Shown here in pieces: positions 1 to 64,000 of a DNA stretch of 64,000 nucleotides (position 1 is the first letter of the stretch; each line of letters starts with the position of its first letter). A program made the position numbers and the translations under genes. Location: positions 372,001-436,000 of the forward strand of contig NZ_CP050902.1 in assembly GCF_012272695.1 (NCBI RefSeq), read 5' to 3'. Source of the DNA: Nocardioides sp. JQ2195 (GTDB lineage Bacteria; Actinomycetota; Actinomycetes; Propionibacteriales; Nocardioidaceae). The notes under the pieces are model-generated. The model made no database searches, had not been told where the DNA came from, and saw nothing but the letters and a program-made list of their open reading frames with translations.

Positions 1-418
1 GGTCACCAAGGTGACGTACGCCGTCGACGTGGGGCTGCCGATCAACCCGCGGGGCCTCGAGGCCCAGATGCAGGGCGGCATCAACGACGGCATCGCGCTG
101 GCCCTCACCTCGAGCCTCCACCTGCGTGACGGGCACTTCATGGAGGGCAGCTGGGACAACTACTTCTACACCCGGCAGTGGAACACCCCGCCCGAGGTGA
201 ACGTGATCGTGATGCCGCCGTCGTCGGACCAGCCGGGTGGCGCCGGGGAGGCCGGCGTGGCGGCCAGCTTCGCCGCGGTCGCGTGTGCCTATGCGCGGGC
301 CACCGGAACGGTGCCGACCGCGTTCCCGATCAACCACGGCGAGATCTCGTTCGAGGAGAAGTCGCGGGTGCCACCCGTGCCGCAGTCCCCGACCGACGGC
401 CTCGACCACACCTACTGA
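1..418 (+). CDS. Molybdopterin-binding large subunit of a xanthine dehydrogenase/aldehyde oxidase-family hydroxylase (C-terminal part)
   Basis: The 5' end lies outside the window; reading runs in frame from base 2 to a TGA at 416-418. The visible 138 residues match the C-terminal molybdopterin domain of the family: AVDVGLPINP, then QMQGGINDGIALAL, and PGGAGEAGV, whose Glu is the expected catalytic Glu of the GxGE motif. The family hydroxylates aldehydes or N-heterocycles using a Mo cofactor, FAD or other carriers and 2Fe-2S clusters. The 2Fe-2S subunit follows 15 bp downstream. Large-then-small order with a two-subunit layout resembles isoquinoline 1-oxidoreductase-like enzymes (IorB/IorA), but the substrate cannot be read from this fragment. 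Confidence 0.85.
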   Translation, partial: VTKVTYAVDVGLPINPRGLEAQMQGGINDGIALALTSSLHLRDGHFMEGSWDNYFYTRQWNTPPEVNVIVMPPSSDQPGGAGEAGVAASFAAVACAYARATGTVPTAFPINHGEISFEEKSRVPPVPQSPTDGLDHTY

Positions 419-433
419 GGAGAAGGATCCGAC

Positions 434-928
434 ATGCCTGAACAGAGCTTCATCCTCAACGGCGAGAAGGTCACCGTCGACGTCGCCGACGACGTACGCC
501 TGCTGTGGGTGCTGCGTGACCTGCTCGGCGTCACCGGGCCGAAGTACGGCTGCGGCATCAACGTCTGCAAGGCCTGCACGTCGCACATCAACGGCAAGGC
601 GTTCAACCCGTGCTCGGTGCCGGTCAGCCGGATCGGTGAGGACGACGAGGTCACCACGATCGAGGGCCTGCCCGACACCGCGTCGCAGGGCCAGCGAGGA
701 GCCAACGGGCTGCACCCGATGCAGGAGGCCTGGCTCGAGCGCGACGTCGCCCAGTGCGGCTACTGCCAGCCGGGCCAGATCATGGCCGCGGTGGCCGTCG
801 TACGACGGGCCAGGGACGAGGGCCGCCAGGTGACGGACGAGGACCTCGACGGCATCCGCAACATCTGTCGCTGCGGCACCTACACCCGCATCCGCGAGGC
901 GATCCGGGCCGGCGAGCAGGCGATGTAG
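434..928 (+). CDS. 2Fe-2S subunit of a molybdenum hydroxylase (CoxS/IorA-like)
   Basis: A 164-residue electron-transfer subunit with both expected clusters. The N-terminal plant-type ferredoxin half has CGINVCKAC with a further Cys in NPCSVPV; the C-terminal helical half has CGYCQPGQI and CRCGTY. In most relatives the first motif is CGxxxCGAC, so Lys after the second Cys is a mild deviation. AGGAGAAGGATCC precedes the ATG. It carries electrons from the molybdopterin site of the upstream subunit to an acceptor; no FAD subunit is seen here, as in two-subunit IorAB-type enzymes. It is convergent with the histidine kinase gene, with one base between the stops. Confidence 0.88.
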   Translation: MPEQSFILNGEKVTVDVADDVRLLWVLRDLLGVTGPKYGCGINVCKACTSHINGKAFNPCSVPVSRIGEDDEVTTIEGLPDTASQGQRGANGLHPMQEAWLERDVAQCGYCQPGQIMAAVAVVRRARDEGRQVTDEDLDGIRNICRCGTYTRIREAIRAGEQAM

Positions 929-929
929 C

Positions 930-2726
930 TCAGGCTGCGGCGGGCAGGGTGACGACGAACGTCGTCCCCCTGCCCAGCTCCGACTCCAGCTCGATCGAGC
1001 CGCCGTGACGGTGCACAATGCGGCTCACGATGGCCAGGCCGAGGCCGGTGCCGGGCTGTTGGAGGGCCTCCGGGTTCGTGGACCGGAAGAACTCGGTGAA
1101 CATCCGGGCCTGGTCGTCGTGGGAGATGCCGATGCCCTCGTCGCTGACCCGGAGGACCACCTGGTCGCCCTTGTCGGCCACCGTGATCGTGACGGTGCCG
1201 CCCGGGCGGGAGTACTTCACGGCATTGCTGATCAGGTTGGCACTCACCCGTTCGAGGTCGGCCAGCTCGCCGAGGGTGACGACCGGTTCCCCGGGTGCGT
1301 CCAGGACCAGGCGCAGCTGCCGGCGAGCGGCTGCGAGGGCGTTGAGCTCGACGCACTCGCGCATCATCCGGCACAGGTCGACCGGCCCCTGCTCGACGGC
1401 ACGGTGCGGGTCGCCGCTGCGGGAGAGCTCGAGCAGGTCGGCGGCCAGTCCGTCCAGCTTCTTCGCCGACCGGTCGATGACGTCGAGCGAACGGCGTACG
1501 TCGGGATCGACGTCGAGGTCCTCGAGCAGCTCGAGGTGGCCGAGGATGCCGGTGAGCGGGTTCTTGAACTCGTGGGAGACGGTGGCGATCAGCTGGCTCT
1601 TGTAGCTCTCCAGGGCCCGGATCTCCTCCAGGACATGTCGCTCGCGCTCGACGGTGCGCGCGTTGAAGACGGCCTGGCCGAGGTCGCGGCCCAGGTCCTT
1701 GGAGCGTTCCAGCTCGGCCCGGGTCCACTCCCGGGAGCCCGGGTTGCGCGCGAGCACGAGCAGCCCGAGGCACTCGTCGCCCACCCCCATCGGCACCAGC
1801 AGTGCGGTCGACACGTTGATGGTCTGCAGGTAGGTGAGGGCGAGCTCCTTGATGGCCGGATCGAGGCCGGGCTGGTCACGGTCCTTGGAGATGACCAGCA
1901 CCTGGCCGTTCGACCAACCGGTGGCCGCTGCGGTGTGGGCGATCTCCATCAGGTCGGGCGGCAGGACGATCTCACGGTCCTCGGTGCTGTAGATCGCGTC
2001 GTGGCCCCGGCCGAAGTCGTCGAAGGCCTGGATCCAGACGCCGTCGGACGAGAGGCCCTTGATGATCGCGGGCTGAGCCTTCTCGAGCAGCTGGTCGATC
2101 GAGAGCTCGCCGTTCGCGGCACGGACGATCTCGCGGGTCGCCTCCGAGAGCCGCACCTGGTCCCGGAAGCGGTCGCGCTCCATCAGCGCCTCGACCACGG
2201 CCGCGGCCTGGATGACGTAGCGGGTGAGCAGGCGCTGCCGCTCGGCATCGGGACGCAACCCGTCCACGGGGATGTCGACCGAGAGGGTGCCGACCAGGTC
2301 GCCCGCGGAGTCGTGGAGCAGGCCGAAGAGCAGGTCGAGCGGTCGCCAGGCCAGCGGGTTGTCGATCGGTGTGTAGTCCGGGACCCAGCCCAGGTCGTCC
2401 TCGCGCCCCGCCACGGCCTCGTGGGGGACGAAGCGCAGGGCGCCCCAGTCCTGCGCGTCGGCGATGTCCTTGTCGAGCTCGGACAGGGGCCGGAGCTGGC
2501 CGCGCAGGGTCTCCTCGGCGGCCGGGTCGCCGGCCACGGCCACCACCTCGAGCTGGCCCGAGTCGCGGAGCACCGTGATCGCGGCGACGCCCCAGCCGGC
2601 GACGGTGCAGACACCCTCCGCGAGCGCGAGCAGGGCGTCGTCGAGGGCTCGCTTGGACCACGCCCCGCTCAGGATCCGGTCGAAGTCGTTCCAGTTGTCC
2701 TGATCACGTGGATGATCCTGGTGCAT
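930..2726 (-). CDS. GAF-domain sensor histidine kinase
   Basis: A 598-residue kinase with no membrane segment. Two GAF-like sensor regions occupy roughly residues 20-170 and 190-340. They are followed by an HisKA dimerisation helix with the phospho-acceptor His in TVSHEFKNPLTGILGHLELL, an N box (SANLISNAVKYSRPGG), and G boxes DEGIGIS and GTGLGLAIVSRIVHRHGG. It should be a cytosolic sensor that autophosphorylates on His; its cognate regulator is not next to it. I chose the ATG at 2726 because AAAGGGGG lies about 10 bases upstream; a GTG at 2750 would add eight residues. It is divergent from purF with about 87 bp between them. Confidence 0.85.
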   Translation of the reverse strand: MHQDHPRDQDNWNDFDRILSGAWSKRALDDALLALAEGVCTVAGWGVAAITVLRDSGQLEVVAVAGDPAAEETLRGQLRPLSELDKDIADAQDWGALRFVPHEAVAGREDDLGWVPDYTPIDNPLAWRPLDLLFGLLHDSAGDLVGTLSVDIPVDGLRPDAERQRLLTRYVIQAAAVVEALMERDRFRDQVRLSEATREIVRAANGELSIDQLLEKAQPAIIKGLSSDGVWIQAFDDFGRGHDAIYSTEDREIVLPPDLMEIAHTAAATGWSNGQVLVISKDRDQPGLDPAIKELALTYLQTINVSTALLVPMGVGDECLGLLVLARNPGSREWTRAELERSKDLGRDLGQAVFNARTVERERHVLEEIRALESYKSQLIATVSHEFKNPLTGILGHLELLEDLDVDPDVRRSLDVIDRSAKKLDGLAADLLELSRSGDPHRAVEQGPVDLCRMMRECVELNALAAARRQLRLVLDAPGEPVVTLGELADLERVSANLISNAVKYSRPGGTVTITVADKGDQVVLRVSDEGIGISHDDQARMFTEFFRSTNPEALQQPGTGLGLAIVSRIVHRHGGSIELESELGRGTTFVVTLPAAA

Positions 2727-2800
2727 GCCTTGTGCGCCCCCTTTGCACACAGGCTACGTGACGAAGGGTGGTCGATTCTGTGGGTTTGCCGGAAGACGCC

Positions 2801-2816
2801 TAGACTGGGGGCCGTG
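2801..2816 (+). promoter_or_regulatory. Likely leaderless promoter of purF
   Basis: TAGACT at 2801-2806 fits an actinobacterial -10 box. The purF GTG at 2814 begins seven bases after it, where transcription would be expected to start. No convincing -35 is seen and neither candidate start codon has a Shine-Dalgarno sequence, so a leaderless mRNA is the simplest reading (inference). Confidence 0.5.
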
Positions 2817-4391
2817 CCCCAGCCCAGCAACATGCGCAAGGGTGGCGACGGTCGTCTCACCATGGCCCTCGACCCCCAGGACCAGGGTCCCCAGGATGCC
2901 TGCGGCGTCTTCGGCGTCTGGGCCCCCGGGGAAGACGTTGCCAAGCTCACCTACTACGGCATCTTCGCGCTGCAGCACCGCGGCCAGGAGTCGGCCGGCA
3001 TCGCGGTCAGCAACGCCCGCCAGATCCTGGTCTACAAGGACATGGGTCTCGTCTCGCAGGTCTTCGACGAGTCGACGCTCGAGGCGCTCAAGGGCCACCT
3101 CGCCATCGGGCACTGCCGCTACTCGACCACCGGCGCCAGCACGTGGCACAACGCCCAGCCGACGTTCCAGCCGACGCCGCACGGCTCGATCGCGCTGGCC
3201 CACAACGGCAACCTGACCAACACCGCCGAGCTGGCCGGCATGGTGGACGACCTGGCCGCCCTCGACGGTGAGCTCGACCTGCACGTCCGCGAACCCGACG
3301 CGGCCACCAACGACACCAGCGTCGTCACGGCCCTGCTCGCCCACCACCCCGACAGCACGGTCGAGGAGAAGGCGATGGAGCTGCTGCCGCAGGTCAAGGG
3401 CGCCTTCTGCTTCGTCTGGATGGACGAGAACACGCTGTACGCCGCCCGCGACCCGCAGGGCATCCGCCCGCTGGTGCTGGGTCGTCTGGAGCGCGGCTGG
3501 GTGGTCGCCTCGGAGACCGCGGCCCTCGACATCGTCGGCGCCTCGTTCATCCGCGAGATCGAGCCCGGCGAGATGGTGGTGATCGACCAGGACGGCCTGC
3601 GCTCGCGCAGCTTCGCCGAGGCCGCCCCCAAGCACTGCCTCTTCGAGTTCGTCTACCTGGCCCGACCCGACACGCTGATGACGGGTCGGCGGGTGCACAG
3701 CGTCCGTGTCGAGATCGGCCGTCGGCTGGCCCGAGACTTCCCGGCCGATGCCGACCTGGTCATCCCGGTGCCCGAGTCCGGCACGCCGTCGGCGATCGGG
3801 TTCGCCGAGGAGTCCGGCATCCCCTACGGCGTGGGCCTGGTGAAGAACTCCTACGTCGGTCGCACCTTCATCCAACCCAGCCAGACGATCCGGCAGCTCG
3901 GCATCCGCCTCAAGCTGAACCCGCTGCGCGACATCATCGAGGGCAAGCGCCTGGTCGTGGTCGACGACTCGATCGTGCGCGGCAACACCCAGCGCGCCCT
4001 GATCCGCATGCTGCGGGAAGCCGGCGCCAAGGAGGTGCACGTGCGCATCTCGAGCCCGCCGGTGAAGTGGCCCTGCTTCTACGGCATCGACTTCGCCACC
4101 CGCGCCGAGCTGATCGCCAACGGACTCTCCACCGAGGAGATCTGTCGGTCCATCGACGCCGACTCCTTGGCCTACATCGACCTCGACGAGCTGGTCGAGG
4201 CCACCGAGGTCGCCAAGGACGACCTGTGCCGGGCCTGCTTCGACGGCACCTACCCGGTCCCGTTGCCCGACCCGGTGCACCTGGGCAAGAACCTCCTCGA
4301 GCAGTCGGCGCTGCCGATCGAGGTCGAGGCCGAGGGCCTGGCCACCTCGCTGACCGGCTTCGGCGCCAACGACGCGCTCGACCGGCCCTGA
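2814..4391 (+). CDS. purF: Amidophosphoribosyltransferase
   Basis: First committed enzyme of purine synthesis: glutamine plus PRPP gives 5-phosphoribosylamine. The N-terminal Ntn-hydrolase (glutaminase) domain should be exposed by removal of a short propeptide ahead of the Cys in [21 protein letters not shown] and CRYSTTGAS follow. The C-terminal phosphoribosyltransferase half carries the PRPP loop [12 protein letters not shown] and late Cys residues ([19 protein letters not shown]) typical of Fe-S-containing PurF. I chose GTG 2814 because a -10 box sits seven bases upstream; ATG 2832 ([17 protein letters not shown]) is the alternative and affects only the propeptide. purM follows after 52 bp on the same strand, an arrangement conserved in actinobacteria. 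Confidence 0.95.
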
Positions 4392-4443
4392 CCACCGACG
4401 CATCCGCACGCCCACACCGTTCGCACAACCCCGAGGAACCCAC

Positions 4444-5544
4444 GTGACCGAGCAGCCCACTGCCCAGCCCCCTGCCCAGCCGGTCGGGGAGCCCACGCGC
4501 GGGGCCTATGCCGAGGCGGGGGTCTCGATCGAGGCCGCCGACCTGGCGATCGAGCTCATGAAGGGCTCGATCGAGAAGGCGCGCCGTCCCGAGATGATCG
4601 GCGGCCTGGGCGGTTTCGCCGGACTGTTCGACGCCTCCGCACTGCTGCGCTACGAGCGGCCGCTGCTGGCCACCTCGACCGACGGTGTCGGCACCAAGGT
4701 CGCGATCGCCCAGGCGATGGACAAGCACGACACGATCGGCTTCGACCTGGTCGGCATGGTCGTCGACGACCTGGTCGTCTGTGGCGCCGAACCGCTGTTC
4801 ATGACCGACTACATCGCCACCGGCAAGGTCATCCCCGAGCGCATCGCGGCGATCGTCCAGGGCATCGCCGACGCCTGCGTCGAGGCCGGCTGCGCGCTGG
4901 TCGGCGGCGAGACGGCCGAGCACCCCGGCCTGCTCGGCCCCGACGACTACGACGTCGCCGGCGCGACCACCGGTGTGGTCGAGGCAGCGAAGCTGCTCGG
5001 CCCCGGGCGGGTGCGCCCCGGCGACGCGGTGATCGCCATGGAGGCCTCCGGCCTGCACTCCAACGGCTACTCCCTGGTGCGCCACGTGCTGCTGAACACG
5101 GCCGGCATGCCGCTCGACGGCCACGTCGACGACCTCGGTCGAACCCTCGGCGAGGAGCTGCTCGAGCCGACCCGCATCTATGCCAAGGCGTGCCTCGCGC
5201 TCGCCGAGGAGACCGCGACCCACGCGATGTCCCACGTGACCGGTGGCGGGCTGGCAGCCAACCTCGAGCGGGTCATGCCCGAGGAGCTCAGTGCCACCCT
5301 CGATCGATCCACCTGGACGCCCCAGCCGATCTTCGACCTCGTGCGCCGGGTCGGCAACGTGGCCCAGGCCGACCTCGAGCAGACGCTGAACTGCGGTGTC
5401 GGGATGGTCTCGTTGACCGATCCCGCCGACGCGGACAAGGCCATCGAGGTGCTCGGTCGGTTCGGCATCCGGGCCTGGGTGGCCGGCACGGTCTCCGCCG
5501 GCAACGGCTCCGTCGAGCTGGTCGGTCAGCACTCCGGTTGGTGA
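4444..5544 (+). CDS. purM: Phosphoribosylformylglycinamidine cyclo-ligase (AIR synthetase)
   Basis: Fifth step of purine synthesis: ATP-dependent ring closure of FGAM to AIR. The 366 residues match full-length Pur[14 protein letters not shown] near residue 80, [20 protein letters not shown], the glycine-rich [21 protein letters not shown] and the C-terminal CGVGMV segment. The GTG start at 4444 is preceded by CGAGGAACCCAC, an acceptable ribosome site. It almost certainly forms a transcription unit with purF. The first 20 residues are Pro/Gln-rich and unlike the conserved core, so they may be disordered. Confidence 0.96.
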
Positions 5545-5659
5545 AATCCGGCACGATTCCGGCGAATCCGAGCAAATCCAAGTGATTCGGTGGACCTGGG
5601 TGTGCGGGAACACCCACCCCTCGGGTAGCGTTGGCCCTACGAGAAATAGACCAAGGAGT

Positions 5660-5693
5660 CCGGGACACTCGGCACACGTGCCGTGCGTCCCGG
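5660..5693 (+). promoter_or_regulatory. Imperfect stem-loop in the leader of the DUF3073 gene
   Basis: A 34-base inverted repeat: outer arms CCGGGAC and GTCCCGG, inner arms CGGCAC and GTGCCG, with three mismatched bases between them on each side. It ends 25 bases before the ATG at 5719. It could be an mRNA leader structure or an operator; the sequence does not decide. Confidence 0.4.
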
Positions 5694-5718
5694 CCAAGCG
5701 CGCGAAGGGGTCGATCCT

Positions 5719-5910
5719 ATGGGACGCGGCCGGGCCAAGGCCAAGCAGACCAAGGTCGCACGCGACCTGAAGTACCGGACTCACGAGACGGACTTCGGGG
5801 CGCTCGCCCAGGAACTGCACGGAACCTCTGGGGAGAGCTCCCAGAACGACTCGTCCAGCGAGGACGATCGCGACAGCTGGTCGGACTACTCCGACCGACA
5901 GCGAGACTGA
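5719..5910 (+). CDS. DUF3073 family small acidic protein
   Basis: A 63-residue protein. The basic N-terminus [20 protein letters not shown] is characteristic of DUF3073, followed by a highly acidic, Ser-rich tail ([19 protein letters not shown]). The function is unknown; the basic-then-acidic charge pattern suggests nucleic-acid or protein contact (inference). A DUF3073 gene next to purF-purM is a conserved actinobacterial arrangement (Rv0810c beside purM in M. tuberculosis, from memory). The ATG at 5719 was chosen over upstream in-frame starts because family conservation begins there. Confidence 0.85.
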
Positions 5911-5924
5911 CGCACTGCACCTGA

Positions 5925-5970
5925 GTCGAGTGCCCGGGTGGTTGCCGTGGCAACCACCCGGGCACTCGAC
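5925..5970. terminator. Bidirectional terminator between DUF3073 and the amino-acid dehydrogenase gene
   Basis: A perfect 22-bp inverted repeat (5925-5946 and 5949-5970) around two central bases, between convergent genes. No long T-run follows, which is usual for actinobacterial terminators. Confidence 0.8.
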
Positions 5971-5990
5971 CTGCGTCTAGCGTCGGCCGG

Positions 5991-7064
5991 TCACTTCAGC
6001 CAGAGACCGCGCAGGCGACCGACCTCGCGCATGCGACGCTCGGCCAACCGGTCGGCGGCGATCGCCGGTGGGACGCCGTCCACGCGGGCGGTCTCGAAGA
6101 CGGCACGGGTGGTCTCGAAGATGCCCGCGGCGCGCTGCTGCGCGCGCTCGAACGAGAACCCCTCGAGCTCGTCCGCGACCTGGATCAGGCCGCCGGCGTT
6201 GACGCAGTAGTCGGGCGCGTAGAGGACCCCACGGTCGGCCATCGCCTTCTCGATCCCCGGGTGGGAGAGCTGGTTGTTGGCGGCACCGCAGACGATCGTG
6301 GCGGACAGCACCTCGAGCACCTCGTCGGTGATCGCGCCGCCGAGGGCGCACGGTGCGTAGACGTCGAGCTGCGAGGCGACCAGGGCCTCGGTGGACTCGA
6401 CCACCTGGACGCCGGGGAGCTCGTCGCGGATCCGGTCGAGCGCCGGCGCCCAGACGTCGGTGACGATCACCGAGGCGCCGTCCTCGACCAGGTGGCGGAC
6501 CAGGTGGTGGCCGACCTTGCCGACCCCGGCGACGCCGACGGTGCGACCCTCGAGGGTGGGCTCGCCCCAGGTGGTGTCGGCCGCAGCGCGCATGCCCTGG
6601 AAGACGCCGTACGCCGTGAGGACCGAGCTGTCGCCGGCGCCGCCGTGAGCGACGGTGCGGCCCGTGACGTAGGAGCACTCGCGGGCGATGTCGTCCATGT
6701 CGACGGAGAACGTGCCCACGTCGCAGGCGGTGTAGTAGCGGCCGTTGAGCGACTCGACAAAGCGGCCGTAGGCGCGCAGCAGGGCCTCGTTCTTGTCGAC
6801 CTTGGGGTCACCGATGATCACAGCCTTGCCGCCGCCGAGGTCGAGCCCGGCGAGAGCCGCCTTGTAGGACATCCCGCGTGAGAGGTTGAGGACGTCGGCC
6901 AGCGCCTCGTCGGTGTTGGCATAGGGGTGGAAACGCGTGCCGCCGAGGGCAGGCCCGAGAGCCGTGGAGTGGATGGCGACGATGGCCTTGAGCCCGCTGG
7001 CTTCGTCGTGGCAGAAGACGACCTGTTCGTGCTCGGTGTCGAAGACGTCGGCTGGAGTGGTCAC
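5991..7064 (-). CDS. Leucine/valine dehydrogenase (Glu/Leu/Phe/Val dehydrogenase family)
   Basis: A 357-residue NAD-dependent oxidative deaminase of branched-chain amino acids. The substrate domain has [12 protein letters not shown] and the catalytic-Lys region [19 protein letters not shown]; the Rossmann domain has [17 protein letters not shown], and CALGGAI and GAANNQL follow. Length and motifs agree with Streptomyces valine dehydrogenase (Vdh). It degrades branched-chain amino acids or supplies 2-oxo acids that prime branched fatty acids (known for the family). It is divergent from bldC across about 200 bp that should hold both promoters; GAAAGGTCGCC precedes its ATG. Confidence 0.88.
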
Positions 7065-7267
7065 GGGTGGCGACCTTTCTGTGAGGGAATCGCTGAGGTG
7101 GTGCGACTCCGGAGGGGCAGGCCCACAGGGGTGACGTGGGTCTCACCACCAGCGTAGTGAACCCCCGGGCCACGTGGCCAACCCGCGACGTCGCTCGGCT
7201 TGGGAGAGAACCTTGGCTATGGCAAACTTCTTCAGGAATCGGACATTTCCCGCTTGAAAGAGGTCCC

Positions 7268-7459
7268 ATGAACTCCCCCCAGTCGGACGCAGAGAACCTG
7301 CTCACGCCGTCCGAGGTTGCTGCCCTCTTCCGAGTCGACCCGAAGACCGTGACCCGGTGGGCGAAGGCCGGCAAGATCGGCTCGATCCGCACCTTGGGTG
7401 GCCACCGTCGGTTCCGTGAGTCCGAGGTGATGGACCTTCTCGGCGAGAACGGCTCCTAG
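7268..7459 (+). CDS. bldC: BldC-type MerR-like developmental regulator
   Basis: A 63-residue protein consisting almost only of a winged helix-turn-helix: LLTPSEVAALFRVDPKTVTRWAKAGKIGSIRTLGGHRRF. This is the single-domain MerR-like architecture of BldC, which in Streptomyces binds cooperatively to direct repeats and controls entry into development. AAAGAGG lies seven bases before the ATG at 7268. In an organism that may not sporulate it probably has a general regulatory role (inference). Confidence 0.92.
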   Translation: MNSPQSDAENLLTPSEVAALFRVDPKTVTRWAKAGKIGSIRTLGGHRRFRESEVMDLLGENGS

Positions 7460-7490
7460 GCCAGCAGGACGCTGAAGCCGGCGACGCGGT

Positions 7491-8879
7491 TCATGAGCGT
7501 TCCTGTCCGGAGAGTGGTGTTGCCGGGTGTGACGCCGCCGCCACCGACTTTGTCCGCAGGACGACGAAGTCTCCGTGGGTGCCGTAGCCGGGAAGCGTGC
7601 CGCCGTACGCCGTGCCGTCGAAGGTGACCAGCAGGGCGTGGTCGCCGCGCTGGATCACGGTCGGCCACGGGATGTTGGTGGGGTGCTCCGCGTCGAGGAC
7701 GTCGACCTCACGCATGGCCAGGTCGAAGACCGGGAAGCGTCGGCGCAGGCCTCGCGGGCCCTCCGGGCCGTCGCTGGCCAGCACCCGCCAGTCCGCCCCG
7801 ACCCGGATGATCGTCGTGCCCTCGGTGGCGGTCCGCTCGGTGGCGGCGCCGATCAGCTCCCAGTCGGTGGGCCCACCGGCCGCCCGTGCCCGTGCCAGCA
7901 CCGGGTAGAAGTCGAAGAACGTGCGCGCGGCGACGAAGGCGAGGTGCCAGTGTCCGTCGATCCGGGTCAGGTGCGGGTCCCAGCAACCGACGACGGGCGG
8001 CGGCAAGCGGTGGAGGGGCACGTCGAGGGGTGTCGACTCGAGGACGTGCTCTCCGTGGAGCAGGTCCTCGTCGCTGGTGGCCAGGCAGATGCCGACGCTG
8101 CGGCCGGCCGGATCGTCCCCGTCGTCGAACGTGCTCCAGGTGCTGCTCGCGACCAACCACCGGTCGCCGTCGCGCACCACGTGGGTGGCGTGGTCGCCGC
8201 GCACGACCCCGTCGCGACGGAACCAGAGGTCGCTGCGGTGCTCCAGGCGGAAGGTCTCGGGGTCGAACGCCCAGACCCCGCACCGTGCAGTGGCGAAGAA
8301 CCCGGGACCGGCATGGGTGAGGGCCAGGAACAACCAGCCGTCTCGTTCGTACGGCGTGCCGTCGGCGTGCGTGACGAGGTGGACGTCGCGCACGCCGAGC
8401 TGCCCGCTGGTGCCGGAGCGCCAGCTCGCCACGGGGCTGTTCGTCGTCGCGGCGCTCGCATCGGTGTCGGCCGGTCGCCCGGCAACGTCGGCGGTGAGGT
8501 GCTCGGGATCGACGTCGTGCTCCAGCACGACCTTGCCCCGGGCCGTCCACTCACCGTCGCCGCGGGTCAGCACGGTCACCTGGCGACCGGTCAGCATCAC
8601 GCCGAGCGCCTGGGGCGGGGACGAGGTGCGGCCGTGGCGACGGCTTCGGTGCCGGCTGGTGATGCCCGCTGGGTCGGTGATGTCGATGCCGCACCGTGAC
8701 CGAGTGGCGTCGTACCAGCCCTCGAGCCGGAGGCCGCCGACGGTGAGCCGGGCGACCACCCGCCCGGAGAGGTCGCCGGTGGACAGCTCGACCTCCACTG
8801 CGGCGAACGGGGTGTCTCGTTCCCGGCCCACGAGCTGCACCGGCCGGGACCGGTGCACCTCCTCGAATCTCGTCCACAC
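7491..8879 (-). CDS. Glycoside-hydrolase-like beta-propeller protein of unknown function
   Basis: A 462-residue protein with no signal peptide or membrane segment. The second half has blade-like features resembling five-bladed GH43/GH32-type propellers: WDPHLTRIDGHWHLAFVAART, EGTTIIRVGADWRVLASDG and IPWPTVIQRGDHALLVTFDGTAYGG. The N-terminal half (TPFAAVEVELSTGDLSGRVVARLTVGGLRLEGW) looks like a separate beta domain. The GTG at 8879 is chosen because a longer reading would overlap the upstream membrane-protein gene out of frame. The enzyme activity and substrate are not established; it could be a carbohydrate-binding protein. It ends convergent with bldC. Confidence 0.6.
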   Translation of the reverse strand: MWTRFEEVHRSRPVQLVGRERDTPFAAVEVELSTGDLSGRVVARLTVGGLRLEGWYDATRSRCGIDITDPAGITSRHRSRRHGRTSSPPQALGVMLTGRQVTVLTRGDGEWTARGKVVLEHDVDPEHLTADVAGRPADTDASAATTNSPVASWRSGTSGQLGVRDVHLVTHADGTPYERDGWLFLALTHAGPGFFATARCGVWAFDPETFRLEHRSDLWFRRDGVVRGDHATHVVRDGDRWLVASSTWSTFDDGDDPAGRSVGICLATSDEDLLHGEHVLESTPLDVPLHRLPPPVVGCWDPHLTRIDGHWHLAFVAARTFFDFYPVLARARAAGGPTDWELIGAATERTATEGTTIIRVGADWRVLASDGPEGPRGLRRRFPVFDLAMREVDVLDAEHPTNIPWPTVIQRGDHALLVTFDGTAYGGTLPGYGTHGDFVVLRTKSVAAASHPATPLSGQERS

Positions 8880-8911
8880 GCCGTGCAGCCTAGAGCGTGT
8901 CTCGCCCCACT

Positions 8912-8956
8912 GGTCGATCAGTGGCCGGTCGATCCGCGGCCGGTCGATCAGCGGAG
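8912..8956. repeat. Three 15-bp tandem repeats
   Basis: Three units of GGTCGATCMGYGGCC type at 8912-8926, 8927-8941 and 8942-8956 (the last imperfect). They span the stop codon of the large membrane-protein gene and the spacer to the next gene. Confidence 0.75.
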
Positions 8957-11467
8957 GCGCCGCAGGAACCCGGCGGCCTGGCGGACCTCGTTGAGGCTGC
9001 GCTCCCAGGTGACGCCGACGACGGTGAGCACCACGCCGATCAGCCCGATCACCAACCACTGCGGGAGCGTGACCGCGTGGGTGACCTCGCGCAGCGCGAG
9101 CGGAGCGCCGATCAGGGCGCCGGCGACGAGGGGAGCCGACCAGCGCAGGCTGGCGCCGCCGACCGCGACGACCAGGCAGGCGACGCCGAGGGCCAGAGCA
9201 CGCCAGGAGACCGGGTCGGCGAGGGCGATGAAGAACGACGGCACCAGTGCCAGGGTGAGGCCAGGCCCGAGGGCACGAGCGCTGCGCAGCGCGGTGTCCC
9301 GCATCCGGAGCACACCGACCGCGAGCAGCACCACGGCCAGCGGCAGGGTGTAGGCCTCGACCGTCTCGACGCCGAGCTGCTCGAGGCGCACCCACTGGGC
9401 GAGCACCATCAGGCCCAGCCCCGCCCAGCCCAACCAACGGCGGTGGGCGTTCACCAGTGCCGACAGGTGCACCAGCACGCCGCTCAGGGTCAGGTCGACG
9501 GCCAACCAGGTCTGGCTGCTCCAGGCCTGCCCGCTCCAGTCCTGCCCGTTCGAGCCGTGACCGATGCCGGTGACGCACAGCACCACCGTCGCGACCATCG
9601 TGAGCGCCACCGGGAGCTCGCGCTCCGGACGGGCGCCGAGGATCGCCCAGGCGCCGGCCACGACGAGCATCGGCAGCGCCCGCCACGGTGTCTCGACACC
9701 GATCAGGTCGAGGGTGGTCCACAGGAAGGCGCCGGCAGCCGGAGCGAGGACGACGTCACCGACGAGTCGAGCAGCGCGGTGTCCCGTGGACGAGACCGCG
9801 AGAGCGCCGAGGGTGACCAGGCCGGTGGTGACTGCGGTGAGCACCTGGCTCTGGAGCGAGACGAGCACGGCGCCCGCGGCGAGGAGGCTGGCCAGGGCCA
9901 GCGCCGTCTGACGCCTCAGGCCCGCGCTCGGCAGACCGGCTCCGGCGAAGACCGCTGCGGCCACCAGGAGGAGCCCGACCATGACGCCCAGCCCGACGCC
10001 GTACGCCGTGGGGACGGCGAGCGCGGAGGCGACCACCAGCATCACCATGGGCAGGGCCACGTGGGTGATCGGGACGTCGCGGCCGAGGTTGATCGCCCCC
10101 CAGAGCGCGAGCAGCAGCATGGCCACCACCAGCGGGAGCAGCGCGGGCCACAACCCGGTGAGCTCGGCGCGGGGGAGCGTGCTGTCGACGCCCTGCGACC
10201 AGCCGGGGCTGAAGAGCAGTGCGGGCAGGGTCCCGTTGACGAACGCCAGCGCGGCCAGCAGCAGGCCACCGGCGGCAACACCGGCGGGAGCGGCAACCAC
10301 CGGGCGCCACGGGCGCGCCAACAGGTGGGTGGCGACCGAGGCCGAGGCGACCAGGGCCGAGGCGACCAGCACCAGGGTGTTCGGGGACTCGTCGAGGGCG
10401 GGCAGGGTGCTGAGCAGCGCGAGCAACGCGACGGCGGCAGCGGCGGAGACCACGCGGGCGGGCAGCGGGAGCGAGCGGGCGAAGCGAGCCAGCGCGCCGG
10501 CCATGATCGCGGCCAGCACCGTGGGCCAGGGAGCGAAATCGGCCCAGGCGCTGGCGAAGGTGAGGGGGGTCTGGATCCGGACCAGGCCCATGACGACGAG
10601 CGTCACCCAGGCGAGCCCGACACCGATGGTGAGCAGGATCGAGGCGATCGGCAGCCGGAGCAGCCGGGTGCCGACCAGGCCGGCGCCGAGCAACGCCATC
10701 CACAGGACCGTGGAGAGTGCGTCGAGGTGGTGGTTGTGCGGTCCGAGCTGGAAGACCGACTGGACCAGCCCGGCGGTGCCGAGGCCGAGGCCGAGCGCGC
10801 CGATGACCTGGGGGCTGACCAGGAGGCCGGCCGGGAATCGGCGCAGGAACGTCGCGCCGCCGATTCCCGCCACGGCCAGGCAGGCACCGAGGACGGTCTG
10901 GAACCCGGCCCGGTCGAGGAAGCCGAGCCAGCCCGAGCTCTCCGCGCCGAGGAGGTCGAGGGTGAGCAGGCCCAGGGAGACGGTCACGAACGCCTCGGCA
11001 CCGGCCCGCAGGTTGCGCTTGGCGAGTAGTCCGCCGAGGGCCACCGCGCCGGCGGTGAGCAGGATCAGGACCGCAGTCCGGCCACCGACGCCGAGCAGTG
11101 CCCACGCCACGGCGAGGAAGACGATGGCCGCGACCAGCAGGCACAGCGCGCCGAGCCCGAGCAGGATCTTCGGCACCGAGGCCGCGCTGAGCCCGTGGCG
11201 CCTCGGGGCCGGCCACTCGGAGCGGCGTACGTCGTGGGCTCCGGCAGCGGGGAAGCGCACCTGGTCCGGAGGGAGCAGGGATCCCTGGGCGGGGGCGGGG
11301 AGGGCGGCCAGCTGGGCGACCAGGCCGTCGGCGTCGGTGAGCGTGCGGAACAACGACTGGGCCACGGGACCGCTCAGCTGGGCACCGCAGTCGGGGCAGG
11401 TGTGCGACCCGGCGGCCATCGTCGTGCGGCACACCGGGCAGGCGGCGGGATCGGCATATCGGAACAT
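8948..11467 (-). CDS. Large polytopic membrane protein with N-terminal zinc ribbon (SCO7613-type)
   Basis: An 839-residue protein. The first 35 residues hold a zinc ribbon (CPVC at about 10-13, CPDC at about 25-28), followed by a soluble linker to about residue 95. From there on come more than 20 hydrophobic segments (for example ILLGLGALCLLVAAIVFLAV). This matches the actinobacterial family annotated as SCO7613 C-terminal domain membrane proteins, whose function is unknown. It is probably co-transcribed with the propeller-like gene. A short WSGQAWSSQTW-like repeat occurs in a predicted loop around residue 635. Confidence 0.75.
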   Translation of the reverse strand: MFRYADPAACPVCRTTMAAGSHTCPDCGAQLSGPVAQSLFRTLTDADGLVAQLAALPAPAQGSLLPPDQVRFPAAGAHDVRRSEWPAPRRHGLSAASVPKILLGLGALCLLVAAIVFLAVAWALLGVGGRTAVLILLTAGAVALGGLLAKRNLRAGAEAFVTVSLGLLTLDLLGAESSGWLGFLDRAGFQTVLGACLAVAGIGGATFLRRFPAGLLVSPQVIGALGLGLGTAGLVQSVFQLGPHNHHLDALSTVLWMALLGAGLVGTRLLRLPIASILLTIGVGLAWVTLVVMGLVRIQTPLTFASAWADFAPWPTVLAAIMAGALARFARSLPLPARVVSAAAAVALLALLSTLPALDESPNTLVLVASALVASASVATHLLARPWRPVVAAPAGVAAGGLLLAALAFVNGTLPALLFSPGWSQGVDSTLPRAELTGLWPALLPLVVAMLLLALWGAINLGRDVPITHVALPMVMLVVASALAVPTAYGVGLGVMVGLLLVAAAVFAGAGLPSAGLRRQTALALASLLAAGAVLVSLQSQVLTAVTTGLVTLGALAVSSTGHRAARLVGDVVLAPAAGAFLWTTLDLIGVETPWRALPMLVVAGAWAILGARPERELPVALTMVATVVLCVTGIGHGSNGQDWSGQAWSSQTWLAVDLTLSGVLVHLSALVNAHRRWLGWAGLGLMVLAQWVRLEQLGVETVEAYTLPLAVVLLAVGVLRMRDTALRSARALGPGLTLALVPSFFIALADPVSWRALALGVACLVVAVGGASLRWSAPLVAGALIGAPLALREVTHAVTLPQWLVIGLIGVVLTVVGVTWERSLNEVRQAAGFLRRLR

Positions 11468-11578
11468 GGCTCAAGTCTCGACTCGGCAGGGCCGGTTCGA
11501 CGTCGTCCAGCCGGCTCATTCGCAGATGAGTACGCCTACTCAGCGGCCCGGGTCTGGCCGGGCCGCGTGAGTGGGATC

Positions 11579-11971
11579 ATGCCGTCCATGTCGTCCGACC
11601 CGTCATCCCTGCCGCCGTCGCCCCGCACGAAGCCGTCCGGGCGGTGGCTGGTGGCCGGATGGGCGTCGATCTGCGTGGCGGTGGTCCTGCTGGTGGCCGC
11701 TGCCCCGCTCATCTGGTGGGCCAACAGCGATCTCGCCCACGAGAACGAGCACGGGGACGACCTCGGGCAGGACATCGCGTTCATGGTCCTGGCCCTGGTG
11801 GTCCTGTTCGCGCTGTTCGCGGCCGTTGCGCTCCTCCTGCTCCTCGTCGGCGTGCTGGTGCGGGGGAACACGCGGGTGACGCGGGTGCTCATCGGACTGG
11901 GCGTCTCCGTCACGCTGCTCGAGCTCGTGCTGGCGGCGGTCGCTGCGTTCCTCGTCCTCACGGAACCGTGA
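11579..11971 (+). CDS. Small integral membrane protein, unknown function
   Basis: About 130 residues: a Pro/Ser-rich cytosolic start (SSDPSSLPPSPRTKPSGRW), then three hydrophobic segments (LVAGWASICVAVVLLVAAAP, IAFMVLALVVLFALFAAVAL, VLIGLGVSVTLLELVLAAVA). A short acidic His-containing loop (LAHENEHGDDLGQD) lies between the first two. No family is recognised. The ATG at 11579 follows GTGAGTGGGATC; an ATG nine bases later is also possible. Confidence 0.6.
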   Translation: MPSMSSDPSSLPPSPRTKPSGRWLVAGWASICVAVVLLVAAAPLIWWANSDLAHENEHGDDLGQDIAFMVLALVVLFALFAAVALLLLLVGVLVRGNTRVTRVLIGLGVSVTLLELVLAAVAAFLVLTEP

Positions 11972-12011
11972 CGCGCTGGTGGCGGGCCGTCACGTGCCCG
12001 CGAACGACGAA

Positions 12012-12040
12012 GGCCGCAGATCGGGATCCGATCTGCGGCC
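12012..12040. terminator. Terminator between tRNA-Phe and the convergent membrane-protein gene
   Basis: A perfect 13-bp inverted repeat with three central bases, just downstream of tRNA-Phe (minus strand) and of the convergent plus-strand gene. Confidence 0.75.
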
Positions 12041-12052
12041 AACGTGCGTTGG

Positions 12053-12126
12053 TGGCCAGGGGCGGGGTCGAACCGCCGACCTACCGATTTTCAGTCGGTC
12101 GCTCGTACCAACTGAGCTACCTGGCC
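12053..12126 (-). tRNA. tRNA-Phe (GAA)
   Basis: On the minus strand the cloverleaf reads GGCCAGG, T8-A9, a GCTC D-stem, anticodon loop CTGAAAA between ACCGA and TCGGT, a T-loop TTCGACC and acceptor CCTGGCC, with discriminator A. The anticodon is GAA. A CCA end is encoded at 12050-12052. Confidence 0.96.
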
Positions 12127-12226
12127 AAGCCGCGACGAAGATTACCCCAGACTGGTCCCAACGGTGAAACCGCGAGTCACTTTGGCGACTCGTCACCGCT
12201 GCCCCTATGCTGTATCGGCAGTCCCG

Positions 12227-12299
12227 GCCCCCATCGTCTAGCGGCCTAGGACGTCGCCCTTTCACGGCGGTAGCACGGGTTCGAATCCCGTTGGGGGTA
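12227..12299 (+). tRNA. tRNA-Glu (TTC)
   Basis: Acceptor GCCCCCA pairs with TGGGGGT, T-stem ACGGG/CCCGT encloses TTCGAAT, and the anticodon loop in CGCCCTTTCACGGCG gives TTC. Discriminator is A at 12299; no CCA is encoded. Confidence 0.95.
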
Positions 12300-12396
12300 C
12301 GCGTTGAGCACAGTGGTGGGCCCCGATTGGGAGTCACCGGCCCACATGGGTTATTGTTCACCGGCCTTGCAGTTGAAGAACTGCAGAGCACAACCT

Positions 12397-12470
12397 GGCC
12401 CCGTAGCGCAGTTGGTTAGCGCGCCGCCCTGTCACGGCGGAGGCCGCGGGTTCGAGTCCCGTCGGGGTCG
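12397..12470 (+). tRNA. tRNA-Asp (GTC)
   Basis: Acceptor GGCCCCG pairs with CGGGGTC (one G-U), the anticodon stem-loop CCGCCCTGTCACGGCGG gives GTC, and the T-loop is TTCGAGT. It lies about 100 bp after tRNA-Glu on the same strand, probably in one transcript. Confidence 0.95.
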
Positions 12471-12477
12471 CAAGAAG

Positions 12478-12506
12478 ACGCTCCGGATCGCACAGATCCG
12501 GAGCGT
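12478..12506 (+). terminator. Terminator of the tRNA-Glu/tRNA-Asp transcript
   Basis: A 12-bp perfect stem (12478-12489 and 12495-12506) with a five-base loop, starting seven bases after tRNA-Asp and followed by a T-rich GTTCTGCATTTCC stretch. Confidence 0.8.
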
Positions 12507-12519
12507 TCTGCATTTCCTC

Positions 12520-12582
12520 GATAGTCCCCAACGTCCGGCATCTCGGAATCGGCTTCCCGCCTGCGTGGCGTTGGGGACTATC
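12520..12582. repeat. 63-bp palindromic repeat, family A copy 1
   Basis: Ends GATAGTCCCCAACG and CGTTGGGGACTATC are perfect inverted repeats 63 bp apart; the 35-bp interior is only partly symmetrical. It is one of five copies of identical length (others at 25962, 27180, 33498 and 61371). This copy lies between the tRNA terminator and a methyltransferase gene. Confidence 0.9.
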
Positions 12583-12632
12583 CGGGGACGTGTCGGGCGG
12601 GCCTGCCTTGGTGGCTCGCCTACGGTGGGCGT

Positions 12633-13511
12633 GTGGCCAATGAAGAGATGCGCAAGGGCTGGTCGATCGGCGGAGCGGGTTGGGTGGCCAACCAGCGGAT
12701 CTTCGATGCTGTGCTGGGTCCGTGCAGCGACGAGCTCCTGGAGGCGGCCACTCCGGCACCCGGCCAGCGCGTCCTCGACGTGGGCTGCGGCACCGGGACC
12801 CTGCTCGAGGCAGCCGTCGCCGCCGGGGCCTCCGCGGTGGGTGTCGACATCTCCGACACCATGGTCGCCGCGGCCCGGGCACGGGTGCCCGATGCCACCG
12901 TGCTGATCGCGGACGCGCAGGTCGACGACCTCCGCGACGGCTCGGCCGGCGGCGACTTCGACCTCGTCCTCTCTCGGTTCGGAGTGATGTTCTTCGACGA
13001 CCCGGTGGCCGCCTTCGCCAACATCCGACGCGCCTGCGTGCCCGGCGCCAGGCTGGCCTTCGTCTGCTGGCGCGAGGGCGAGAACGCCATGTTCACGCTT
13101 GGCACCTCCACGCTGCTGGACCGACTGGAGCCACAGCCCGAGGCCGACCCGAACGCTCCCGGGCCGTTGGCGTTCGGTGATCCCGAGCGGGTACGCCGGA
13201 TCCTGCATGAGGCGGGCTGGTCCGGTGTCGACCTGGTCGCGGTGGACACCGTGGCCGACTTCGGCCTCGACGGCACGGACGGCGTCGAGGAGCGACTTGA
13301 GGTGATCCTCTCCGGCAGCCTCGGCCGGCTCGCCCGTGCCGAGCTCGAGCCGCGCCTCGGCGAGCAGGGCTGGGCCGAGCTGGTCGACGAGGTCCGCGAC
13401 GAGCTGCGCAGTCACCTCGTGGACGGTGTGGTGCGCTTCCCGGCCCGCACCTGGCTGGTGACCGCCGAGAACCCGGTGGTGACCGCCGGGAGCTCGGAGG
13501 TGGTCCCGTGA
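12633..13511 (+). CDS. Class I SAM-dependent methyltransferase
   Basis: A 292-residue methyltransferase with motif I VLDVGCGTGTLLEAA at about 50-64, the acidic motif II in GVDISDTM, and FDLVLSRFGVMFF as the motif IV region. The N-terminal WSIGGAGWVANQRIFDAVLGP resembles UbiE/Methyltransf_25-type enzymes that act on small molecules. The substrate is unknown. It starts at GTG 12633 and overlaps the next gene by four bases (GTGA), implying translational coupling with the metallopeptidase. Confidence 0.8.
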   Translation: MANEEMRKGWSIGGAGWVANQRIFDAVLGPCSDELLEAATPAPGQRVLDVGCGTGTLLEAAVAAGASAVGVDISDTMVAAARARVPDATVLIADAQVDDLRDGSAGGDFDLVLSRFGVMFFDDPVAAFANIRRACVPGARLAFVCWREGENAMFTLGTSTLLDRLEPQPEADPNAPGPLAFGDPERVRRILHEAGWSGVDLVAVDTVADFGLDGTDGVEERLEVILSGSLGRLARAELEPRLGEQGWAELVDEVRDELRSHLVDGVVRFPARTWLVTAENPVVTAGSSEVVP

Positions 13512-13855
13512 TCGAGCTGGGCCGCGCGGAGTTCGAGGCGTTGGTGGACCGCGCCCTCGACGGCATCCCCGACGAGCTGGCCGCCATGGTCCAGAACGTC
13601 GTCGTCCTCGTCGAGGACGAGCCGCCCGCCGACGATCCGCACCTGCTCGGCCTCTACGAGGGCGTGGCGCTGACCGAGCGGCAGGCCAACCACGCGGGCC
13701 TGCCCGACCAGATCTTCGTCTTCCGCAACCCGCTGCTGGACATGTGCGACAGCGTGGAGCAGCTCGAGGACGAGGTCCGCATCACCGTGGTGCACGAGAT
13801 CGCCCATCACTTCGGCCTCGACGATGCCGAGCTGCACGCCCTCGGCTACGCCTGA
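13508..13855 (+). CDS. Minimal zincin-like metallopeptidase family protein
   Basis: A 115-residue protein with a zinc-binding HExxH (VVHEIAHHFGLDD) at about 96-100, with a further acidic LDD downstream. Size and the pattern GIPDELAAMVQNVVVLVEDEP match the small metallopeptidase family (DUF1025/Acel_2062-like) common in actinobacteria. Its substrate is unknown and it lacks other domains. It is translationally coupled to the upstream methyltransferase, and this pairing may point to a shared target (inference). Confidence 0.82.
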   Translation: MIELGRAEFEALVDRALDGIPDELAAMVQNVVVLVEDEPPADDPHLLGLYEGVALTERQANHAGLPDQIFVFRNPLLDMCDSVEQLEDEVRITVVHEIAHHFGLDDAELHALGYA

Positions 13856-13888
13856 GGCCAGTCCGTCGACCAGCTGGGGGCCGGATCG

Positions 13889-14212
13889 TCAGGCCAGCAG
13901 CCAACCGAGCGCGCAGGCCGTCAGGGAGAGCGTGATCGTCACCACGACGTACGTCGTGCCGCGTCGGGCCCCCAGCCGGTCGGCCTGCACCGCGAACGAG
14001 GAGTAGGTCGTCAGGCCGCCGCAGAATCCGACGCCGAGCAACGCCATCTCGTGGCCCGAGAGTGCGAGCGACGAGAGCAGGCCCAGCAGGAAAGAGCCCA
14101 CCACGTTGACCACCAGCGTGCCGTTCGGGTGGTCGCGGTCGAGGAAGTGCCCGGCGACGAAGCGCAGCGGCGCGCCGACCGCGGCGCCGAGGGCGACCAG
14201 GAGCGGGGTCAC
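13889..14212 (-). CDS. crcB: Fluoride exporter subunit CrcB/FluC
   Basis: A 107-residue, four-helix channel protein. It has GAPLRF near the start, the conserved Asn in NVVGSFLLGLL and the signature GGLTTYSSF (family GGxTTFSTF). Fluc proteins form antiparallel dual-topology dimers that let toxic fluoride leave the cell. It overlaps the upstream crcB paralogue by four bases, so the two probably form a heterodimer, as in other Gram-positive bacteria with adjacent pairs. It is the last gene of a three-gene operon. No fluoride riboswitch was recognised upstream of the operon. Confidence 0.9.
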   Translation of the reverse strand: MTPLLVALGAAVGAPLRFVAGHFLDRDHPNGTLVVNVVGSFLLGLLSSLALSGHEMALLGVGFCGGLTTYSSFAVQADRLGARRGTTYVVVTITLSLTACALGWLLA

Positions 14213-14628
14213 TCGTCGCCCTCCTCGTCGGCGAACTCGTCCCGGGCCGCCGGGTCGGAGAGGCTGCTGGCCGCGACCACGGCCACCGCGCCGGCGGCGA
14301 GCGTGGCCAGGACGTAGGTCACGGCCAGCCCGGCAGCACCGTCAGCGGCGAGGGCGCGTGTCTCCTCGGAGAACGTGGACAGCGTCGTGAACCCGCCGAG
14401 GACACCGGGGCCGAGGAGGAGCGGAAGGACCGGGTGACGGCGTACGACGGCGAACGCGGGGAGGAGGGCGAGCACGAAGGCGCCGCTCACGTTGATCGCG
14501 AACGTGCCCCAGGGGAAGCCGCCGTCGTGTGGGACAGCCTGGGAGACGATCCAGCGCAGCACGGCCCCGAAGGCACCGCCCAGGGCGACTGCAGCCACGT
14601 GGGTGGCCGAGAGACGAGCTCGGGTCAC
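14209..14628 (-). CDS. crcB: Fluoride exporter subunit CrcB/FluC, second paralogue
   Basis: A 139-residue member with the same signatures as its neighbour: GGAFGAVLRWIVSQ, the Asn in FAINVSGAFVLALLP and GGFTTLSTFSEE. It is longer at both ends, with an acidic C-terminal tail (DEFADEEGDE). It overlaps the anti-sigma-like gene upstream and the second crcB downstream by four bases each, so all three should be translated from one mRNA. The channel is expected to be a heterodimer of the two products. Confidence 0.9.
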   Translation of the reverse strand: MTRARLSATHVAAVALGGAFGAVLRWIVSQAVPHDGGFPWGTFAINVSGAFVLALLPAFAVVRRHPVLPLLLGPGVLGGFTTLSTFSEETRALAADGAAGLAVTYVLATLAAGAVAVVAASSLSDPAARDEFADEEGDE

Positions 14629-15614
14629 GAGACGTGGTGCACCGTGTCGGCGGTCTCGTTGCCGGGCCAGGGGAGGGGGGCGGCTCCGTTGCCCTGCCGG
14701 ATGATCTCGCCGAGGAACCAGCCCTGGAACTCGCGCTGCTGGTCGGTCGCCGCCAGGGAGAGCAGGCGCTCGGTGCGGCAGAACGAGTCGGCGAGCTCGA
14801 GGACGTCGATGACCTGCAGCGTCACCTTGGGAGCCTCGGGCGTGACCACGAGCCTGATCGGGGTCTGGCGGCTCCCCGCGGCGATCGCCCGGTTGAGCTC
14901 GGTGATCCCCTGCGCCTGCTTGATCTCGTCGTCGAAGCGGTTGAACAGGTCGCTGATGGTCTTGGCGACGGGGTAGTCGTCCTCGTGGGCCAGGGAGAGC
15001 AGCCGCAGCTCTCGGCGTACGTCGCGGAAGTGGCGCCGCCAGTCGACGTAGACATCCAACGGGAGGGACTCGTAGGTCACCACGATGCCGTCACTGGTGC
15101 GGACCTGGGGCGGGCGACCGCTGCTGGGGCCCTCGGAGGTGTAGAGCTGGCCGTCGAGGTCCGGGTGGTCGACCGGCTCGGCTGCCGGCTCGAACCAGAC
15201 CATCTTGCCGTCCTCGAGCAGCTCGGCTCCCCAGGCGTGCGACGACATGGCGACCATGCCGAGCCCGCGGCCGATGGTGGCCAGGAGCTCGTCGTCGTGG
15301 GTCATCCGGCCGTTGGGCTCAGGCGGGACGCGCGAACCGTCGTAGACCTCGATGCGCGGGTGGCGACGCGTGCCGCGCATCCGGATCGCGATGGGTGGCT
15401 CGGCATGCAGCAGGGCGTTGGTGACCAGCTCCGAGATGCCGAGCTCGGCGCTCTCGACGAGGTCCTCTCGATCGAGCTTGTGGCAGGCCTCAGCGGCCCA
15501 GCGACGCGCATCGGAAACCGAGCGCGGGCTTGACCCCAACCTCACTTCTCTCTGGCTCAGCGGCAAGACCCCACCTGTGTCGAACGAGAACTTCCCCGAC
15601 CCATCTTGTGGCAC
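14625..15614 (-). CDS. RsbW-like ATP-binding regulatory protein with C-terminal extension
   Basis: A 329-residue protein. Residues about 25-140 form a GHKL (HATPase_c_2) domain like anti-sigma kinases: ELGISELVTNALLHAEPPIAIRMRG contains the N box, followed by VYDGS and the G box IGRGLGMVAMSSHAWG. The remaining about 190 residues are helical and not a recognised output domain (VDWRRHFRDVRRELRLLSLAHEDDY). It may be a Ser/Thr kinase or an ATP-binding partner-switch protein. The four-base overlap with crcB links it to fluoride export, which is unusual; no sigma factor or anti-anti-sigma gene is adjacent. Confidence 0.7.
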   Translation of the reverse strand: MPQDGSGKFSFDTGGVLPLSQREVRLGSSPRSVSDARRWAAEACHKLDREDLVESAELGISELVTNALLHAEPPIAIRMRGTRRHPRIEVYDGSRVPPEPNGRMTHDDELLATIGRGLGMVAMSSHAWGAELLEDGKMVWFEPAAEPVDHPDLDGQLYTSEGPSSGRPPQVRTSDGIVVTYESLPLDVYVDWRRHFRDVRRELRLLSLAHEDDYPVAKTISDLFNRFDDEIKQAQGITELNRAIAAGSRQTPIRLVVTPEAPKVTLQVIDVLELADSFCRTERLLSLAATDQQREFQGWFLGEIIRQGNGAAPLPWPGNETADTVHHVS

Positions 15615-15750
15615 CAGGTGTGTGTTTGCCCACTGTCTCGGCGGTTGAAACCTGAAATATCCAACTTCATTTCGGCGATTACGCCTGTGGGTGGAACTAT
15701 GGGAGCCGAAATCAAGCGTCGAGACAGAGACTCAGAGGGGCCGCAGGCGG

Positions 15751-17205
15751 ATGGCAATCAACAACGGCAAGCACCAGGTGGTCGTCATCGGCTCCGGATT
15801 CGGTGGGCTGTTCGGAACCAAGGCCCTGAAGCGCTCTGACCTCGAGGTGACGATGGTCGCGAAGACCACGCACCACCTGTTCCAGCCGCTGCTCTACCAG
15901 GTTGCCACCGGGATCCTGTCGCAGGGCGAGATCGCCCCGCCCACCCGCGAGGTGCTGGCGAAGCAGAAGAACGCGCAGGTGCTGCTCGGCACGGTCACCG
16001 ACATCGACCTCGAGGCCCGCACCGTCACCCACCACGTGCTCGGGCGCCAGACCGTCTCCCACTACGACTCCCTGATCGTCGCCGCCGGCGCCAGCCAGTC
16101 CTACTTCGGCAACGACCACTTCGCCGAGTTCGCCCCCGGCATGAAGAGCATCGACGACGCGCTCGAGCTGCGCGGGCGCATCTTCGGGGCGTTCGAGATG
16201 GCCGAGAACGCCGCCCGGCGCGGTGAGCCCTACGACCACCTGCTGACCTTCGTGGTGGTCGGCGCCGGCCCGACCGGTGTGGAGATGGCCGGCCAGATCG
16301 CCGAGCTGGCGCACAAGACCCTCAAGCGCGACTTCCGCAGCATCGACACCAAGCAGGCCCGCATCATCCTCCTCGACGCGGCGCCGCAGGTGCTCCCGCC
16401 GTTCGGTGCCAAGCTCGGCGCCAAGGCCAAGGCCGAGTTGGAGAAGATCGGCGTCGAGGTCCAGCTCGGTGCGATGGTCACCGGAGTCGACGAGCGTGGT
16501 CTCGACCTGAAGGACAAGGACGGCACCACCCGTCGCATCGACTCGGTCGCCAAGATCTGGGCCGCCGGCGTGCAGGCCAACCCCCTCGGCAAGACGCTGT
16601 CGGAGCAGAGCGGTGCGCCGCTCGACCGGGCCGGCCGCATCTCGGTCAACCCCGACCTGACCCTGCCGGGCCACCCCGAGGTGTTCGTCCTCGGCGACAT
16701 GATCTCGCTCGACAACCTTCCCGGCGTGGCCCAGGTCGCGATCCAGGGCGCGAAGTACGCCGCCAAGGAGATCGACAACCGGCTCAAGGACAAGGCGCCC
16801 CAGAAGCCCTTCAGCTACTTCGACAAGGGCTCGATGGCGATCATCAGCAAGTTCCGCGCCGTCGCCTCCGTCGGCAAGCTGAAGCTGAACGGCAGCATCG
16901 CCTGGCTGATGTGGCTGGGTGTCCACCTGATCTACCTGACCGGCTTCAAGAACCGTGTCGGGGCCCTGCTCAGCTGGGCGATCACCTTCATCGGCAACGA
17001 CCGTTCCGAGCGCACCGTCACCGAGCAGCAGATCTTCGCGCGCCAGGCGTTGGAGCGGCTCGGCAAGGGCGCCCGCGACCTGGTCAGCGAGCCCGGCGAG
17101 TTCGACGCAAGGCTCGAGAACCGGCGCGCCGAGCTCGAGGCCCGGGCCGCGGAGGAGGCCCGCCTGACCGACGAGGGTCAGCGCGGCGTCCACCACGAGG
17201 TCTGA
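15751..17205 (+). CDS. ndh: Type II NADH dehydrogenase
   Basis: A 484-residue membrane-associated flavoprotein that passes electrons from NADH to quinone without pumping protons. It has the FAD-binding GSGFGGLFGTKAL at the N-terminus, the NADH-binding VVVGAGPTGVEMAGQIAELA at about 170, and the C-terminal FAD segment FVLGDMISLDNLPGVAQVAIQGAKYAA. A C-terminal hydrophobic region (IAWLMWLGVHLIYL) is the expected membrane anchor. ATG 15751 was chosen because conservation begins at MAINNGKHQVVVIGSG and AGGGGCCGCAGGCGG precedes it. Its stop is one base from the convergent thioesterase stop. Confidence 0.88.
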   Translation: MAINNGKHQVVVIGSGFGGLFGTKALKRSDLEVTMVAKTTHHLFQPLLYQVATGILSQGEIAPPTREVLAKQKNAQVLLGTVTDIDLEARTVTHHVLGRQTVSHYDSLIVAAGASQSYFGNDHFAEFAPGMKSIDDALELRGRIFGAFEMAENAARRGEPYDHLLTFVVVGAGPTGVEMAGQIAELAHKTLKRDFRSIDTKQARIILLDAAPQVLPPFGAKLGAKAKAELEKIGVEVQLGAMVTGVDERGLDLKDKDGTTRRIDSVAKIWAAGVQANPLGKTLSEQSGAPLDRAGRISVNPDLTLPGHPEVFVLGDMISLDNLPGVAQVAIQGAKYAAKEIDNRLKDKAPQKPFSYFDKGSMAIISKFRAVASVGKLKLNGSIAWLMWLGVHLIYLTGFKNRVGALLSWAITFIGNDRSERTVTEQQIFARQALERLGKGARDLVSEPGEFDARLENRRAELEARAAEEARLTDEGQRGVHHEV

Positions 17206-17206
17206 C

Positions 17207-17863
17207 CTACTCGAACGTCTCCTGCTTCTGCTGGGCCAGCTGTTCGCGCGCCCATCGGGGCAGGATGAAGATGCCTTCGGCGAGGACGGTGGGGCCCTCG
17301 GCGTCGGCGATGTGCGCCTCGACGTACGTCTTGACGCCGTCGACCTTCACGATCGCGCCCTCGGCGTGGAGGTCGCCCAGCGGTGTGCCGCGCCGGTAGG
17401 TCAGGGTCAGTCGACCGGTCATGCCGGGTGATCCACCGGCTGCCGCGGCCTCCCCGCAGACCTGGTCGAGGATCAGCGCGCTGACGCCGCCGTGGACCAG
17501 GCCGGGTGGGCCCTCGTAGGCCGCGCCGAGGTGGAAGTCGGCGGACGCCGTGCCGTCCTCGGACCAATGCGTCTCCAAGGGTGGCGCGATCGCGTTGCGC
17601 TGGCCCACGACGGTGTTGCCCATGTTGCGCACCTTGCCCTCGGAGCTGATCACGGCGCCGTACGCCCCCTCGATCTGGCTGGCCCGCAGTCGCGCGGTCA
17701 GGGCCTCGACCTGGCTGCGCACGTCCTCCATCTCCTCGTGGGGGACGGTGCTGCGGATCACCGCGTCCACGAGCTCGCGGGTGCTCTGGGCGAGTGCGCC
17801 GGCGACCTCGACCTCGCGGGCGATCTCTTCGGGGCTGAGGTCTTCGGTGCGGTAGTTCAACAT
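17207..17863 (-). CDS. PaaI-family hot-dog thioesterase
   Basis: A 218-residue protein. The C-terminal 130 residues are a hot-dog fold with the PaaI signature GLVHGGVSALILDQVCGEAAA and RLTLTYRRGTPLGDLHAEGA, expected to hydrolyse acyl-CoA thioesters. An N-terminal helical extension of about 80 residues (SPEEIAREVEVAGALAQSTRELVDAVIRS) is longer than in minimal PaaI proteins. The substrate is unknown. Confidence 0.8.
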   Translation of the reverse strand: MLNYRTEDLSPEEIAREVEVAGALAQSTRELVDAVIRSTVPHEEMEDVRSQVEALTARLRASQIEGAYGAVISSEGKVRNMGNTVVGQRNAIAPPLETHWSEDGTASADFHLGAAYEGPPGLVHGGVSALILDQVCGEAAAAGGSPGMTGRLTLTYRRGTPLGDLHAEGAIVKVDGVKTYVEAHIADAEGPTVLAEGIFILPRWAREQLAQQKQETFE

Positions 17864-17951
17864 GGGCTCACCCTAGGGCGTGGCGCAGCAGTGCTTGGTA
17901 GTGACACATATCGGGTTGGTCACTCGCCCTGTCGCATGGTCGGATGTGCCC

Positions 17952-18470
17952 ATGATCGAGCTGGTTCCCCCCTCCCCTGACCTCTACGACAGCTGGCTCG
18001 AGGCCGAGGACGAGTTCGGCGATGCCCACCGGGACGGGTCCGGCTTCTCCGGTCCCCGCCCCTCGACGGACCGGCCGGCGTACGACGCGATGGTGGCCGA
18101 CCGCCTGTCGATGGCGGACCCGTCCACCCCGGTCCCGGAGGGGTTCGTGCACTGCACGTTCCTGTGGATGGTCGGGGAGGCTGAGTTCATCGGCTACTTG
18201 GCGATCCGGCACGCGCTGACGCCGTTCCTCCTCGAGGAGGGCGGCCACGTCGGCTACTCGGTGCGCCCCTCGCGTCGACAGGAGGGCCACGCGACCCGTG
18301 CGCTGGGCCTGTCGCTGCCGGTCGCGGAGTCGCTGGGTATCGAGCGGGTGCTGGTCACCTGCGACGACGACAACATCGGCTCCTACCGAACGATCGAGGC
18401 CAACGGTGGTGTGCTCGAGGACGTGCGCAACGGCAAGCGTCGCTACTGGCTTGACGCGTCGGCGCGTTGA
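17952..18470 (+). CDS. GNAT-family N-acetyltransferase
   Basis: A 172-residue single-domain acetyltransferase with the CoA-binding motif A in VGYSVRPSRRQEGHATRALGLSLPVA (R-x-x-G-x-A at about 115) and motif B-like VLVTCDDDNIGSYRTIEANGG. It looks like the RimJ/RimL or YjaB-like branch that acetylates small molecules or protein N-termini. ATG 17952 is the first codon that fits the family start MIELVPPSPDLYDSW. Confidence 0.8.
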   Translation: MIELVPPSPDLYDSWLEAEDEFGDAHRDGSGFSGPRPSTDRPAYDAMVADRLSMADPSTPVPEGFVHCTFLWMVGEAEFIGYLAIRHALTPFLLEEGGHVGYSVRPSRRQEGHATRALGLSLPVAESLGIERVLVTCDDDNIGSYRTIEANGGVLEDVRNGKRRYWLDASAR

Positions 18471-18474
18471 TCGC

Positions 18475-20088
18475 TCAGCCTCGTCCGCGGTAGCGCTCCA
18501 GCACGTCGGTGAAGGCCTGCGGGTCGACCATGCCCGCGTCGAGCTTGTACGGCGGCATGCCGGTGCGGTGGATGAGCACCTTCCAGCCGCGGTGGCCGGG
18601 CGAGCCCTCCACCTCGATGTTCGCGTGAGCGCCTGCCAGGTCGAAGCGGTGGTGGCTGTCCTGGCTGCGGATGTCGAGCTGTCCGCGCTCCACGACGACC
18701 GTGGCCGGCGCGGCGTTCGAGTGGGCGCTCCAGAGCACGAGGGTGACCGCCGCGGCGGCCAGGGCCGTCACGACGCTGCCCACCGATCTCTCCTGCCAGG
18801 CGAGCCAGGCCAGGGCGAGCGTCGCTGCCCCGCCGACCACGAGGAGTGCCAGCAGGACCTGCTGGGTGCTGCGTCGGGCGCTGAGGTCGATGGTCTCGTG
18901 GGAGGGCGGTGCGGCGAGGTCGCTCGCGGTTTCCGTGCCGCTTCCGGTGGCGACCGCGGTGCTCACGGGCGCCGGCCGGCTCGGTTGCTGCGGCGCGGGT
19001 TGCGCTGCCGTGGATGATTCGGTGCGCTGCGGCTCGGCGACGTTCGGTGATGGGGCCGCGTGCTGCGCTGCGTCGGCACGGTGCGGCGGTTCCGGGTCCG
19101 GTGCCGGACTGCTTGCCGGAGGGTGGCCGTGGACCGGCTCCTCCACGTACGGCTTCAGAGGGGCCGGGGGATGGGTGCGCGACGTGGCCGCGTTGAGCAG
19201 CTCCTCGAGCGACTCGAACTTCATGGTCTTCCGGGGCTCGGGCTCCTGCGGGGGCTGAGGCTCCTGTGCCACCGGCGTCGGCGTGGGAGTGCGATCGGCG
19301 GGCGCCTCCGGGGTGGATGCGGCGGCCGGCCCTGCGTCGTACGTCGTCGGCTCGGTCGGCTTCCCGCGGGTGATCGCGGGCTTCGGAGCGCGCCGGGGAG
19401 GGGCGTCCTCTTCGGCCCGGAGCACCGCAGCCAGGGCAGGACCGATGACGGCTGCGTCGGTGATCTGCGGGGATGTGCTGTCCGCGACCGCGCGAGTTGC
19501 CGCCGGCCCGGGTGTGACTGGCTGGGACTCGAGCGGCTCGCGTGTCACCGGCTCGGGCGTCACTGGCTCGGGCGGCGGAGGTTTCTCGACAGTCTCCGGC
19601 GTGGTCGGAGCCGGTGGTCGCCTGCGCTTGCGCTGGAGCCGGCTGGTGAAGCGAGTGCGCATCCCCTCGGCCTCCGGTTGGGCCGGTGCGGCCTGACGCA
19701 GGGCCGCGAAAACGTCCAGCGGGGCGGACGGGCTGAAGCCGGTCGTGTCGATGTCGCCTGCGAGCGGCTCCGGCTGCGGCTCAGGCTCCGGCTCGCCGGC
19801 AGGTTCGGGCTCCGTCTCGACCGCGACACGGGGGCTGTCGTCCGGAGCCGGGCCGTCCACCTCGTCGTCGGACACACCCGTTGACGCCGGCTCACCAGGC
19901 GGGGTGGAGACCGCCTCAGTGTTGAGCAGGGGGTGGATCATCGGCCCGCTCACCGGATCGGCGAACAACTCCGACAACGGCGCGAACAGCGGATCCGCCG
20001 GCTGCGTCGATGCTGTCGGCGTCGCGGGTTCCTCGATCGGCTCGTCGACGCCGGCGTCGGCCAGCTCGTCGTGCGAAGGAGTGCCCAT
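18475..20088 (-). CDS. Pro/Glu-rich membrane protein of unknown function
   Basis: A 537-residue protein. The first about 390 residues are low-complexity and rich in Pro, Glu, Ala and Thr (for example EPEPAGEPEPEPQPEPLAGD), so probably disordered and cytosolic. Two adjacent hydrophobic segments follow (VLLALLVVGGAATLALAWLAW and VVTALAAAAVTLVLWSA), then a compact domain of about 90 residues (VVVERGQLDIRSQDSHHRFD and VLIHRTGMPPYKLD) ending YRGRG. No family is recognised. ATG 20088 is chosen because longer readings run toward the tRNA-Lys gene. Confidence 0.6.
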   Translation of the reverse strand: MGTPSHDELADAGVDEPIEEPATPTASTQPADPLFAPLSELFADPVSGPMIHPLLNTEAVSTPPGEPASTGVSDDEVDGPAPDDSPRVAVETEPEPAGEPEPEPQPEPLAGDIDTTGFSPSAPLDVFAALRQAAPAQPEAEGMRTRFTSRLQRKRRRPPAPTTPETVEKPPPPEPVTPEPVTREPLESQPVTPGPAATRAVADSTSPQITDAAVIGPALAAVLRAEEDAPPRRAPKPAITRGKPTEPTTYDAGPAAASTPEAPADRTPTPTPVAQEPQPPQEPEPRKTMKFESLEELLNAATSRTHPPAPLKPYVEEPVHGHPPASSPAPDPEPPHRADAAQHAAPSPNVAEPQRTESSTAAQPAPQQPSRPAPVSTAVATGSGTETASDLAAPPSHETIDLSARRSTQQVLLALLVVGGAATLALAWLAWQERSVGSVVTALAAAAVTLVLWSAHSNAAPATVVVERGQLDIRSQDSHHRFDLAGAHANIEVEGSPGHRGWKVLIHRTGMPPYKLDAGMVDPQAFTDVLERYRGRG

Positions 20089-20196
20089 GACTGGAAAACT
20101 AGCCACCTTCGTCAGCGTTATGGTCGCGGGTCGCGCATTGAGACGCGTGTGACCGATGTCGCGAGTCGTGGATGGCGTCCGACGCCTGCGCGTGAG

Positions 20197-20269
20197 TAGG
20201 CCCTGTGGGACTCGAACCCACAACCAACGGATTAAAAGTCCGGAGCTCTGCCAATTGAGCTAAGGGCCC
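20197..20269 (-). tRNA. tRNA-Lys (TTT)
   Basis: On the minus strand: acceptor GGGCCCT pairs with AGGGCCT, D-stem GCTC, anticodon loop CTTTTAA, T-stem GTGGG/CCCAC around TTCGAGT, discriminator A. The anticodon is TTT. No CCA is encoded. Confidence 0.95.
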
Positions 20270-20400
20270 GGGAGATGCGAAGTCTAGTCAGAAGGACCCT
20301 CGGGACCTCCACCGCGCAAATCGACGCCTGAAGTATGTCGCATGGGTCAGGAGCGCTCCCAGCCCGGGTGCCATGGTCTCCGCCCAGGAGGAGGGTCGCG

Positions 20401-20664
20401 ATGTCGGGCAGGTCGGAGCGGGAGAATACGCTGCACGCAGCTCTGCCCGACGGCACAATGTTCTTCGTGACCACCACGGACGGCCTGCTGGCGGGCGTTG
20501 ATGCTGCGCGGCGTCGGATCATGTGGCGAGTCTTCTCGGCCAACGTCATCGCTGGGACTGTGTGGCTCCTGGTCCTGGCGTTGCTGAGCTGGCCCCTGGC
20601 CCTGATCGGCGTCCTCTACGTCGCCGTCGCAAGCGGCTTCCTGGCCGTGACCCACGGCACCTGA
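20401..20664 (+). CDS. Small membrane protein, unknown function
   Basis: An 87-residue protein with a short polar N-terminus (MSGRSERENTLHAALPDG) and two closely spaced hydrophobic segments near the C-terminus (VIAGTVWLLVLALLSWPLAL and IGVLYVAVASGFLAV) forming a hairpin. AGGAGGGTCGCG lies just upstream of ATG 20401, a strong ribosome site. No family is recognised. The next about 240 bases hold no convincing gene. Confidence 0.55.
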   Translation: MSGRSERENTLHAALPDGTMFFVTTTDGLLAGVDAARRRIMWRVFSANVIAGTVWLLVLALLSWPLALIGVLYVAVASGFLAVTHGT

Positions 20665-20908
20665 TGAGCGAATGGTCGTATGGACCTGAGCTGACCATCG
20701 TGGTCGCGGGCGGTGGGTGTCTGTGCGATGCGGACCTTCCGCTGAGTCGCAATCGGCATCCCCGGGCCTCGCGACCGTCGTCAACCACGGATCGAGGCCG
20801 CCACCTGCAGGTATCGTGGGTGGCCGGGATGCTGCGGCGTCCCGGCCACTGGGCCGAGACCAGGTGCATCGGGTTCCTGGTCCCACGCCACGAGGAGAGG
20901 ACCGTCTG

Positions 20909-21088
20909 GTGTTCATGACCATCGTTGGAGCCGTCGTCGCTGTTGTCTTCATCGGCGCGGTCCTGGAGGGCCGCCGCAAGAAGCGTCGCCACGCCCGCGG
21001 GACCCTCGACCACCGCATCCAGGCTGGGAACACCCAGGGCCAGGAGTACGGCACACCTCCCCAGGTCCCGGGTTCGTACAGCGGATGA
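20909..21088 (+). CDS. Single-pass small membrane protein
   Basis: A 59-residue protein: one N-terminal transmembrane helix (MTIVGAVVAVVFIGAVLEG), then a basic patch RRKKRRHARG and a polar tail. GAGGAGAGG lies eight bases upstream of GTG 20909; an ATG two codons later is the alternative. No family is recognised. The strong ribosome site and the helix-then-positive layout support a real gene. Confidence 0.5.
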   Translation: MFMTIVGAVVAVVFIGAVLEGRRKKRRHARGTLDHRIQAGNTQGQEYGTPPQVPGSYSG

Positions 21089-21136
21089 TGCCGACCGCAT
21101 TGCTCCACCAGCCGGCGACCGTTCTGGTTCTGCTGC

Positions 21137-21760
21137 GTGGACGCTGAGGCCCACCCGGCGCGTCGCCGGGTCGTCGCGACGGTGATGACGGCCGTCGTCG
21201 GCGCAGTGCTCCTCGCGGTGTCCTTGCGGATCGAGCCCGGCAGCGCCTGGTTCTACCCATCGACACTCGCCCTGGCGGCCGTGTGGGCGGTGGGGGCGTG
21301 GGCTTCGGGGCCCCTCCACCTGGGCCGGGTCGGCACCGAGCGACCGGTCGCCCCCGCCCTGCTCGTGGGTGGTGGACTGGCAGCGGTGTTCGTCCTGGGC
21401 GCACTGGTCGTGCGCGAGATCCCTGTCCTCGCCGACCGGGTCTCCGACGTGCTCGCCTATGCCGACAGGGGGCCGTGGCTGCCGCTCCTGCTGATCACGG
21501 TGATCAACGGGGTGGCCGAGGAGATGTTCTTCCGGGGGGCCCTCTTCGACGCGCTGGACCGGGCACCGGTGTCGATCACCGCCGTGGCCTACGCCGCGGT
21601 GACCCTGGTCACCGGCAATCCGATGCTGGCCTTCGCCGCCCTCATCCTGGGGGTTGTCGTCGGACAGCAACGCCGGGTCTCCGGCGGGCTGCTGGCGCCG
21701 GCGATCACCCACGTCACCTGGTCGGTGACGATGCTGTTCGTGCTGCCGGCGTTGTTCTGA
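21137..21760 (+). CDS. CPBP-family intramembrane protease/immunity-type protein
   Basis: A 207-residue membrane protein with about six hydrophobic segments. It carries CPBP (Abi) motif 1 as NGVAEEMFFRGALFDAL (EExxxR at about 131-136) and a late His in LAPAITHVTWSVTM, which together build the active site of the Rce1-like family. Such proteins cleave or bind membrane-associated substrates; in bacteria few substrates are known. The start is GTG 21137. Confidence 0.75.
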   Translation: MDAEAHPARRRVVATVMTAVVGAVLLAVSLRIEPGSAWFYPSTLALAAVWAVGAWASGPLHLGRVGTERPVAPALLVGGGLAAVFVLGALVVREIPVLADRVSDVLAYADRGPWLPLLLITVINGVAEEMFFRGALFDALDRAPVSITAVAYAAVTLVTGNPMLAFAALILGVVVGQQRRVSGGLLAPAITHVTWSVTMLFVLPALF

Positions 21761-21763
21761 GGG

Positions 21764-22657
21764 CTACGCGCCGTCGGCCAGGGCACGGCGTACGGCGTCC
21801 TCGTAGGGCAGCGGGTCGCCGGGCACCACGTCGGTGATGGAGGTGTCGGTGACCACCACCTCGGTGCCCATCGAGTCGATGAGGTTGCGCCCCGTGGTCA
21901 CGTCGATGTCGGTGACGAGGGCCAGCCAGTACGACGACAGGCGCGGCGTGAGCACGGGCACCTTGAGGATCGGGAGTGGACGGCCCTGGATGCGGGCGAC
22001 CACGCGCAACATGTCGACGTACGTCAGCTGGTCGGCGCCGCCGATCTCGAAGGTGCGACCCAGCGCGTCAGGGTGGGCCACGACGCCCGAGATGTAACGG
22101 ACGACGTCGTCGATGGCGATCGGCTGGGTGCGGGTGGACGCCCACTGGGGGACCAGCATGGCCGGCAACCGCTTGACCAGCTGGCGGGTCAGCTCCCACG
22201 AGATCCCGCCGTTGCCGACCACGATCGCCGCGCGCAGCACGGTCACGGGTACGCCGGCCTCACCGAGCAGGTGCTCGACCTCCCGGCGCGAGCGCAGGTG
22301 GGCCGAGAGGTCGCTGTCATCGGCTCCGAGGCCACCCATGTAGACGATCTGGCGCACGCCCTGCTCGGCGGCCACCGTGCCGAAGAGTCGTGCGGCCGCC
22401 GCGTCGCGCTCCTCGAAGTCGGGCTTGTCGAGCGAGTGGACCAGGTAGATCGCGACCTCGACGTCAGCGAGTGCGTCGCGCAAGGAGTCGGCATCGGCCA
22501 CGTCGCCGAAGACCGGGTCGCCCGGGCCGGCGTACTCCTCGGGTCGGCGCGTCATCGCGCGGACGGCGTGGCCCTCCGCCTCCAGGACGGGGCCGAGCCG
22601 CTGGCCGATGAAGCCTGATGCGCCCGTGAGCAGGACCGTCGTTGCCGGGTTCGTCAT
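21764..22657 (-). CDS. NAD(P)-binding atypical SDR / NmrA-like protein
   Basis: A 297-residue protein with the Rossmann motif VLLTGASGFIGQRLGPVLEAEGH at the start and VFGDVADADSLRDALADVEVAIYLVHSL typical of the atypical short-chain dehydrogenase (complex I subunit/NmrA-like) group. IVYMGGLG replaces the usual catalytic Ser region, so catalysis is uncertain; many relatives bind NADP as sensors or act as epimerase-like reductases. It is convergent with the CPBP gene with a three-base gap. Confidence 0.75.
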   Translation of the reverse strand: MTNPATTVLLTGASGFIGQRLGPVLEAEGHAVRAMTRRPEEYAGPGDPVFGDVADADSLRDALADVEVAIYLVHSLDKPDFEERDAAAARLFGTVAAEQGVRQIVYMGGLGADDSDLSAHLRSRREVEHLLGEAGVPVTVLRAAIVVGNGGISWELTRQLVKRLPAMLVPQWASTRTQPIAIDDVVRYISGVVAHPDALGRTFEIGGADQLTYVDMLRVVARIQGRPLPILKVPVLTPRLSSYWLALVTDIDVTTGRNLIDSMGTEVVVTDTSITDVVPGDPLPYEDAVRRALADGA

Positions 22658-22976
22658 GCCCCCAGCATGCCCGAAGAACGGCGACGGGCGGTGACGAGGA
22701 CGAGGCGCTCGAGGTGGCTCCGTAACACGCCCGTCGCCAACTGTTCACCCGCCCCGGGAAAATGGTTGCTCGTCGACCATTCCTTTTCCCGTGGTGATTG
22801 GTAGGCTTCGGGTGCACCCGGTGCAAGTTCCAGTATGGCTGACGCCCGCGGAGTTTGTGATCCAACGGCGTTTCTTCTTCGTGGGCCAGATTCACGAGTC
22901 GGAGCGACGTGTCACCGCATCTGGTGTGGGGCCGTTGAAGTGATGGCCTCTCGCCCCGACAAAGGAGTATCGAGCA
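22658..22976 (+). promoter_or_regulatory. Gene-free stretch upstream of the cold-shock gene
   Basis: These 319 bases separate two divergent genes and have no convincing coding region. A possible -10 (TAGGCT, 22802-22807) would give a leader of about 160 bases, in line with the long structured leaders of cold-shock mRNAs. AAAGGAGTATCGAGCA before the ATG is a strong ribosome site. Confidence 0.45.
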
Positions 22977-23180
22977 ATGGCTCAGGGCACCGTCAAGTGG
23001 TTCAACGCTGAAAAGGGCTTCGGCTTCATCGCCCAGGAAGACGGCGGCGACGACGTCTTCGTGCACTATTCGGCCATCCAGTCGAACGGCTACAAGTCGC
23101 TGGACGAGAACCAGAAGGTCGAGTTCGACGTCACGCAGGGTCCCAAGGGCCCGCAGGCGGAGAACGTTCGCCCGCTCTGA
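22977..23180 (+). CDS. Cold-shock protein (CspA family)
   Basis: A 67-residue single cold-shock domain. RNP1 is visible as KGFGFIAQE and RNP2 as DVFVHYSAI; the start [18 protein letters not shown] is near-invariant in the family. It binds single-stranded nucleic acid and acts as an RNA chaperone that limits secondary structure. The long upstream region and the intrinsic terminator downstream indicate a monocistronic gene. Confidence 0.96.
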
Positions 23181-23236
23181 TCACAACCTGATCGAGCACA
23201 ACACGAAGAAGGTCTACGCACCGACTTCTCTTCGGA

Positions 23237-23277
23237 GGCCTCAACCCACCCGGGTTGGGGCCTTCGGACCATTTTTT
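23237..23277 (+). terminator. Intrinsic terminator of the cold-shock gene
   Basis: An 11-bp stem (23237-23247 with 23252-23262, one G-U pair) followed within about ten bases by ATTTTTT at 23271-23277. This is the only classical hairpin-plus-T-run terminator noticed in the window. Confidence 0.88.
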
Positions 23278-23388
23278 GACTATCTTTGGGTTCCTGGGGG
23301 TTTGGATCACCAGTCAACGGGCATGGTGGGACGTGGAGTATGCCCGACGTAGGGCTGGGGAACGCTCCCACAGAGAGGGACACGAGGC

Positions 23389-23574
23389 GTGCACGACCAG
23401 TTCGACGTCACTCTCGAGGATCAGGAACTGCTCGACGAGGTCGAGCTCACCACGAGCCTGATCATTGCCGCGAGTGAGTCCGACGCTGCCCTGTCGCAGG
23501 AGCAGATCGATGAGATCCTCGGTGTGGTCCCCGCCGATGAGCCGAACGCTCCCGAGACCGGCGATCCTGCCTAG
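23389..23574 (+). CDS. Small acidic protein, unknown function
   Basis: A 61-residue strongly acidic protein (VTLEDQELLDEVELTTSLIIAASESDAAL, then QEQIDEILGVVPADEPN) that looks like two short amphipathic helices. GAGAGGGACACGAGGC precedes the GTG at 23389. No family is recognised; the size and acidity resemble small regulatory or partner proteins in actinobacteria. It precedes csoR by about 50 bp. Confidence 0.6.
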   Translation: MHDQFDVTLEDQELLDEVELTTSLIIAASESDAALSQEQIDEILGVVPADEPNAPETGDPA

Positions 23575-23597
23575 TTCGTCTCCCACGCCCAGCATTC

Positions 23598-23617
23598 ATA
23601 CCCCAGGGGGGTAGTCT
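23598..23617 (+). promoter_or_regulatory. CsoR operator overlapping the csoR promoter
   Basis: ATACCCCAGGGGGGTAGT (23598-23615) matches the known CsoR-box pattern, an A/T-flanked C-run facing a G-run. It overlaps TAGTCT (23612-23617), a likely -10 that ends six bases before the csoR ATG. Repressor bound here would block the promoter, giving copper-relieved autoregulation (inference from family knowledge). Confidence 0.75.
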
Positions 23618-23623
23618 GTGGGC

Positions 23624-23917
23624 ATGGCCGAACACCAGCACGGATACATCCACCGCAAGGACGACTACCTCAAGCGGCTCAAGCGCATCGAGGGCCAGGC
23701 CCGCGGACTGCAGCGCATGGTCGAGGAGGAGAAGTACTGCATCGACATCCTCACCCAGGTGTCTGCGATGACCAAGGCACTCCAAGCGGTCTCCATCGGC
23801 CTGCTCGAGGAGCACATGGGCCACTGTGTCGTCGACGCCGCCCGGGCCGGTGAGGAGCAGGGCCGCGAGAAGGTCGCCGAGGCGACCGAGGCGATCGCCC
23901 GCCTGATTCGGTCCTGA
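23624..23917 (+). CDS. csoR: Copper-sensing repressor CsoR (DUF156)
   Basis: A 97-residue all-helical repressor. The copper ligands of the family are in place: Cys in EEKYCIDIL and the H-x3-C in EEHMGHCVVDA, with the conserved RLKRIEGQARGLQRM helix at the N-terminus. Cu(I) binding releases CsoR from its C/G-rich operator, and such an operator lies immediately upstream. A copper chaperone follows 23 bp downstream. I take ATG 23624, consistent with a leaderless transcript; GTG 23618 is possible. Confidence 0.9.
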   Translation: MAEHQHGYIHRKDDYLKRLKRIEGQARGLQRMVEEEKYCIDILTQVSAMTKALQAVSIGLLEEHMGHCVVDAARAGEEQGREKVAEATEAIARLIRS

Positions 23918-23940
23918 TCCCGATCACCAGGAGGAGCCAC

Positions 23941-24147
23941 ATGGCCACGATCAGCAGCTGGAACGTCACGGGGATGACCTGTGGGCACTGCGTTGCCTCT
24001 GTCACCGAGGAGATCCAGGAGATTCCCGGTGTCGAGTCCGTCGACGTCGTCCTCGAGAGCGGAGCGGTGACGGTCACCAGCGCCGAGCCCCTCGACCGCG
24101 CGGCCGTCGAGTCGGCCGTCGCCGAAGCGGGCTACCAGCTGGCCTGA
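23941..24147 (+). CDS. copZ: Copper chaperone CopZ-like (heavy-metal-associated domain)
   Basis: A 68-residue HMA domain with the metal motif GMTCGHC (Cys at about 14 and 17) and the beta-alpha-beta pattern SVTEEIQEIPGVESVDVVLESG. It binds Cu(I) and passes it to ATPases or to CsoR. AGGAGGAGCCAC upstream is a strong ribosome site. It is the second gene of the csoR operon. No copper-exporting ATPase is present in the window, so the transporter must be elsewhere. Confidence 0.92.
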   Translation: MATISSWNVTGMTCGHCVASVTEEIQEIPGVESVDVVLESGAVTVTSAEPLDRAAVESAVAEAGYQLA

Positions 24148-24325
24148 ACCACACGCCGTACGCCGGGTGGTGCGTCGCCCACGGCCTGCGAGCGAGTGTT
24201 TGTGGTCACGAATTGCGCCTGCTCCGCGTGAAGCCGGGGAAGGTCCGGAGCGCGGCAGTTGCGCGCCACGCCGATGTTGCCCCTAGCATGTTCAGCGTTC
24301 AGGTCCTCCTCATCAGGAGTTTTCC

Positions 24326-24943
24326 GTGGCTTTTCGATTCCGCCCTGTCGATTCATCCTTCTACGACCTCTTTGCCGAGTCCGCTCAGCACCTCCTCGGT
24401 GGCGCAGCGCTGCTCGCCGAGATGCTCAGCGAAGACAGCAACCGTGAAGAAGTCGCGTCCCGTATGCGTGCCGCAGAGCACGAGTGCGACGAGACGACCC
24501 ACGCCATCGTCCGCCGGGTGAACAGCACCTTCGTGACGCCGTTCGACCGCGAAGACATCTACTCGCTGGCCTCCGGGCTCGACGACGTGATGGACGAGAT
24601 GGATGAGGCTGTCGACCTGATCCTGCTCTACGAGGTCGAGCACCTGCCCTCCGAGCTGTCCAAGCAGGTCGAGGTGCTCCAGCGCTGTGCCGAGCTCACC
24701 GCCGACGCGATGCCGCGCCTCCAGGCGATGAAGGACCTCGACGAGTACTGGATCGAGATCAACCGCCTCGAGAACACCGGCGACAAGAGCTACCGACGGA
24801 TCCTGGCCAGCCTGTTCAGCGGCAAGTACGAAGCCATCGAGGTGATCAAGCTCAAGGACATCGTCGAGGCGCTCGAGCAGGCGATCGACGCGTTCGAGAC
24901 GGTGGCCAACATCGTCGAACAGATCGCGGTCAAGGAGTCCTGA
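24326..24943 (+). CDS. DUF47/PhoU-like regulator of the Pit phosphate transporter
   Basis: A 205-residue helical-bundle protein of the DUF47 (PhoU-like) family. Its repeated acidic helices (AAEHECDETTHAIVRRVNSTFVTPF, DREDIYSLASGLDDVMDEMDE, RLENTGDKSYRRILASLFSG) are expected to hold metal clusters. DUF47 proteins are commonly encoded before Pit transporters and are thought to control them. The GTG at 24326 follows CAGGAG. The stop is five bases from the pit start, so the two are co-translated. Confidence 0.88.
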   Translation: MAFRFRPVDSSFYDLFAESAQHLLGGAALLAEMLSEDSNREEVASRMRAAEHECDETTHAIVRRVNSTFVTPFDREDIYSLASGLDDVMDEMDEAVDLILLYEVEHLPSELSKQVEVLQRCAELTADAMPRLQAMKDLDEYWIEINRLENTGDKSYRRILASLFSGKYEAIEVIKLKDIVEALEQAIDAFETVANIVEQIAVKES

Positions 24944-24947
24944 CCGC

Positions 24948-25952
24948 ATGGAACTCGCGATTGTCATCGCGGTCATCGTCGTTGCCCTGGTCTTCGACTA
25001 CACCAACGGCTTCCATGACGCGGCGAATGCCATCGCCACGTCGGTCTCGACGCGTGCGCTGACTCCACGCGTCGCACTGGCCATGGCCGCGGTGATGAAC
25101 TTCGTCGGTGCGTTCCTCGGCCAGAAGGTCGCCGAGACGGTGGCCGAGGTGATCTCGCCACCTTCCGACACCCATGGCCTGATCATCGTGATGGCCGGTC
25201 TGCTCGGCGCCATCACGTGGAACCTGATCACGTGGTACTTCGGGCTGCCCTCGTCCTCCTCGCACGCCCTGATCGGTGGCCTGGTCGGAGCCGCGATGGC
25301 AGCCGGGGTCGGCGTTAAGTGGGGCGTCGTGGTCGACAAGGTCCTGATCCCGATGATCCTGTCGCCGGTCTTCGCCTTCGCTGCCGGATTCGCAGTGATG
25401 ATCCTGATCCTGTGGCTCTTCCGCCGGGCCAGCCCGGCCCGCGCGAACCGTGGCTTCCGCATGGCGCAGACCGCGTCCGCCGCGGCCATGGCCCTGGGCC
25501 ACGGACTCCAGGACGCCCAGAAGACGATGGGTGTCATCTTCCTTGCCCTGGTCACCATCGGCTACGCCGAGACCGGCGACGGTCTCCCGTGGTGGGTCAT
25601 CGTGCTCGCGGCGACGGCGATCTCGCTCGGCACCCTGTCCGGTGGCTGGCGGATCATGCGCACGCTCGGCCGGCGCATTATCCACCTCGACCCGCCGCGT
25701 GGCTTCGCCGCTGAGTCGGTCGCCGCCTCGGTGCTCTACACGACGGCGTACGTCTTCGAGGCGCCCATCTCCACGACCCACACGATCACCTCTGCGGTGA
25801 TGGGCGTCGGCGCCACGAAGCGGCTCTCCGCCGTGCGGTGGGGTGTCGCCAAGTCGATCCTCACCGGCTGGGTGCTCACCTTCCCGGCAGCCGGCGCCGT
25901 GGCCGCGGTGGCCTACTGGCTCTCCCACTTCCTGATCGAAGTCCTCCCCTGA
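24948..25952 (+). CDS. pit: Low-affinity inorganic phosphate transporter (PiT family)
   Basis: A 334-residue transporter with about ten membrane segments. It carries the PiT signature twice: FDYTNGFHDAANAIATSVSTRALTP at the N-terminus, and the second-half counterpart around FEAPISTTHTITSAVMGVGATKRLSAVRWG. It moves metal-phosphate with protons. It is adjacent to its DUF47 partner and 1.3 kb from the high-affinity pst operon, so both uptake routes are grouped. A 63-bp palindrome lies ten bases after the stop. Confidence 0.93.
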   Translation: MELAIVIAVIVVALVFDYTNGFHDAANAIATSVSTRALTPRVALAMAAVMNFVGAFLGQKVAETVAEVISPPSDTHGLIIVMAGLLGAITWNLITWYFGLPSSSSHALIGGLVGAAMAAGVGVKWGVVVDKVLIPMILSPVFAFAAGFAVMILILWLFRRASPARANRGFRMAQTASAAAMALGHGLQDAQKTMGVIFLALVTIGYAETGDGLPWWVIVLAATAISLGTLSGGWRIMRTLGRRIIHLDPPRGFAAESVAASVLYTTAYVFEAPISTTHTITSAVMGVGATKRLSAVRWGVAKSILTGWVLTFPAAGAVAAVAYWLSHFLIEVLP

Positions 25953-25961
25953 TCCCTTCCC

Positions 25962-26024
25962 GATAGTCCCCAACGTCTCGCAGGTGAACTCGGGCGTTTC
26001 GGGTGCGAGACGTTGGGGACTATC
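25962..26024. repeat. 63-bp palindromic repeat, family A copy 2
   Basis: Here the arms are perfect for 21 bp: 25962-25982 pairs with 26004-26024 around a 21-base loop. It lies between the convergent pit gene and the endonuclease-domain gene, whose TAG stop codon (26020-26022 read leftwards) is part of the palindrome. Confidence 0.92.
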
Positions 26025-27114
26025 GCGGGGGCTTGCTCGCCTGCCGGCGAATCGCCAAGAACCGCCGGCGCTGTTCGGGGGTGAGGGCACGGCGCTGCGT
26101 GACCGTCGACGTCGGTGTCCACCACTGCGGGGGCGTGATCGTCCACGGCCGATCCGTCCGTGCTCTGGGTTCGGCTCGCGCGTAGGCCGCCCGGAGACGG
26201 CCGACGACGGCTTGATGGTCAGGAAGGTCGCTGGCCAGCATCGTGACCACCTCCAGGCCGACGTCGCGGAACCGGGCCTCCCGGCGTACGTCGATCGAGC
26301 GTTGCGGTCCGGCAAGGTGCAGTGAACCGTCGTACTCCCCGATGACTCCGACGACGGGATCGAGCAGGTCGGGGGTCCCGATGTGCCGGCCCTGGAGGTC
26401 GAAGACCGGCGCGTTGGTGAGCGGTCGGGCCAGTCCGGCCTCGCGGGTCCACATGAGCCGCATGTCGACCTCGCGCGGCGACCAGGCGTTCTCGTCGCAG
26501 TGCAGGAGGGCGTCACGACACTGCGGAATGCCCGTCCATCCGCGGTGCTCACTGGCGTAGTCGTGGACCTCCTCGAGTGAGACGAGGTCGTTGTGCGCCG
26601 CCATGTCGAAGGCGCGTACCGCCGCAACCAGGCTCGGTGCCCGGCGCATCATGAAGCAGACCGATCGAACGGCGACCGTGACGCGGACCCCGTCCACCTC
26701 GATCAGCTCCTGGGGGTCGAGGCCTTCCTCGCAGATCGCGACGCCCGGCCACGGGCGTCGGTATGAGCAGGCGAGGTCGACGTCGAGCGGGCTGCCATCC
26801 GCAGCCGAGCCCTCGAACCAGCCGCCGCCGAGCCAGTGCAGCGCGCCCCAACCGGTGACTCCGCCGGCGACTCCGCCCGGGGCGCGGTCGTCGCTGGGCA
26901 GGAGCTTGGCCGCCTCGACGATGCGTTGAGGTGTGGTCAGAGGGACGTCGGTCGGGACGTACAGTCCCAGTCCGGTGCGCCTCCAGTGGGGGCCGGAGGC
27001 CTGCCCGCGGGTGGGCCCAGCGCGACCGCGGGGGTCCACACCGACCGGCCAGGTGACGCGCCGGCTGGTGCTGGGGAAGTCGTCGTGGAAGTCGTCGAAG
27101 TCGTGGATGGCCAT
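26020..27114 (-). CDS. DUF559/Vsr-like endonuclease-domain protein
   Basis: A 364-residue protein of a type common in high-GC actinobacteria. The N-terminal and central parts resemble AbiEi-like/transcription-regulator modules (GGVAGGVTGWGALHWLGGGW). The last third looks like a PD-(D/E)xK fold: VVGVIGEYDGSLHLAG, then RREARFRDVGLEVVTMLASDL. Function is unproven; related proteins are annotated as DUF559 or type IV antitoxin-like. No toxin partner is next to it. Its stop codon is supplied by a 63-bp palindrome, and another copy of that repeat lies just upstream of its start. Confidence 0.6.
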   Translation of the reverse strand: MAIHDFDDFHDDFPSTSRRVTWPVGVDPRGRAGPTRGQASGPHWRRTGLGLYVPTDVPLTTPQRIVEAAKLLPSDDRAPGGVAGGVTGWGALHWLGGGWFEGSAADGSPLDVDLACSYRRPWPGVAICEEGLDPQELIEVDGVRVTVAVRSVCFMMRRAPSLVAAVRAFDMAAHNDLVSLEEVHDYASEHRGWTGIPQCRDALLHCDENAWSPREVDMRLMWTREAGLARPLTNAPVFDLQGRHIGTPDLLDPVVGVIGEYDGSLHLAGPQRSIDVRREARFRDVGLEVVTMLASDLPDHQAVVGRLRAAYARAEPRARTDRPWTITPPQWWTPTSTVTQRRALTPEQRRRFLAIRRQASKPPR

Positions 27115-27179
27115 GTGACCACCCTGAGAAGGGCGACCGACAATCAGGGACCGTTTTCCACAGGGGCCCCCATCTGCCC

Positions 27180-27242
27180 GATAGTCCCCAACGTCTGGCA
27201 GCTCAAAGGCGGGGTTTCGCCTGCGAGGCGTTGGGGACTATC
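27180..27242. repeat. 63-bp palindromic repeat, family A copy 3
   Basis: It has the same 14-bp perfect ends as the other copies, with a less symmetrical interior. It lies between the pstB stop and the start of the endonuclease-domain gene, both on the minus strand, so it could separate the two transcripts. A G-rich stretch (27243-27285) follows it. Confidence 0.9.
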
Positions 27243-27288
27243 GGGGGAGGGAGGTGGGGGAGGGAGGTGCGGGGGGGGAGGGCGAGGG

Positions 27289-28068
27289 TCAGCCGAAGCG
27301 GCCGGACACGTAGGCCTCGGTGGCCTCGTTGTCGGGGTTGGAGAACATCTTCGCGGTCGGGTTGAACTCCACCAGCTGGCCGGGCTCGCCCACCGCCTTC
27401 AGGTTGAAGAAGCCGGTGTCGTCGGAGACCCGGGCCGCCTGCTGCATGTTGTGGGTGACGATCACGATCGTGTACTCGGACTTCAGCTCGTGGATCAGGT
27501 CCTCCACCGCGGAGGTCGAGATCGGGTCGAGCGCCGAGCAGGGCTCGTCCATCAGCAGCACCTCCGGCTCGACGGCGATCGCGCGCGCGATGCACAGACG
27601 CTGCTGCTGGCCCCCGGAGAGGCCCATCCCGGGCTTGCCCAGGCGGTCCTTCACCTCGTTCCACAGGTTGGCGCCGCGCAGGGAGCGCTCGACGATGTCG
27701 TCGGCGTCGTCCTTCGACATCTTCTTGGAGTTCAGCCGGTTGCCGGCCAGGACGTTCTCATAGATCGACATCGTCGGGAACGGGTTCGGTCGCTGGAAGA
27801 CCATCCCGATCTGACGGCGTACGGCGACCGGGTCGACGTGGGGGGCGTAGAGGGACTGGCCGTCCACCTGGACGTCACCGCTCACCCGGGCGCCGGGGAT
27901 CACCTCGTGCATCCGGTTCAACGACCTCAGCACGGTCGACTTGCCGCAACCGGAGGGTCCGATGAACGCGGTCACCGACTTCGCCTTGATGTGCACGTTG
28001 ACGTTCTGCACCGCGAGGAAGTCGCCGTAGTAGATGTCGAGGTTGGAGACCTCAATGCTCTTGGCCAT
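27289..28068 (-). CDS. pstB: Phosphate ABC transporter ATP-binding protein
   Basis: A 259-residue ATPase with Walker [10 protein letters not shown] at about 38-46, the Q-loop region [15 protein letters not shown], signature [16 protein letters not shown], Walker [14 protein letters not shown] and the His switch VIVTHNM. The length and [13 protein letters not shown] are diagnostic for PstB. It is the last gene of pstSCAB and is followed by a family A palindrome that may end the transcript. Confidence 0.96.
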
Positions 28069-28087
28069 GGTCTTTTCAGTCCTTCTT

Positions 28088-29179
28088 TCAGCGCCCGGTC
28101 TTGGGGGCGAACACGTTGCCGATGATGCGGGCGATGAGGTTGAGAGCCATCACGATGATGATCAGGACCAGGGCCGCGCCCCAGACGCGGTCGGTCCAGA
28201 TGTCGCCGTACTTGGCGCTGGAGGTCTGGCTCAGCGATGTGTAGATGTAGACCGGCAGGGTCTGCACGGGCCCGGAGAACGGGTTCCAGTTCGCCGACGG
28301 GAAGGTGCCGACGATCAGCAGCAGCGGGGCGGTCTCCCCGGCCACCCGGGCGATGGCCAGCGTGACCCCGGTGACGATGCCGGCCACCGCGGTGGGCAGC
28401 ACGACCTTCACGATGGTGCGCCACTTCGGCACCCCCAGGGCGTACGACGCCTCGCGCAGGTCGTCGGGGACCAGCTTCAGCATCTCCTCGACCGAGCGGA
28501 TCACGGTGGGGATCATCAGCAGGGACAGGGCGACGCCGCCGCCGATGCCGAGGCGGGGGAGCTGGTTGCCGGTGATCACGATGAACAGCGACACGGCGAA
28601 CAGGCCGGCCACGATCGAGGGGATCCCGGTCATCACGTCGACCAGGAAGGTGATCCCCTTGGCCAGGGGCCTGCCGGCGCCGTACTCCACCAGGTAGATC
28701 GCGGCGAAGACCCCGACCGGCACCGCGATGACGGCCGCGAGCGCGGTGACCATGATCGTGCCCATGATCGCGTGGTAGATGCCGCCGCCCTGGCCGAGCG
28801 CGGCGAAGCCGGTCATGTCGCGCTGCAGGAACTCGGGGGAGAGCACCGGCCCGCCCTTGACGACCACGGTGACGATGAGGCTGACCAGCGGGATCATCGC
28901 CACTGCGAAGGCCGACCAGACCAGGCTGCTGACCAGTCGGTCGGCGGCCTTGCGGGACCCTTCGACGAGTCGGGACCACACCTGCAGCCCGAGCACGAAG
29001 ACCAGCCACGCGATGAGCAGCATGACGGTGATGCCGCTGCCGAGCAGCAGCCCGGCCACCACGCCGATCGCGGCCGCGAAGGCGCCCGCCAGCAGCGGAG
29101 CGGTGTGCGGCAGCTGGCCGGCGGTGATGCTCATGACGTCCGTGTCGGGGACGGCGGGAGCCTCGGTCTGTGCACTCAT
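28088..29179 (-). CDS. pstA: Phosphate ABC transporter permease
   Basis: A 363-residue permease. Two N-terminal hydrophobic segments are followed by the core six-helix domain with [24 protein letters not shown] and the EAA loop [29 protein letters not shown], which contacts PstB. ATG 29179 is chosen because it is the first start after the pstC stop and gives a normal N-terminus ([12 protein letters not shown]); longer readings run into pstC. PstA is longer at its N-terminus than E. coli PstA, as is common in actinobacteria. Confidence 0.93.
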
Positions 29180-29184
29180 GGCCC

Positions 29185-30135
29185 TCACCCCTTGGCCCGG
29201 CCGCGGGTGGCGATCCAACGACCCGCGAAGTTGACGATGAACGTGAGCAGGAACAGGGCCAGGCCGGCGAAGATCAGCGTGTTGATCTTCGAGCCGGAGG
29301 CGTTCGCGAAGTAGTTGGCGATGAAGGCTGCGATGGTGTTCGGGTTCTGGCCGGAGACGAGGCTCAGCGTGAGGTGGCCGGTGCCGGTCGCGGAGAGCAC
29401 CATCGCCACCGCCATCGTCTCGCCGAGGGCGCGGCCCAGGCCGAGGAGCACGGCGGCCACCATGCCGGAACGTGCGTAGGGGAAGACCGCCAGCTTGATC
29501 ATCTCCCAGCGGGTGGCCCCCAGGGCCAGGGCCGCCTCCTCGTGCGCGCGGGGCGTCTGGGCGAAGACCTCGCGCAGGATCGCGGTGACGATCGGCAGTG
29601 CCATCAGGGCGAGCACGATGGCGGCGGTGAGCAGGGAGCGCTGGTTCGCGGAGCCGTTGAAGAGGGGGATCCAGCTGGCGTGCTCGCTGAGCCACTGGTA
29701 GGCCGGCAGCAGCCTCGGGGCCAGGACCTCCAGGCCCCAGAGCCCGAACACGACGCTGGGTACGGCGGCGAGCAGGTCGACCAGGTAGCCCACCGGCTTG
29801 GCCAGCCTCTTGGGCGCGTAGTGCGAGATCACCAGGGCCAACCCGATCGCGAGCGGCGTCACGATGATCATCGCGATGACGGAGGCGTAGACCGTCCCGA
29901 AGAGCAGCATCCCGACGAACTTCCAGATGCTGGGCTCGCCGTACGCCGACTCACCCGATGCGTCCAGGGCGGGAAGACCGCGGAGCGTCAGGAAGACCCC
30001 GACACCTGCAAGGAACAGGATGACGAGCAGGCCGGCCCCCAGCGCGGTGCCGCTGAAGACCGCATCAGCCGCTCTGGTCGGGGGCTTCGCCGGGGTCTGC
30101 TCGACCTCCGGCTGCTGGTCGACCGTGGTGCTCAC
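29185..30135 (-). CDS. pstC: Phosphate ABC transporter permease
   Basis: A 316-residue permease with six predicted membrane helices (AGLLVILFLAGVGVFLTL, FVGMLLFGTVYASVIAMII, and others) and the EAA loop HEEAALALGATRWEMIKLAVFPYARSGMVA. It forms the channel with PstA. Five bases separate its stop from the pstA start. The intergenic hairpin between pstS and pstC is expected to lower permease expression relative to the binding protein. Confidence 0.94.
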   Translation of the reverse strand: MSTTVDQQPEVEQTPAKPPTRAADAVFSGTALGAGLLVILFLAGVGVFLTLRGLPALDASGESAYGEPSIWKFVGMLLFGTVYASVIAMIIVTPLAIGLALVISHYAPKRLAKPVGYLVDLLAAVPSVVFGLWGLEVLAPRLLPAYQWLSEHASWIPLFNGSANQRSLLTAAIVLALMALPIVTAILREVFAQTPRAHEEAALALGATRWEMIKLAVFPYARSGMVAAVLLGLGRALGETMAVAMVLSATGTGHLTLSLVSGQNPNTIAAFIANYFANASGSKINTLIFAGLALFLLTFIVNFAGRWIATRGRAKG

Positions 30136-30178
30136 TGAACCTCCATCAGGAGTGGATCGGGGTGGAAAGGCGAAAGGG

Positions 30179-30205
30179 GGCCGGGCTCGGATCGCGCGCC
30201 CGGCC
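30179..30205 (-). promoter_or_regulatory. Stem-loop between pstS and pstC
   Basis: GGCCGGGC (30179-30186) pairs with GCCCGGCC (30198-30205), with weaker outer pairing of GGAAAGG and CCTTCC. A hairpin here typically stabilises the binding-protein mRNA or partly terminates before the permease genes (inference). Confidence 0.6.
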
Positions 30206-30226
30206 TCCTTCCGTGGTGCGGGTGGA

Positions 30227-31363
30227 TCAGGAACCGATCGTCGCGACGATGTCGCGGGCCTTCTTGAGGATGGCCTCGGAGAGCGGAGCCGAGCCGGCCT
30301 CCTCGGAGCCGATGTTCTGGCCCTGCTCGGAGAGGATGTAGGTCAGGTAGCCCTTGACCTGCTTGGCGGTGGCCTCGTCGTCGTACTGCTGGCAGGCGAG
30401 CAGGTAGGACGTCAGGACGATCGGGTAGGTGCCCGCTTCGCTGGTCTCGTGGTCGAGGTCGTAGACCAGTGCGGTGTCGCTGGCCGACTCGGCCTCGGGG
30501 GAGACGTCGAGGATCTTCGCGGCGGCCTCGGCGGACGGGGCCACGTAGTCGTCGCCGACCTTGATCATGGCCTGGCCGAGGTCGCCGGCCTGGCTGGCGT
30601 CGGCGTACCCGATGGCGTTCTTCTCGCCGTCGGTGACGGACTTGACCACGCCGTCGGTGCCCTTCGCGCCCTCGCCGCCGAAGTTCTTGGGCCAGGTCTC
30701 CACGACACCGGCCTTCCAGTCCTTGCCGGCGACCGCGTCGAGGTAGTCGGTGAAGTTCTCCGTGGTGCCCGACTCGTCGGAGCGGTGCACGGGGCGGATG
30801 GTGGAGTCCGGCAGGGCGTCAGCAGTGGGGGTGCCCTCGTTGTCGGCGACGATCTTCGGGTCGTTCCACGTGGTGATCTTGCCGGACATGATGCCAGCCA
30901 AGGTCTCGGGGGAGAGCTGCAGCTCGTCCACCCCCTCGACGTTGAAGATGATGGCGATCGGCGAGACGTAGTTCGGGATCTCGATGGGGGCCGCACCACA
31001 GGTCTCGGTGGCCTTGGTGAGCTCGCCCTCGTCGTCGGTGAGGTAGGAGTCGGAGCCGGCGACCTTGTAGCCACCCGAGATGAAGTTCTCACGGCCGGCG
31101 CCGGAGCCCTGCGGGTCGTAGGTGACGGTGACGTCGGGCGCGACGGTGGAGAAGCCGGCGATCCAGGCGTTCTGGGCGGACGCCTGCGAGGAGGCGCCGC
31201 CGCCGACGAGGGTGCCGCTGAGGCCCTCGTAGACGCTGCTGTCGCCGGCGTCGCCGGCAACGGTGGACTCGCTGTCGTTGCCACCGCCACACGCGGCGAG
31301 GGAGACGAGGGCGAGGGCCGCGATCGCGGGTGTCGCGATGCTGCGGAAGGGAGTGCGCTTCAC
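30227..31363 (-). CDS. pstS: Phosphate-binding lipoprotein
   Basis: A 378-residue extracytoplasmic phosphate receptor. A signal peptide ends in the lipobox LAAC, so the protein should be lipid-anchored. The mature part has GTLVGGGASSQASAQNAW, the phosphate-binding loop around DPQGSGAGRENFISG, and RPVHRSDESGTTENFTDYLD. GTG 31363 is preceded by CAGGAGTCACGAA; starts further upstream would leave the signal peptide buried. A PHO-box-like repeat array lies 56-95 bases upstream, indicating induction by phosphate starvation through PhoP (inference). Confidence 0.95.
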   Translation of the reverse strand: MKRTPFRSIATPAIAALALVSLAACGGGNDSESTVAGDAGDSSVYEGLSGTLVGGGASSQASAQNAWIAGFSTVAPDVTVTYDPQGSGAGRENFISGGYKVAGSDSYLTDDEGELTKATETCGAAPIEIPNYVSPIAIIFNVEGVDELQLSPETLAGIMSGKITTWNDPKIVADNEGTPTADALPDSTIRPVHRSDESGTTENFTDYLDAVAGKDWKAGVVETWPKNFGGEGAKGTDGVVKSVTDGEKNAIGYADASQAGDLGQAMIKVGDDYVAPSAEAAAKILDVSPEAESASDTALVYDLDHETSEAGTYPIVLTSYLLACQQYDDEATAKQVKGYLTYILSEQGQNIGSEEAGSAPLSEAILKKARDIVATIGS

Positions 31364-31418
31364 TTCGTGACTCCTGATGTTCTTGATTTCGATGACATCA
31401 GTGAGTGAAAGCCCTCCA

Positions 31419-31458
31419 GGTGACCGGATTGCTCGGGCTTGGTGAACGAGCGGTGAAC
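31419..31458 (-). promoter_or_regulatory. PHO-box-like direct repeats upstream of pstS
   Basis: Read on the minus strand toward pstS: GTTCACC at 31458-31452 and 31447-31441 (11-base spacing), and GGTCACC at 31425-31419 exactly two further turns of 11 bases away. This matches the 11-nt direct-repeat PhoP-binding unit known from Streptomyces. No other copies were noticed in the window. Confidence 0.78.
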
Positions 31459-31534
31459 GCTGGTCGGCCCTTTGGTCGCCGGACGGCGGAGAAGAGACGG
31501 CCATCACGTGAACTGGGCCGGCGGGCCCTTGACT

Positions 31535-32407
31535 TCAGCGGACGTGATGGGTCTCGGTCGCCACGACCGCCCCCTTGCGGTGGTGGACGACCAGGAGCTG
31601 CCCGGGGTCGAGCTTGGGGTCGGCCAGGCCGAGGGTGAAGAACACGTCGGGCAGCACCGGCCGGTGGGTGCACACCACGGTGCGCTTGCCGTCCTCGATC
31701 AGCTCGTCGACCACGTCGATGACCCGTTCGACGGTGGCGTCCTCCTCGCTGAGCTCGGCGACCGTCTCGATCTCGCGCGCCGTCGCGTCGGCGTACGGAA
31801 CCAGCGTCTGCACGCACCGGTAGCTGGTCGAGGAGACCAGGCGGCGCACGTCGTACGACGCCAGCAGCGGCACCAGCCGAGCCGCCTGGGCCTCGCCCTC
31901 CTTGAGCAGTGGGCGGAGCCGGTCGTCGGTGCGCCAGCGGGCCCGGTCGCGGGCGTGGGCGTGGCGCAGCACCACGAGGGTGCGGGTCCGGTCGCCGTTG
32001 GTGCGGGCGGCGGCCAGGGTCTCGCGGTCGCGCGGATAGGTGAGCAGCTCGTCCGCCTCGTCGAGCGGAACCCAGCGGACCTCGTCGATCTCGTCGTTGG
32101 GCTGGTAGCCCGAGACGTCGTCAGCACCGACCACCCAGGCGATCCAGTAGTGCACGACCTTGCCGCGGTTGCCGACCGCGTAGTGCTGGTCGGGCAGCGG
32201 CACCCCGAGGCGTACGTCGAGACCGGTCTCCTCGCGCACCTCGCGGGTGGCGCAGGCGGTGACGTGCTCGCCACGGTCGAGCTTGCCCTTCGCGAAGGAC
32301 CAGTCGTCGTACTTCGGACGATGGACCAGCAGCACGTCACTGCTCTTGCCGGCACCGCCCTTGCGCAGGACCACGGCGCCGGCGGCGATGATGTCGGGCT
32401 GGGACAT
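31535..32407 (-). CDS. Nudix hydrolase fused to a histidine phosphatase (MutT1-like)
   Basis: A 290-residue two-domain protein. The N-terminal Nudix domain carries GKLDRGEHVTACATREVREETG at about 41-62. The C-terminal domain carries the histidine-phosphatase motif VVLRHAHA at about 142 and a second His in VVCTHRPVLPDV. This architecture matches mycobacterial MutT1, which removes 8-oxo-(d)GTP and hydrolyses diadenosine polyphosphates in two steps. Its place between pstS and ppk is conserved in actinobacteria. ATG 32407 starts the family-conserved MSQPDIIAAGAVV. Confidence 0.88.
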   Translation of the reverse strand: MSQPDIIAAGAVVLRKGGAGKSSDVLLVHRPKYDDWSFAKGKLDRGEHVTACATREVREETGLDVRLGVPLPDQHYAVGNRGKVVHYWIAWVVGADDVSGYQPNDEIDEVRWVPLDEADELLTYPRDRETLAAARTNGDRTRTLVVLRHAHARDRARWRTDDRLRPLLKEGEAQAARLVPLLASYDVRRLVSSTSYRCVQTLVPYADATAREIETVAELSEEDATVERVIDVVDELIEDGKRTVVCTHRPVLPDVFFTLGLADPKLDPGQLLVVHHRKGAVVATETHHVR

Positions 32408-32453
32408 GCCAGTAGTGTCACACCACCGCAACGATGAAGAGGAGTTTGTGCCT

Positions 32454-33485
32454 GTGCCACGCCGCATGAGTCGCCGCGTCGCGATCGTCACGGCCCTGCT
32501 CGTCGTGGTGGCCGGGGCCGCCGCCGTGATCGGCTATGTCGTCTGGCCGCGCGACAGCGACTTCGAGAAGGCCGCAGCGCTCCTGCCCGACGACACGCTG
32601 CGGGTGACCTGGACCGACTGGGGTCGGTTGCGAGACGAGCTGCCCGGGCCCGACTTCGTGAACCAGGCCGACGACCGTGACCTGAGCGTCTCCTCGTTGG
32701 CCTCGGCAGCCCCGGAGCTCGAGGGCGCCGTCGGCTTCGACCCGACCACGGATGCCGAGTGGGAGATCCTCGGCCAGGGTCGCGAGGGGATGGTCGTCGT
32801 CGTGAAGGTCGACGGTGACCTGGGCGAGCTGGCATCGGGTTTCGAGGACGCGGGCTGGACCCGCCCGTCGTCCGACGACCTGGCCGGTGAGGTCTGGAGT
32901 GGCGGGGCGGACGTGGCCGCCGCCGCGGGGTTGCTGACGCCCGAGCTGCAGTTCGTCGCCTTCGACGAGGAGCAGGGGTTGCTGGTCGGGTCGGACCAGC
33001 CGACCTACCTCGACTCGGCGATGGAGGTGGTCACTGGCGACGAGGACGGCCTCGACATCACGCCGCTCTCCGACGGGCTGGAGCACGACCCGCTCGACGT
33101 GACCGCGTTCCTGGGCGACTACGCCTGCGAAGCACTCACCATGGGCGAGGCCGACGAGGACGCGCAGGCGGTGGCCGACGACCTGGTCGACGAGGCCGGT
33201 GGGGTCACCCCGTTGAAGGGCTATCTCGTCGCGTTGTCGGCCGAGCGTCGCCTCTCGGTGGTGTTCCGCTTCGCCGACGACGCGCAGGCCGAGCACGACG
33301 CGTCATCGCGGGGTGCGCTGATGACTGCGGAGGACCCGGGCCAGATGGTCGCCTATCCCGACCTGGTGGCGTCACCGAGGACGACCACCGACGGGGACCG
33401 GGTCGTGATCACCGGTCGCGTCGACGAGTCGAGCGCCCCGATGGCGAACCTGGCGTCGGGCCCGGTCCTGCTCGCCTCCTGCTGA
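32454..33485 (+). CDS. Membrane-anchored exported protein (DUF3352-like), unknown function
   Basis: A 343-residue protein with one N-terminal transmembrane anchor (VAIVTALLVVVAGAAAVIGYVVW) and a large external domain of alternating acidic and hydrophobic stretches (LPDDTLRVTWTDWGRLRDELPG, EGMVVVVKVDGDLGELASGFEDAGW). The pattern resembles DUF3352-type exported proteins. GTG 32454 is chosen for spacing from GAGGAG; GTG 32448 is also in frame. It ends GPVLLASC, convergent with ppk across a 63-bp palindrome. Confidence 0.65.
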   Translation: MPRRMSRRVAIVTALLVVVAGAAAVIGYVVWPRDSDFEKAAALLPDDTLRVTWTDWGRLRDELPGPDFVNQADDRDLSVSSLASAAPELEGAVGFDPTTDAEWEILGQGREGMVVVVKVDGDLGELASGFEDAGWTRPSSDDLAGEVWSGGADVAAAAGLLTPELQFVAFDEEQGLLVGSDQPTYLDSAMEVVTGDEDGLDITPLSDGLEHDPLDVTAFLGDYACEALTMGEADEDAQAVADDLVDEAGGVTPLKGYLVALSAERRLSVVFRFADDAQAEHDASSRGALMTAEDPGQMVAYPDLVASPRTTTDGDRVVITGRVDESSAPMANLASGPVLLASC

Positions 33486-33497
33486 TTCCCCCTTCCC

Positions 33498-33560
33498 GAT
33501 AGTCCCCAACGTCTCGCAGGTGAACGCGAGCGTTTCGGATGCGAGACGTTGGGGACTATC
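33498..33560. repeat. 63-bp palindromic repeat, family A copy 4
   Basis: As in copy 2, 21 bp of the arms are perfect (33498-33518 with 33540-33560), and CTTCCC/GGGAAG extends the pairing outside. It lies between two convergent genes, 13 and 8 bases from their ends. Its sequence is nearly identical to copy 2, differing only in the loop. Confidence 0.92.
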
Positions 33561-33567
33561 GGGAAGG

Positions 33568-35745
33568 TCAGCGGCGGCGTTGGCGGTGCTGCTCGATCAG
33601 GACCTGGTGCAGGTGCTGGGTGCCGGACGTGCGGGTCCACTGGGCGTCGGCACCGAGCGTCCACGCCGACGTGTCGTCGTCGAACGCGAGGTCGAGCACC
33701 TCGGCCACCCGCCCGACGAGCTCCTGGGTCGGCAGCCTGACCAGCACCTCCACCCGTCGGTCGAGGTTGCGGTGCATCAGGTCTGCCGAACCGATCCACG
33801 CGGTCGGCTCCCCGCCACCCGCGAACTCGAAGACCCGGCTGTGCTCGAGGAAGCGGCCCAGCACGGAGCGCACCTCGATCGTCTCCGACAGGCCGGGTAC
33901 GCCGGGGCGCACGGCGCAGATGCCGCGCACCAACAGCTGCACGGGCACGCCGGCCTGGCTGGCCAGGTAGAGCGCGTCGATGGTGGTCTCGTCGACGATG
34001 GAGTTGGCCTTGAGCCGGATCCGGGCCGGACGCCCGGCGCGGTGGTGCTCGATCTCGGCGTGGACCTGCTCGATCAGGCCGTCGCGCACCGAGTCGGGTG
34101 CGACCAGGAGCTGCTCGTAGGAGGCGTTGCGCGAGAAGCCGCTCAGGTTGTTGAACAGGTGGGCGACGTCCTCGCCGATGGCTTGGTCGGCGGTGATCAG
34201 GCCGAAGTCCTCATAGAGGCGCGCGGTCTTCGGGTTGTAGTTGCCGGTGCCGATGTGGGTGTAGCGGCGGATGCCGTCGGGCTCGTCACGCACGACCATC
34301 GACAGCTTGCAGTGGGTCTTGAGGCCGACCAGGCCGTAGACCACGTGGCACCCGGCATGCTCGAGCTTGCGTGCCCAGCGGATGTTGTTGGTCTCGTCGA
34401 AGCGCGCCTTGATCTCGACGATCACCAGCACCTGCTTGCCGGCCTCGGCGGCATCGACCAGGGCATCGATGATCGGCGAGTCACCGGAGGTGCGGTAGAG
34501 CGTCTGCTTGATCGCCAGCACGTGGGGGTCGGCGGCGGACTGCTCGAGGAACCGCTGCACCGACGTGGCGAACGAGTCGTAGGGGTGGTGCAGCAGGACG
34601 TTGTTGCGGCGGGCTGCCTTGAACACGTCGACCGGGCTGGCCGACTCGACCTCGGCCAGCTCGGTGTGGGTGGTCGGCACGTAGGCGTCGTACTTGAGGT
34701 CCTCGCGGGCGAGGTCGGCGATGTCGTTGACCCCGCGCAGGTCGAGCGGGCCGGGCAGCTGCACGACCTCCCCGGGCGACACCCCGAGCTCGGAGACCAG
34801 CAGCTCGAGCACGCGCGGGTGGATCGACTCCTCCACCTCGAGGCGCACGGGCGGGCCGAACTTGCGCCGCAACAGCTCCTTCTCGAGGGCGGCCAGCAGG
34901 TTCTCCGCGTCGTCCTCCTCCACCTCGAGGTCCTCGTTGCGGGTGACCCGGAAGGTGTGCGCCTCGAGCACCTCCATGCCGGGGAAGAGCCGCTTGAGGT
35001 GCTCGCCGATGACGTCCTCCAGCGGCACGAAGCGCTGGTTGCCCAGGGGCACGAACCGGCTGAAGATCGGCGGCACCTTGACCCGGGCGAAGTGCTCCTT
35101 CTTGGTCTTCGGGTTGCGCACCAGCACCGCGATGTTGAGCGACAGCCCGGAGATGTAGGGGAACGGGTGGGCCGGGTCGACGGCCAGCGGAGTTAGGACC
35201 GGGAAGACCCGCTCCTTGAACAGCCGCTTGCACTGCTTCTGCTCGTCCTTGTCGAGGTCCTCCCAGCGCACCAGCTCGATGCCCTCGGCGCGCAGCGCCG
35301 GCACGAGGTCCCTCTGGAAGACGGCGGCGTGCCGGGCCATCAGCTCACCGGTGCTGCCCCAGATCGACTCGAGCACCTCGCGTGGCAGGTGACCGCTGGC
35401 CGCGCGTACGGCGACTCCGGCCGCGATGCGCCGCTTGAGACCGGCCACCCGGACCATGAAGAACTCGTCGAGGTTGCTGGCGAAGATGGCCAGGAAGCGG
35501 GCCCGTTCGAGCAGCGGCAACGATGCGTCCTCGGCGAGCTCGAGCACCCGCTGGTTGAAGTGCAACCAGGACAGCTCGCGGTCGAGGAAGCGATCGGGGA
35601 AGTCAGCCAGCGGCAGGGAGCCCTCGTTGGGGACGTAGGGCGGCTCGACGTCGAAGGTCTCGCTGCTCACCGCACGCAGCCCGGGCTCGAAGGGGCCGTC
35701 GTCGACCGATCCCGAGGTGTGCGAGGGCAGGCTGTCGTGCGTCAT
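33568..35745 (-). CDS. ppk: Polyphosphate kinase
   Basis: A 725-residue PPK1 that polymerises the terminal phosphate of ATP into polyphosphate. The N domain begins [19 protein letters not shown]; the head domain has [19 protein letters not shown]. The catalytic C-terminal domains have [30 protein letters not shown], the phosphorylated His in [14 protein letters not shown], and the second catalytic His in [15 protein letters not shown]. It lies beside mutT1 and the pst operon, forming a phosphate-handling group. Confidence 0.96.
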
Positions 35746-35814
35746 GTGATCGAGTGTGGCACCGCTGGGTGAACGCAGGGTGACGAAGCGGGCCGGCCGG
35801 GTGCTCGGCAGCGA

Positions 35815-37287
35815 TCAGAAGCCACCGCCACCGCCGGAGCGGAACGAGGAGCGGGAGCTGCGACCGCCGCCGAACGACGTGAACCGCGACCCGCCCGACC
35901 GGCCGCTGCCCCAACCGCTGCCGCCACCGCCTGCGCTGCCCCCGGTGTCGGACTCCCAGACGAACGTGAAGGCCGGCTCGCCGTCGTCGTCGGGGTCGTC
36001 GCCCAGCCCTGCCCACGTCATGCGGCGCGCCTTCTCGGCCTCCCTGAGCGGGTGTCGGTTGCGCCGCCAGTAGCCGTCCAGGTAGGCCTTGCTGGCGGTG
36101 TCGACCTCCCAGTAGAACCGCAGCCGGCCGGACTTCTCGATCATCCGGATCGGCGGGTCCTGCTCGGCGGCGACCATGTCGGCACAGGCCTGGCAGGCGT
36201 GCACCTTGCGGGTGGACCCCGCCTCGGGTCGGTAGTCGACGGAGGTCGTGCTCGGTCCGTGGCGGGGGTCGTAGAAGCACGGCGGGGTGCGGTCGGGGAC
36301 CGGCTGGCCGGCACGCAGCGCGTCGATCACGGTCAGCTGGTAGCGGGCATCCGCGAGACGGCTGGTGACCTCGGTGGCATCGGCGCCCGTCCTCAGCGAG
36401 TCGATCCGGTGCCGAGCCTGCTCGACGAGGTCCAGCACCGTGAGCGTCGCCTCGGCCAGCGCGGAGTCGGGGTCACCACCGGGCGGGAGCGTCGAGACCC
36501 TCCTCGAGAGCTCGATCACCTCCTCGTTGAGCGGCGGCCGCAGGACCTCGACGACCTCGGCCTCGGCCCTCGAGCGCCGACGGCGACGCCCCCATGCCTT
36601 GCCGCCGGTGACCAGGGCGACCAGGGCCACGATCGGTGCGCAGATCCAGGCCGCCCACCACCAGAACCCGTGGTCGACGTCGTCGCTCTCCTTGATGAAC
36701 TCGGCGATCATCGTCTCGTAGTCCGGTGCACAGCAGCTGATCGCGTCCTCGGCCGCGCCCTCGACGTCGTAGGTCTCGCCCTCCTCGGCCCACTGGCCGG
36801 CATGGAACGACCGGCCCGCACCCTGTGAGGTCGCGTCGACCAGGACGGCGTACGTGCCGTCGGCACCGACCCGGTCGTAGAGCTGGCCGGCCAGCTCGAT
36901 CCCGGTGTAGGCCAGCTCCTTCGAGGAGCCCGGGCTCGAGTAGTCGTAGGACGGCTCGCCGTCGTCGTCGGGCTCCAGCCGGTCCGCCGGGATCACCGCG
37001 ATGCGCAGGGGAGCGTCCGCCTCGGCGGCGAGATCGTCGAGGCGCTCGGCCTCCCTGGCGGAGAAGTTGTACGACGCCACGGAGGGGTCGACGTAGAGCC
37101 CCGGCTGGGCCAGCTCGACCGCCACCCGGTCGAGGTAGGCATCGGCCTCCGCGTGGGCGGCGTAGGACTTGGTCGGCTCGGACCCGTAGGACGCGGCGCT
37201 GTTGTTCCCCTCCTCGTCGTTGAGCGCGAACACCACGATCGGGATGACGAACAGCGCGGGGACGACCTTGGCCAGGTTGATCTTCAT
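35815..37287 (-). CDS. TPM-like membrane protein with Gly/Ser-rich tail
   Basis: A 490-residue protein. An N-terminal signal or anchor (VVPALFVIPIVVFALN) is followed by an external domain of about 180 residues resembling TPM-type domains (DAPLRIAVIPADRL, GADGTYAVLVDA). A membrane helix (GFWWWAAWICAPIVALVALVTGG) and a cytosolic helical region follow. A Cys-rich module (PPCFYDPRHG ... HACQAC) precedes a low-complexity tail (GGSAGGGGSGWGSGRSGG) typical of TPM proteins. It overlaps the upstream paralogue by four bases. Function is unknown. Confidence 0.6.
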   Translation of the reverse strand: MKINLAKVVPALFVIPIVVFALNDEEGNNSAASYGSEPTKSYAAHAEADAYLDRVAVELAQPGLYVDPSVASYNFSAREAERLDDLAAEADAPLRIAVIPADRLEPDDDGEPSYDYSSPGSSKELAYTGIELAGQLYDRVGADGTYAVLVDATSQGAGRSFHAGQWAEEGETYDVEGAAEDAISCCAPDYETMIAEFIKESDDVDHGFWWWAAWICAPIVALVALVTGGKAWGRRRRRSRAEAEVVEVLRPPLNEEVIELSRRVSTLPPGGDPDSALAEATLTVLDLVEQARHRIDSLRTGADATEVTSRLADARYQLTVIDALRAGQPVPDRTPPCFYDPRHGPSTTSVDYRPEAGSTRKVHACQACADMVAAEQDPPIRMIEKSGRLRFYWEVDTASKAYLDGYWRRNRHPLREAEKARRMTWAGLGDDPDDDGEPAFTFVWESDTGGSAGGGGSGWGSGRSGGSRFTSFGGGRSSRSSFRSGGGGGF

Positions 37288-38405
37288 GATTCTCCTCCGG
37301 ACATCCGGGTCAGGCAGTCGTGGCAGACGGGCACGGGGCGCTCGACCCCGCCCGGTGGCGCCCACGACCAGTCGGCGACGGACCTGCCGTGCTCGGGGTC
37401 GATGAAGCAGGTCGCGCGTCGTGGCGGGGGAGCGACGCCGTCGAGTCGTGCCCGGGCGCAGTCGAGCTGCCAGCGGGCGTAGTCCGTGGTCTCCTTCAGC
37501 TGACGCAGCTCATCGTCCGTGGTCAGCGCGTCCACGCGGCGCGAGGCGTCGTGGTAGGCGTCGAGCCCGGCCTGCACGTGGGCGGCGACGGCCGGGTCCG
37601 TCGTGGGGAGGTCCTCGTCGTCGATGCGTTCGCCGAGCCGGGTGACGTCCTCGCGGGCCAGGGCCGCGCGTTCCTCGACGGTGTCGTGCTCGTCGGCCTG
37701 CACCCGGAAGCTCGGACGGTAGGGCGCCGGTCCGGCCCACACCTCGCCGCTGTCCCGGGTCTGCCGGAGGCCGGAGCGTCGCCGCCACAGGAGCACGCCG
37801 ACACCGCCGACGGCCACCACCGCGATGCCGAGGCCGACCCATCCCCACGGCATCCCACCGTCGTCCTCCGACCGGGGAGCGCCCAGCTCGTCGAGGACAC
37901 CGTTCAGCGTCTGGTCGAGCTGTCCGAGCGTGTGCTTCTCCACCTGGCGGGCCATGATCGGGCCGACCTCGTCGTGCGTGCCGACCGCGGCGCCGTAGGT
38001 TCCCACGCCGCCGAACGCGACGACGTAGACACCGTCGGGGCCCAGGGCGTCGGCTGCGGCCGCGATGAAGGCACGCGCGCGCTCCGGGTCACTGCCACCG
38101 GGCGACGAGCCCAGCGCGATCGCGGGCAGCACCGCGATGTGCACGTCGTCGCGCCACCCGTCGATGCGCCGGACCAGCTGGTCGGCGTCCTCCGGCGAGA
38201 GCGCGCCCGACTGGGGGCTGACGTAGACCGGGGTGTCGTGCCACGCCTCGACGACCGTGGCGACGTAGTCGTCGGCGGCCAGCGGTTGCCCGGCGATCGT
38301 GTTCGGTGCGGCTGCGGCGGGCTCCGCGACGGCACTCGACAGCCCCGCCGGTACGGCGTACGAGCCGAGGGCGAGGGCCGCGGAGAGAACGAGGGAGGCG
38401 ATCAC
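37284..38405 (-). CDS. TPM-like membrane protein, paralogue of its neighbour
   Basis: A 373-residue protein with a signal peptide (SLVLSAALALGSYAVPAGLSSAVA). An external domain follows (ADQLVRRIDGWRDDVHIAVLPAIAL, GPDGVYVVAFGG), then one membrane helix (GWVGLGIAVVAVGGVGVLLW), a cytosolic helical segment and a C-terminal Cys module (TCFIDPEHG ... VCHDC). The order of parts and the CF-DP-HG and C-x2-C motifs are shared with the next gene, so the pair arose by duplication and probably works as a complex. The module could bind zinc (inference). Confidence 0.6.
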   Translation of the reverse strand: MIASLVLSAALALGSYAVPAGLSSAVAEPAAAAPNTIAGQPLAADDYVATVVEAWHDTPVYVSPQSGALSPEDADQLVRRIDGWRDDVHIAVLPAIALGSSPGGSDPERARAFIAAAADALGPDGVYVVAFGGVGTYGAAVGTHDEVGPIMARQVEKHTLGQLDQTLNGVLDELGAPRSEDDGGMPWGWVGLGIAVVAVGGVGVLLWRRRSGLRQTRDSGEVWAGPAPYRPSFRVQADEHDTVEERAALAREDVTRLGERIDDEDLPTTDPAVAAHVQAGLDAYHDASRRVDALTTDDELRQLKETTDYARWQLDCARARLDGVAPPPRRATCFIDPEHGRSVADWSWAPPGGVERPVPVCHDCLTRMSGGES

Positions 38406-38473
38406 GGACTGTTCCTACCCCAGTGAGGGCCCCTTCACACCGAGATCGACGTACCGCGGGTAGGTTTCACCGC

Positions 38474-39505
<1,032 letters not shown>

Positions 39506-39552
39506 CGCGCTGGCGCTGCGCGGCTACTGCTCCTGCGCGGCTTTCTGCGCCG

Positions 39553-40425
39553 CTACTGCGCTGGCGCGGCTGACCCGCGGCGATACTGGACGTGGGTGTC
39601 GGCGTCGGCGTGGGTGAACCCGAGCCCCTCGTAGACCGCCCGCGCCGGCAGGTTGTCGGACTCCACGTAGAGGATCACCTCGCCGTCGGGGGCCAGGGCC
39701 GACGCGAGGTGCTGGAGCCCGGCCAGGGTCAGTGCCTTGCCGAGCCCCCGGCCCTGGGCCTCGGGGTCGATGCCGACGACGTACACCTCGCCGGTCGCCT
39801 CCGAGTGTTGCTTGGTCCAGTGGAAGCCGAGCATCCGGTCACCCTCCGTCGCGACCAGGAGGCCGGCCGGGTCGAACCACGGCTCCGCCATCCGCTCGGC
39901 CAGGTTGTCGGCGTCCATCGAGCCCTGCTCGGGGTGTGTGGCGAACGCCGCCGCGTTGACCCGGAGCAGCTCCTGCGCGTCACCCTCCTGGAAGCCGCGG
40001 ATCCCAACGCTGGTTGAGGATTCGGGCAGCTCGAGCGCGACCGGACGCCGCATCACCCACAGCTCTCGGGCCCGGTCGAACCCCCGTTGCTCCGCGAGCA
40101 CGGCGGCCGCCGGGTGGTCGCCGTGGGACCACGCGGAGAGGGCGAGGTGGGCAGTCGCGTCCGCGAGCGTCGTACCGAAGCCGGCTCCGCGGGCCGAGGG
40201 TGCCACGGCGATGTCGACCCCGTCCTCGTGGAGCAGGGCGAAGCCGGAGTCGCCGACCAGCCAGAGCCGTGAGCCCTCGAGACCGCGGTGCTTGAGCCGC
40301 AGCGCGGCCGACTCGTCGAGGGGGTCCTGCTGGTCGCCGGTCGCGCAGGCGGCGCGGACCCGTTGCAGCGCGCTCAGCGACTCGTCGTCGAGGGTGGTGA
40401 TCTCGGTCAGCTGCGCGGAGGCCAT
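39553..40425 (-). CDS. mshD: Mycothiol synthase
   Basis: A 290-residue protein with two tandem GNAT domains, the architecture of MshD, which acetylates Cys-GlcN-Ins in the last step of mycothiol synthesis. The C-terminal active domain has VYVVGIDPEAQGRGLGKALTLAGLQHL and LYVESDNLPARAVYEGLGF; the N-terminal domain has a weaker motif (VAPSARGAGFGTTL). Mycothiol is the actinobacterial thiol, supporting the lineage call. Its neighbour glnR is conserved next to mshD in related genomes (Rv0818-Rv0819, from memory). Confidence 0.92.
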   Translation of the reverse strand: MASAQLTEITTLDDESLSALQRVRAACATGDQQDPLDESAALRLKHRGLEGSRLWLVGDSGFALLHEDGVDIAVAPSARGAGFGTTLADATAHLALSAWSHGDHPAAAVLAEQRGFDRARELWVMRRPVALELPESSTSVGIRGFQEGDAQELLRVNAAAFATHPEQGSMDADNLAERMAEPWFDPAGLLVATEGDRMLGFHWTKQHSEATGEVYVVGIDPEAQGRGLGKALTLAGLQHLASALAPDGEVILYVESDNLPARAVYEGLGFTHADADTHVQYRRGSAAPAQ

Positions 40426-40462
40426 GCCTGCGAGCGTAGTCGGGCCGGTTCGGCCGGGACGA

Positions 40463-40503
40463 CAAGGATTGCCCGTTCGCGCAGCAAGGATTGCCCGTTC
40501 GCG
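40463..40503. repeat. Two 19-bp direct repeats between mshD and glnR
   Basis: CAAGGATTGCCCGTTCGCG occurs at 40463-40481 and 40485-40503, identical, with three bases between. They lie just after the glnR stop on its strand and upstream of mshD. Confidence 0.8.
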
Positions 40504-40506
40504 GCG

Positions 40507-41226
40507 TCAGGAGTCGGAGTCGACGGTCTCCGGAGCCGGCTGCTTGGACTTCGCCGGAGCGACGAAGCGGTAGCCGACGTTGCGCACGGTGCCGATCAGC
40601 GTCTCGTGCTCGGGGCCGAGCTTGGCGCGCAGGCGGCGGACGTGCACGTCGACGGTGCGGGTGCCACCGAAGTAGTCATAGCCCCAGACCTCCTGGAGCA
40701 GCTGGTCGCGGCTGAACACGCGCCCGGGGTGCTGGGCGAGGTACTTCAGCAGCTCGAACTCCTTGAAGGTGAGGTCGAGCGTGCGCTTGCCGAGCCTGGC
40801 GGTGTAGGTCACGTCGTCGACGACCACGTCACCGCTGCGGATCAGGTGGGACTCGGGGTCGTCGGAGTCACGCTGGGCGAGGCGTCCGACGGCCAGCCGG
40901 ATGCGGGCCTCGAGCTCGGCCGGGCCGCAGGTGTCCAGGACGACGTCGTCCATGCCCCAGTCGGTCGCGACCACGCCGAGCCCACCCTCGGTGAGGATCA
41001 GCAGGACAGGGATGTCGGACCCGGTCGTGCGGATCAGGCGGCACAGGTCGCGCGCGTGGGCGAGGTCGCGGCGGCCGTCGACCAGCAACAGGTCGGACTC
41101 CGGCGCGTCGATGAGGGCACTGCCCTCCGCGGGCAGGATCTTGACCTGGTGGCTGAGCAGGGCCAGGCCGGGAAGAACCTCGGCCGATGGCTGGAGCGCG
41201 CTGGTGAGGAGAAGCAGTGTGCTCAC
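40507..41226 (-). CDS. glnR: GlnR-type nitrogen response regulator
   Basis: A 239-residue OmpR-family protein. The receiver-like domain keeps an Asp in [10 protein letters not shown] but is otherwise atypical, as in GlnR, which works without a partner kinase. The C-terminal winged helix ([41 protein letters not shown], read as consecutive segments) and [13 protein letters not shown] match Streptomyces GlnR closely. It controls glutamine synthetase, ammonium and nitrate genes. GTG 41226 follows GGAGTCCCG. It sits in the conserved context with mshD. Confidence 0.9.
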
Positions 41227-41280
41227 CGGGACTCCTTCCCGCGGGTGCTCGAACCCGCATGATGGGACAGAATATCCGTC

Positions 41281-41583
41281 ATGAGCCCGGAATCGTCGCC
41301 GTCCTCGCAGAACGAGACACAGATCATCGTCCGCTACTGGGCGTCCGCGCGCGCCGCGACGGGGGTGAACGAGGACCGTCTCTCGACGGACGGGACTCTC
41401 TCGATCAGCGACGTCCGCGATCGGGTCCTGGCCCTGCACCCCGACTCGGACAACCTCGAGCGGGTGGTCGCCTCGTGCTCCGTGCTGGTCGACGACGAGC
41501 CCCTCGGACGCCGTGATCCGAGCACGGTCCTGGTCTCGCCGGGTCAGTCGGTGGAGTTCCTGCCGCCGTTCGCGGGTGGCTGA
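41281..41583 (+). CDS. MoaD/ThiS-family sulfur-carrier protein
   Basis: A 100-residue beta-grasp protein ending in the diagnostic GG (EFLPPFAGG), which is activated as an adenylate and thiocarboxylate to carry sulfur for molybdopterin or thiamin-like synthesis. [12 protein letters not shown] at the N-terminus matches MoaD. AGAATA six bases before the ATG suggests a leaderless transcript. It is divergent from glnR and 62 bp before the thioredoxin gene, so it fits a sulfur-transfer neighbourhood. Confidence 0.82.
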
Positions 41584-41645
41584 GCCGGGAGGACCCGGCC
41601 GCGTGAGCCGGGAACATCTGCGGTGCCCGGTCGGTTGAGGTTGTC

Positions 41646-42101
41646 GTGAGCTCTGGTCAGGTCGTCCTGCTGGTCGTGGTGCCGCTCGCCCTGGCATTCG
41701 GGCTGTGGCGGATGCTCGGCGACGGCAGGTTCCGCGGCACGCACCAGGTCCAGGGGAGTCCGTCGCGCGAACCGGTGGAGGTCGAGGAACAGGTGTCCAG
41801 CATCCTGTCCGGCACCGAGATCGACCACACGCTGGGCGAGAAGGCCACGCTGCTGCAGTTCTCCAGCGCATTCTGTGCCCCGTGCCGGGCCACCCGCCGC
41901 GTGCTCGCCGACATCGCCGAGGTGGTGCCGGGCGTGACGCACGTCGAGGTGGACGCGGAGAAGCACCTCGACCTGGTCCGCCGGGTGGGCATCCTGCGTA
42001 CGCCGACCACGCTGGTGCTGGATCCGCAGGGACGTGAGGTCACCCGGGCCAGTGGTGCGCCACGCAAGGAGCAGGTGCTCTCCGCGCTCGCCTCGATCTG
42101 A
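41646..42101 (+). CDS. Membrane-anchored thioredoxin-fold protein
   Basis: A 151-residue protein: one N-terminal membrane helix ([19 protein letters not shown]), then a thioredoxin domain with the redox pair CAPC in [19 protein letters not shown] and the cis-Pro loop [10 protein letters not shown]. It resembles M. tuberculosis ThiX (Rv0816c), encoded beside cysA2-sseC2 (from memory). Here the matching DUF4395-rhodanese-DUF1416 genes lie about 19 kb away, beyond the glycan island. Confidence 0.85.
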
Positions 42102-42136
42102 CGCCGCCGGCTCCGGCCCCTCCGGAGATGGACGTG

Positions 42137-42168
42137 GATCGCAGTCACCTGGTGACAGTGAATCGCGC
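42137..42168. repeat. Palindromic repeat, family B copy 1 (left edge of the island)
   Basis: GATCGC and GCGATT-type arms flank the inner palindrome GTCACCTGGTGAC. The 26 bases from 42144 (the core and its right arm) recur in inverted orientation at 51384-51420. It lies between the thioredoxin stop and the first island gene. Confidence 0.75.
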
Positions 42169-42212
42169 GCATCTGCGGGCAACGGCTGCTCGAGCGTCGA
42201 GCTGGCGAGGGG

Positions 42213-43019
42213 TCAGCGTTTCCGGACGAAGACCATCAGGGTGGAGGCCAGCCGCGGCGGCGTGACCCGGTCGAGCAGCTGGGCAGCCCGCCAGGCCGGC
42301 ACCGAGCTGCCCATGTAGGTCGGCTCGGAGCTGTGGCCGTAGACCACCAGCTCGTGCGGCGAGGGGAACAGTCGCCTCAGGTCACGACGCGTGTTCATGT
42401 GGTACTCGACCGGGAACACGTCCTCGGCCTTGCGACCCGGCTGCAGCCGCGCGAGCACCCGCGTGTGCAGGTCGTTCGGCACGGTGCGGGCACCGACCCC
42501 GATCAACCCCCACTTGTTGGGGGTGCGGGCACAGAACCATCCCCCCGGCTTCAGCACCCGCATCACCTCGCCGGCGACCTGCGGCGCATCGGACTCGGTG
42601 ACGTGCTCGAGCACGTAGTCGGCGAGCACCAGGTCGAACGTGGAGTCGGCGTAGGGGATCGGTGAGCCGGAGGGCACCACCTGGGCGTCCTCGAGGGTCG
42701 GGTTGGAGATCACCGCGTCGTCGACGTCGACGCCGACCACCCGGCGTACGCGCTCGTGGAAGGAGCGCAGGAACGTGTGCGTCGCGGGCATCGGGTCATG
42801 TGCCCACTGGCCGCGACCGGCTCCGAAGTCGAGCACCTCGGAGGACGGGTCGAGCAGCGCGTTGACCCGCGTGTAGAAGTCGACGAACCCGTCGCGGCGG
42901 GTGTAGCCACCGACGGACGCCTCCGGATAGAGACGGGCCAGGGTGGGGCTGGGGGAGAAGCCGGTCTCGGTCGTCTCGACGTCGGGGGAATCCATCTCGA
43001 CCCTTCGCGTGGCAGTCAT
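42213..43019 (-). CDS. Class I SAM methyltransferase (island)
   Basis: A 268-residue methyltransferase with motif I VLDFGAGRGQWA at about 63-74, the acidic residue in GVDVDDAV, FDLVLADYVLEHVTE (motif IV) and EVMRVLKPGGWFCARTPNKWG (motif VI). The form resembles Methyltransf_11 enzymes in polysaccharide loci that methylate sugars or lipid-linked glycans. It touches the sulfotransferase gene upstream: its ATG overlaps that stop by one base. Confidence 0.82.
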   Translation of the reverse strand: MTATRRVEMDSPDVETTETGFSPSPTLARLYPEASVGGYTRRDGFVDFYTRVNALLDPSSEVLDFGAGRGQWAHDPMPATHTFLRSFHERVRRVVGVDVDDAVISNPTLEDAQVVPSGSPIPYADSTFDLVLADYVLEHVTESDAPQVAGEVMRVLKPGGWFCARTPNKWGLIGVGARTVPNDLHTRVLARLQPGRKAEDVFPVEYHMNTRRDLRRLFPSPHELVVYGHSSEPTYMGSSVPAWRAAQLLDRVTPPRLASTLMVFVRKR

Positions 43020-43921
43020 CAGTCGTCGTACCCCAGCCTGGCGGCCAGGCCCGGTGCCAGGGCATCGACGGCCGCATGGTGCTCGTCGGTGAAGAGGTCG
43101 CGGAACGTCGTGCGGTCGACCCGGTAGTGCGACTCCGACCCCTCCGCACGCTGGGCCAGGTCCTTGACCTGCAGCGCCTCCCGGGACACGTCGGTGAGCA
43201 CCGTCTCGAGCTCGTCGGGAGCCAGGTCGATCTCGCAGTGCTTGAAGATCGCGGCCACGGTGGCGCGCGGATCACGCTGGACCTCCTCGAGCCTGAAGGT
43301 GGCCACGTCCGGGTCCGAGACGCCCTCCCACGTGGCCATCTCCTGCAGCCGGGAGCCACCGAGCCGGATGATCTCGAGCAGGCCCTCCTCCACCGGCATC
43401 GCGCGCAGCTCCTCGCGCCAGCTCTCGTAGCCGGCCACCGGACGGTGGGTCCCGATCGCGGAGAAGTAGCCCGAGACGAACAGGTCGCGCGGGTCGCGGA
43501 ACATGTAGACCAACCGGTGGGGGTGCCGGTGCGTCATCGTCAGGTACTCGTCGTGGCTGAAGTAGAGCCCCGGCACGAACGTCGCGGCGGGGAACGGCTT
43601 CGACGGCTTGAGCTGGTAGTCGAGCTGGGGCAGCGTGAACAGCCCGGTGTGACGGCGTACGACGGGGTGGTCGAAGAGGGCCTTCATCCACTGCGACCCG
43701 GCCTTCGGCGACCCGGCCGCATAGATGTTCGCGATCGCCGGCACCCGCCCCGACCGCTCCAGGCGTACGCCGCGGGCGCGTGCACCGACGTGGACGGCGC
43801 GCTTGATGGTGTTGCGGGCGGGGTCCCACTGCACGGCGCGGGTGGCCCACTCGCGAGCGGACTGGCCGCGCGCGGGCGCCTCGGGCGTGGACGGCGACAA
43901 GCGAAACCTCCGGGTCAACAT
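43019..43921 (-). CDS. PAPS-dependent sulfotransferase
   Basis: A 300-residue sulfotransferase. The 5'-phosphosulfate loop is SPKAGSQWMKALFDHP (family PKSGTTW) and the 3'-phosphate motif is YMFRDPRDLFVSGYFS; the C-terminal YRVDRTTFRDLFTDEH corresponds to the usual late loop. It transfers sulfate from PAPS to a hydroxyl, here probably of a glycan or glycolipid made by the island (inference). Its size fits Sulfotransfer_1 enzymes. PAPS synthesis genes are not in the window. Confidence 0.82.
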   Translation of the reverse strand: MLTRRFRLSPSTPEAPARGQSAREWATRAVQWDPARNTIKRAVHVGARARGVRLERSGRVPAIANIYAAGSPKAGSQWMKALFDHPVVRRHTGLFTLPQLDYQLKPSKPFPAATFVPGLYFSHDEYLTMTHRHPHRLVYMFRDPRDLFVSGYFSAIGTHRPVAGYESWREELRAMPVEEGLLEIIRLGGSRLQEMATWEGVSDPDVATFRLEEVQRDPRATVAAIFKHCEIDLAPDELETVLTDVSREALQVKDLAQRAEGSESHYRVDRTTFRDLFTDEHHAAVDALAPGLAARLGYDD

Positions 43922-44053
43922 GCGTAGCCGCGCCGGTTCGGGCGCGTTGTAGGAGAAACGCCGCAGGGTTGCGTTCGGTTACGCTACCCGCGCCGCGTGA
44001 CCCCGACAGCGGCCACCCGACAGCGGCCGGACAGACCAGCCAAGAGGACGACC

Positions 44054-45358
44054 TTGAGCCAGAGCGAGGAACCGAGCACCGGCTCGGCCGGTCGTCGCCT
44101 GAGCGTGATCACCGTCGACCAGGTCATCTCCGGTGCGTCCAACCTGCTGATCGCGGTGCTCGCGGCCCGGTTCCTGGGGGTCGAGTCCTTCGGTCTCTTC
44201 GGCATCATCTTCATGGTCTACGTGACCGCCCAAGGCCTGGCCCGGGCGATGGTCTGCGAGCCGGTGCTGGTGCACCCCGAGGAGGCCGAGCACCGTCCGG
44301 GGCAGGTGATCGGATCGGCCGTCGTGGTCGGGTCGCTGATCGCCCTCGTGGTGCTGGCCAGTGCGCTCGTCGCCCACCCCTTCTCCACGGACCTGCGCAA
44401 CGGTTTGCTGGTGCTCGCGGTGAGCCTGCCGTTGCTGGTCCTGCACGACCTGGGCCGGTACCTCGGCTTCGCCACCCACGTGCCGAGCCGCTCGCTCGTC
44501 CTCGACGTGGTGTGGCTGGTGCTGCTGGTCGCCGCCATCGCCGCGCTCTTCGTGCTCGACCTGCAGACCCTCACCTGGTTCATGGTGGCGTGGGCCGGCA
44601 CCGGTGCGGTCGCCGCACTGCTGGTGCTCTGGCAGCACCGCACCCACCGGATCACGCCCGACCTCAGCTGGTTGCGCGCGAGGTGGAGCTTCTCGTGGCG
44701 CTACCTGCTCTCCTTCGTCGCGACGTACGGCGCGTCCTTGGCCACCACGGTCGCGATCGCCGGGGTGGCCGGCGCCCGGGCCCTCGGTGGCGTGCGCGGT
44801 GCGTTGCTGCTGGTGCGCCCGTTCATGACCTTCCAGACCGCCTCGGTCGCCGCCGGGATCGCGGAGATCGCCCACCTCGACGCCGGGCGGGACGTGCTTC
44901 GCCGCCATGCTCGTCGTACGACGGTGCTCACGACGCTGGTCGCCGGGCTGAACCTGCTGGTGCTGCTCCTCCTCCCCGGCTGGCTGGGTCGCGCGGTCCT
45001 CGGCGAGACGTGGGAGGTGACCGAGCCGCTGATGCTCCCGGCCGGACTGCAGATCGTGTTCCTCGCCCTCGTCACCGGACCACGGTCGGGGCTGCTCGGC
45101 GTACGCGCGATCCAGAAGACCGTCGTCATCGACGTGGTGAGCACGGTGATCCTGCTGGTGCTCACGGTGGCGGGCGCCGCCCTCGACGGCGCGGTCGGGG
45201 CGTTCTGGGGCGTGGCGATCGGGCAGGGCGTGATCGCGGCGATCTGGTGGAGCGTCTTCTGGCGGCACACCGGGCGCTCGTCGCGGGGGTGGCGTGCCCG
45301 ACGCGACCGTGACCTTGCCCCCGCTGCGACCGTTGGTGTTGACGACAGCGACCTCTGA
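44054..45358 (+). CDS. Polysaccharide flippase (Wzx/MOP-like)
   Basis: A 434-residue membrane protein with about 12 hydrophobic segments (VISGASNLLIAVLAARFLG, FGLFGIIFMVYVTAQGLA, VSTVILLVLTVAGAAL). GRFLGVESFGLFG-like pacing near the N-terminus is typical of oligosaccharide flippases that move lipid-linked repeat units across the membrane. I chose TTG 44054 because AAGAGGA lies just upstream; GTG 43997 lacks a ribosome site and would add an unlike tail. It provides the export step for the island product. Confidence 0.8.
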   Translation: MSQSEEPSTGSAGRRLSVITVDQVISGASNLLIAVLAARFLGVESFGLFGIIFMVYVTAQGLARAMVCEPVLVHPEEAEHRPGQVIGSAVVVGSLIALVVLASALVAHPFSTDLRNGLLVLAVSLPLLVLHDLGRYLGFATHVPSRSLVLDVVWLVLLVAAIAALFVLDLQTLTWFMVAWAGTGAVAALLVLWQHRTHRITPDLSWLRARWSFSWRYLLSFVATYGASLATTVAIAGVAGARALGGVRGALLLVRPFMTFQTASVAAGIAEIAHLDAGRDVLRRHARRTTVLTTLVAGLNLLVLLLLPGWLGRAVLGETWEVTEPLMLPAGLQIVFLALVTGPRSGLLGVRAIQKTVVIDVVSTVILLVLTVAGAALDGAVGAFWGVAIGQGVIAAIWWSVFWRHTGRSSRGWRARRDRDLAPAATVGVDDSDL

Positions 45359-45413
45359 CTGCTGTCCTGCGACAGCGTCCCTGACGGCGTCCCCGAAAGG
45401 CAAAGAACCCACC

Positions 45414-46070
45414 GTGCTGAAGAACCCCACGCTGATGAATGCCCTGCGCTTCGTGAAGTACGCGCCCGGACGGGCCAGGGACGCCGCGATCGGCAAGAAC
45501 ATCGCCAACCTGAACCGGCTGGTGAAGGCCGGCCGGGTGACGGTGGGCGACCACACCTACGGCGGACCGCCGATGATCAAGACGTTCACCCACGACAACA
45601 CCAGGCTGGAGATCGGGAGGTACTCCTCCATCTCCGGTGACGCGCTGGTCCTGCTCGGCGGCAGGCACGCGACCGACGCGCTGACCACCTACCCGCACCG
45701 GATCCTGTGGCGGATGGAGGGTGCGGGTGAGGACGGCTTCCCGATGCACTCCGCAGACTCGTTCATCGGCTCGGACGTGTGGCTGTGTGACGGCGCGATC
45801 GTGCTGACCGGCATCCGGATCGGTCACGGCGCGATCGTCGGTGCCGGTGCCGTGGTGACCAAGGACGTGCCCGACTACGCGATCGTGGGGGGCAACCCGG
45901 CGAAGGTCATCTCCTACCGGTTCCCCGAGGAGCAGCGCAAGGCACTGCTCGAGATCGCCTGGTGGGACTGGCCCGACGAGGACGTCCGCGACGCCGTCCC
46001 GCTGATCGCCGGCAAGGACGTGGAGGCGTTCATCGCGTACGCGAAGGAACGCGAAGCACGACTGCGCTGA
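45414..46070 (+). CDS. CatB-type hexapeptide O-acetyltransferase
   Basis: A 218-residue left-handed beta-helix acetyltransferase. Hexapeptide runs are clear in SFIGSDVWLCDGAIVLTGIRIGHGAIVGAGAVVTKDV (read as successive short segments) with the terminal AIVGGNPAKVI; the DNTRLEIGRYSSIS segment resembles xenobiotic/virginiamycin acetyltransferases. Enzymes of this type O-acetylate sugars in polysaccharide loci. GTG 45414 is chosen because upstream sequence is unlike the family; ATG 45435 is also possible. Confidence 0.85.
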   Translation: MLKNPTLMNALRFVKYAPGRARDAAIGKNIANLNRLVKAGRVTVGDHTYGGPPMIKTFTHDNTRLEIGRYSSISGDALVLLGGRHATDALTTYPHRILWRMEGAGEDGFPMHSADSFIGSDVWLCDGAIVLTGIRIGHGAIVGAGAVVTKDVPDYAIVGGNPAKVISYRFPEEQRKALLEIAWWDWPDEDVRDAVPLIAGKDVEAFIAYAKEREARLR

Positions 46071-46134
46071 CTCCGCATCCCCAAAATCTGGGAAATGCCT
46101 GCGGGCTGACCTGCCGTCCCGCCATGCTGTGCGA

Positions 46135-46773
46135 ATGGTCAATCACGCACGCCTCCGCACTGCCCTGATCGCTCCCGTCGCAGCCTTCGCTGCGATGGGC
46201 GCCATGACTCTCGTGTCGCCGGTCCACGCGACGACCGCTGAGTCCTCCGTTGCCTCCGCCACCACGCGCATCAACCACAAGGACAGCCTGCGTGACGTGC
46301 GCGGTGCCAGTGTCGAGAGCTCGGACAGCCTCAAGCGGGTCCGGACGAACAAGACCGCTGACATCACCAAGCTCACGGCGACCTACGGGCGCAAGCTGGT
46401 GATCACCTCGACGACCCGCAGGACGATGCCGAAGGACCAGATGGGTGTGGTGGCACGCCTGGCCACCAGCGGCAGCGACTACGACTACCAGGTCGACTAC
46501 GTGCGCGGGTTCATCGGCCAGGGGAACGTGCTGCAGCTCTCGACCAACGAGTACGAGCCGGTGACCTGCGCGGGACTCAAGGTGAAGCGCGCCAACGCCA
46601 AGCACCGTGTCAAGATCATCGTCCCGGCCCGCTGCATCGGCGAGCCGACGCGGGTCCGGGTCGGTGCGGTCACCCTCGTGCAGAAGGGCGACAGACTGTT
46701 CATCGACGACGCCTTCGACAACACGAGCGACGGTTACACCATCGCGTTGAGCCGCTGGCTCAAGCGCCGCTGA
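46135..46773 (+). CDS. Secreted protein of unknown function (island)
   Basis: A 212-residue protein with a clear Sec signal peptide (RLRTALIAPVAAFAAMGAMTLVSPVHA, cleavage after VHA). The mature part is polar with two Cys (EPVTCAGLKV and PARCIGEPTR) that may form a disulfide; overall it looks like a small beta-rich domain. CATGCT six bases upstream of ATG 46135 suggests a leaderless transcript. No family is recognised. Its place in the glycan island suggests a cell-surface role (inference). Confidence 0.6.
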   Translation: MVNHARLRTALIAPVAAFAAMGAMTLVSPVHATTAESSVASATTRINHKDSLRDVRGASVESSDSLKRVRTNKTADITKLTATYGRKLVITSTTRRTMPKDQMGVVARLATSGSDYDYQVDYVRGFIGQGNVLQLSTNEYEPVTCAGLKVKRANAKHRVKIIVPARCIGEPTRVRVGAVTLVQKGDRLFIDDAFDNTSDGYTIALSRWLKRR

Positions 46774-46787
46774 TCGGTCGGTCCGCA

Positions 46788-46833
46788 ACAGTGGAGGATC
46801 CCCTGCACAGGGTGCGGGGGGATCCTCCACTGT
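46788..46833. terminator. Bidirectional terminator in the island
   Basis: A perfect 16-bp inverted repeat (46788-46803 and 46818-46833) with a nested CCCTG/CAGGG in the loop, between the convergent secreted-protein and TylF genes. Confidence 0.85.
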
Positions 46834-46850
46834 CGTGTGGCCCGTGACGC

Positions 46851-47738
46851 TCAGCTCTTGCGCCAGTAGGCGCCGAACTCGTCGATCTGGATGATCTCGT
46901 CGGTGATGCCGTGCTGGGCGCGGTAGTCGTGCACCGCCTGGCCGGCCTGCGAGGCGTGGCTGCCGAAGTCGTCGATGATGCAGAAGCCGCCCGGTGCCAG
47001 CTTGGGGTAGAGCGGCTCGAGGGCCTGGATGGTCGACTCGTACATGTCGCCGTCGAGGCGCATCAGGGACAGCTGCTCGATCGGAGCGGTCGGCAGGGTG
47101 TCCTTGAACCAGCCGACCAGGAACTCGACCTGGTCGTCGAGCAGCCCGTAGCGGCGGAAGTTGTGCTCCACGATCTGGGCGCCGACCGCGAGCCCGCTCC
47201 ACTTGTGGTGGGTGTCGCCGGCGTCGGCGGCGTACCGCTCGGCATCCGGCTCGGGCAGGCCCTGGAAGGAGTCGGCCACCCAGACCCTCCGCTCGGTGTC
47301 CTCCCACGCCTTGAGGTTGGCGCGCATGAAGATCGTCGCGCCACCGCGCCAGACCCCGGTCTCGATCAGGTCGCCGGGGATGCCCTCGGCCTCGATCGTC
47401 GCGATCGCCTCCTGGATGTTGTCCATCCGCTTCAGGCCGATCATCGACTCCGAGCGCGAGGGCCAGTCCTGACCGGCCTCACGCAGCTCGGAGGAGTAGG
47501 GACGCTTGTAGGCGACCTCAAGGTTGAACCGGTTCGCCAACCGCCCGGCGGCGTGGGCCCCCCGCTTGAGCACCTGCGTCGCGGTCGCGCGGTTGAGGCC
47601 CGGCTGGCCGAGGGTGCCGGTGCCGATGCTGCGGGCACCACCGAGGATGGTGTCGTTGTCCTCGGCAAGGGCCCCGGTCAGGCTGCGCTTGACGATGTCG
47701 AGGTAGAGGTCGCGGAGTGCCGCTTCAGAGGTGGTCAC
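46851..47738 (-). CDS. TylF/MycF-family sugar O-methyltransferase
   Basis: A 295-residue methyltransferase. The TylF/MycF pattern is clear: GDLIETGVWRGGATIFMRANLKAW, RRVWVADSFQGLPEPDAERYAAD, and LSLMRLDGDMYESTIQALEPLYPKL, whose DGDMYEST holds metal ligands, then GGFCIIDDFG. These Mg-dependent enzymes methylate hydroxyls of deoxy sugars, such as mycinose precursors. An N-terminal helical extension of about 80 residues precedes the core. In this island it probably methylates a 6-deoxyhexose (inference). Confidence 0.88.
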   Translation of the reverse strand: MTTSEAALRDLYLDIVKRSLTGALAEDNDTILGGARSIGTGTLGQPGLNRATATQVLKRGAHAAGRLANRFNLEVAYKRPYSSELREAGQDWPSRSESMIGLKRMDNIQEAIATIEAEGIPGDLIETGVWRGGATIFMRANLKAWEDTERRVWVADSFQGLPEPDAERYAADAGDTHHKWSGLAVGAQIVEHNFRRYGLLDDQVEFLVGWFKDTLPTAPIEQLSLMRLDGDMYESTIQALEPLYPKLAPGGFCIIDDFGSHASQAGQAVHDYRAQHGITDEIIQIDEFGAYWRKS

Positions 47739-47861
47739 GCGCTGGAATGTAGCACCGGAACGTGGCCCGGATCACCGTGTTGAACACCGCACCGATTGCC
47801 CGTATCCCGGCCCGTTCTCGGTCGTTGAACCTGCCGACCGTCCTCTTCTGCGAAGGCCACG

Positions 47862-49046
47862 ATGTCGGACCTGACCTATTGCACGATCCTCGCCACCAAC
47901 TACCTCCCGAAGGCGTTGTCGCTGGCCGAGAGCCTCCAGGTGCACCACCCGGACGCCGAGCTCGTCGTGCTGCTCATCGACGCCCGGGGTGAGGCTGACC
48001 TGCCCTCCATCGGGCACGCCCACCTGCCCAACGTGCGGCTCGTCGGCACCGACTTCCTCGGGCTGGCGCCGTCCGAGATCGACCACCTGGCGATGACCTA
48101 CGACCTGGTCGAGTTCGCCACCGCGATCAAGCCGTTGGCGTTCAAGCGGATCCTCGAGACCGCCGAGCAGATGGCCTATCTCGACCCGGACACCTACGTG
48201 ACCGCGCCGATGGAGGAGCTCTCCAAGGAGCTCGACGCGAGCGACGGCGGCATCCTGCTCACCCCGCACTTCCTCGAGCCGCTGCCCGAGGGTGCACCGG
48301 TCGCCCAGGGACACCTGCTGACGGTCGGCGTCTACAACCTGGGCTTCGGGGCCTGGGACCGTCGCGCGCTCCCGTTCCTCGACTGGTGGTGGGCCCGGCT
48401 CAAGGAGGAGTGCCTCTTCGACTACCTCTCCGGCCTGTTCGTCGACCAGAAGTGGATGGACATCGGCAGCGTGCTCTTCCAGGCCCGCAGCCTGCGCCAC
48501 TACGGCTACAACGTGTCGGTGGTGAACCTGCACGAGCGTCCGATCGGTGCCGGCCTGGTCATGCTGACCACCGGGGAACCGCTGCGGCTCTTCCACTTCC
48601 ACGCCTTCGACCCCGATGCGCCCGGCGAGCTGTCGACCCGCCAGACCGGCTCGACCTCGGAGCTGCGCAGCTCCAGCGCCGTGCTGGACGCCCTGTGCCG
48701 GGAGTACGCCGACCGCGTGCTGCGGCACCGCGCCGCACTCGGCGAAGCGCCGGCCTATCCCTATCTCTCCGACTCCTCCGGCAAGCGCATCTCGCGCCAG
48801 CTGCGCCGGGCCTACCGGCTCTCCGGGCCCGGCCTGCCGTCCGCGTTCGACCCGGCCTGCGCCGAGGAGTTCGCGGCCTGGCGCCGGCGTGCCTGGCGTC
48901 GCGAGGGACGCGAGCTCCTCGGCGATGCGGCCAAGAGCATCCGCCTCGCGCTGCCCGAGGAGTACGGCCGTCTGCGCAACCGGTTCCCGAGGCTGGCCAG
49001 CTCGATGAAGGGCAAGCTGGTCGGCAGGAACGGCATCTGGGGCTAG
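47862..49046 (+). CDS. GT-A-fold glycosyltransferase
   Basis: A 394-residue protein starting CTILATNYLPKALSLAESL, as in GT8-like nucleotide-sugar enzymes. A DxD-like metal site is in MAYLDPDTYVTAPM, and YNLGFGAWDRRALPFLDWWWARLKEE resembles the acceptor part of glycosyltransferases in cell-surface loci. The C-terminal 100 residues are basic and helical (RQLRRAYRLSG, WRRRAWRREGRELLG) and may lie on the membrane. The donor and acceptor are unknown. The stop abuts the stop of the next convergent gene. Confidence 0.7.
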   Translation: MSDLTYCTILATNYLPKALSLAESLQVHHPDAELVVLLIDARGEADLPSIGHAHLPNVRLVGTDFLGLAPSEIDHLAMTYDLVEFATAIKPLAFKRILETAEQMAYLDPDTYVTAPMEELSKELDASDGGILLTPHFLEPLPEGAPVAQGHLLTVGVYNLGFGAWDRRALPFLDWWWARLKEECLFDYLSGLFVDQKWMDIGSVLFQARSLRHYGYNVSVVNLHERPIGAGLVMLTTGEPLRLFHFHAFDPDAPGELSTRQTGSTSELRSSSAVLDALCREYADRVLRHRAALGEAPAYPYLSDSSGKRISRQLRRAYRLSGPGLPSAFDPACAEEFAAWRRRAWRREGRELLGDAAKSIRLALPEEYGRLRNRFPRLASSMKGKLVGRNGIWG

Positions 49047-50111
49047 CTAGCCTGCGAGGGCGGCCCGGGTCTGCGCGACGCTGCGCCGCCAGGTGAACCG
49101 AGCGGCGTGCTCGCGGGCCTGCGTCAGCCGTTCCTCGTCGAAGCGCGACGCCCGGGCCACGGCCTCGGCCAGTCCCGGGGCGGAGAACGACGACATCACC
49201 GCGGCGTGGCCGCCGGCGACCTCGAGGCTGGCCGGCTCGGGGCCGATCACCACCGGGATCCCGAGGAGCATGCCCTCGACGATCGGCAGCCCGAACCCCT
49301 CGAAGTCCGACGGGAAGACGATCATCGACGCACGTGCCATCGCCTGGCGGAACTCGGCCTCCGGAAGGTACGGCGCGAGCGTGACCAGGCCGGTCAGCCC
49401 GAGCTCGGAGACGCGTGAGTTCAGGGCGTTGCGCTGGTCACCGGTGCCGAGGACCTGCAGGCTGGGCAGGTCGAGCCCTTGGCTGACTCCGTGGGCCCAC
49501 GCGTCGAGGACGAGGTGGGGGTTCTTGTTGGTGTGGTGCGCGAACGTGATCGCCGGGCCGCTGCGCGGAGCCGGGCTCGGCACCGCCTCCGGCCACGACA
49601 ACACGTGGTCGGCACCGTGGTGGACGACCGTCGAGGGCGTCGTACGCAGGTGGGGGTGCAGTCGTTGCAGGTCGTCGAGGCTGCGCTGGGAGACAGCGAT
49701 GATCACGTCGGCCAGGTCGTAGGCGCGGCCGTAGGCGACCTTGCGCAGCAGACGGCGCGATCGCGAGAACTGCTCGGGGCGCAGCTCGTGGCGCAGGTCG
49801 TGGACCACCACCGCCAGGGGTACGCCGACGCGCACCAGGCTGGTCGAGGGCATCGTGGCGAGCACCGCATCGGCCCCGAAATCGGCGACGAGCCGCTTCG
49901 TGACCACCGACTGCCGCAACGGGCGGCCGACTGGACCGGGTCGGGGGATCCGCACCTCACAGCGGGCGTGGTGGCCGGTGGCGAGGTCGGATCCCTCGTG
50001 GACCATCACCAGCAGCTCGTCACCCGGTTCGTCCCACGCGGCCAGCAGGTTCTCGACGTAGGTCCGGATACCGCCGAAGTCGGCTGCGAGTGCGTCGACG
50101 ACGAGTCTCAT
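49047..50111 (-). CDS. GT4-family glycosyltransferase
   Basis: A 354-residue GT-B enzyme. The N-terminal domain begins MRLVVDALAADFGGIRTYVENLL, and the C-terminal domain has ITFAHHTNKNPHLVLDAWAHG, LAPYLPEAEFRQAMARASMIVFPSDFEGFGLPIVEGMLLGIPVV (read as short segments), including the E-x7-E motif EGFGLPIVE. It should add a sugar from a nucleotide donor to a lipid- or sugar-linked acceptor. ATG 50111 matches the family start; upstream in-frame codons do not. Confidence 0.88.
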   Translation of the reverse strand: MRLVVDALAADFGGIRTYVENLLAAWDEPGDELLVMVHEGSDLATGHHARCEVRIPRPGPVGRPLRQSVVTKRLVADFGADAVLATMPSTSLVRVGVPLAVVVHDLRHELRPEQFSRSRRLLRKVAYGRAYDLADVIIAVSQRSLDDLQRLHPHLRTTPSTVVHHGADHVLSWPEAVPSPAPRSGPAITFAHHTNKNPHLVLDAWAHGVSQGLDLPSLQVLGTGDQRNALNSRVSELGLTGLVTLAPYLPEAEFRQAMARASMIVFPSDFEGFGLPIVEGMLLGIPVVIGPEPASLEVAGGHAAVMSSFSAPGLAEAVARASRFDEERLTQAREHAARFTWRRSVAQTRAALAG

Positions 50112-50206
50112 GCCCCAAGCCTGTCCATGGGCCACACAGTACTCATTGGTAACAATCCTTGGGTCTCGGCCGCACCGTTGTTTGAACCATGAAAGGATCT
50201 GCGGCC

Positions 50207-51022
50207 ATGGACAGAGGGATGTTGGAGGGTGAGGTCGTGCGCGCCCAGGATGCGGCACATGCCGAGGGGCACGACTACGTCAAGGGGTCACCGCACCTGC
50301 GGCACCGCCAGCTCCGCGGTGACATCGAGCGACGGCTGACGACGATGGTCCGGGACCGGATCGCGCGCACCGGTGCCTGCAGGGTGCTGGAGATCGGCGC
50401 CGGGCACGGCACCTTCACCGACGTGCTCGTCGCGGCCGGCGCCACCGTCACGGTCACCGAGGCCAGCGAGGCCAGCGCCGCGCACCTGCGCAGGCAGTAC
50501 GCCGGAGACGCGCGGGTGAACGTCTTCCACGACGAGACCGGCGAGTTCGTGCTCGACCAGGACGAGACCTGGGACCTCGCGGTGATGATCAGCGTGATCC
50601 ACCACATCCCTGACTACGTGGCGTTCCTCGATCGGCTCCAGGGCCTGATCGCGCCCGGTGGCGGGGTCTTCTCGGTGCAGGACCCGCTGTTCTACCCGCG
50701 CCGTTCGAAGCTCTCCCACGTCGCCTCGCGAGGCACCTACTTCGCCTGGCGATTGGGCCAGGGCAACTATGCGCGTGGACTGGCCACCCGGATCCGACGC
50801 CTGCGCGGGGTCTACGACGAGACCGCCGAGTCGGACCTCGTCGAGTACCACGTGGTTCGCCAGGGCGTGGACGAGGAAGCGATCCGCACCCTGCTCGCCC
50901 CGCACTTCGACGTCGAGGTGTTCGCCTACTGGTCCACCCAGGGGCCGGTGTGGCAGCGGCTGTTCGAGAAGACCTCCCTGCGCTCCGACTTCGGGATCCA
51001 GGCCACCAACCACCGACCCTGA
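50207..51022 (+). CDS. Class I SAM methyltransferase (island)
   Basis: A 271-residue methyltransferase: motif I RVLEIGAGHGTFTDVLVAAG at about 60, VTVTEASEASAAHL as motif II region, WDLAVMISVIHHIPDYVAFLDRL (motif IV) and IAPGGGVFSVQDPLFY (motif VI). The last residues (LFEKTSLRSDFGIQA) are unrelated to common families. ATG 50207 is preferred over ATG 50189 because GAAAGGAT is eight bases upstream of it. It is divergent from the GT4 gene. The target is unknown, probably a glycan. Confidence 0.8.
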   Translation: MDRGMLEGEVVRAQDAAHAEGHDYVKGSPHLRHRQLRGDIERRLTTMVRDRIARTGACRVLEIGAGHGTFTDVLVAAGATVTVTEASEASAAHLRRQYAGDARVNVFHDETGEFVLDQDETWDLAVMISVIHHIPDYVAFLDRLQGLIAPGGGVFSVQDPLFYPRRSKLSHVASRGTYFAWRLGQGNYARGLATRIRRLRGVYDETAESDLVEYHVVRQGVDEEAIRTLLAPHFDVEVFAYWSTQGPVWQRLFEKTSLRSDFGIQATNHRP

Positions 51023-51157
51023 TCTCCACCTCGGCTGCGGCGACTGCTCCACCTCGGCCACCGACGGCGACCGCTCGATCTCGACCAGTCGACGCCGACG
51101 ACCCCGACCGCTCCGTGGCCAGACTCGGGCAGAGTCGGCCGGAGGCGGGTGATGCGC

Positions 51158-51207
51158 GTTGAACAAACGTTCATTCAAAACCGGTTTTGAATATACGTTT
51201 GTTCAAC
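51158..51207. repeat. 50-bp near-perfect AT-rich palindrome
   Basis: Arms of 25 bp match except for two adjacent bases per side, centred on CCGG. The arms begin GTTGAACAAACGT and end ACGTTTGTTCAAC. Base content is far more AT-rich than its surroundings. It could be a strong terminator, an operator for a TetR-like regulator, or insertion-sequence ends joined together. Confidence 0.85.
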
Positions 51208-51383
51208 CGGCTCGGGGTTCTTGCGGCAGGGTCGGCTCGCGCCCGGGTGGCTGGGCTCGATGTCGCTGCCCGGCCTCGGTGGTCGGCTTGACTCGGTGGT
51301 CGGCTGGCCCTCAGCTCCCTCGCGGCTCGCCACGCCGGTTCGCGTGGGGGTCGAGGTTCGTCCGGCGCGTGATCGAGGTTCAC

Positions 51384-51420
51384 GCGCGATTCACTGTCAC
51401 CAGGTGACAGCAGATCGCGC
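51384..51420. repeat. Palindromic repeat, family B copy 2
   Basis: GCGCGAT and ATCGCGC arms surround GTCACC-A-GGTGAC. On the minus strand its core and one arm (26 bases) are identical to the copy at 42144-42169. The two copies therefore bracket 9.2 kb of the island as inverted repeats. Confidence 0.75.
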
Positions 51421-51437
51421 GCAAAGCATGATCACCT

Positions 51438-52733
51438 TCAGGCGAGGTGGTCGGGGGAGTGCTCGACCCCGGTCCGCAGTCGAGTCAAGTCAGCGCGGAC
51501 CATCTGCTCGACGGTCTCCTTCAGCGTGACCTCGGGACGCCAGCCGAGCTCGGTTGCGGCGTGGGTGATGTCTCCACGAACACCACCGAAGTCGTTGCGC
51601 CGCGCGGCCTCTCCACTCGACCGTACCGTCGCCACAGGCTGACGATCCGGCCCTCCCTGGCTTTCCGACGGTCCACGACTTTCCGGCAGTCCGGGACTTT
51701 CCGACAGCCCCGGACGACTGGGACCTCCGGGCGGGGTGCTCCCCGACGACTCGGTCGCGGCAACGGCCAGTTCGGCCGCCTCGATCGCCCAGTGGCCGAC
51801 GTCAGCAAGGCGGTGCACCTGCCCAGTGGCGATCACGTAGTCGTCGGGCCTCGCCGAGCCGCTGGGCCGGGCCGAGCCGCTGGGAGGCCTTGAGTCGGTG
51901 GGCCGGGCTGACTCATTGGTCCGGGCTGAGCCGGTGGGCCGGGCTGAGCCGGTGGGCCGCGCTGCGGGGGAGTGGAGGGCGCTCTCCTGGTCAGGGTTGT
52001 CCTGGTCAGCGCTGTCCCGGTCAGGATTGTCCCGCGCGTTGCCCGGCCCTGCCCGCGCAGCGAGGGCGAACGCGCGGACGAAGTCGGCGGCCGAGCCCCA
52101 GTCACGCGCGACCGACGGGTCGCGCAGCGTGACACCCTCGGCCCGGCCGAGCACGGTTGCGGCAGCCTGGCGGGTGATCGTGGGGAGCACGAACCTCGGA
52201 TCGTGCAACGGACCGGTGTGGCCGAAGAGCACGAGGTTGGTGGCGCGGGCTCCGGCGGCGCGGGCCTCGACGACAGCGACGTGGGCGCGGGCCTTCGCCT
52301 CGGCGTACGGGCTGACGGGGTTGAGCGGGGTGGTCTCGTCGACGAGGCCCGACTCGACCGGGCCGAAGATCTCCGACGAGGACGCCTGGACGAAGGCTGC
52401 GCCGCTCTCGCCGGTCACCGACAGCATCCCGAGCACCGCCTGGTGGTTCACCTCGTCGGTCAACGTGGGTGAGTCCCACGAGGCGCCGACCGAGGAGAGT
52501 GCGGCCAGGTTGTGGACGACGTCCGGACGGTGCTCGCGCACCAGCGTGGCGAACGCAGCCGTCGAGCGCACGTCGAGCTGGAGAACCGGGACGTCCGGGA
52601 GGTGGGCGGCGATGCGGGGGTCGTCGAGCGACGTCGTGGTGCCGACCACGCGCTCACCGAGGGACAACAGGTGCCGGGCGAGCAGGATCCCGTCTTGGCC
52701 GCCGACGCCGGTGATCAGGTGCAGGCGGCTCAT
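51438..52733 (-). CDS. GDP-4-keto-6-deoxy-mannose reductase-like (RMD-type) NAD-dependent epimerase/reductase with repeat insertions
   Basis: A 431-residue extended SDR. Its core has [27 protein letters not shown], catalytic SPYAEAK and [13 protein letters not shown]; this matches RMD, which reduces the Gmd product to GDP-rhamnose or related 6-deoxyhexoses. Typical RMD is about 300 residues; the excess is two low-complexity insertions of roughly 65 and 45 residues (around 231-296 and 322-370) made of PTGSAR- and ESPGLPES-like repeats. They flank the conserved [24 protein letters not shown], so the core reads through and the gene may still work. It overlaps gmd by four bases. Confidence 0.8.
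51659..52030. repeat. Three in-frame tandem repeat arrays inside the RMD-like gene
   Basis: Array 1: three 18-bp units at 51659-51712 (GACTTTCCGACAGTCCGG type). Array 2: six 18-bp units at 51853-51960 (GCTGAGCCGGTGGGCCGG type). Array 3: three 15-bp units at 51986-52030 (CCTGGTCAGGGTTGT type). All unit lengths are multiples of three, so the reading frame is kept. Confidence 0.85.
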
Positions 52734-53704
52734 CTGTTGATCAGCCGAGCCATCTTCTCGAGGTCGGCATCCACCATCAGCCCGGCGAGCTCAGTGGGCA
52801 GGGTCTGCGCCTTCCAACCGAGAACCGACTGTGCCTTCGAGGCGTCACCGATCAACGCATCGACCTCGGTCGGGCGCTCGTAGCGGGAGTCGTGGGTGAC
52901 GTGCTCCTCCCAGTCCAGGCCTGCATGGGAGAAGGCCGCCGCGCAGAACTCCCGCACCGACGTGCCGACCCCGGTGGCCAGCACGTAGTCGTCGGGCTCG
53001 TCGTGCTGCAGCATCCGCCACATGCCCTCGACGTACTCCGGGGCGTAGCCCCAGTCGCGGATCGCGTCGAGGTTGCCGAGGTCGAGGTGGTCCTGCACGC
53101 CGAGCTTGATCGCCGCCACGCCGAGGGTGATCTTGCGGGTCACGAACGACTCGCCGCGCCGCGGCGACTCGTGGTTGAACAGGATCCCGGAGACCGCGAA
53201 AAGGTCGTAGGCCTCGCGGTAGTTCACCGTCACCCAGTGCGAGTAGAGCTTCGCGGCGCCGTACGGGGAGCGGGGGTAGAACGCCGACGCCTCGCTCTGC
53301 GGGGGCGGGGTCGCACCGAACATCTCCGACGTCGACGCCTGGTAGAAGCGGCAGTCGATGCCCGCGGCACGGATCGCCTCGAGCAGTCGCAGCGTGCCCA
53401 CCGCATCGGTCGACGCGGTGTACTCGGGCATCTCGAAGGACACCTTCACGTGGCTCTGCGCGCCGAGGTTGTAGACCTCGTGCGGCTCGATCTCGTGGAT
53501 CAGGTTGACCAGGCTGACGCCGTCGGTCAGGTCGCCGTAGTGCAGCGTCAGGCGGGGATGCTCGTGCAGGTGGTCGATGCGACTGCGGTTCAGGGTGGAG
53601 GCGCGGCGGACCAGGCCGTGGACGTCGTACCCCTTCTCGATGAGCAGCTCGGCCAGGTAGGAGCCGTCCTGGCCGGTGATCCCGGTGATGAATGCGCGCT
53701 TCAT
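52730..53704 (-). CDS. gmd: GDP-mannose 4,6-dehydratase
   Basis: A 324-residue SDR converting GDP-D-mannose to GDP-4-keto-6-deoxymannose. Diagnostic segments: [67 protein letters not shown], catalytic [12 protein letters not shown], and [17 protein letters not shown], which contacts the nucleotide. It overlaps the RMD-like gene downstream and the zinc-ribbon methyltransferase upstream by four bases each, giving a three-gene operon (methyltransferase-gmd-rmd). Confidence 0.95.
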
Positions 53705-54837
53705 GACGAGGTCTCCATGGGGCGGCGAGCGTAGGCGTCGAGCACGATCCGCGGCGCCAATCCCTTGTCCAGCAAGCGATCCACGCCTCGGGAGACGACC
53801 TCACCCTTGCGGCCGCCGAGACCGAGGGAGGCCAGGTAGGGCGCGGCCTGCAGCGAGTAGCGCGCCTTCGGCGTGATGCGTACGTCGACGAAGCCGGCCC
53901 GCTCGAGCGCCTCGGTCATGCTGCGCCTGGTGTGCAGGATCCAGTGGTGGGCGGCGACCCGCCGGTCGACCCAACGGCTGGTGCGCCCGCGCGAGGCGGA
54001 CAGAGCCCCGAGGGCAGCGGAGTCGACGGCGCAGCGGAAGGGAGTCTGCAGGAACAGCACCCCGCCGGGCTTGAGCAGGTCGCGGCACTCGGCGAGCAGC
54101 TCGGCCGGCTCCGGCACGTGCGCGATCACGCACCACAGCGTGACCGCGTCGTTCTCGGCGGGGAGGCCGAGGGCGGAGAGGTCGCCGAGGTCGAGCTCGA
54201 TGTCGAACTTCGAGCGAGCGATCTCGATGGCCGCCTCGAGCAGCTCGTTGCCGCCCACCTCGAACCCGCGCTCCCGGGCGTGGGCCAGGAACCCGCCGTC
54301 GCCGGCACCGATGTCATAGATACGGGGTTTCGAGACGGTCGCTGGCGCTCCCTCCTCAACCCCCGTGAGTGGTGCGGAGGTGGCTGGTTTCGAGACGGTC
54401 GCTGGCGCTCCCTCCTCAACCCCCGTGAGTGGTGCGGAGGTGGCCGGTTGCGAGACGGTCGCTGGCGCTCCCTCCTCAACCCCCGTGAGTGGTGCTGAGG
54501 TGGCCGGTTGCGAGACGGTCCGCGACGCTGATGACGGTGGTTGAGGAGGCGAGGAACGAGCCGTCTCGAAACCACCCAGTCGCGAGCCGAGCTCGTCGAG
54601 AACCTCGTCCCACGCGGCGGTGGTGACCCCGTCGCGCTTGAGCTGGAACCACGCCTCGCGCTGCTCCACGGAGATCGTGTCGAGCCCGACGGTCTCGACC
54701 GGTGCCACCTCGTCACGGTCGCTCCACCCGACGAGCCCGCACGAGGTGCAGCGGAAGTTGCGTCGACCCGATCGCCGCGAGCGCGGGTAGTGGCGCAGGT
54801 TGCCCCTCGAGCAGGCGGGGCAGGTCTGGACTGTCAT
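53701..54837 (-). CDS. Zinc-ribbon SAM methyltransferase interrupted by a REP-derived insertion
   Basis: A 378-residue protein. Residues 1-35 form a zinc ribbon ([13 protein letters not shown] ... CTSCGLVGW), as in methyltransferases of glycan loci. The methyltransferase core begins at [18 protein letters not shown] and continues [23 protein letters not shown] and [15 protein letters not shown]. Between them about 90 residues come from a 60-bp tandem repeat (20-residue units [20 protein letters not shown]). The insertion ends just before motif I, and the frame is kept. The last part ([17 protein letters not shown]) is normal. Substrate unknown. Confidence 0.75.
54326..54572. repeat. 60-bp tandem repeat and inverted REP element inside a methyltransferase gene
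   Basis: GGTTTCGAGACGGTCGCTGG-type units start at 54326, 54386 and 54446, with a partial unit at 54506, and a REP element in the opposite orientation ends at 54572 (GGTTGAGGAGG ... CCGTCTCGAAACC). The period is exactly 60 bp. The same element type appears at 57149 and 63524. Confidence 0.88.
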
Positions 54838-54961
54838 CGGCTTACGGGGCCTTCCGGGTCGTGAACCCGTGAAGCATAACCATCCAGTAACCGCCTCGTT
54901 GAAGTCTTCCGTGGGGCCGGGGGGCCTCGCACCAATCCGTTCTCGTGTGCCTGGAGGGCTC

Positions 54962-55942
54962 GTGTCGAATTCCGTTGACGTCCTGGTCGCCGGTGGTGGT
55001 GGCTTCATCGGTGGTCATCTGGTCGCAGACCTGCTCGCCCAGGGCAAGAGCGTGCGCTCGGTGGACGTGAAGCCGCAGTCCGAGTGGTACCAGGTGCACC
55101 CCGACGCACAGAACGTCGTCGGCGACCTGTCGCTGCTCGACACGGCGATGGCCCAGACCGCCGGCGCCGAAGAGGTCTACATGCTGGCCGCCGACATGGG
55201 CGGCATGGGCTTCATCGAGAACAACAAGGCGCTGTGCATGCTCACCGTGCTGACCAGCACGCACATGCTGCAGGCCGCGCGTGAGCACGACGTGCAGCGC
55301 TACTTCTACTCCTCCTCCGCGTGCGTCTATGCCGCCGACAAGCAGGTCGACACCGACATCACCGCGTTGAAGGAGGCCGACGCCTACCCGGCCATGCCGG
55401 AGGACGGCTACGGCTGGGAGAAGCTCTTCACCGAGCGGATGTGTCGCCACTTCGAGGAGGACTTCGACCTCACCACGCGGGTGGCGCGCTACCACAACGT
55501 CTACGGCCCCGAGGGCACCTGGGACGGTGGCCGGGAGAAGGCCCCGGCCGCGGTGTGCCGCAAGATCGCCACCGCTGCGATCACCGGCGAGCACGAGCTG
55601 GAGATCTGGGGCGACGGCGAGCAGACCCGCTCGTTCATGTACATCGACGACTGCCTCAAGGGCTCGCAGATGATCCTCGCCGGCGACTCCAACGTCCCGG
55701 TCAACCTCGGCTCCGACGAGCTGGTCTCGATCAACGGCCTGGTCGACATCGTCGAGGAGATCGCCGGTGTGAAGTGCCACCGCAACTACAAGCTCGACGC
55801 GCCCCAGGGCGTGCGCGGTCGCAACAGCGACAACACCCAGATCCAGGAGACCTACGGGTGGGCCCCCTCGATCACGCTCGCCGACGGCCTCGCCAAGACC
55901 TACGCCTGGGTGTACGACCAGGTGAAGCGCTCGATCGGCTGA
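54962..55942 (+). CDS. GDP-mannose 3,5-epimerase (GME-like)
   Basis: A 326-residue extended SDR very like plant GDP-mannose 3,5-epimerase. Matching segments include ADMGGMGFIENNKALCM, FYSSSACVYA (active-site Cys), catalytic DGYGWEKL, VYGPEGTWDGGREKAPAAVCR (active-site Lys), GDGEQTRSFMYIDDC and APQGVRGRNSDNTQI. The family makes GDP-L-galactose and GDP-L-gulose from GDP-mannose. GTG 54962 follows GGAGG at ideal spacing. With gmd on the opposite strand it gives GDP-mannose two fates in this island. It is followed by a glycosyltransferase gene with four bases between. Confidence 0.88.
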   Translation: MSNSVDVLVAGGGGFIGGHLVADLLAQGKSVRSVDVKPQSEWYQVHPDAQNVVGDLSLLDTAMAQTAGAEEVYMLAADMGGMGFIENNKALCMLTVLTSTHMLQAAREHDVQRYFYSSSACVYAADKQVDTDITALKEADAYPAMPEDGYGWEKLFTERMCRHFEEDFDLTTRVARYHNVYGPEGTWDGGREKAPAAVCRKIATAAITGEHELEIWGDGEQTRSFMYIDDCLKGSQMILAGDSNVPVNLGSDELVSINGLVDIVEEIAGVKCHRNYKLDAPQGVRGRNSDNTQIQETYGWAPSITLADGLAKTYAWVYDQVKRSIG

Positions 55943-55946
55943 CCCG

Positions 55947-57137
55947 ATGCGCGTCCTCGTGCACGACTACGCCGGCCACCCCTTCCAGGTGGAGCTCAGC
56001 CGCGAGCTGGCCTCCCGCGGCCACGACGTGACCCACTCGTGGTGCGACGCCTACAGCTCCGGCAAGGGCCACCTGGCCGCCGAGCCCGGCGAGACGCTGG
56101 TCTTCCGGCCGGTCGGTGCGGGGGAGACGATCGAGAAGCTGGCCTTCGCACGTCGACTCGTCCAGGAAGTGCGCTACGGCTTCGAGCTGGCGCGGGTCGC
56201 CCGTGACGAGCGACCCGATGTCGTGATGGTGGCCAACGCGCCGATCCCGACGCTCGTGGTGTTCGCGTTCTTCCTGCTGCTCCGCCGTACCCCGTGGGTG
56301 CTCTGGCACCAGGACGTGCAGGCGGTGGCGATCCGCTCGTTCGCCGGCACGAGCCTCTCGAAGGCGTTCTCCCTCGTGGCACGGGGGATCGAGGTCGGAG
56401 AGAAGTGGTGCTCACGTCGCGCCGCAGCGGTGGTGGTGATCGCCGACTCGTTCGTCGACGTGCACCGTCAGTGGGGCACCGACGACAAGACCACGGTGAT
56501 CCCCAACTGGGCGCCGCTCGACGAGATCTACCCCGTCGAGCGCAAGAACGACTGGGCGGTCGAGAACGAGGTCGACGACGTCAAGACGTTGCTCTACTCC
56601 GGCACGCTCGGTCTCAAGCACAACCCGGGGCTGCTGGTCGGCCTGGCCCGCGAGGTCATCGACGGCGGACAGCCCGTCCGCCTGGTCGTGGTCAACGAGG
56701 GCCCGGCGGTCGACGTACTCCGTGCGGAGGCCGCGCGCCTCGACGTCCCGGTCACGCTGCGGCCGTTCCAGCCCTACGAGCGCCTCCCGGAGGTGCTCGG
56801 CTCCGGCGACGTGCTGGTGGTGCTGCTCGAGCAGGACGCCGGGGCGTTCTCGGTGCCCTCGAAGACGTTGTCCTACCTGTGCGCCGGACGACCGGTGCTC
56901 GGCCTGATGCCCGCGGAGAACCTGGCCGCGACCCTGATCAGCTCGGTCGACGGCTGCGTGCGGCCGCCGGTCGAGGTGTCGCTCCCGGTGGCTGCCGAGT
57001 GGGTGCGCGAGGTGTTCGACGACGCGGAGCTGCGCGACGAGCTGGGCTCGCGGGCGCGTGGACTGGCCGAGCAGGAGTTCGCGTTGGCCGGCTGCGCCGA
57101 CCGGTTCGAGGAGATCCTGCGCAGTGCTGCTTCGTGA
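55947..57137 (+). CDS. GT4-family glycosyltransferase (WbuB-like)
   Basis: A 396-residue GT-B enzyme with a membrane-contacting N-terminal domain (PTLVVFAFFLLLRRTPWVLWHQD) and the C-terminal donor domain (VIPNWAPLDEIYPVER, LLYSGTLGLKHNPGLLVGLA, ALRPFQPYERLPEVLGSGDVLVVLLEQDAGAFSVPSKTLSYLCAGRPVL as successive segments, with E-x-D-AGAFSVPSK). It resembles WbuB-type fucosaminyl transferases. Four bases separate it from the GDP-mannose epimerase gene, which may supply its donor. A REP-like element follows the stop. Confidence 0.85.
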   Translation: MRVLVHDYAGHPFQVELSRELASRGHDVTHSWCDAYSSGKGHLAAEPGETLVFRPVGAGETIEKLAFARRLVQEVRYGFELARVARDERPDVVMVANAPIPTLVVFAFFLLLRRTPWVLWHQDVQAVAIRSFAGTSLSKAFSLVARGIEVGEKWCSRRAAAVVVIADSFVDVHRQWGTDDKTTVIPNWAPLDEIYPVERKNDWAVENEVDDVKTLLYSGTLGLKHNPGLLVGLAREVIDGGQPVRLVVVNEGPAVDVLRAEAARLDVPVTLRPFQPYERLPEVLGSGDVLVVLLEQDAGAFSVPSKTLSYLCAGRPVLGLMPAENLAATLISSVDGCVRPPVEVSLPVAAEWVREVFDDAELRDELGSRARGLAEQEFALAGCADRFEEILRSAAS

Positions 57138-57148
57138 GGTTTCGCCAT

Positions 57149-57222
57149 GGTTCCAACGGAGGCGAGGGACGAGCCGCCTCGAAGGGCGGTCGCTGCGCGA
57201 CCCCCTCGACCACCGTCGAACC
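57149..57222. repeat. REP-like element between convergent genes
   Basis: A degenerate GGTTCCAACGGAGGCGAGGG ... CCCTCGACCACCGTCGAACC element with a nested GGTCGCTGCGCGACC hairpin. It belongs to the same type as the repeats at 54326 and 63524. Confidence 0.55.
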
Positions 57223-57234
57223 GGCGCGGCCCCG

Positions 57235-57936
57235 TCAGCCGGACACGGTCTTCTTGAGCGCAGCCACCTCGTCGGCGATCTGCGCCTGCAGGCCGACCCG
57301 GTGGAAGAACTTCAGGCTCTCCGGCAACGTCCGGACGGGCTCGGCGGGGTTACCGCGATAGAGCGTCAGTGCCTGCGTCAACTTGGTGGTGACCGTCGAG
57401 CCGGCCGACAGGATCGAGCGCTCCGGCAGCCCCGTGCCGTTGAGCAGCGTGCAGTTGCTCATCACCACGCTGCGCGCGCCGAACACCACGGGGGTGCTCT
57501 CGAAGCGGTCCTTCACCAGGTTCAGGTTGTGGGTCAGGATCGAGCAACGGAAGCCCGCGACCACGGCGTACTCCTCGAGCTCGATGCGGTCCGAGCAGTC
57601 GAGCTCGTGGGCGACGGTGATCATCGCGTAGTCGCCGAGCACCAGGCTCGGGTCGCGGGACGCCTTGCTGAACACCGGCGAGCCGAGCGGGATGCCGGCG
57701 ATCCGGTTGCGGGTCGCGATGCTGGCGCCCTCACCGAGCCGGAGCTCCTCGAGGTCACGGATCACGTTCATCGGGCCGATGCTCGAACCAGCGCCGAGCG
57801 TCACCTTGTTGGCCATGATCAGGCTGCGGCCGACGTACGCCGTGGGGTGGACGTCCCACTTCAGGACGCGTCGCGCCACCTGGTGCTTGAGGCGTTGCGG
57901 AAGCACGATCATCAGGACGGCAAGAGCGAGGCGCAC
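57235..57936 (-). CDS. Left-handed beta-helix acyltransferase
   Basis: A 233-residue hexapeptide-repeat protein (VHPTAYVGRSLIMANKVTLGAGSSIGPMNVI, SIGPMNVIRDLEELRLGEGASIATRN) with an unusual second half (ALTLYRGNPAEPVRTLPESLKFFH) containing a nucleotide-sugar-type loop (YRGNPAEPVR). It probably transfers an acyl group to a sugar. It lies in opposite orientation within the acyl-activation gene group (ACP, ligase, ketoreductase) and is a good candidate for the transferase using that acyl chain (inference). Confidence 0.7.
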   Translation of the reverse strand: MRLALAVLMIVLPQRLKHQVARRVLKWDVHPTAYVGRSLIMANKVTLGAGSSIGPMNVIRDLEELRLGEGASIATRNRIAGIPLGSPVFSKASRDPSLVLGDYAMITVAHELDCSDRIELEEYAVVAGFRCSILTHNLNLVKDRFESTPVVFGARSVVMSNCTLLNGTGLPERSILSAGSTVTTKLTQALTLYRGNPAEPVRTLPESLKFFHRVGLQAQIADEVAALKKTVSG

Positions 57937-57980
57937 GGCGTCACCCTATCCACGTCCACCACTCCAGAGGGAGCGATTGC

Positions 57981-58799
57981 ATGAGCACCCAGCCCGCGGC
58001 GCACTACGACCGGGTGCACGAGGCCTGGCGCCTGATCATGGGCGAGGAGTTCCACTACGGCTACTTCTCCTCCGCCGACACCACGCTCGAGGTGGCCACC
58101 GCCGCGCTGACCTCCGAGATGTTGTCGCGCGCGGGGATCGGCGAGGGCAACCGGGTGCTCGACGTCGGCTGTGGCACCGGCCGCCAGTCGTGTGACCTCG
58201 CCGCCGACCTCGGCGCGTCGGTGCTCGGCATCACCACGTCGGCAAGCGGCGTCGCGGCGGCCTCCGCGCTGGCCCGCTCGCGTGGCGTCGACGCGCGCTT
58301 CGAGCAGCGCGACGGCACCGCGAACGGCCTGCCCGACGGGTCCTTCGACGTGGTCTGGGCGCTGGAGTCCTCCCACCTGATGCGCGACCGGGCCGGGCTG
58401 CTCTCCGAGTCCGCGCGGGTGCTGGCCCCCGGCGGCCGGTTCGTGCTGTGCGACATCATCCGCAAGCGCGAGATCCCGTTCCTGGAGGTGCGTTCGCGGC
58501 GGCACGACCTCGCGGTGCTGCGCTCCGCCTTCGGGGACGCGCACATGGAGCCGTTGGCGGCCTACGCCTCCTCGCTCGAGGACCTCGGCCTGGAGGTCCT
58601 CGACGCCACCGACATCTCCGAGCCCACGCTGGGCACCTTCGCCGCGTGGCGCGCCAACGTGGCCGCCCACGAGGCGACGTTGCTCGAGCTGCTGGACCGC
58701 CAGTCCGTCGACGACTTCGTGCGCGCGACCGAGGTGCTCGAGGCGTTCTGGAACGACGGCACGCTCGGCTACGGGATACTCGCCGCGGTGAAGCCCTGA
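57981..58799 (+). CDS. Class I SAM methyltransferase of the acyl/glycan cassette
   Basis: A 272-residue methyltransferase: motif I NRVLDVGCGTGRQSCDLAADLG at about 58, FDVVWALESSHLMRDRAGLLSESARVLAPGGRFVLCDI (motifs IV-VI, as successive segments). The N-terminus MSTQPAAHYDRVHEAWRLIMGEEFHYGYF is like enzymes acting on polyketide-type or sarcosine-like small molecules (27-O-demethylrifamycin/dimethylglycine branch). It precedes the acyl carrier protein on the same strand. Target unknown; an O- or C-methyl on the acyl chain or sugar is possible. Confidence 0.82.
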   Translation: MSTQPAAHYDRVHEAWRLIMGEEFHYGYFSSADTTLEVATAALTSEMLSRAGIGEGNRVLDVGCGTGRQSCDLAADLGASVLGITTSASGVAAASALARSRGVDARFEQRDGTANGLPDGSFDVVWALESSHLMRDRAGLLSESARVLAPGGRFVLCDIIRKREIPFLEVRSRRHDLAVLRSAFGDAHMEPLAAYASSLEDLGLEVLDATDISEPTLGTFAAWRANVAAHEATLLELLDRQSVDDFVRATEVLEAFWNDGTLGYGILAAVKP

Positions 58800-58895
58800 C
58801 CAACCCGACCAAGCCGACCAACCTGTCTCCTCTGTTCTCCGTTGTCCTCCTGCCTGCCTGACTCTTCCTGATCACCGATTCGAAAAGGACCGACC

Positions 58896-59144
58896 GTGCC
58901 CTCTGCAGACCAGACGCTCACCGTCATCACCCAGTTCCTCGCGCGCGCCGACAAGTCCGCCGCCGACGTCACGCCGGCCACCGGCCTCTACGGCGACGGG
59001 CTCGAGCTCGACTCGCTGGAGGCCGCCGAGCTCTCCGCGATGCTCGAGGACGAGTTCGGCACCGACCCGTTCTCGTCCGGCGACGAGCTCCCGCAGACCG
59101 TGGGCGACGTCCTCGCGTTCTACGAGGTCGCCGCGCCCGCATGA
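58896..59144 (+). CDS. Acyl carrier protein
   Basis: An 82-residue carrier protein with the phosphopantetheine Ser in GLELDSLEAAEL (Ser at residue 40) and the helix-loop pattern of the fold. GTG 58896 is preceded by AAAAGGACCGACC. Its stop overlaps the start of the AMP-ligase gene by four bases. A stand-alone ACP with a ligase and a reductase in a glycan locus indicates loading of a specific acyl group for sugar decoration (inference). Confidence 0.9.
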   Translation: MPSADQTLTVITQFLARADKSAADVTPATGLYGDGLELDSLEAAELSAMLEDEFGTDPFSSGDELPQTVGDVLAFYEVAAPA

Positions 59145-60616
59145 TCCGTCTCCTCGCGCGCGCTGCGGCCGCCGTGCCCGACCAGGTCGCGGTGGTCACA
59201 ACCGAGGGTTCACCGACGTACGCCGACCTGTTGCGCGACGCCCACCTGGTCGCCGCCGCCCTTCTTTCGCCGAGACGGCACGTGTTGACGCGTGACAGCG
59301 CCGAGTCGGGACGTGTTGACGCCTTTGACCGAGTCGCGATCGTCGAGCCCGATGCTGCCTGGGTGATCCGCCTGCTGGCCGGGGCTGCCGTGGCGGGTGT
59401 CGAGCCGTGTCAGTACCAACCCGACACCCAGCTCGCCGAGTTGTCGCCGCAACTGGCGGCCTTCGGTCACGACGTCGTGGTGACTCGGCGCGATGACCTG
59501 GTCGAGGCACTGTCGGCTGCCGGAGTCAGCGTCGTCCGGCCCGAGTCGCTGCTGACCCCGTCAACCCGCGCCGACTCGGCATCGTCTGGGGTCAACTCGC
59601 GCCGACTCGAGGGCTCGGACCCGTCACCTCGCGCCGACGAGGCGCAACCGCTGCTGATCCGCACCACCGGCACCACCGGCGAGCCCAAGGCCGCCCGTCA
59701 CGACTGGCGGGTGCTCGAGCAGACGGTGGCCCGGGCGAAGCCGCGTCCGCACCATCGGTGGTTGCTCGCCTACGGGCCGCAGCAGTTCGCCGGGATCCAG
59801 GTGCTGCAACACGTGATCGCCGCGCAGGCCACCCTCGTTGCCCCGTTCCCGCGCCAACCGCGTGACGGGCTCGAGGCACTGCTCACCCAGGACGTGACCT
59901 GCGTCAGTGCCACCCCGACGTACTGGCGGTTCCTGCTCACCGAGGCCCGCAGCCGCGGGGTGCACCTGCCCGGCCTGGAGCAGATCACCCTCGGTGGCGA
60001 GGCGATCCCGCCCGACCTGTTGGACGAGCTGAAGAAGGCGTTCCCGACCGCGCGCATCTCGCAGGTCTATGCCTCGACCGAGCTCGGCTCGATCGTCTCC
60101 GTCGGCGACGGTCGCGCCGGGTTCTCCGTGGACAAGCTGGTCTCCGACACGAACCCGGACGCGCACCTGCGCATCCTCGACGGCGAGCTGTGGGTGCGTC
60201 GTACGCCCGGGATGCTCGGCTACGCCCGAGCGGCAGCCGCCCGGCACGACGAGGACGAGTGGAGACCCACCGGCGACCTCGTCGAGGTCGTGGCGGACCG
60301 GGTCGAGTTCCGGGGCCGCGACAGCGAGGTCATCAACGTCGGCGGAGTGAAGGTCCACCCGCTGCCGGTCGAGAACGCGATCGCCGCGCTCGACGGCGTC
60401 GCGCTGGCCCGCGTGTTCGGGCGCGCCAACAAGCTCACCGGTGCGATCGTGGCGGCCGAGGTCGTCGCCGCCGACGGCACCGACGAAGAAGACGTACGCC
60501 GCGCGATCAAGGCCGCGGTCGCCGACCTGCCCCGCGCCTGGCACCCGCGCAGCATCACCTTTGTCGAGGCCATCGCAACGCGTGGCGAGAAAACAGTGAG
60601 AAGGATGGAACAGTGA
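59141..60616 (+). CDS. AMP-forming acyl ligase (ANL superfamily) with small repeat insertions
   Basis: A 491-residue adenylate-forming enzyme. Core motifs: A3 [21 protein letters not shown]5 [13 protein letters not shown]7 [11 protein letters not shown]8 [28 protein letters not shown] and the A10 Lys in [10 protein letters not shown]. It should activate a carboxylic acid and load the neighbouring ACP. Two insertions occur: about 15 residues near 45 ([18 protein letters not shown]) and about 25 near 145 ([20 protein letters not shown]), built from repeated CGCGCCGACTCG units. Both are in frame and precede core motifs. The substrate acid is unknown. Confidence 0.85.
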
Positions 60617-61353
60617 CCGCACCCGAAGAGACCCGCGTCGCCCTCGTCACCGGGGGGAGCAAGGGCCTCGGAGCCGGCATCGTCGAGGCCTACCTCGAGG
60701 CCGGCTACATCGTGGAGACCTGCTCGCGCTCCTCGACCGACCTGGTCACCAAGCTCGAGGGCGACTTCCCCGACCACTTCGCCTTCGCGGCCGTCGACAT
60801 CTCCGACTCGGCCGCGGCCGACGCGTGGGTCAAGGACGTGGCGAAGCGTCGCGGCCGCATCGACGTGCTCGTCAACAACGCCGGCACCGCGCCCGAGGGC
60901 GTGATCGCGCTCTTCGACGACGCCGCGATCGACCAGGTCGTCGACCTCAACATCAAGGGGACGGCCTTCGTCACCCGCGCCGCCTCGCGGGTGATGCTCG
61001 CGCGCCGCAGCGGCTCCATCGTCAACGTGTCGTCGGTGGTCGGGATGTCCGGCTACCGCGGACTGTCGATGTACAGCGCCACCAAGGCTGCTCTCGACGG
61101 GATGACCCGGGGCCTGGCCCGTGAGCTCGGCTCGCGCGGCATCACCGTGAACAGCGTCGCGCCCGGTTATCTCCGCACCGAGATGAGCCACGGCCTCGAC
61201 GAGGGCCAGCTCGGCCAGATCACCCGGCGTACGCCGGCGGGCCGGCTCGGCGAGCCAGCCGACGTCGCGCGGGCCGTGCTGTTCCTCACCGACCCGGCGA
61301 ACACCTACATCACCGGCCAGGTGCTGGTCGTCGACGGCGGCCTCACCGCCTGA
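60613..61353 (+). CDS. FabG-like short-chain dehydrogenase/reductase
   Basis: A 246-residue classical SDR: NADP-binding [31 protein letters not shown], catalytic Ser in [10 protein letters not shown] and YSATK in [20 protein letters not shown], and the C-terminal [23 protein letters not shown]. This is the FabG/3-oxoacyl-ACP reductase form, expected to reduce a ketoacyl group on the neighbouring ACP. GTG 60613 overlaps the ligase stop (GTGA). It closes the ACP-ligase-reductase cassette. No ketosynthase is present, so the beta-keto group would have to come from elsewhere, or the substrate differs. Confidence 0.88.
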
Positions 61354-61370
61354 TCCATCGCCCCTCGCCC

Positions 61371-61433
61371 GATAGTCCCTAACGTCCGGCAGGTCTGCAC
61401 GCCGTTCTCACCTGCCAGACGTTAGGGAGTATC
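61371..61433. repeat. 63-bp palindromic repeat, family A copy 5 (right edge of the island)
   Basis: It has family A length and arms, but the C/G run reads GATAGTCCCTAACG and CGTTAGGGAGTATC: the T-A change is matched on both sides, while one base (GTC versus AGT) is mismatched. It follows the last island gene by 17 bases. Confidence 0.9.
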
Positions 61434-61488
61434 GAGGGAGGGCAAATCTCAGGATGTGAGCGGAGAGTCCGAGGAGTGAGATGCGGAC

Positions 61489-61525
61489 TTCGTGTGGCGA
61501 TGCGGGCGACGTAGTCTTTCCACCA
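61489..61525 (+). promoter_or_regulatory. Promoter of the leader peptide and sulfur operon
   Basis: TTCGTG (61489-61494) and TAGTCT (61512-61517) are separated by 17 bases, and the leader ATG at 61525 lies seven bases after the -10, so transcription and translation should start at the same base (leaderless). Confidence 0.7.
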
Positions 61526-61602
61526 TGTTCACGACACACCTGACCAAGCGCCGCGCAGTGGATCACTGCCGCACGCGCTCGGCCCTGTGTCGAATGTCCT
61601 GA
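61525..61602 (+). CDS. Cys-containing leader peptide upstream of the sulfur operon
   Basis: A 25-codon reading frame, MFTTHLTKRRAVDHCRTRSA then LCRMS, ending in TGA. It fits the actinobacterial putative leader peptides found before sulfur operons, which share an LTxRR...D..CR..SALC-type sequence and act in cysteine-responsive attenuation (family knowledge, from memory). Two Cys codons (TGC, TGT) sit in the second half. The start has its own leaderless promoter. It lies 208 bases before the DUF4395 gene, and a complementary segment that can pair with its end lies at 61661-61669. Confidence 0.7.
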   Translation: MFTTHLTKRRAVDHCRTRSALCRMS

Positions 61603-61669
61603 CGGGACGCCCTTTTCCCGCCGCGAACCGGCCTGACTCCAGGCCTCCCAGCGCGCAGCCGCGTCCCGT
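61602..61669 (+). promoter_or_regulatory. Candidate attenuator pairing after the leader peptide
   Basis: ACGGGACGC at 61602-61610, overlapping the leader stop codon, is perfectly complementary to GCGTCCCGT at 61661-61669. A ribosome stalled on the Cys codons or released at the stop would change whether this nine-base pair forms (inference). Confidence 0.5.
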
Positions 61670-61810
61670 GCCCTCCGGCATGCAGTCGCAACCGGTGAGC
61701 CTCGCCCCAGCCCACGCCGGCCACCCCACTCGGGTAGGTCCCGAGGGTGCCAGCCACGGGCGGTGAGAGCTTGCCCTCGACGGACCAGACCCAGGACCAG
61801 GAGCAACACC

Positions 61811-62260
61811 ATGAGCAAGCAGATCGATCCGCGCGGACCGCAGTTCGCGGCTGCGGTGACGTCGGTCGTGCTGGTCGTCGTGCTCCTGATCGCCCCGGCC
61901 ACCATCGGCGTCGCGCTGCTCGGCGCACAAGCCGCGCTGTTCGCGCTCGGCGCCGGCCTGGGGGTCCAGAGGACCCCTCACGCATGGGTCTTCAAGAACC
62001 TGGTCCGCCCACGACTGTCTGCCCCCACCGAACTCGAGGACGCCGCACCGCCGCGCTTCGCCCAGACCGTCGGACTGGGCTTCACGGCGGTCGGCCTCCT
62101 CGGATACCTCACCGGCGCCACGCTCGTGGGGGACATCGCGGTCGGCCTCGCGTTGGCCGCGGCACTGCTGAACGCGGTCTTCGCGTTCTGCCTCGGTTGC
62201 GAGATGTACCTCCTCGGGCGGCGGGCGTTCACCCGCTCCGCCGCGCCGGCAACCAACTGA
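61811..62260 (+). CDS. DUF4395 membrane protein
   Basis: A 149-residue protein with four hydrophobic segments (AAVTSVVLVVVLLIAPATIG, GVALLGAQAALFALGAGLG, TVGLGFTAVGLLGYLTGATL, VGLALAAALLNAVFAFCLGC) and the conserved FCLGCEMYLLGRR near the C-terminus, where the two Cys may be redox-active or metal-binding. DUF4395 proteins are usually encoded between a thioredoxin gene and a rhodanese gene in actinobacteria (from memory), suggesting a redox partner. CAGGAGCAACACC precedes ATG 61811. Confidence 0.85.
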   Translation: MSKQIDPRGPQFAAAVTSVVLVVVLLIAPATIGVALLGAQAALFALGAGLGVQRTPHAWVFKNLVRPRLSAPTELEDAAPPRFAQTVGLGFTAVGLLGYLTGATLVGDIAVGLALAAALLNAVFAFCLGCEMYLLGRRAFTRSAAPATN

Positions 62261-62297
62261 CACCTGACCTCAGCAACAATCGAAAGAGAGAAACAAG

Positions 62298-63146
62298 ATG
62301 AGCCGCGAAGACACCCTCGTCTCGACCCAGTGGGCCGAGGACAACATCGACAACGACCAGGTCGTCCTGATCGAGGTCGACGAGGACACCACGTCCTACG
62401 ACAAAGGCCACATCAGGGGTGCCATCAAGTTCGACTGGACCAACGACCTCCAGGACCAGGTCCGCCGCGACATCATCAACAAGGAGGGCTTCGAGGCCCT
62501 GCTGAGCAAGAACGGCGTGAGCAACGACCACACCGTCGTGCTCTACGGCGGCAACAACAACTGGTTCGCCGCCTACGCCTACTGGTACTTCAAGCTCTAC
62601 GGCCACAACGACGTCAAGCTGGTCGACGGTGGCCGCAAGAAGTGGGAGCTCGAGTCCCGCGAGCTGGTCCAGGACGTCCCGGAGCGCACCGCCACGACGT
62701 ACGTCGCCCAGGACCTCGACACCACCAAGCGCGCGAACCGTGACGACGTGGTCGCCGCGATCGGCGCCCAGAACCTGGTCGACGTCCGCAGCCCCGACGA
62801 GTACGCCGGCCGCCTGCTCGCCCCGGCCCACCTCCCGCAGGAGCAGGCCCAGCGCGCCGGCCACCCGCCGACCGCCTCCAACATCCCGTGGAGCAAGGCC
62901 GCGAACGACGACGGCACCTTCAAGTCCAACGAGGAGCTGACCAAGCTCTACGAGGAGGCCGGCGTCGACTTCTCCAAGGACACCATCGCCTACTGCCGCA
63001 TCGGCGAGCGCTCCTCGCACACGTGGGTCGTGCTGCACGAGCTGCTCGGTCACGAGAACACCAAGAACTACGACGGTTCCTGGGTCGAGTACGGCTCCCT
63101 CGTGGGTGTCCCGATCGTCCTCGGCGACGAGCGTGGAGAGGCCTGA
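62298..63146 (+). CDS. Thiosulfate sulfurtransferase (rhodanese, CysA/SseA-type)
   Basis: A 282-residue two-domain rhodanese. The inactive N-terminal domain has VLIEVDEDTTSYDKGHIRGAIKFDW; the active C-terminal domain carries the catalytic Cys in IAYCRIGERSSHTW, and DVRSPDEYAGRLLAP. It moves sulfane sulfur from thiosulfate to acceptors such as cyanide or thiols. AAAGAGAGAAACAAG precedes the ATG. It is followed after two bases by DUF1416 and corresponds to CysA2/CysA3 in mycobacteria. Confidence 0.93.
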   Translation: MSREDTLVSTQWAEDNIDNDQVVLIEVDEDTTSYDKGHIRGAIKFDWTNDLQDQVRRDIINKEGFEALLSKNGVSNDHTVVLYGGNNNWFAAYAYWYFKLYGHNDVKLVDGGRKKWELESRELVQDVPERTATTYVAQDLDTTKRANRDDVVAAIGAQNLVDVRSPDEYAGRLLAPAHLPQEQAQRAGHPPTASNIPWSKAANDDGTFKSNEELTKLYEEAGVDFSKDTIAYCRIGERSSHTWVVLHELLGHENTKNYDGSWVEYGSLVGVPIVLGDERGEA

Positions 63147-63148
63147 GC

Positions 63149-63445
63149 ATGTGCGGAGCAACTGCTGGGGGACTCTCCCTCGACGGCGTCAAGGTCGACC
63201 AGGAGGCCGTGATCCAGGGCCAGGTCACCCGCGGCGGCGAGCCGGTCGGCAACGCCTACGTGCGCCTGCTCGACAAGACCGGTGAATTCACCGCCGAGGT
63301 CCCGACGTCGGCGACCGGTCACTTCCGGTTCTTCGCCAACGACGGCGACTGGACCCTCCGCACGCTGGCCGCGGGTGCGGACGTGACCGACAAGAAGGTC
63401 GTCGCCGCGGTTGGTTCCGTGGCAGAGGTGGCCATCGCCATCTGA
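63149..63445 (+). CDS. DUF1416 protein (SseC-like)
   Basis: A 98-residue protein starting MCGATAGGLSLDGVKVDQEA with the family Cys at position 2, then a beta-sandwich-like VIQGQVTRGGEPVGNAYVRLLDKTGEFTAEVPTSATGHFRFFA (as successive segments). It is the SseC family, always encoded just after the CysA-type rhodanese in actinobacteria. Function is unknown, probably in sulfur transfer. ATG 63149 lies two bases after the rhodanese stop, so the two are co-translated. A long hairpin follows. Confidence 0.9.
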   Translation: MCGATAGGLSLDGVKVDQEAVIQGQVTRGGEPVGNAYVRLLDKTGEFTAEVPTSATGHFRFFANDGDWTLRTLAAGADVTDKKVVAAVGSVAEVAIAI

Positions 63446-63458
63446 TTGCTGTCTCGAC

Positions 63459-63498
63459 ACCGGCCCGTGACCCCTCGCTCGAGGGGTGACGGGCCGGT
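63459..63498 (+). terminator. Terminator of the sulfur operon
   Basis: A 40-base hairpin: ACCGGCCCGT (63459-63468) pairs with ACGGGCCGGT (63489-63498), and inside it CCCCTCG pairs with CGAGGGG. It lies 13 bases after the DUF1416 stop. The product of the operon should end here. Confidence 0.8.
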
Positions 63499-63520
63499 CT
63501 GCATTTCGCACTCTGTCGTC

Positions 63521-63630
63521 GGCGGTTGAGGAGGTTGCGCAGCACCGTCCTCCGACGGTGGTTGAGGAGGTTGCGCAGAACCGTCCTCCGACGGTGGTTG
63601 AGGAGGTTGCGCAGCAACCGTCTCGAAACC
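63521..63630. repeat. 36-bp tandem REP array
   Basis: Three units beginning GGTTGAGGAGGTTGCGCAG start at 63524, 63560 and 63596, with period 36 bp; the last unit ends in CGTCTCGAAACC, completing an inverted REP. It fills most of the gap between the sulfur operon and the dehydrogenase gene. Confidence 0.88.
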
Positions 63631-63707
63631 ACTCCCACCCCCGAGCCGTCACGATTCCGGCCGCGGGTCGTTGATCACGTCGCGACAGTTCTGCGAAAGG
63701 GACTCCT

Positions 63708-64000
63708 GTGACTTCTGACCTGCGCATCGGCGTGATCGGCTGCGGTTACCTCGGCGCGACCACGGCCTCCTGCCTGGCGAGCCTTGGGTTCCACGTGATC
63801 GCCCAGGACATCAGCGAGGAACGCATCGCCGCTCTCTCAGCGGGGATGACCCCGTTCTTCGAGCCCGGACTCGACGAGCTCGTCGCTGACGGCGTCGCCT
63901 CGGGTCGCCTCGAGTTCACCCACGACCTGTCACGCGTGGCCGACCATGCCGACGCGATCTTCCTCTGCCTCGGCACGCCGCAGGCTCATGGCGAGCTGCA
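63708..64000 (+). CDS. UDP-glucose/GDP-mannose 6-dehydrogenase family (N-terminal part)
   Basis: Cut by the window edge; 97 residues are visible. The NAD-binding start VIGCGYLGATTASCLASLGFHV and the family segment RIAALSAGMTPFFEPGLDELVADGVASGRLEFTHDLSR match nucleotide-sugar dehydrogenases that oxidise UDP-glucose or GDP-mannose to the uronate. GTG 63708 follows GAAAGGGACTCCT. It shows that sugar-nucleotide genes continue beyond the sulfur operon. Confidence 0.88.
   Translation, partial: MTSDLRIGVIGCGYLGATTASCLASLGFHVIAQDISEERIAALSAGMTPFFEPGLDELVADGVASGRLEFTHDLSRVADHADAIFLCLGTPQAHGEL

Follow-up and report, generated by a model that had tools for sequence, protein, structure and literature searches.

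Cysteine leader peptides of mycobacteria, the closest described systems to the one analysed here, were reportedly shown by Canestrari in 2020 to be cysteine-responsive. One such leader, at cysA2/MSMEG_5788, was detected by ribosome profiling according to the available portion of Shell 2015 (PMC4633059), and the mycobacterial precedent for sulfur-operon attenuation that the initial annotation of our locus had invoked is right. Cys-rich leaders of cys operons had been predicted in Mycobacterium and P. acnes by Seliverstov 2005 (PMC1262725), whose accessible text describes no conserved hairpins, and further precedent for mycobacterial cysteine leaders appears in the accessible parts of PMC9031893 and PMC13236596. 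The uORFC-8-2 motif of Rhodobacterales cysS (excerpt of PMC8632094) is likewise a Cys-codon attenuator, but it has tandem Cys codons, mostly UGC, together with an intrinsic terminator, and belongs to a different bacterial class and gene.

The leader described here lies in a 64,000-nt stretch of the genome of Nocardioides sp. JQ2195, called the window below. Judged by its sequence it is a homologue of Ms5788A, the leaderless polycysteine short ORF of the mycobacterial cysA2/sseC operon, and would work as Ms5788A does: the two have in common the operon, the leaderless -10 layout, the LTKRRAVD core and Cys near the stop codon. The differences are that Ms5788A carries a poly-Cys run, as do most leaders of family f5 in our set, whereas this leader has two isolated Cys codons (15 and 22), and that support for one RNA helix, P1, is confined to the Nocardioides clade. 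The Ms5788A model NF042933 matches the leader with 34.2 bits (E 1.5e-8), below its curated cut-off of 45. Because neither the poly-Cys run nor a score above the cut-off is found, we place the leader outside Ms5788A membership. A second model, NF042934 (cis_reg_atten, putative leader peptide), aligns over all 19 positions and also stays below its cut-off of 27, with 22.1 bits, or 20.0 in the genome search. Unlike the cys leaders in the available text of Seliverstov 2005 (PMC1262725), this one has two helices supported within the Nocardioides clade. The motif strings gave no match in the literature, and the fixed UGU codon described below goes unmentioned in the parts of the literature covered, to which Canestrari 2020 does not belong. 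What is newly added here is that single constant UGU codon, the covarying helices P1 and P0, and a modelled opening of the ribosome-binding region with a ribosome at codon 22.

Layout of the leader and its operon

Direct reading of the sequence confirmed the 25-codon frame at the coordinates first proposed for it (Table 1). The leader is the first ORF of a cysA/sseC sulfur operon and is followed, after a gap of 208 nt, by the genes for DUF4395, the rhodanese (whose best NCBIfam match, NF008557, is below cut-off) and DUF1416. Inspection by eye showed a tandem repeat behind DUF1416, at about 63520-63630, in which a unit of some 40 bases (GTTGAGGAGGTTGCGCAG...CCGTCCTCCGACGGTG) occurs roughly three times.

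Table 1. Coordinates of the leader, its RNA elements and the downstream genes in the window.
Feature	Position	Strand	Remarks
-35-like element TTCGTG	61489..61494	+	weak; sigma-70 consensus matched at 2/6 places only
-10 element TAGTCT	61512..61517	+	7 nt 5' of leader ATG, leaderless layout
Leader ORF MFTTHLTKRRAVDHCRTRSALCRMS	61525..61602	+	25 codons, read directly; ATG 61525, stop TGA 61600-61602
Codons 9-13, RRAVD	61549..61563	+	amino acids kept, synonymous drift
Cys15 codon TGC	61567..61569	+	variable; some relatives have L, G, R or M
Cys22 codon TGT, proposed sensor codon	61588..61590	+	TGT constancy in relatives and stall model
P0 5' strand GTCCTG, leader end	61596..61601	+	pairing probability 0.91-0.95 in the window
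P1 5' strand ACGGGACGC	61602..61610	+	starts at last stop-codon base; pairing probability 0.77-0.99
Hairpin GGCCTG-ACTC-CAGGCC inside P1	61630..61645	+	from sequence and fold
P1 3' strand GCGTCCCGT	61661..61669	+	exact complement of ACGGGACGC, 9 bp
P0 3' strand CAGGAC	61792..61797	+	directly 5' of Shine-Dalgarno; partner of leader end
Shine-Dalgarno AGGAG, first operon gene	61799..61803	+	from sequence
DUF4395 gene	61811..62260	+	PF14340, E 2.2e-38
Two-domain rhodanese gene (CysA/mercaptopyruvate sulfurtransferase type)	62298..63146	+	PF00581, E 1e-30
DUF1416 (SseC) gene	63149..63445	+	PF07210, E 2.5e-37

The promoter proposed along with the frame stood in part: its two elements are spaced by 17 nt and the -10 box is conserved, but the -35 element, poor in its match to consensus, is also weakly conserved. 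Among non-redundant leaders with 60 nt of upstream sequence (of 154), with starts chosen independently of the -10 box, the columns T-13, A-12 and T-8 each reach 0.80 and C-1 reaches 0.95; the -35 columns are poor, with T at -37 and -36 in 0.44 and 0.40. The -10 box also recurs in many leaders of the class, where starts were chosen in its favour, and a consensus scanner reported no promoter at the leader. Because the promoter columns are conserved, the transcript likely starts at the leader ATG and is leaderless, and conservation supports the combination of leader peptide and leaderless layout that had been read from this one sequence.

No Rfam family reached its gathering score; the sub-threshold matches were to microRNA families and on an upstream palindrome. 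This near-perfect palindrome (61359-61445; predicted hairpin of -55 kcal/mol) lies between an SDR gene and the leader promoter. It is one member of a dispersed family: the window has others near 12516-12588, 25954-26029, 27176-27251 and 33490-33570, and a search of the palindrome's own genome listed 26 matches, self and both orientations counted.

Conservation of the leader and its cysteine codons

A search profile built from eleven leaders (A1) gave a match at E<=0.01 in 142 of the 147 genomes of the genus Nocardioides and in 133 of the 134 genomes of good quality. Across the class the same search matched 225 of 296 genomes, 16 of the 225 belonging to the genus. The closest match, in Nocardioides sp. 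Soil797, has an identical peptide, and 70 of the 74 related loci checked carry one or more of the three operon genes.

A search of the 147 genus genomes for DUF4395 gave matches in 137, and 142 upstream regions were examined (30 loci and 112 regions). A loose pattern placed the leader directly before DUF4395 in 107 of them, with RRAVD in every one listed. Six of the other 35 loci hold a second or remote copy of DUF4395; the remaining 29 all have a CxxC motif upstream, which we take to be of the thioredoxin type. Among these 29 genomes, 23 have the leader about 1.8-2.1 kb upstream, four have it about 17 kb off and one on another contig; in one (G026) a search with A1 did not find it. The four at about 17 kb (G013, G041, G085 and G134) have leader and DUF4395 on the same contig, as if by insertion or a split operon. 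Second DUF4395 paralogues from five genomes (L148-L150, L152 and L153) differ in their start (LRxQVDPR) and have no leader in the upstream region examined.

Some Nocardioides genomes contain a second, shorter leader-like match covering about positions 5-25. In one (G031) two such short matches lie about 240 nt apart, and the three sulfur genes were not found in the 1.2 kb examined; in the genome that holds the window, C1:2212985-2213044 is a weak second match (E 0.003).

Within the peptide, RRAVD is invariant in the 74 DUF4395-anchored leaders, and several codons are used for R9, A11, V12 and D13. A class set of 25 leaders from 17 families shows the same core and the same synonymous drift, with Ile in place of Val in three, and in all 25 the distance from RR-A-[VI]-D to Cys is nine residues. 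Since both the script pattern and profile A1 favour the RRAVD core, the search itself accounts for part of its constancy but not for the synonymous drift, and amino-acid conservation with drifting codons upstream of the putative stall codon is present at R9, A11 and V12.

Conservation of the frame and of its Cys codons in relatives, on which the initial annotation had made its proposal depend, was borne out for the frame and for Cys22 but not for Cys15. Position 15 is Leu in three of the 74 DUF4395-anchored leaders and some other residue in seven of the 25 class leaders, and Cys22 is constant in both sets. This conservation lends support to the proposed attenuation by ribosome stalling.

The constancy of the second Cys extends to its codon. 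In the clade that comprises Nocardioides and near relatives, Aeromicrobium among them, all 143 non-redundant leaders have TGT as the Cys22 codon. The same is true of all 34 leaders of a class set and of 61 of 64 leaders from 19 families, a set drawn from selected loci among the class matches rather than from all 225 genomes, with one spurious frame removed from 65 and identical frames counted once. The three exceptions all come from f23, a family with small genomes, in which two further leaders do have TGT. TGT is otherwise the minority codon: the other Cys codons in those leaders are TGC 84 times and TGT 33 times, long open frames around 80 named loci have 1047 TGC and 163 TGT, and the window has 143 and 25. 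The poly-Cys leaders of family f5, which we infer from these leaders to be mycobacterial, align with our leader without gaps and have TGT at the same place; three of them were seen ahead of a CysA-like start.

RNA helices and modelled ribosome stalling

Not one of 100 dinucleotide shuffles folds as well as the RNA from leader to gene (z -3.8), and P0 and P1 are both part of the window's own minimum-energy fold. The nine-base pairing between the stop codon and 61661-61669 noticed at the outset, here called P1, proved to be an exact complement that outdoes swaps between species, but it is only part of the structure, as the end of the leader also pairs beside the ribosome-binding site (P0). Partner-swap permutations were run over 109 representatives, thinned for similarity. 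For P1 (post-stop segment with mid gap; 101 usable representatives) the native value was -18.24 and the swapped one -15.55 (sd 0.25), with 0 of 2000 permutations as good, and for P0 (last nine leader bases plus two with the Shine-Dalgarno region) the values were -9.57 and -8.71 (0/2000), while a promoter segment used as a negative control gave 646/2000. A longer version of the P0 test, which paired the leader end plus 12 nt with the Shine-Dalgarno region, was not significant (-14.80 vs -14.42; 138/2000). In the long test 103 of 108 foreign partners outrank the window's own, and in the short one 30 of 108 equal it. Swaps with the nearest differing relative were won by P1 in 79 of 100 pairs and by P0 in 69 of 100, against 48 and 57 of 100 for two controls, the pairs being not fully independent. 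The P1 duplex begins inside the stop codon in 82 of 100 leaders, the segment having been chosen to begin there, and in other families no P1 was found in the 22-95 nt range of 37 leaders (849/2000).

A third helix, L1, joins codons 2-5 to codons 20-24 within the leader and is present in the window's fold. Plain permutation favoured it both within the genus (0/2000) and across the class (0/5000; 2/5000 with at most two leaders per family and 107/5000 with one per family), but nearest-relative swaps in the genus gave it no support (46/100). The choice of TGT at Cys22 may reflect either a slow, wobble-read sensor codon or this helix. L1 is not the full explanation, since TGT is kept in nine of 34 class leaders whose 5' partner for L1 never beats -6 kcal/mol and since the swaps within the genus are unsupportive.

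For the stall model, the footprint of the blocked ribosome was fixed beforehand, from 13 nt behind the P-site codon to +16, and placed at 13 codon positions; the cost of opening positions -22 to +6 of the first gene was computed for the 87 representatives, out of 109, whose leader is 78 nt and whose gap is 60-215 nt long. The modelled cost is lowest when codon 22 occupies the A site, a change of -1.35 kcal/mol over the 87, compared with -0.22 at codon 15, -0.06 at codon 25 and -0.11 at the stop codon; the gain at codon 22 exceeds 1 kcal/mol in only 42 of the 87. This geometry, which favours codon 22, would explain why Cys22 rather than Cys15 is kept. With the last nine leader bases swapped the fall at codon 22 was 0.40 (p=0.001), the native one being larger in 50 of 87, and with whole foreign leaders it was 0.67, i.e. 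half of the dip survives, so that the effect rests partly on the shared UCCUGA and partly on species-specific pairing. For the window, the opening cost of 9.4 drops to 5.4 at codon 22 and remains between 5.7 and 6.5 from codon 23 to the stop; of four swapped leader ends tried there, one lowered it further than the native end did. Opening of the 5-nt Shine-Dalgarno core showed no gain over chimeras (0.42 vs 0.36 kcal/mol, 98 leaders), and in the window the core becomes less accessible when the ribosome stands at codon 22 (cost 1.6 vs 1.2). The models thus open the region around and upstream of the Shine-Dalgarno sequence and not that sequence itself, and this region-only opening is the weakest step of the translational model.

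A mechanism and its alternatives

From the frame, -10 box, UGU codon and operon context conserved among relatives, the covarying helices and the computed opening, we consider it probable that translation of the DUF4395-rhodanese-DUF1416 operon is set by a leaderless leader ORF that responds to cysteine, through translational attenuation acting on cysteine shortage. Transcription would begin at the leader ATG. With ample Cys-tRNA, ribosomes would traverse the leader and depart, and the freed leader end GUCCUG would then pair with CAGGAC beside the Shine-Dalgarno sequence to form P0, held in place by P1, with poor initiation on the first gene as the presumed outcome. With scarce Cys-tRNA, a ribosome would halt once UGU codon 22 is in the A site, and its front edge would mask five of the six P0 bases and end short of P1, so that the ribosome-binding region would become easier to open. 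The cysteine response and the direction of control are those that we infer from the gene context and this geometry.

Control of transcription is an unlikely reading, in favour of which stands a Shine-Dalgarno core that stays closed in the models. Depending on whether a ribosome is stalled or absent, the outcome would be either termination (Rho-dependent or U-less intrinsic) within the 208-nt gap or read-through; P1 would act as the antiterminator, which a ribosome at the stop codon would cover. The start of P1 at the stop codon in the window fits such trp-type geometry, and Rho-dependent termination is proposed for mycobacterial cys leaders in the available text of PMC1262725. Against it, the U-run intrinsic terminator of trp-type attenuators is absent from the + strand between 60500 and 64000, and both P0 and the profile over the ribosome-binding region favour translation. 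A competing helix between the 3' strand of P1 and downstream sequence, which such a switch would use, gave a single weak result (z -2.0, 47/2000) among eight tests, the other seven pairings finding no support, and we leave it out of the model.

We give a small chance to a leader that is first of all an arrest peptide, in which RRAVD in the tunnel would pause the ribosome at Leu21-Cys22 and the signal might be something other than Cys-tRNA, such as redox state, sulfide or an antibiotic. The constant core and its constant distance to Cys, with drifting codons, are what such a peptide would be expected to show, but the constancy of RRAVD is in part a product of search model A1 and the script patterns, and a Cys codon of fixed identity before sulfur genes suggests cysteine. 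That the leader regulates nothing, and either encodes a small protein or merely supplies ribosomes to the operon through coupling or reinitiation, is most improbable given a median gap to the gene of 113 nt (147 leaders), the constant UGU codon and the covarying helices, even though leaderless short ORFs are described as common in mycobacteria in the available part of PMC4633059.

Returning to translational attenuation, attenuators are usually recognised by runs of the regulating codon, a rule that would miss this leader, which is nevertheless found in nearly every Nocardioides genome searched. The question raised is whether the synonymous codon or the nascent peptide sets the sensitivity of a single-codon starvation sensor, and with a synonymous codon fixed at one place over many families it is directly testable. 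When codon 22 is in the A site, RRAVD lies 8-12 residues from the P site, a distance that resembles that of the critical residues of TnaC and suggests, by analogy, that RRAVD contributes through the nascent chain. We tentatively propose a sensor with two keys, a single wobble-read UGU (kept at the sensor position in 18 of the 19 families covered) and an RRAVD nascent chain nine residues upstream that primes the stall, with the poly-Cys type derived from this possibly older design; if it were true, one hungry codon would do what mycobacteria do with a run.

As a separate observation, a perfect 6-bp hairpin (GCAGTG-GAT-CACTGC, 61555-61569) lies within leader codons 11-15, and its GCAGTGGAYCACTGC form occurs in 105 of the 143 clade leaders.
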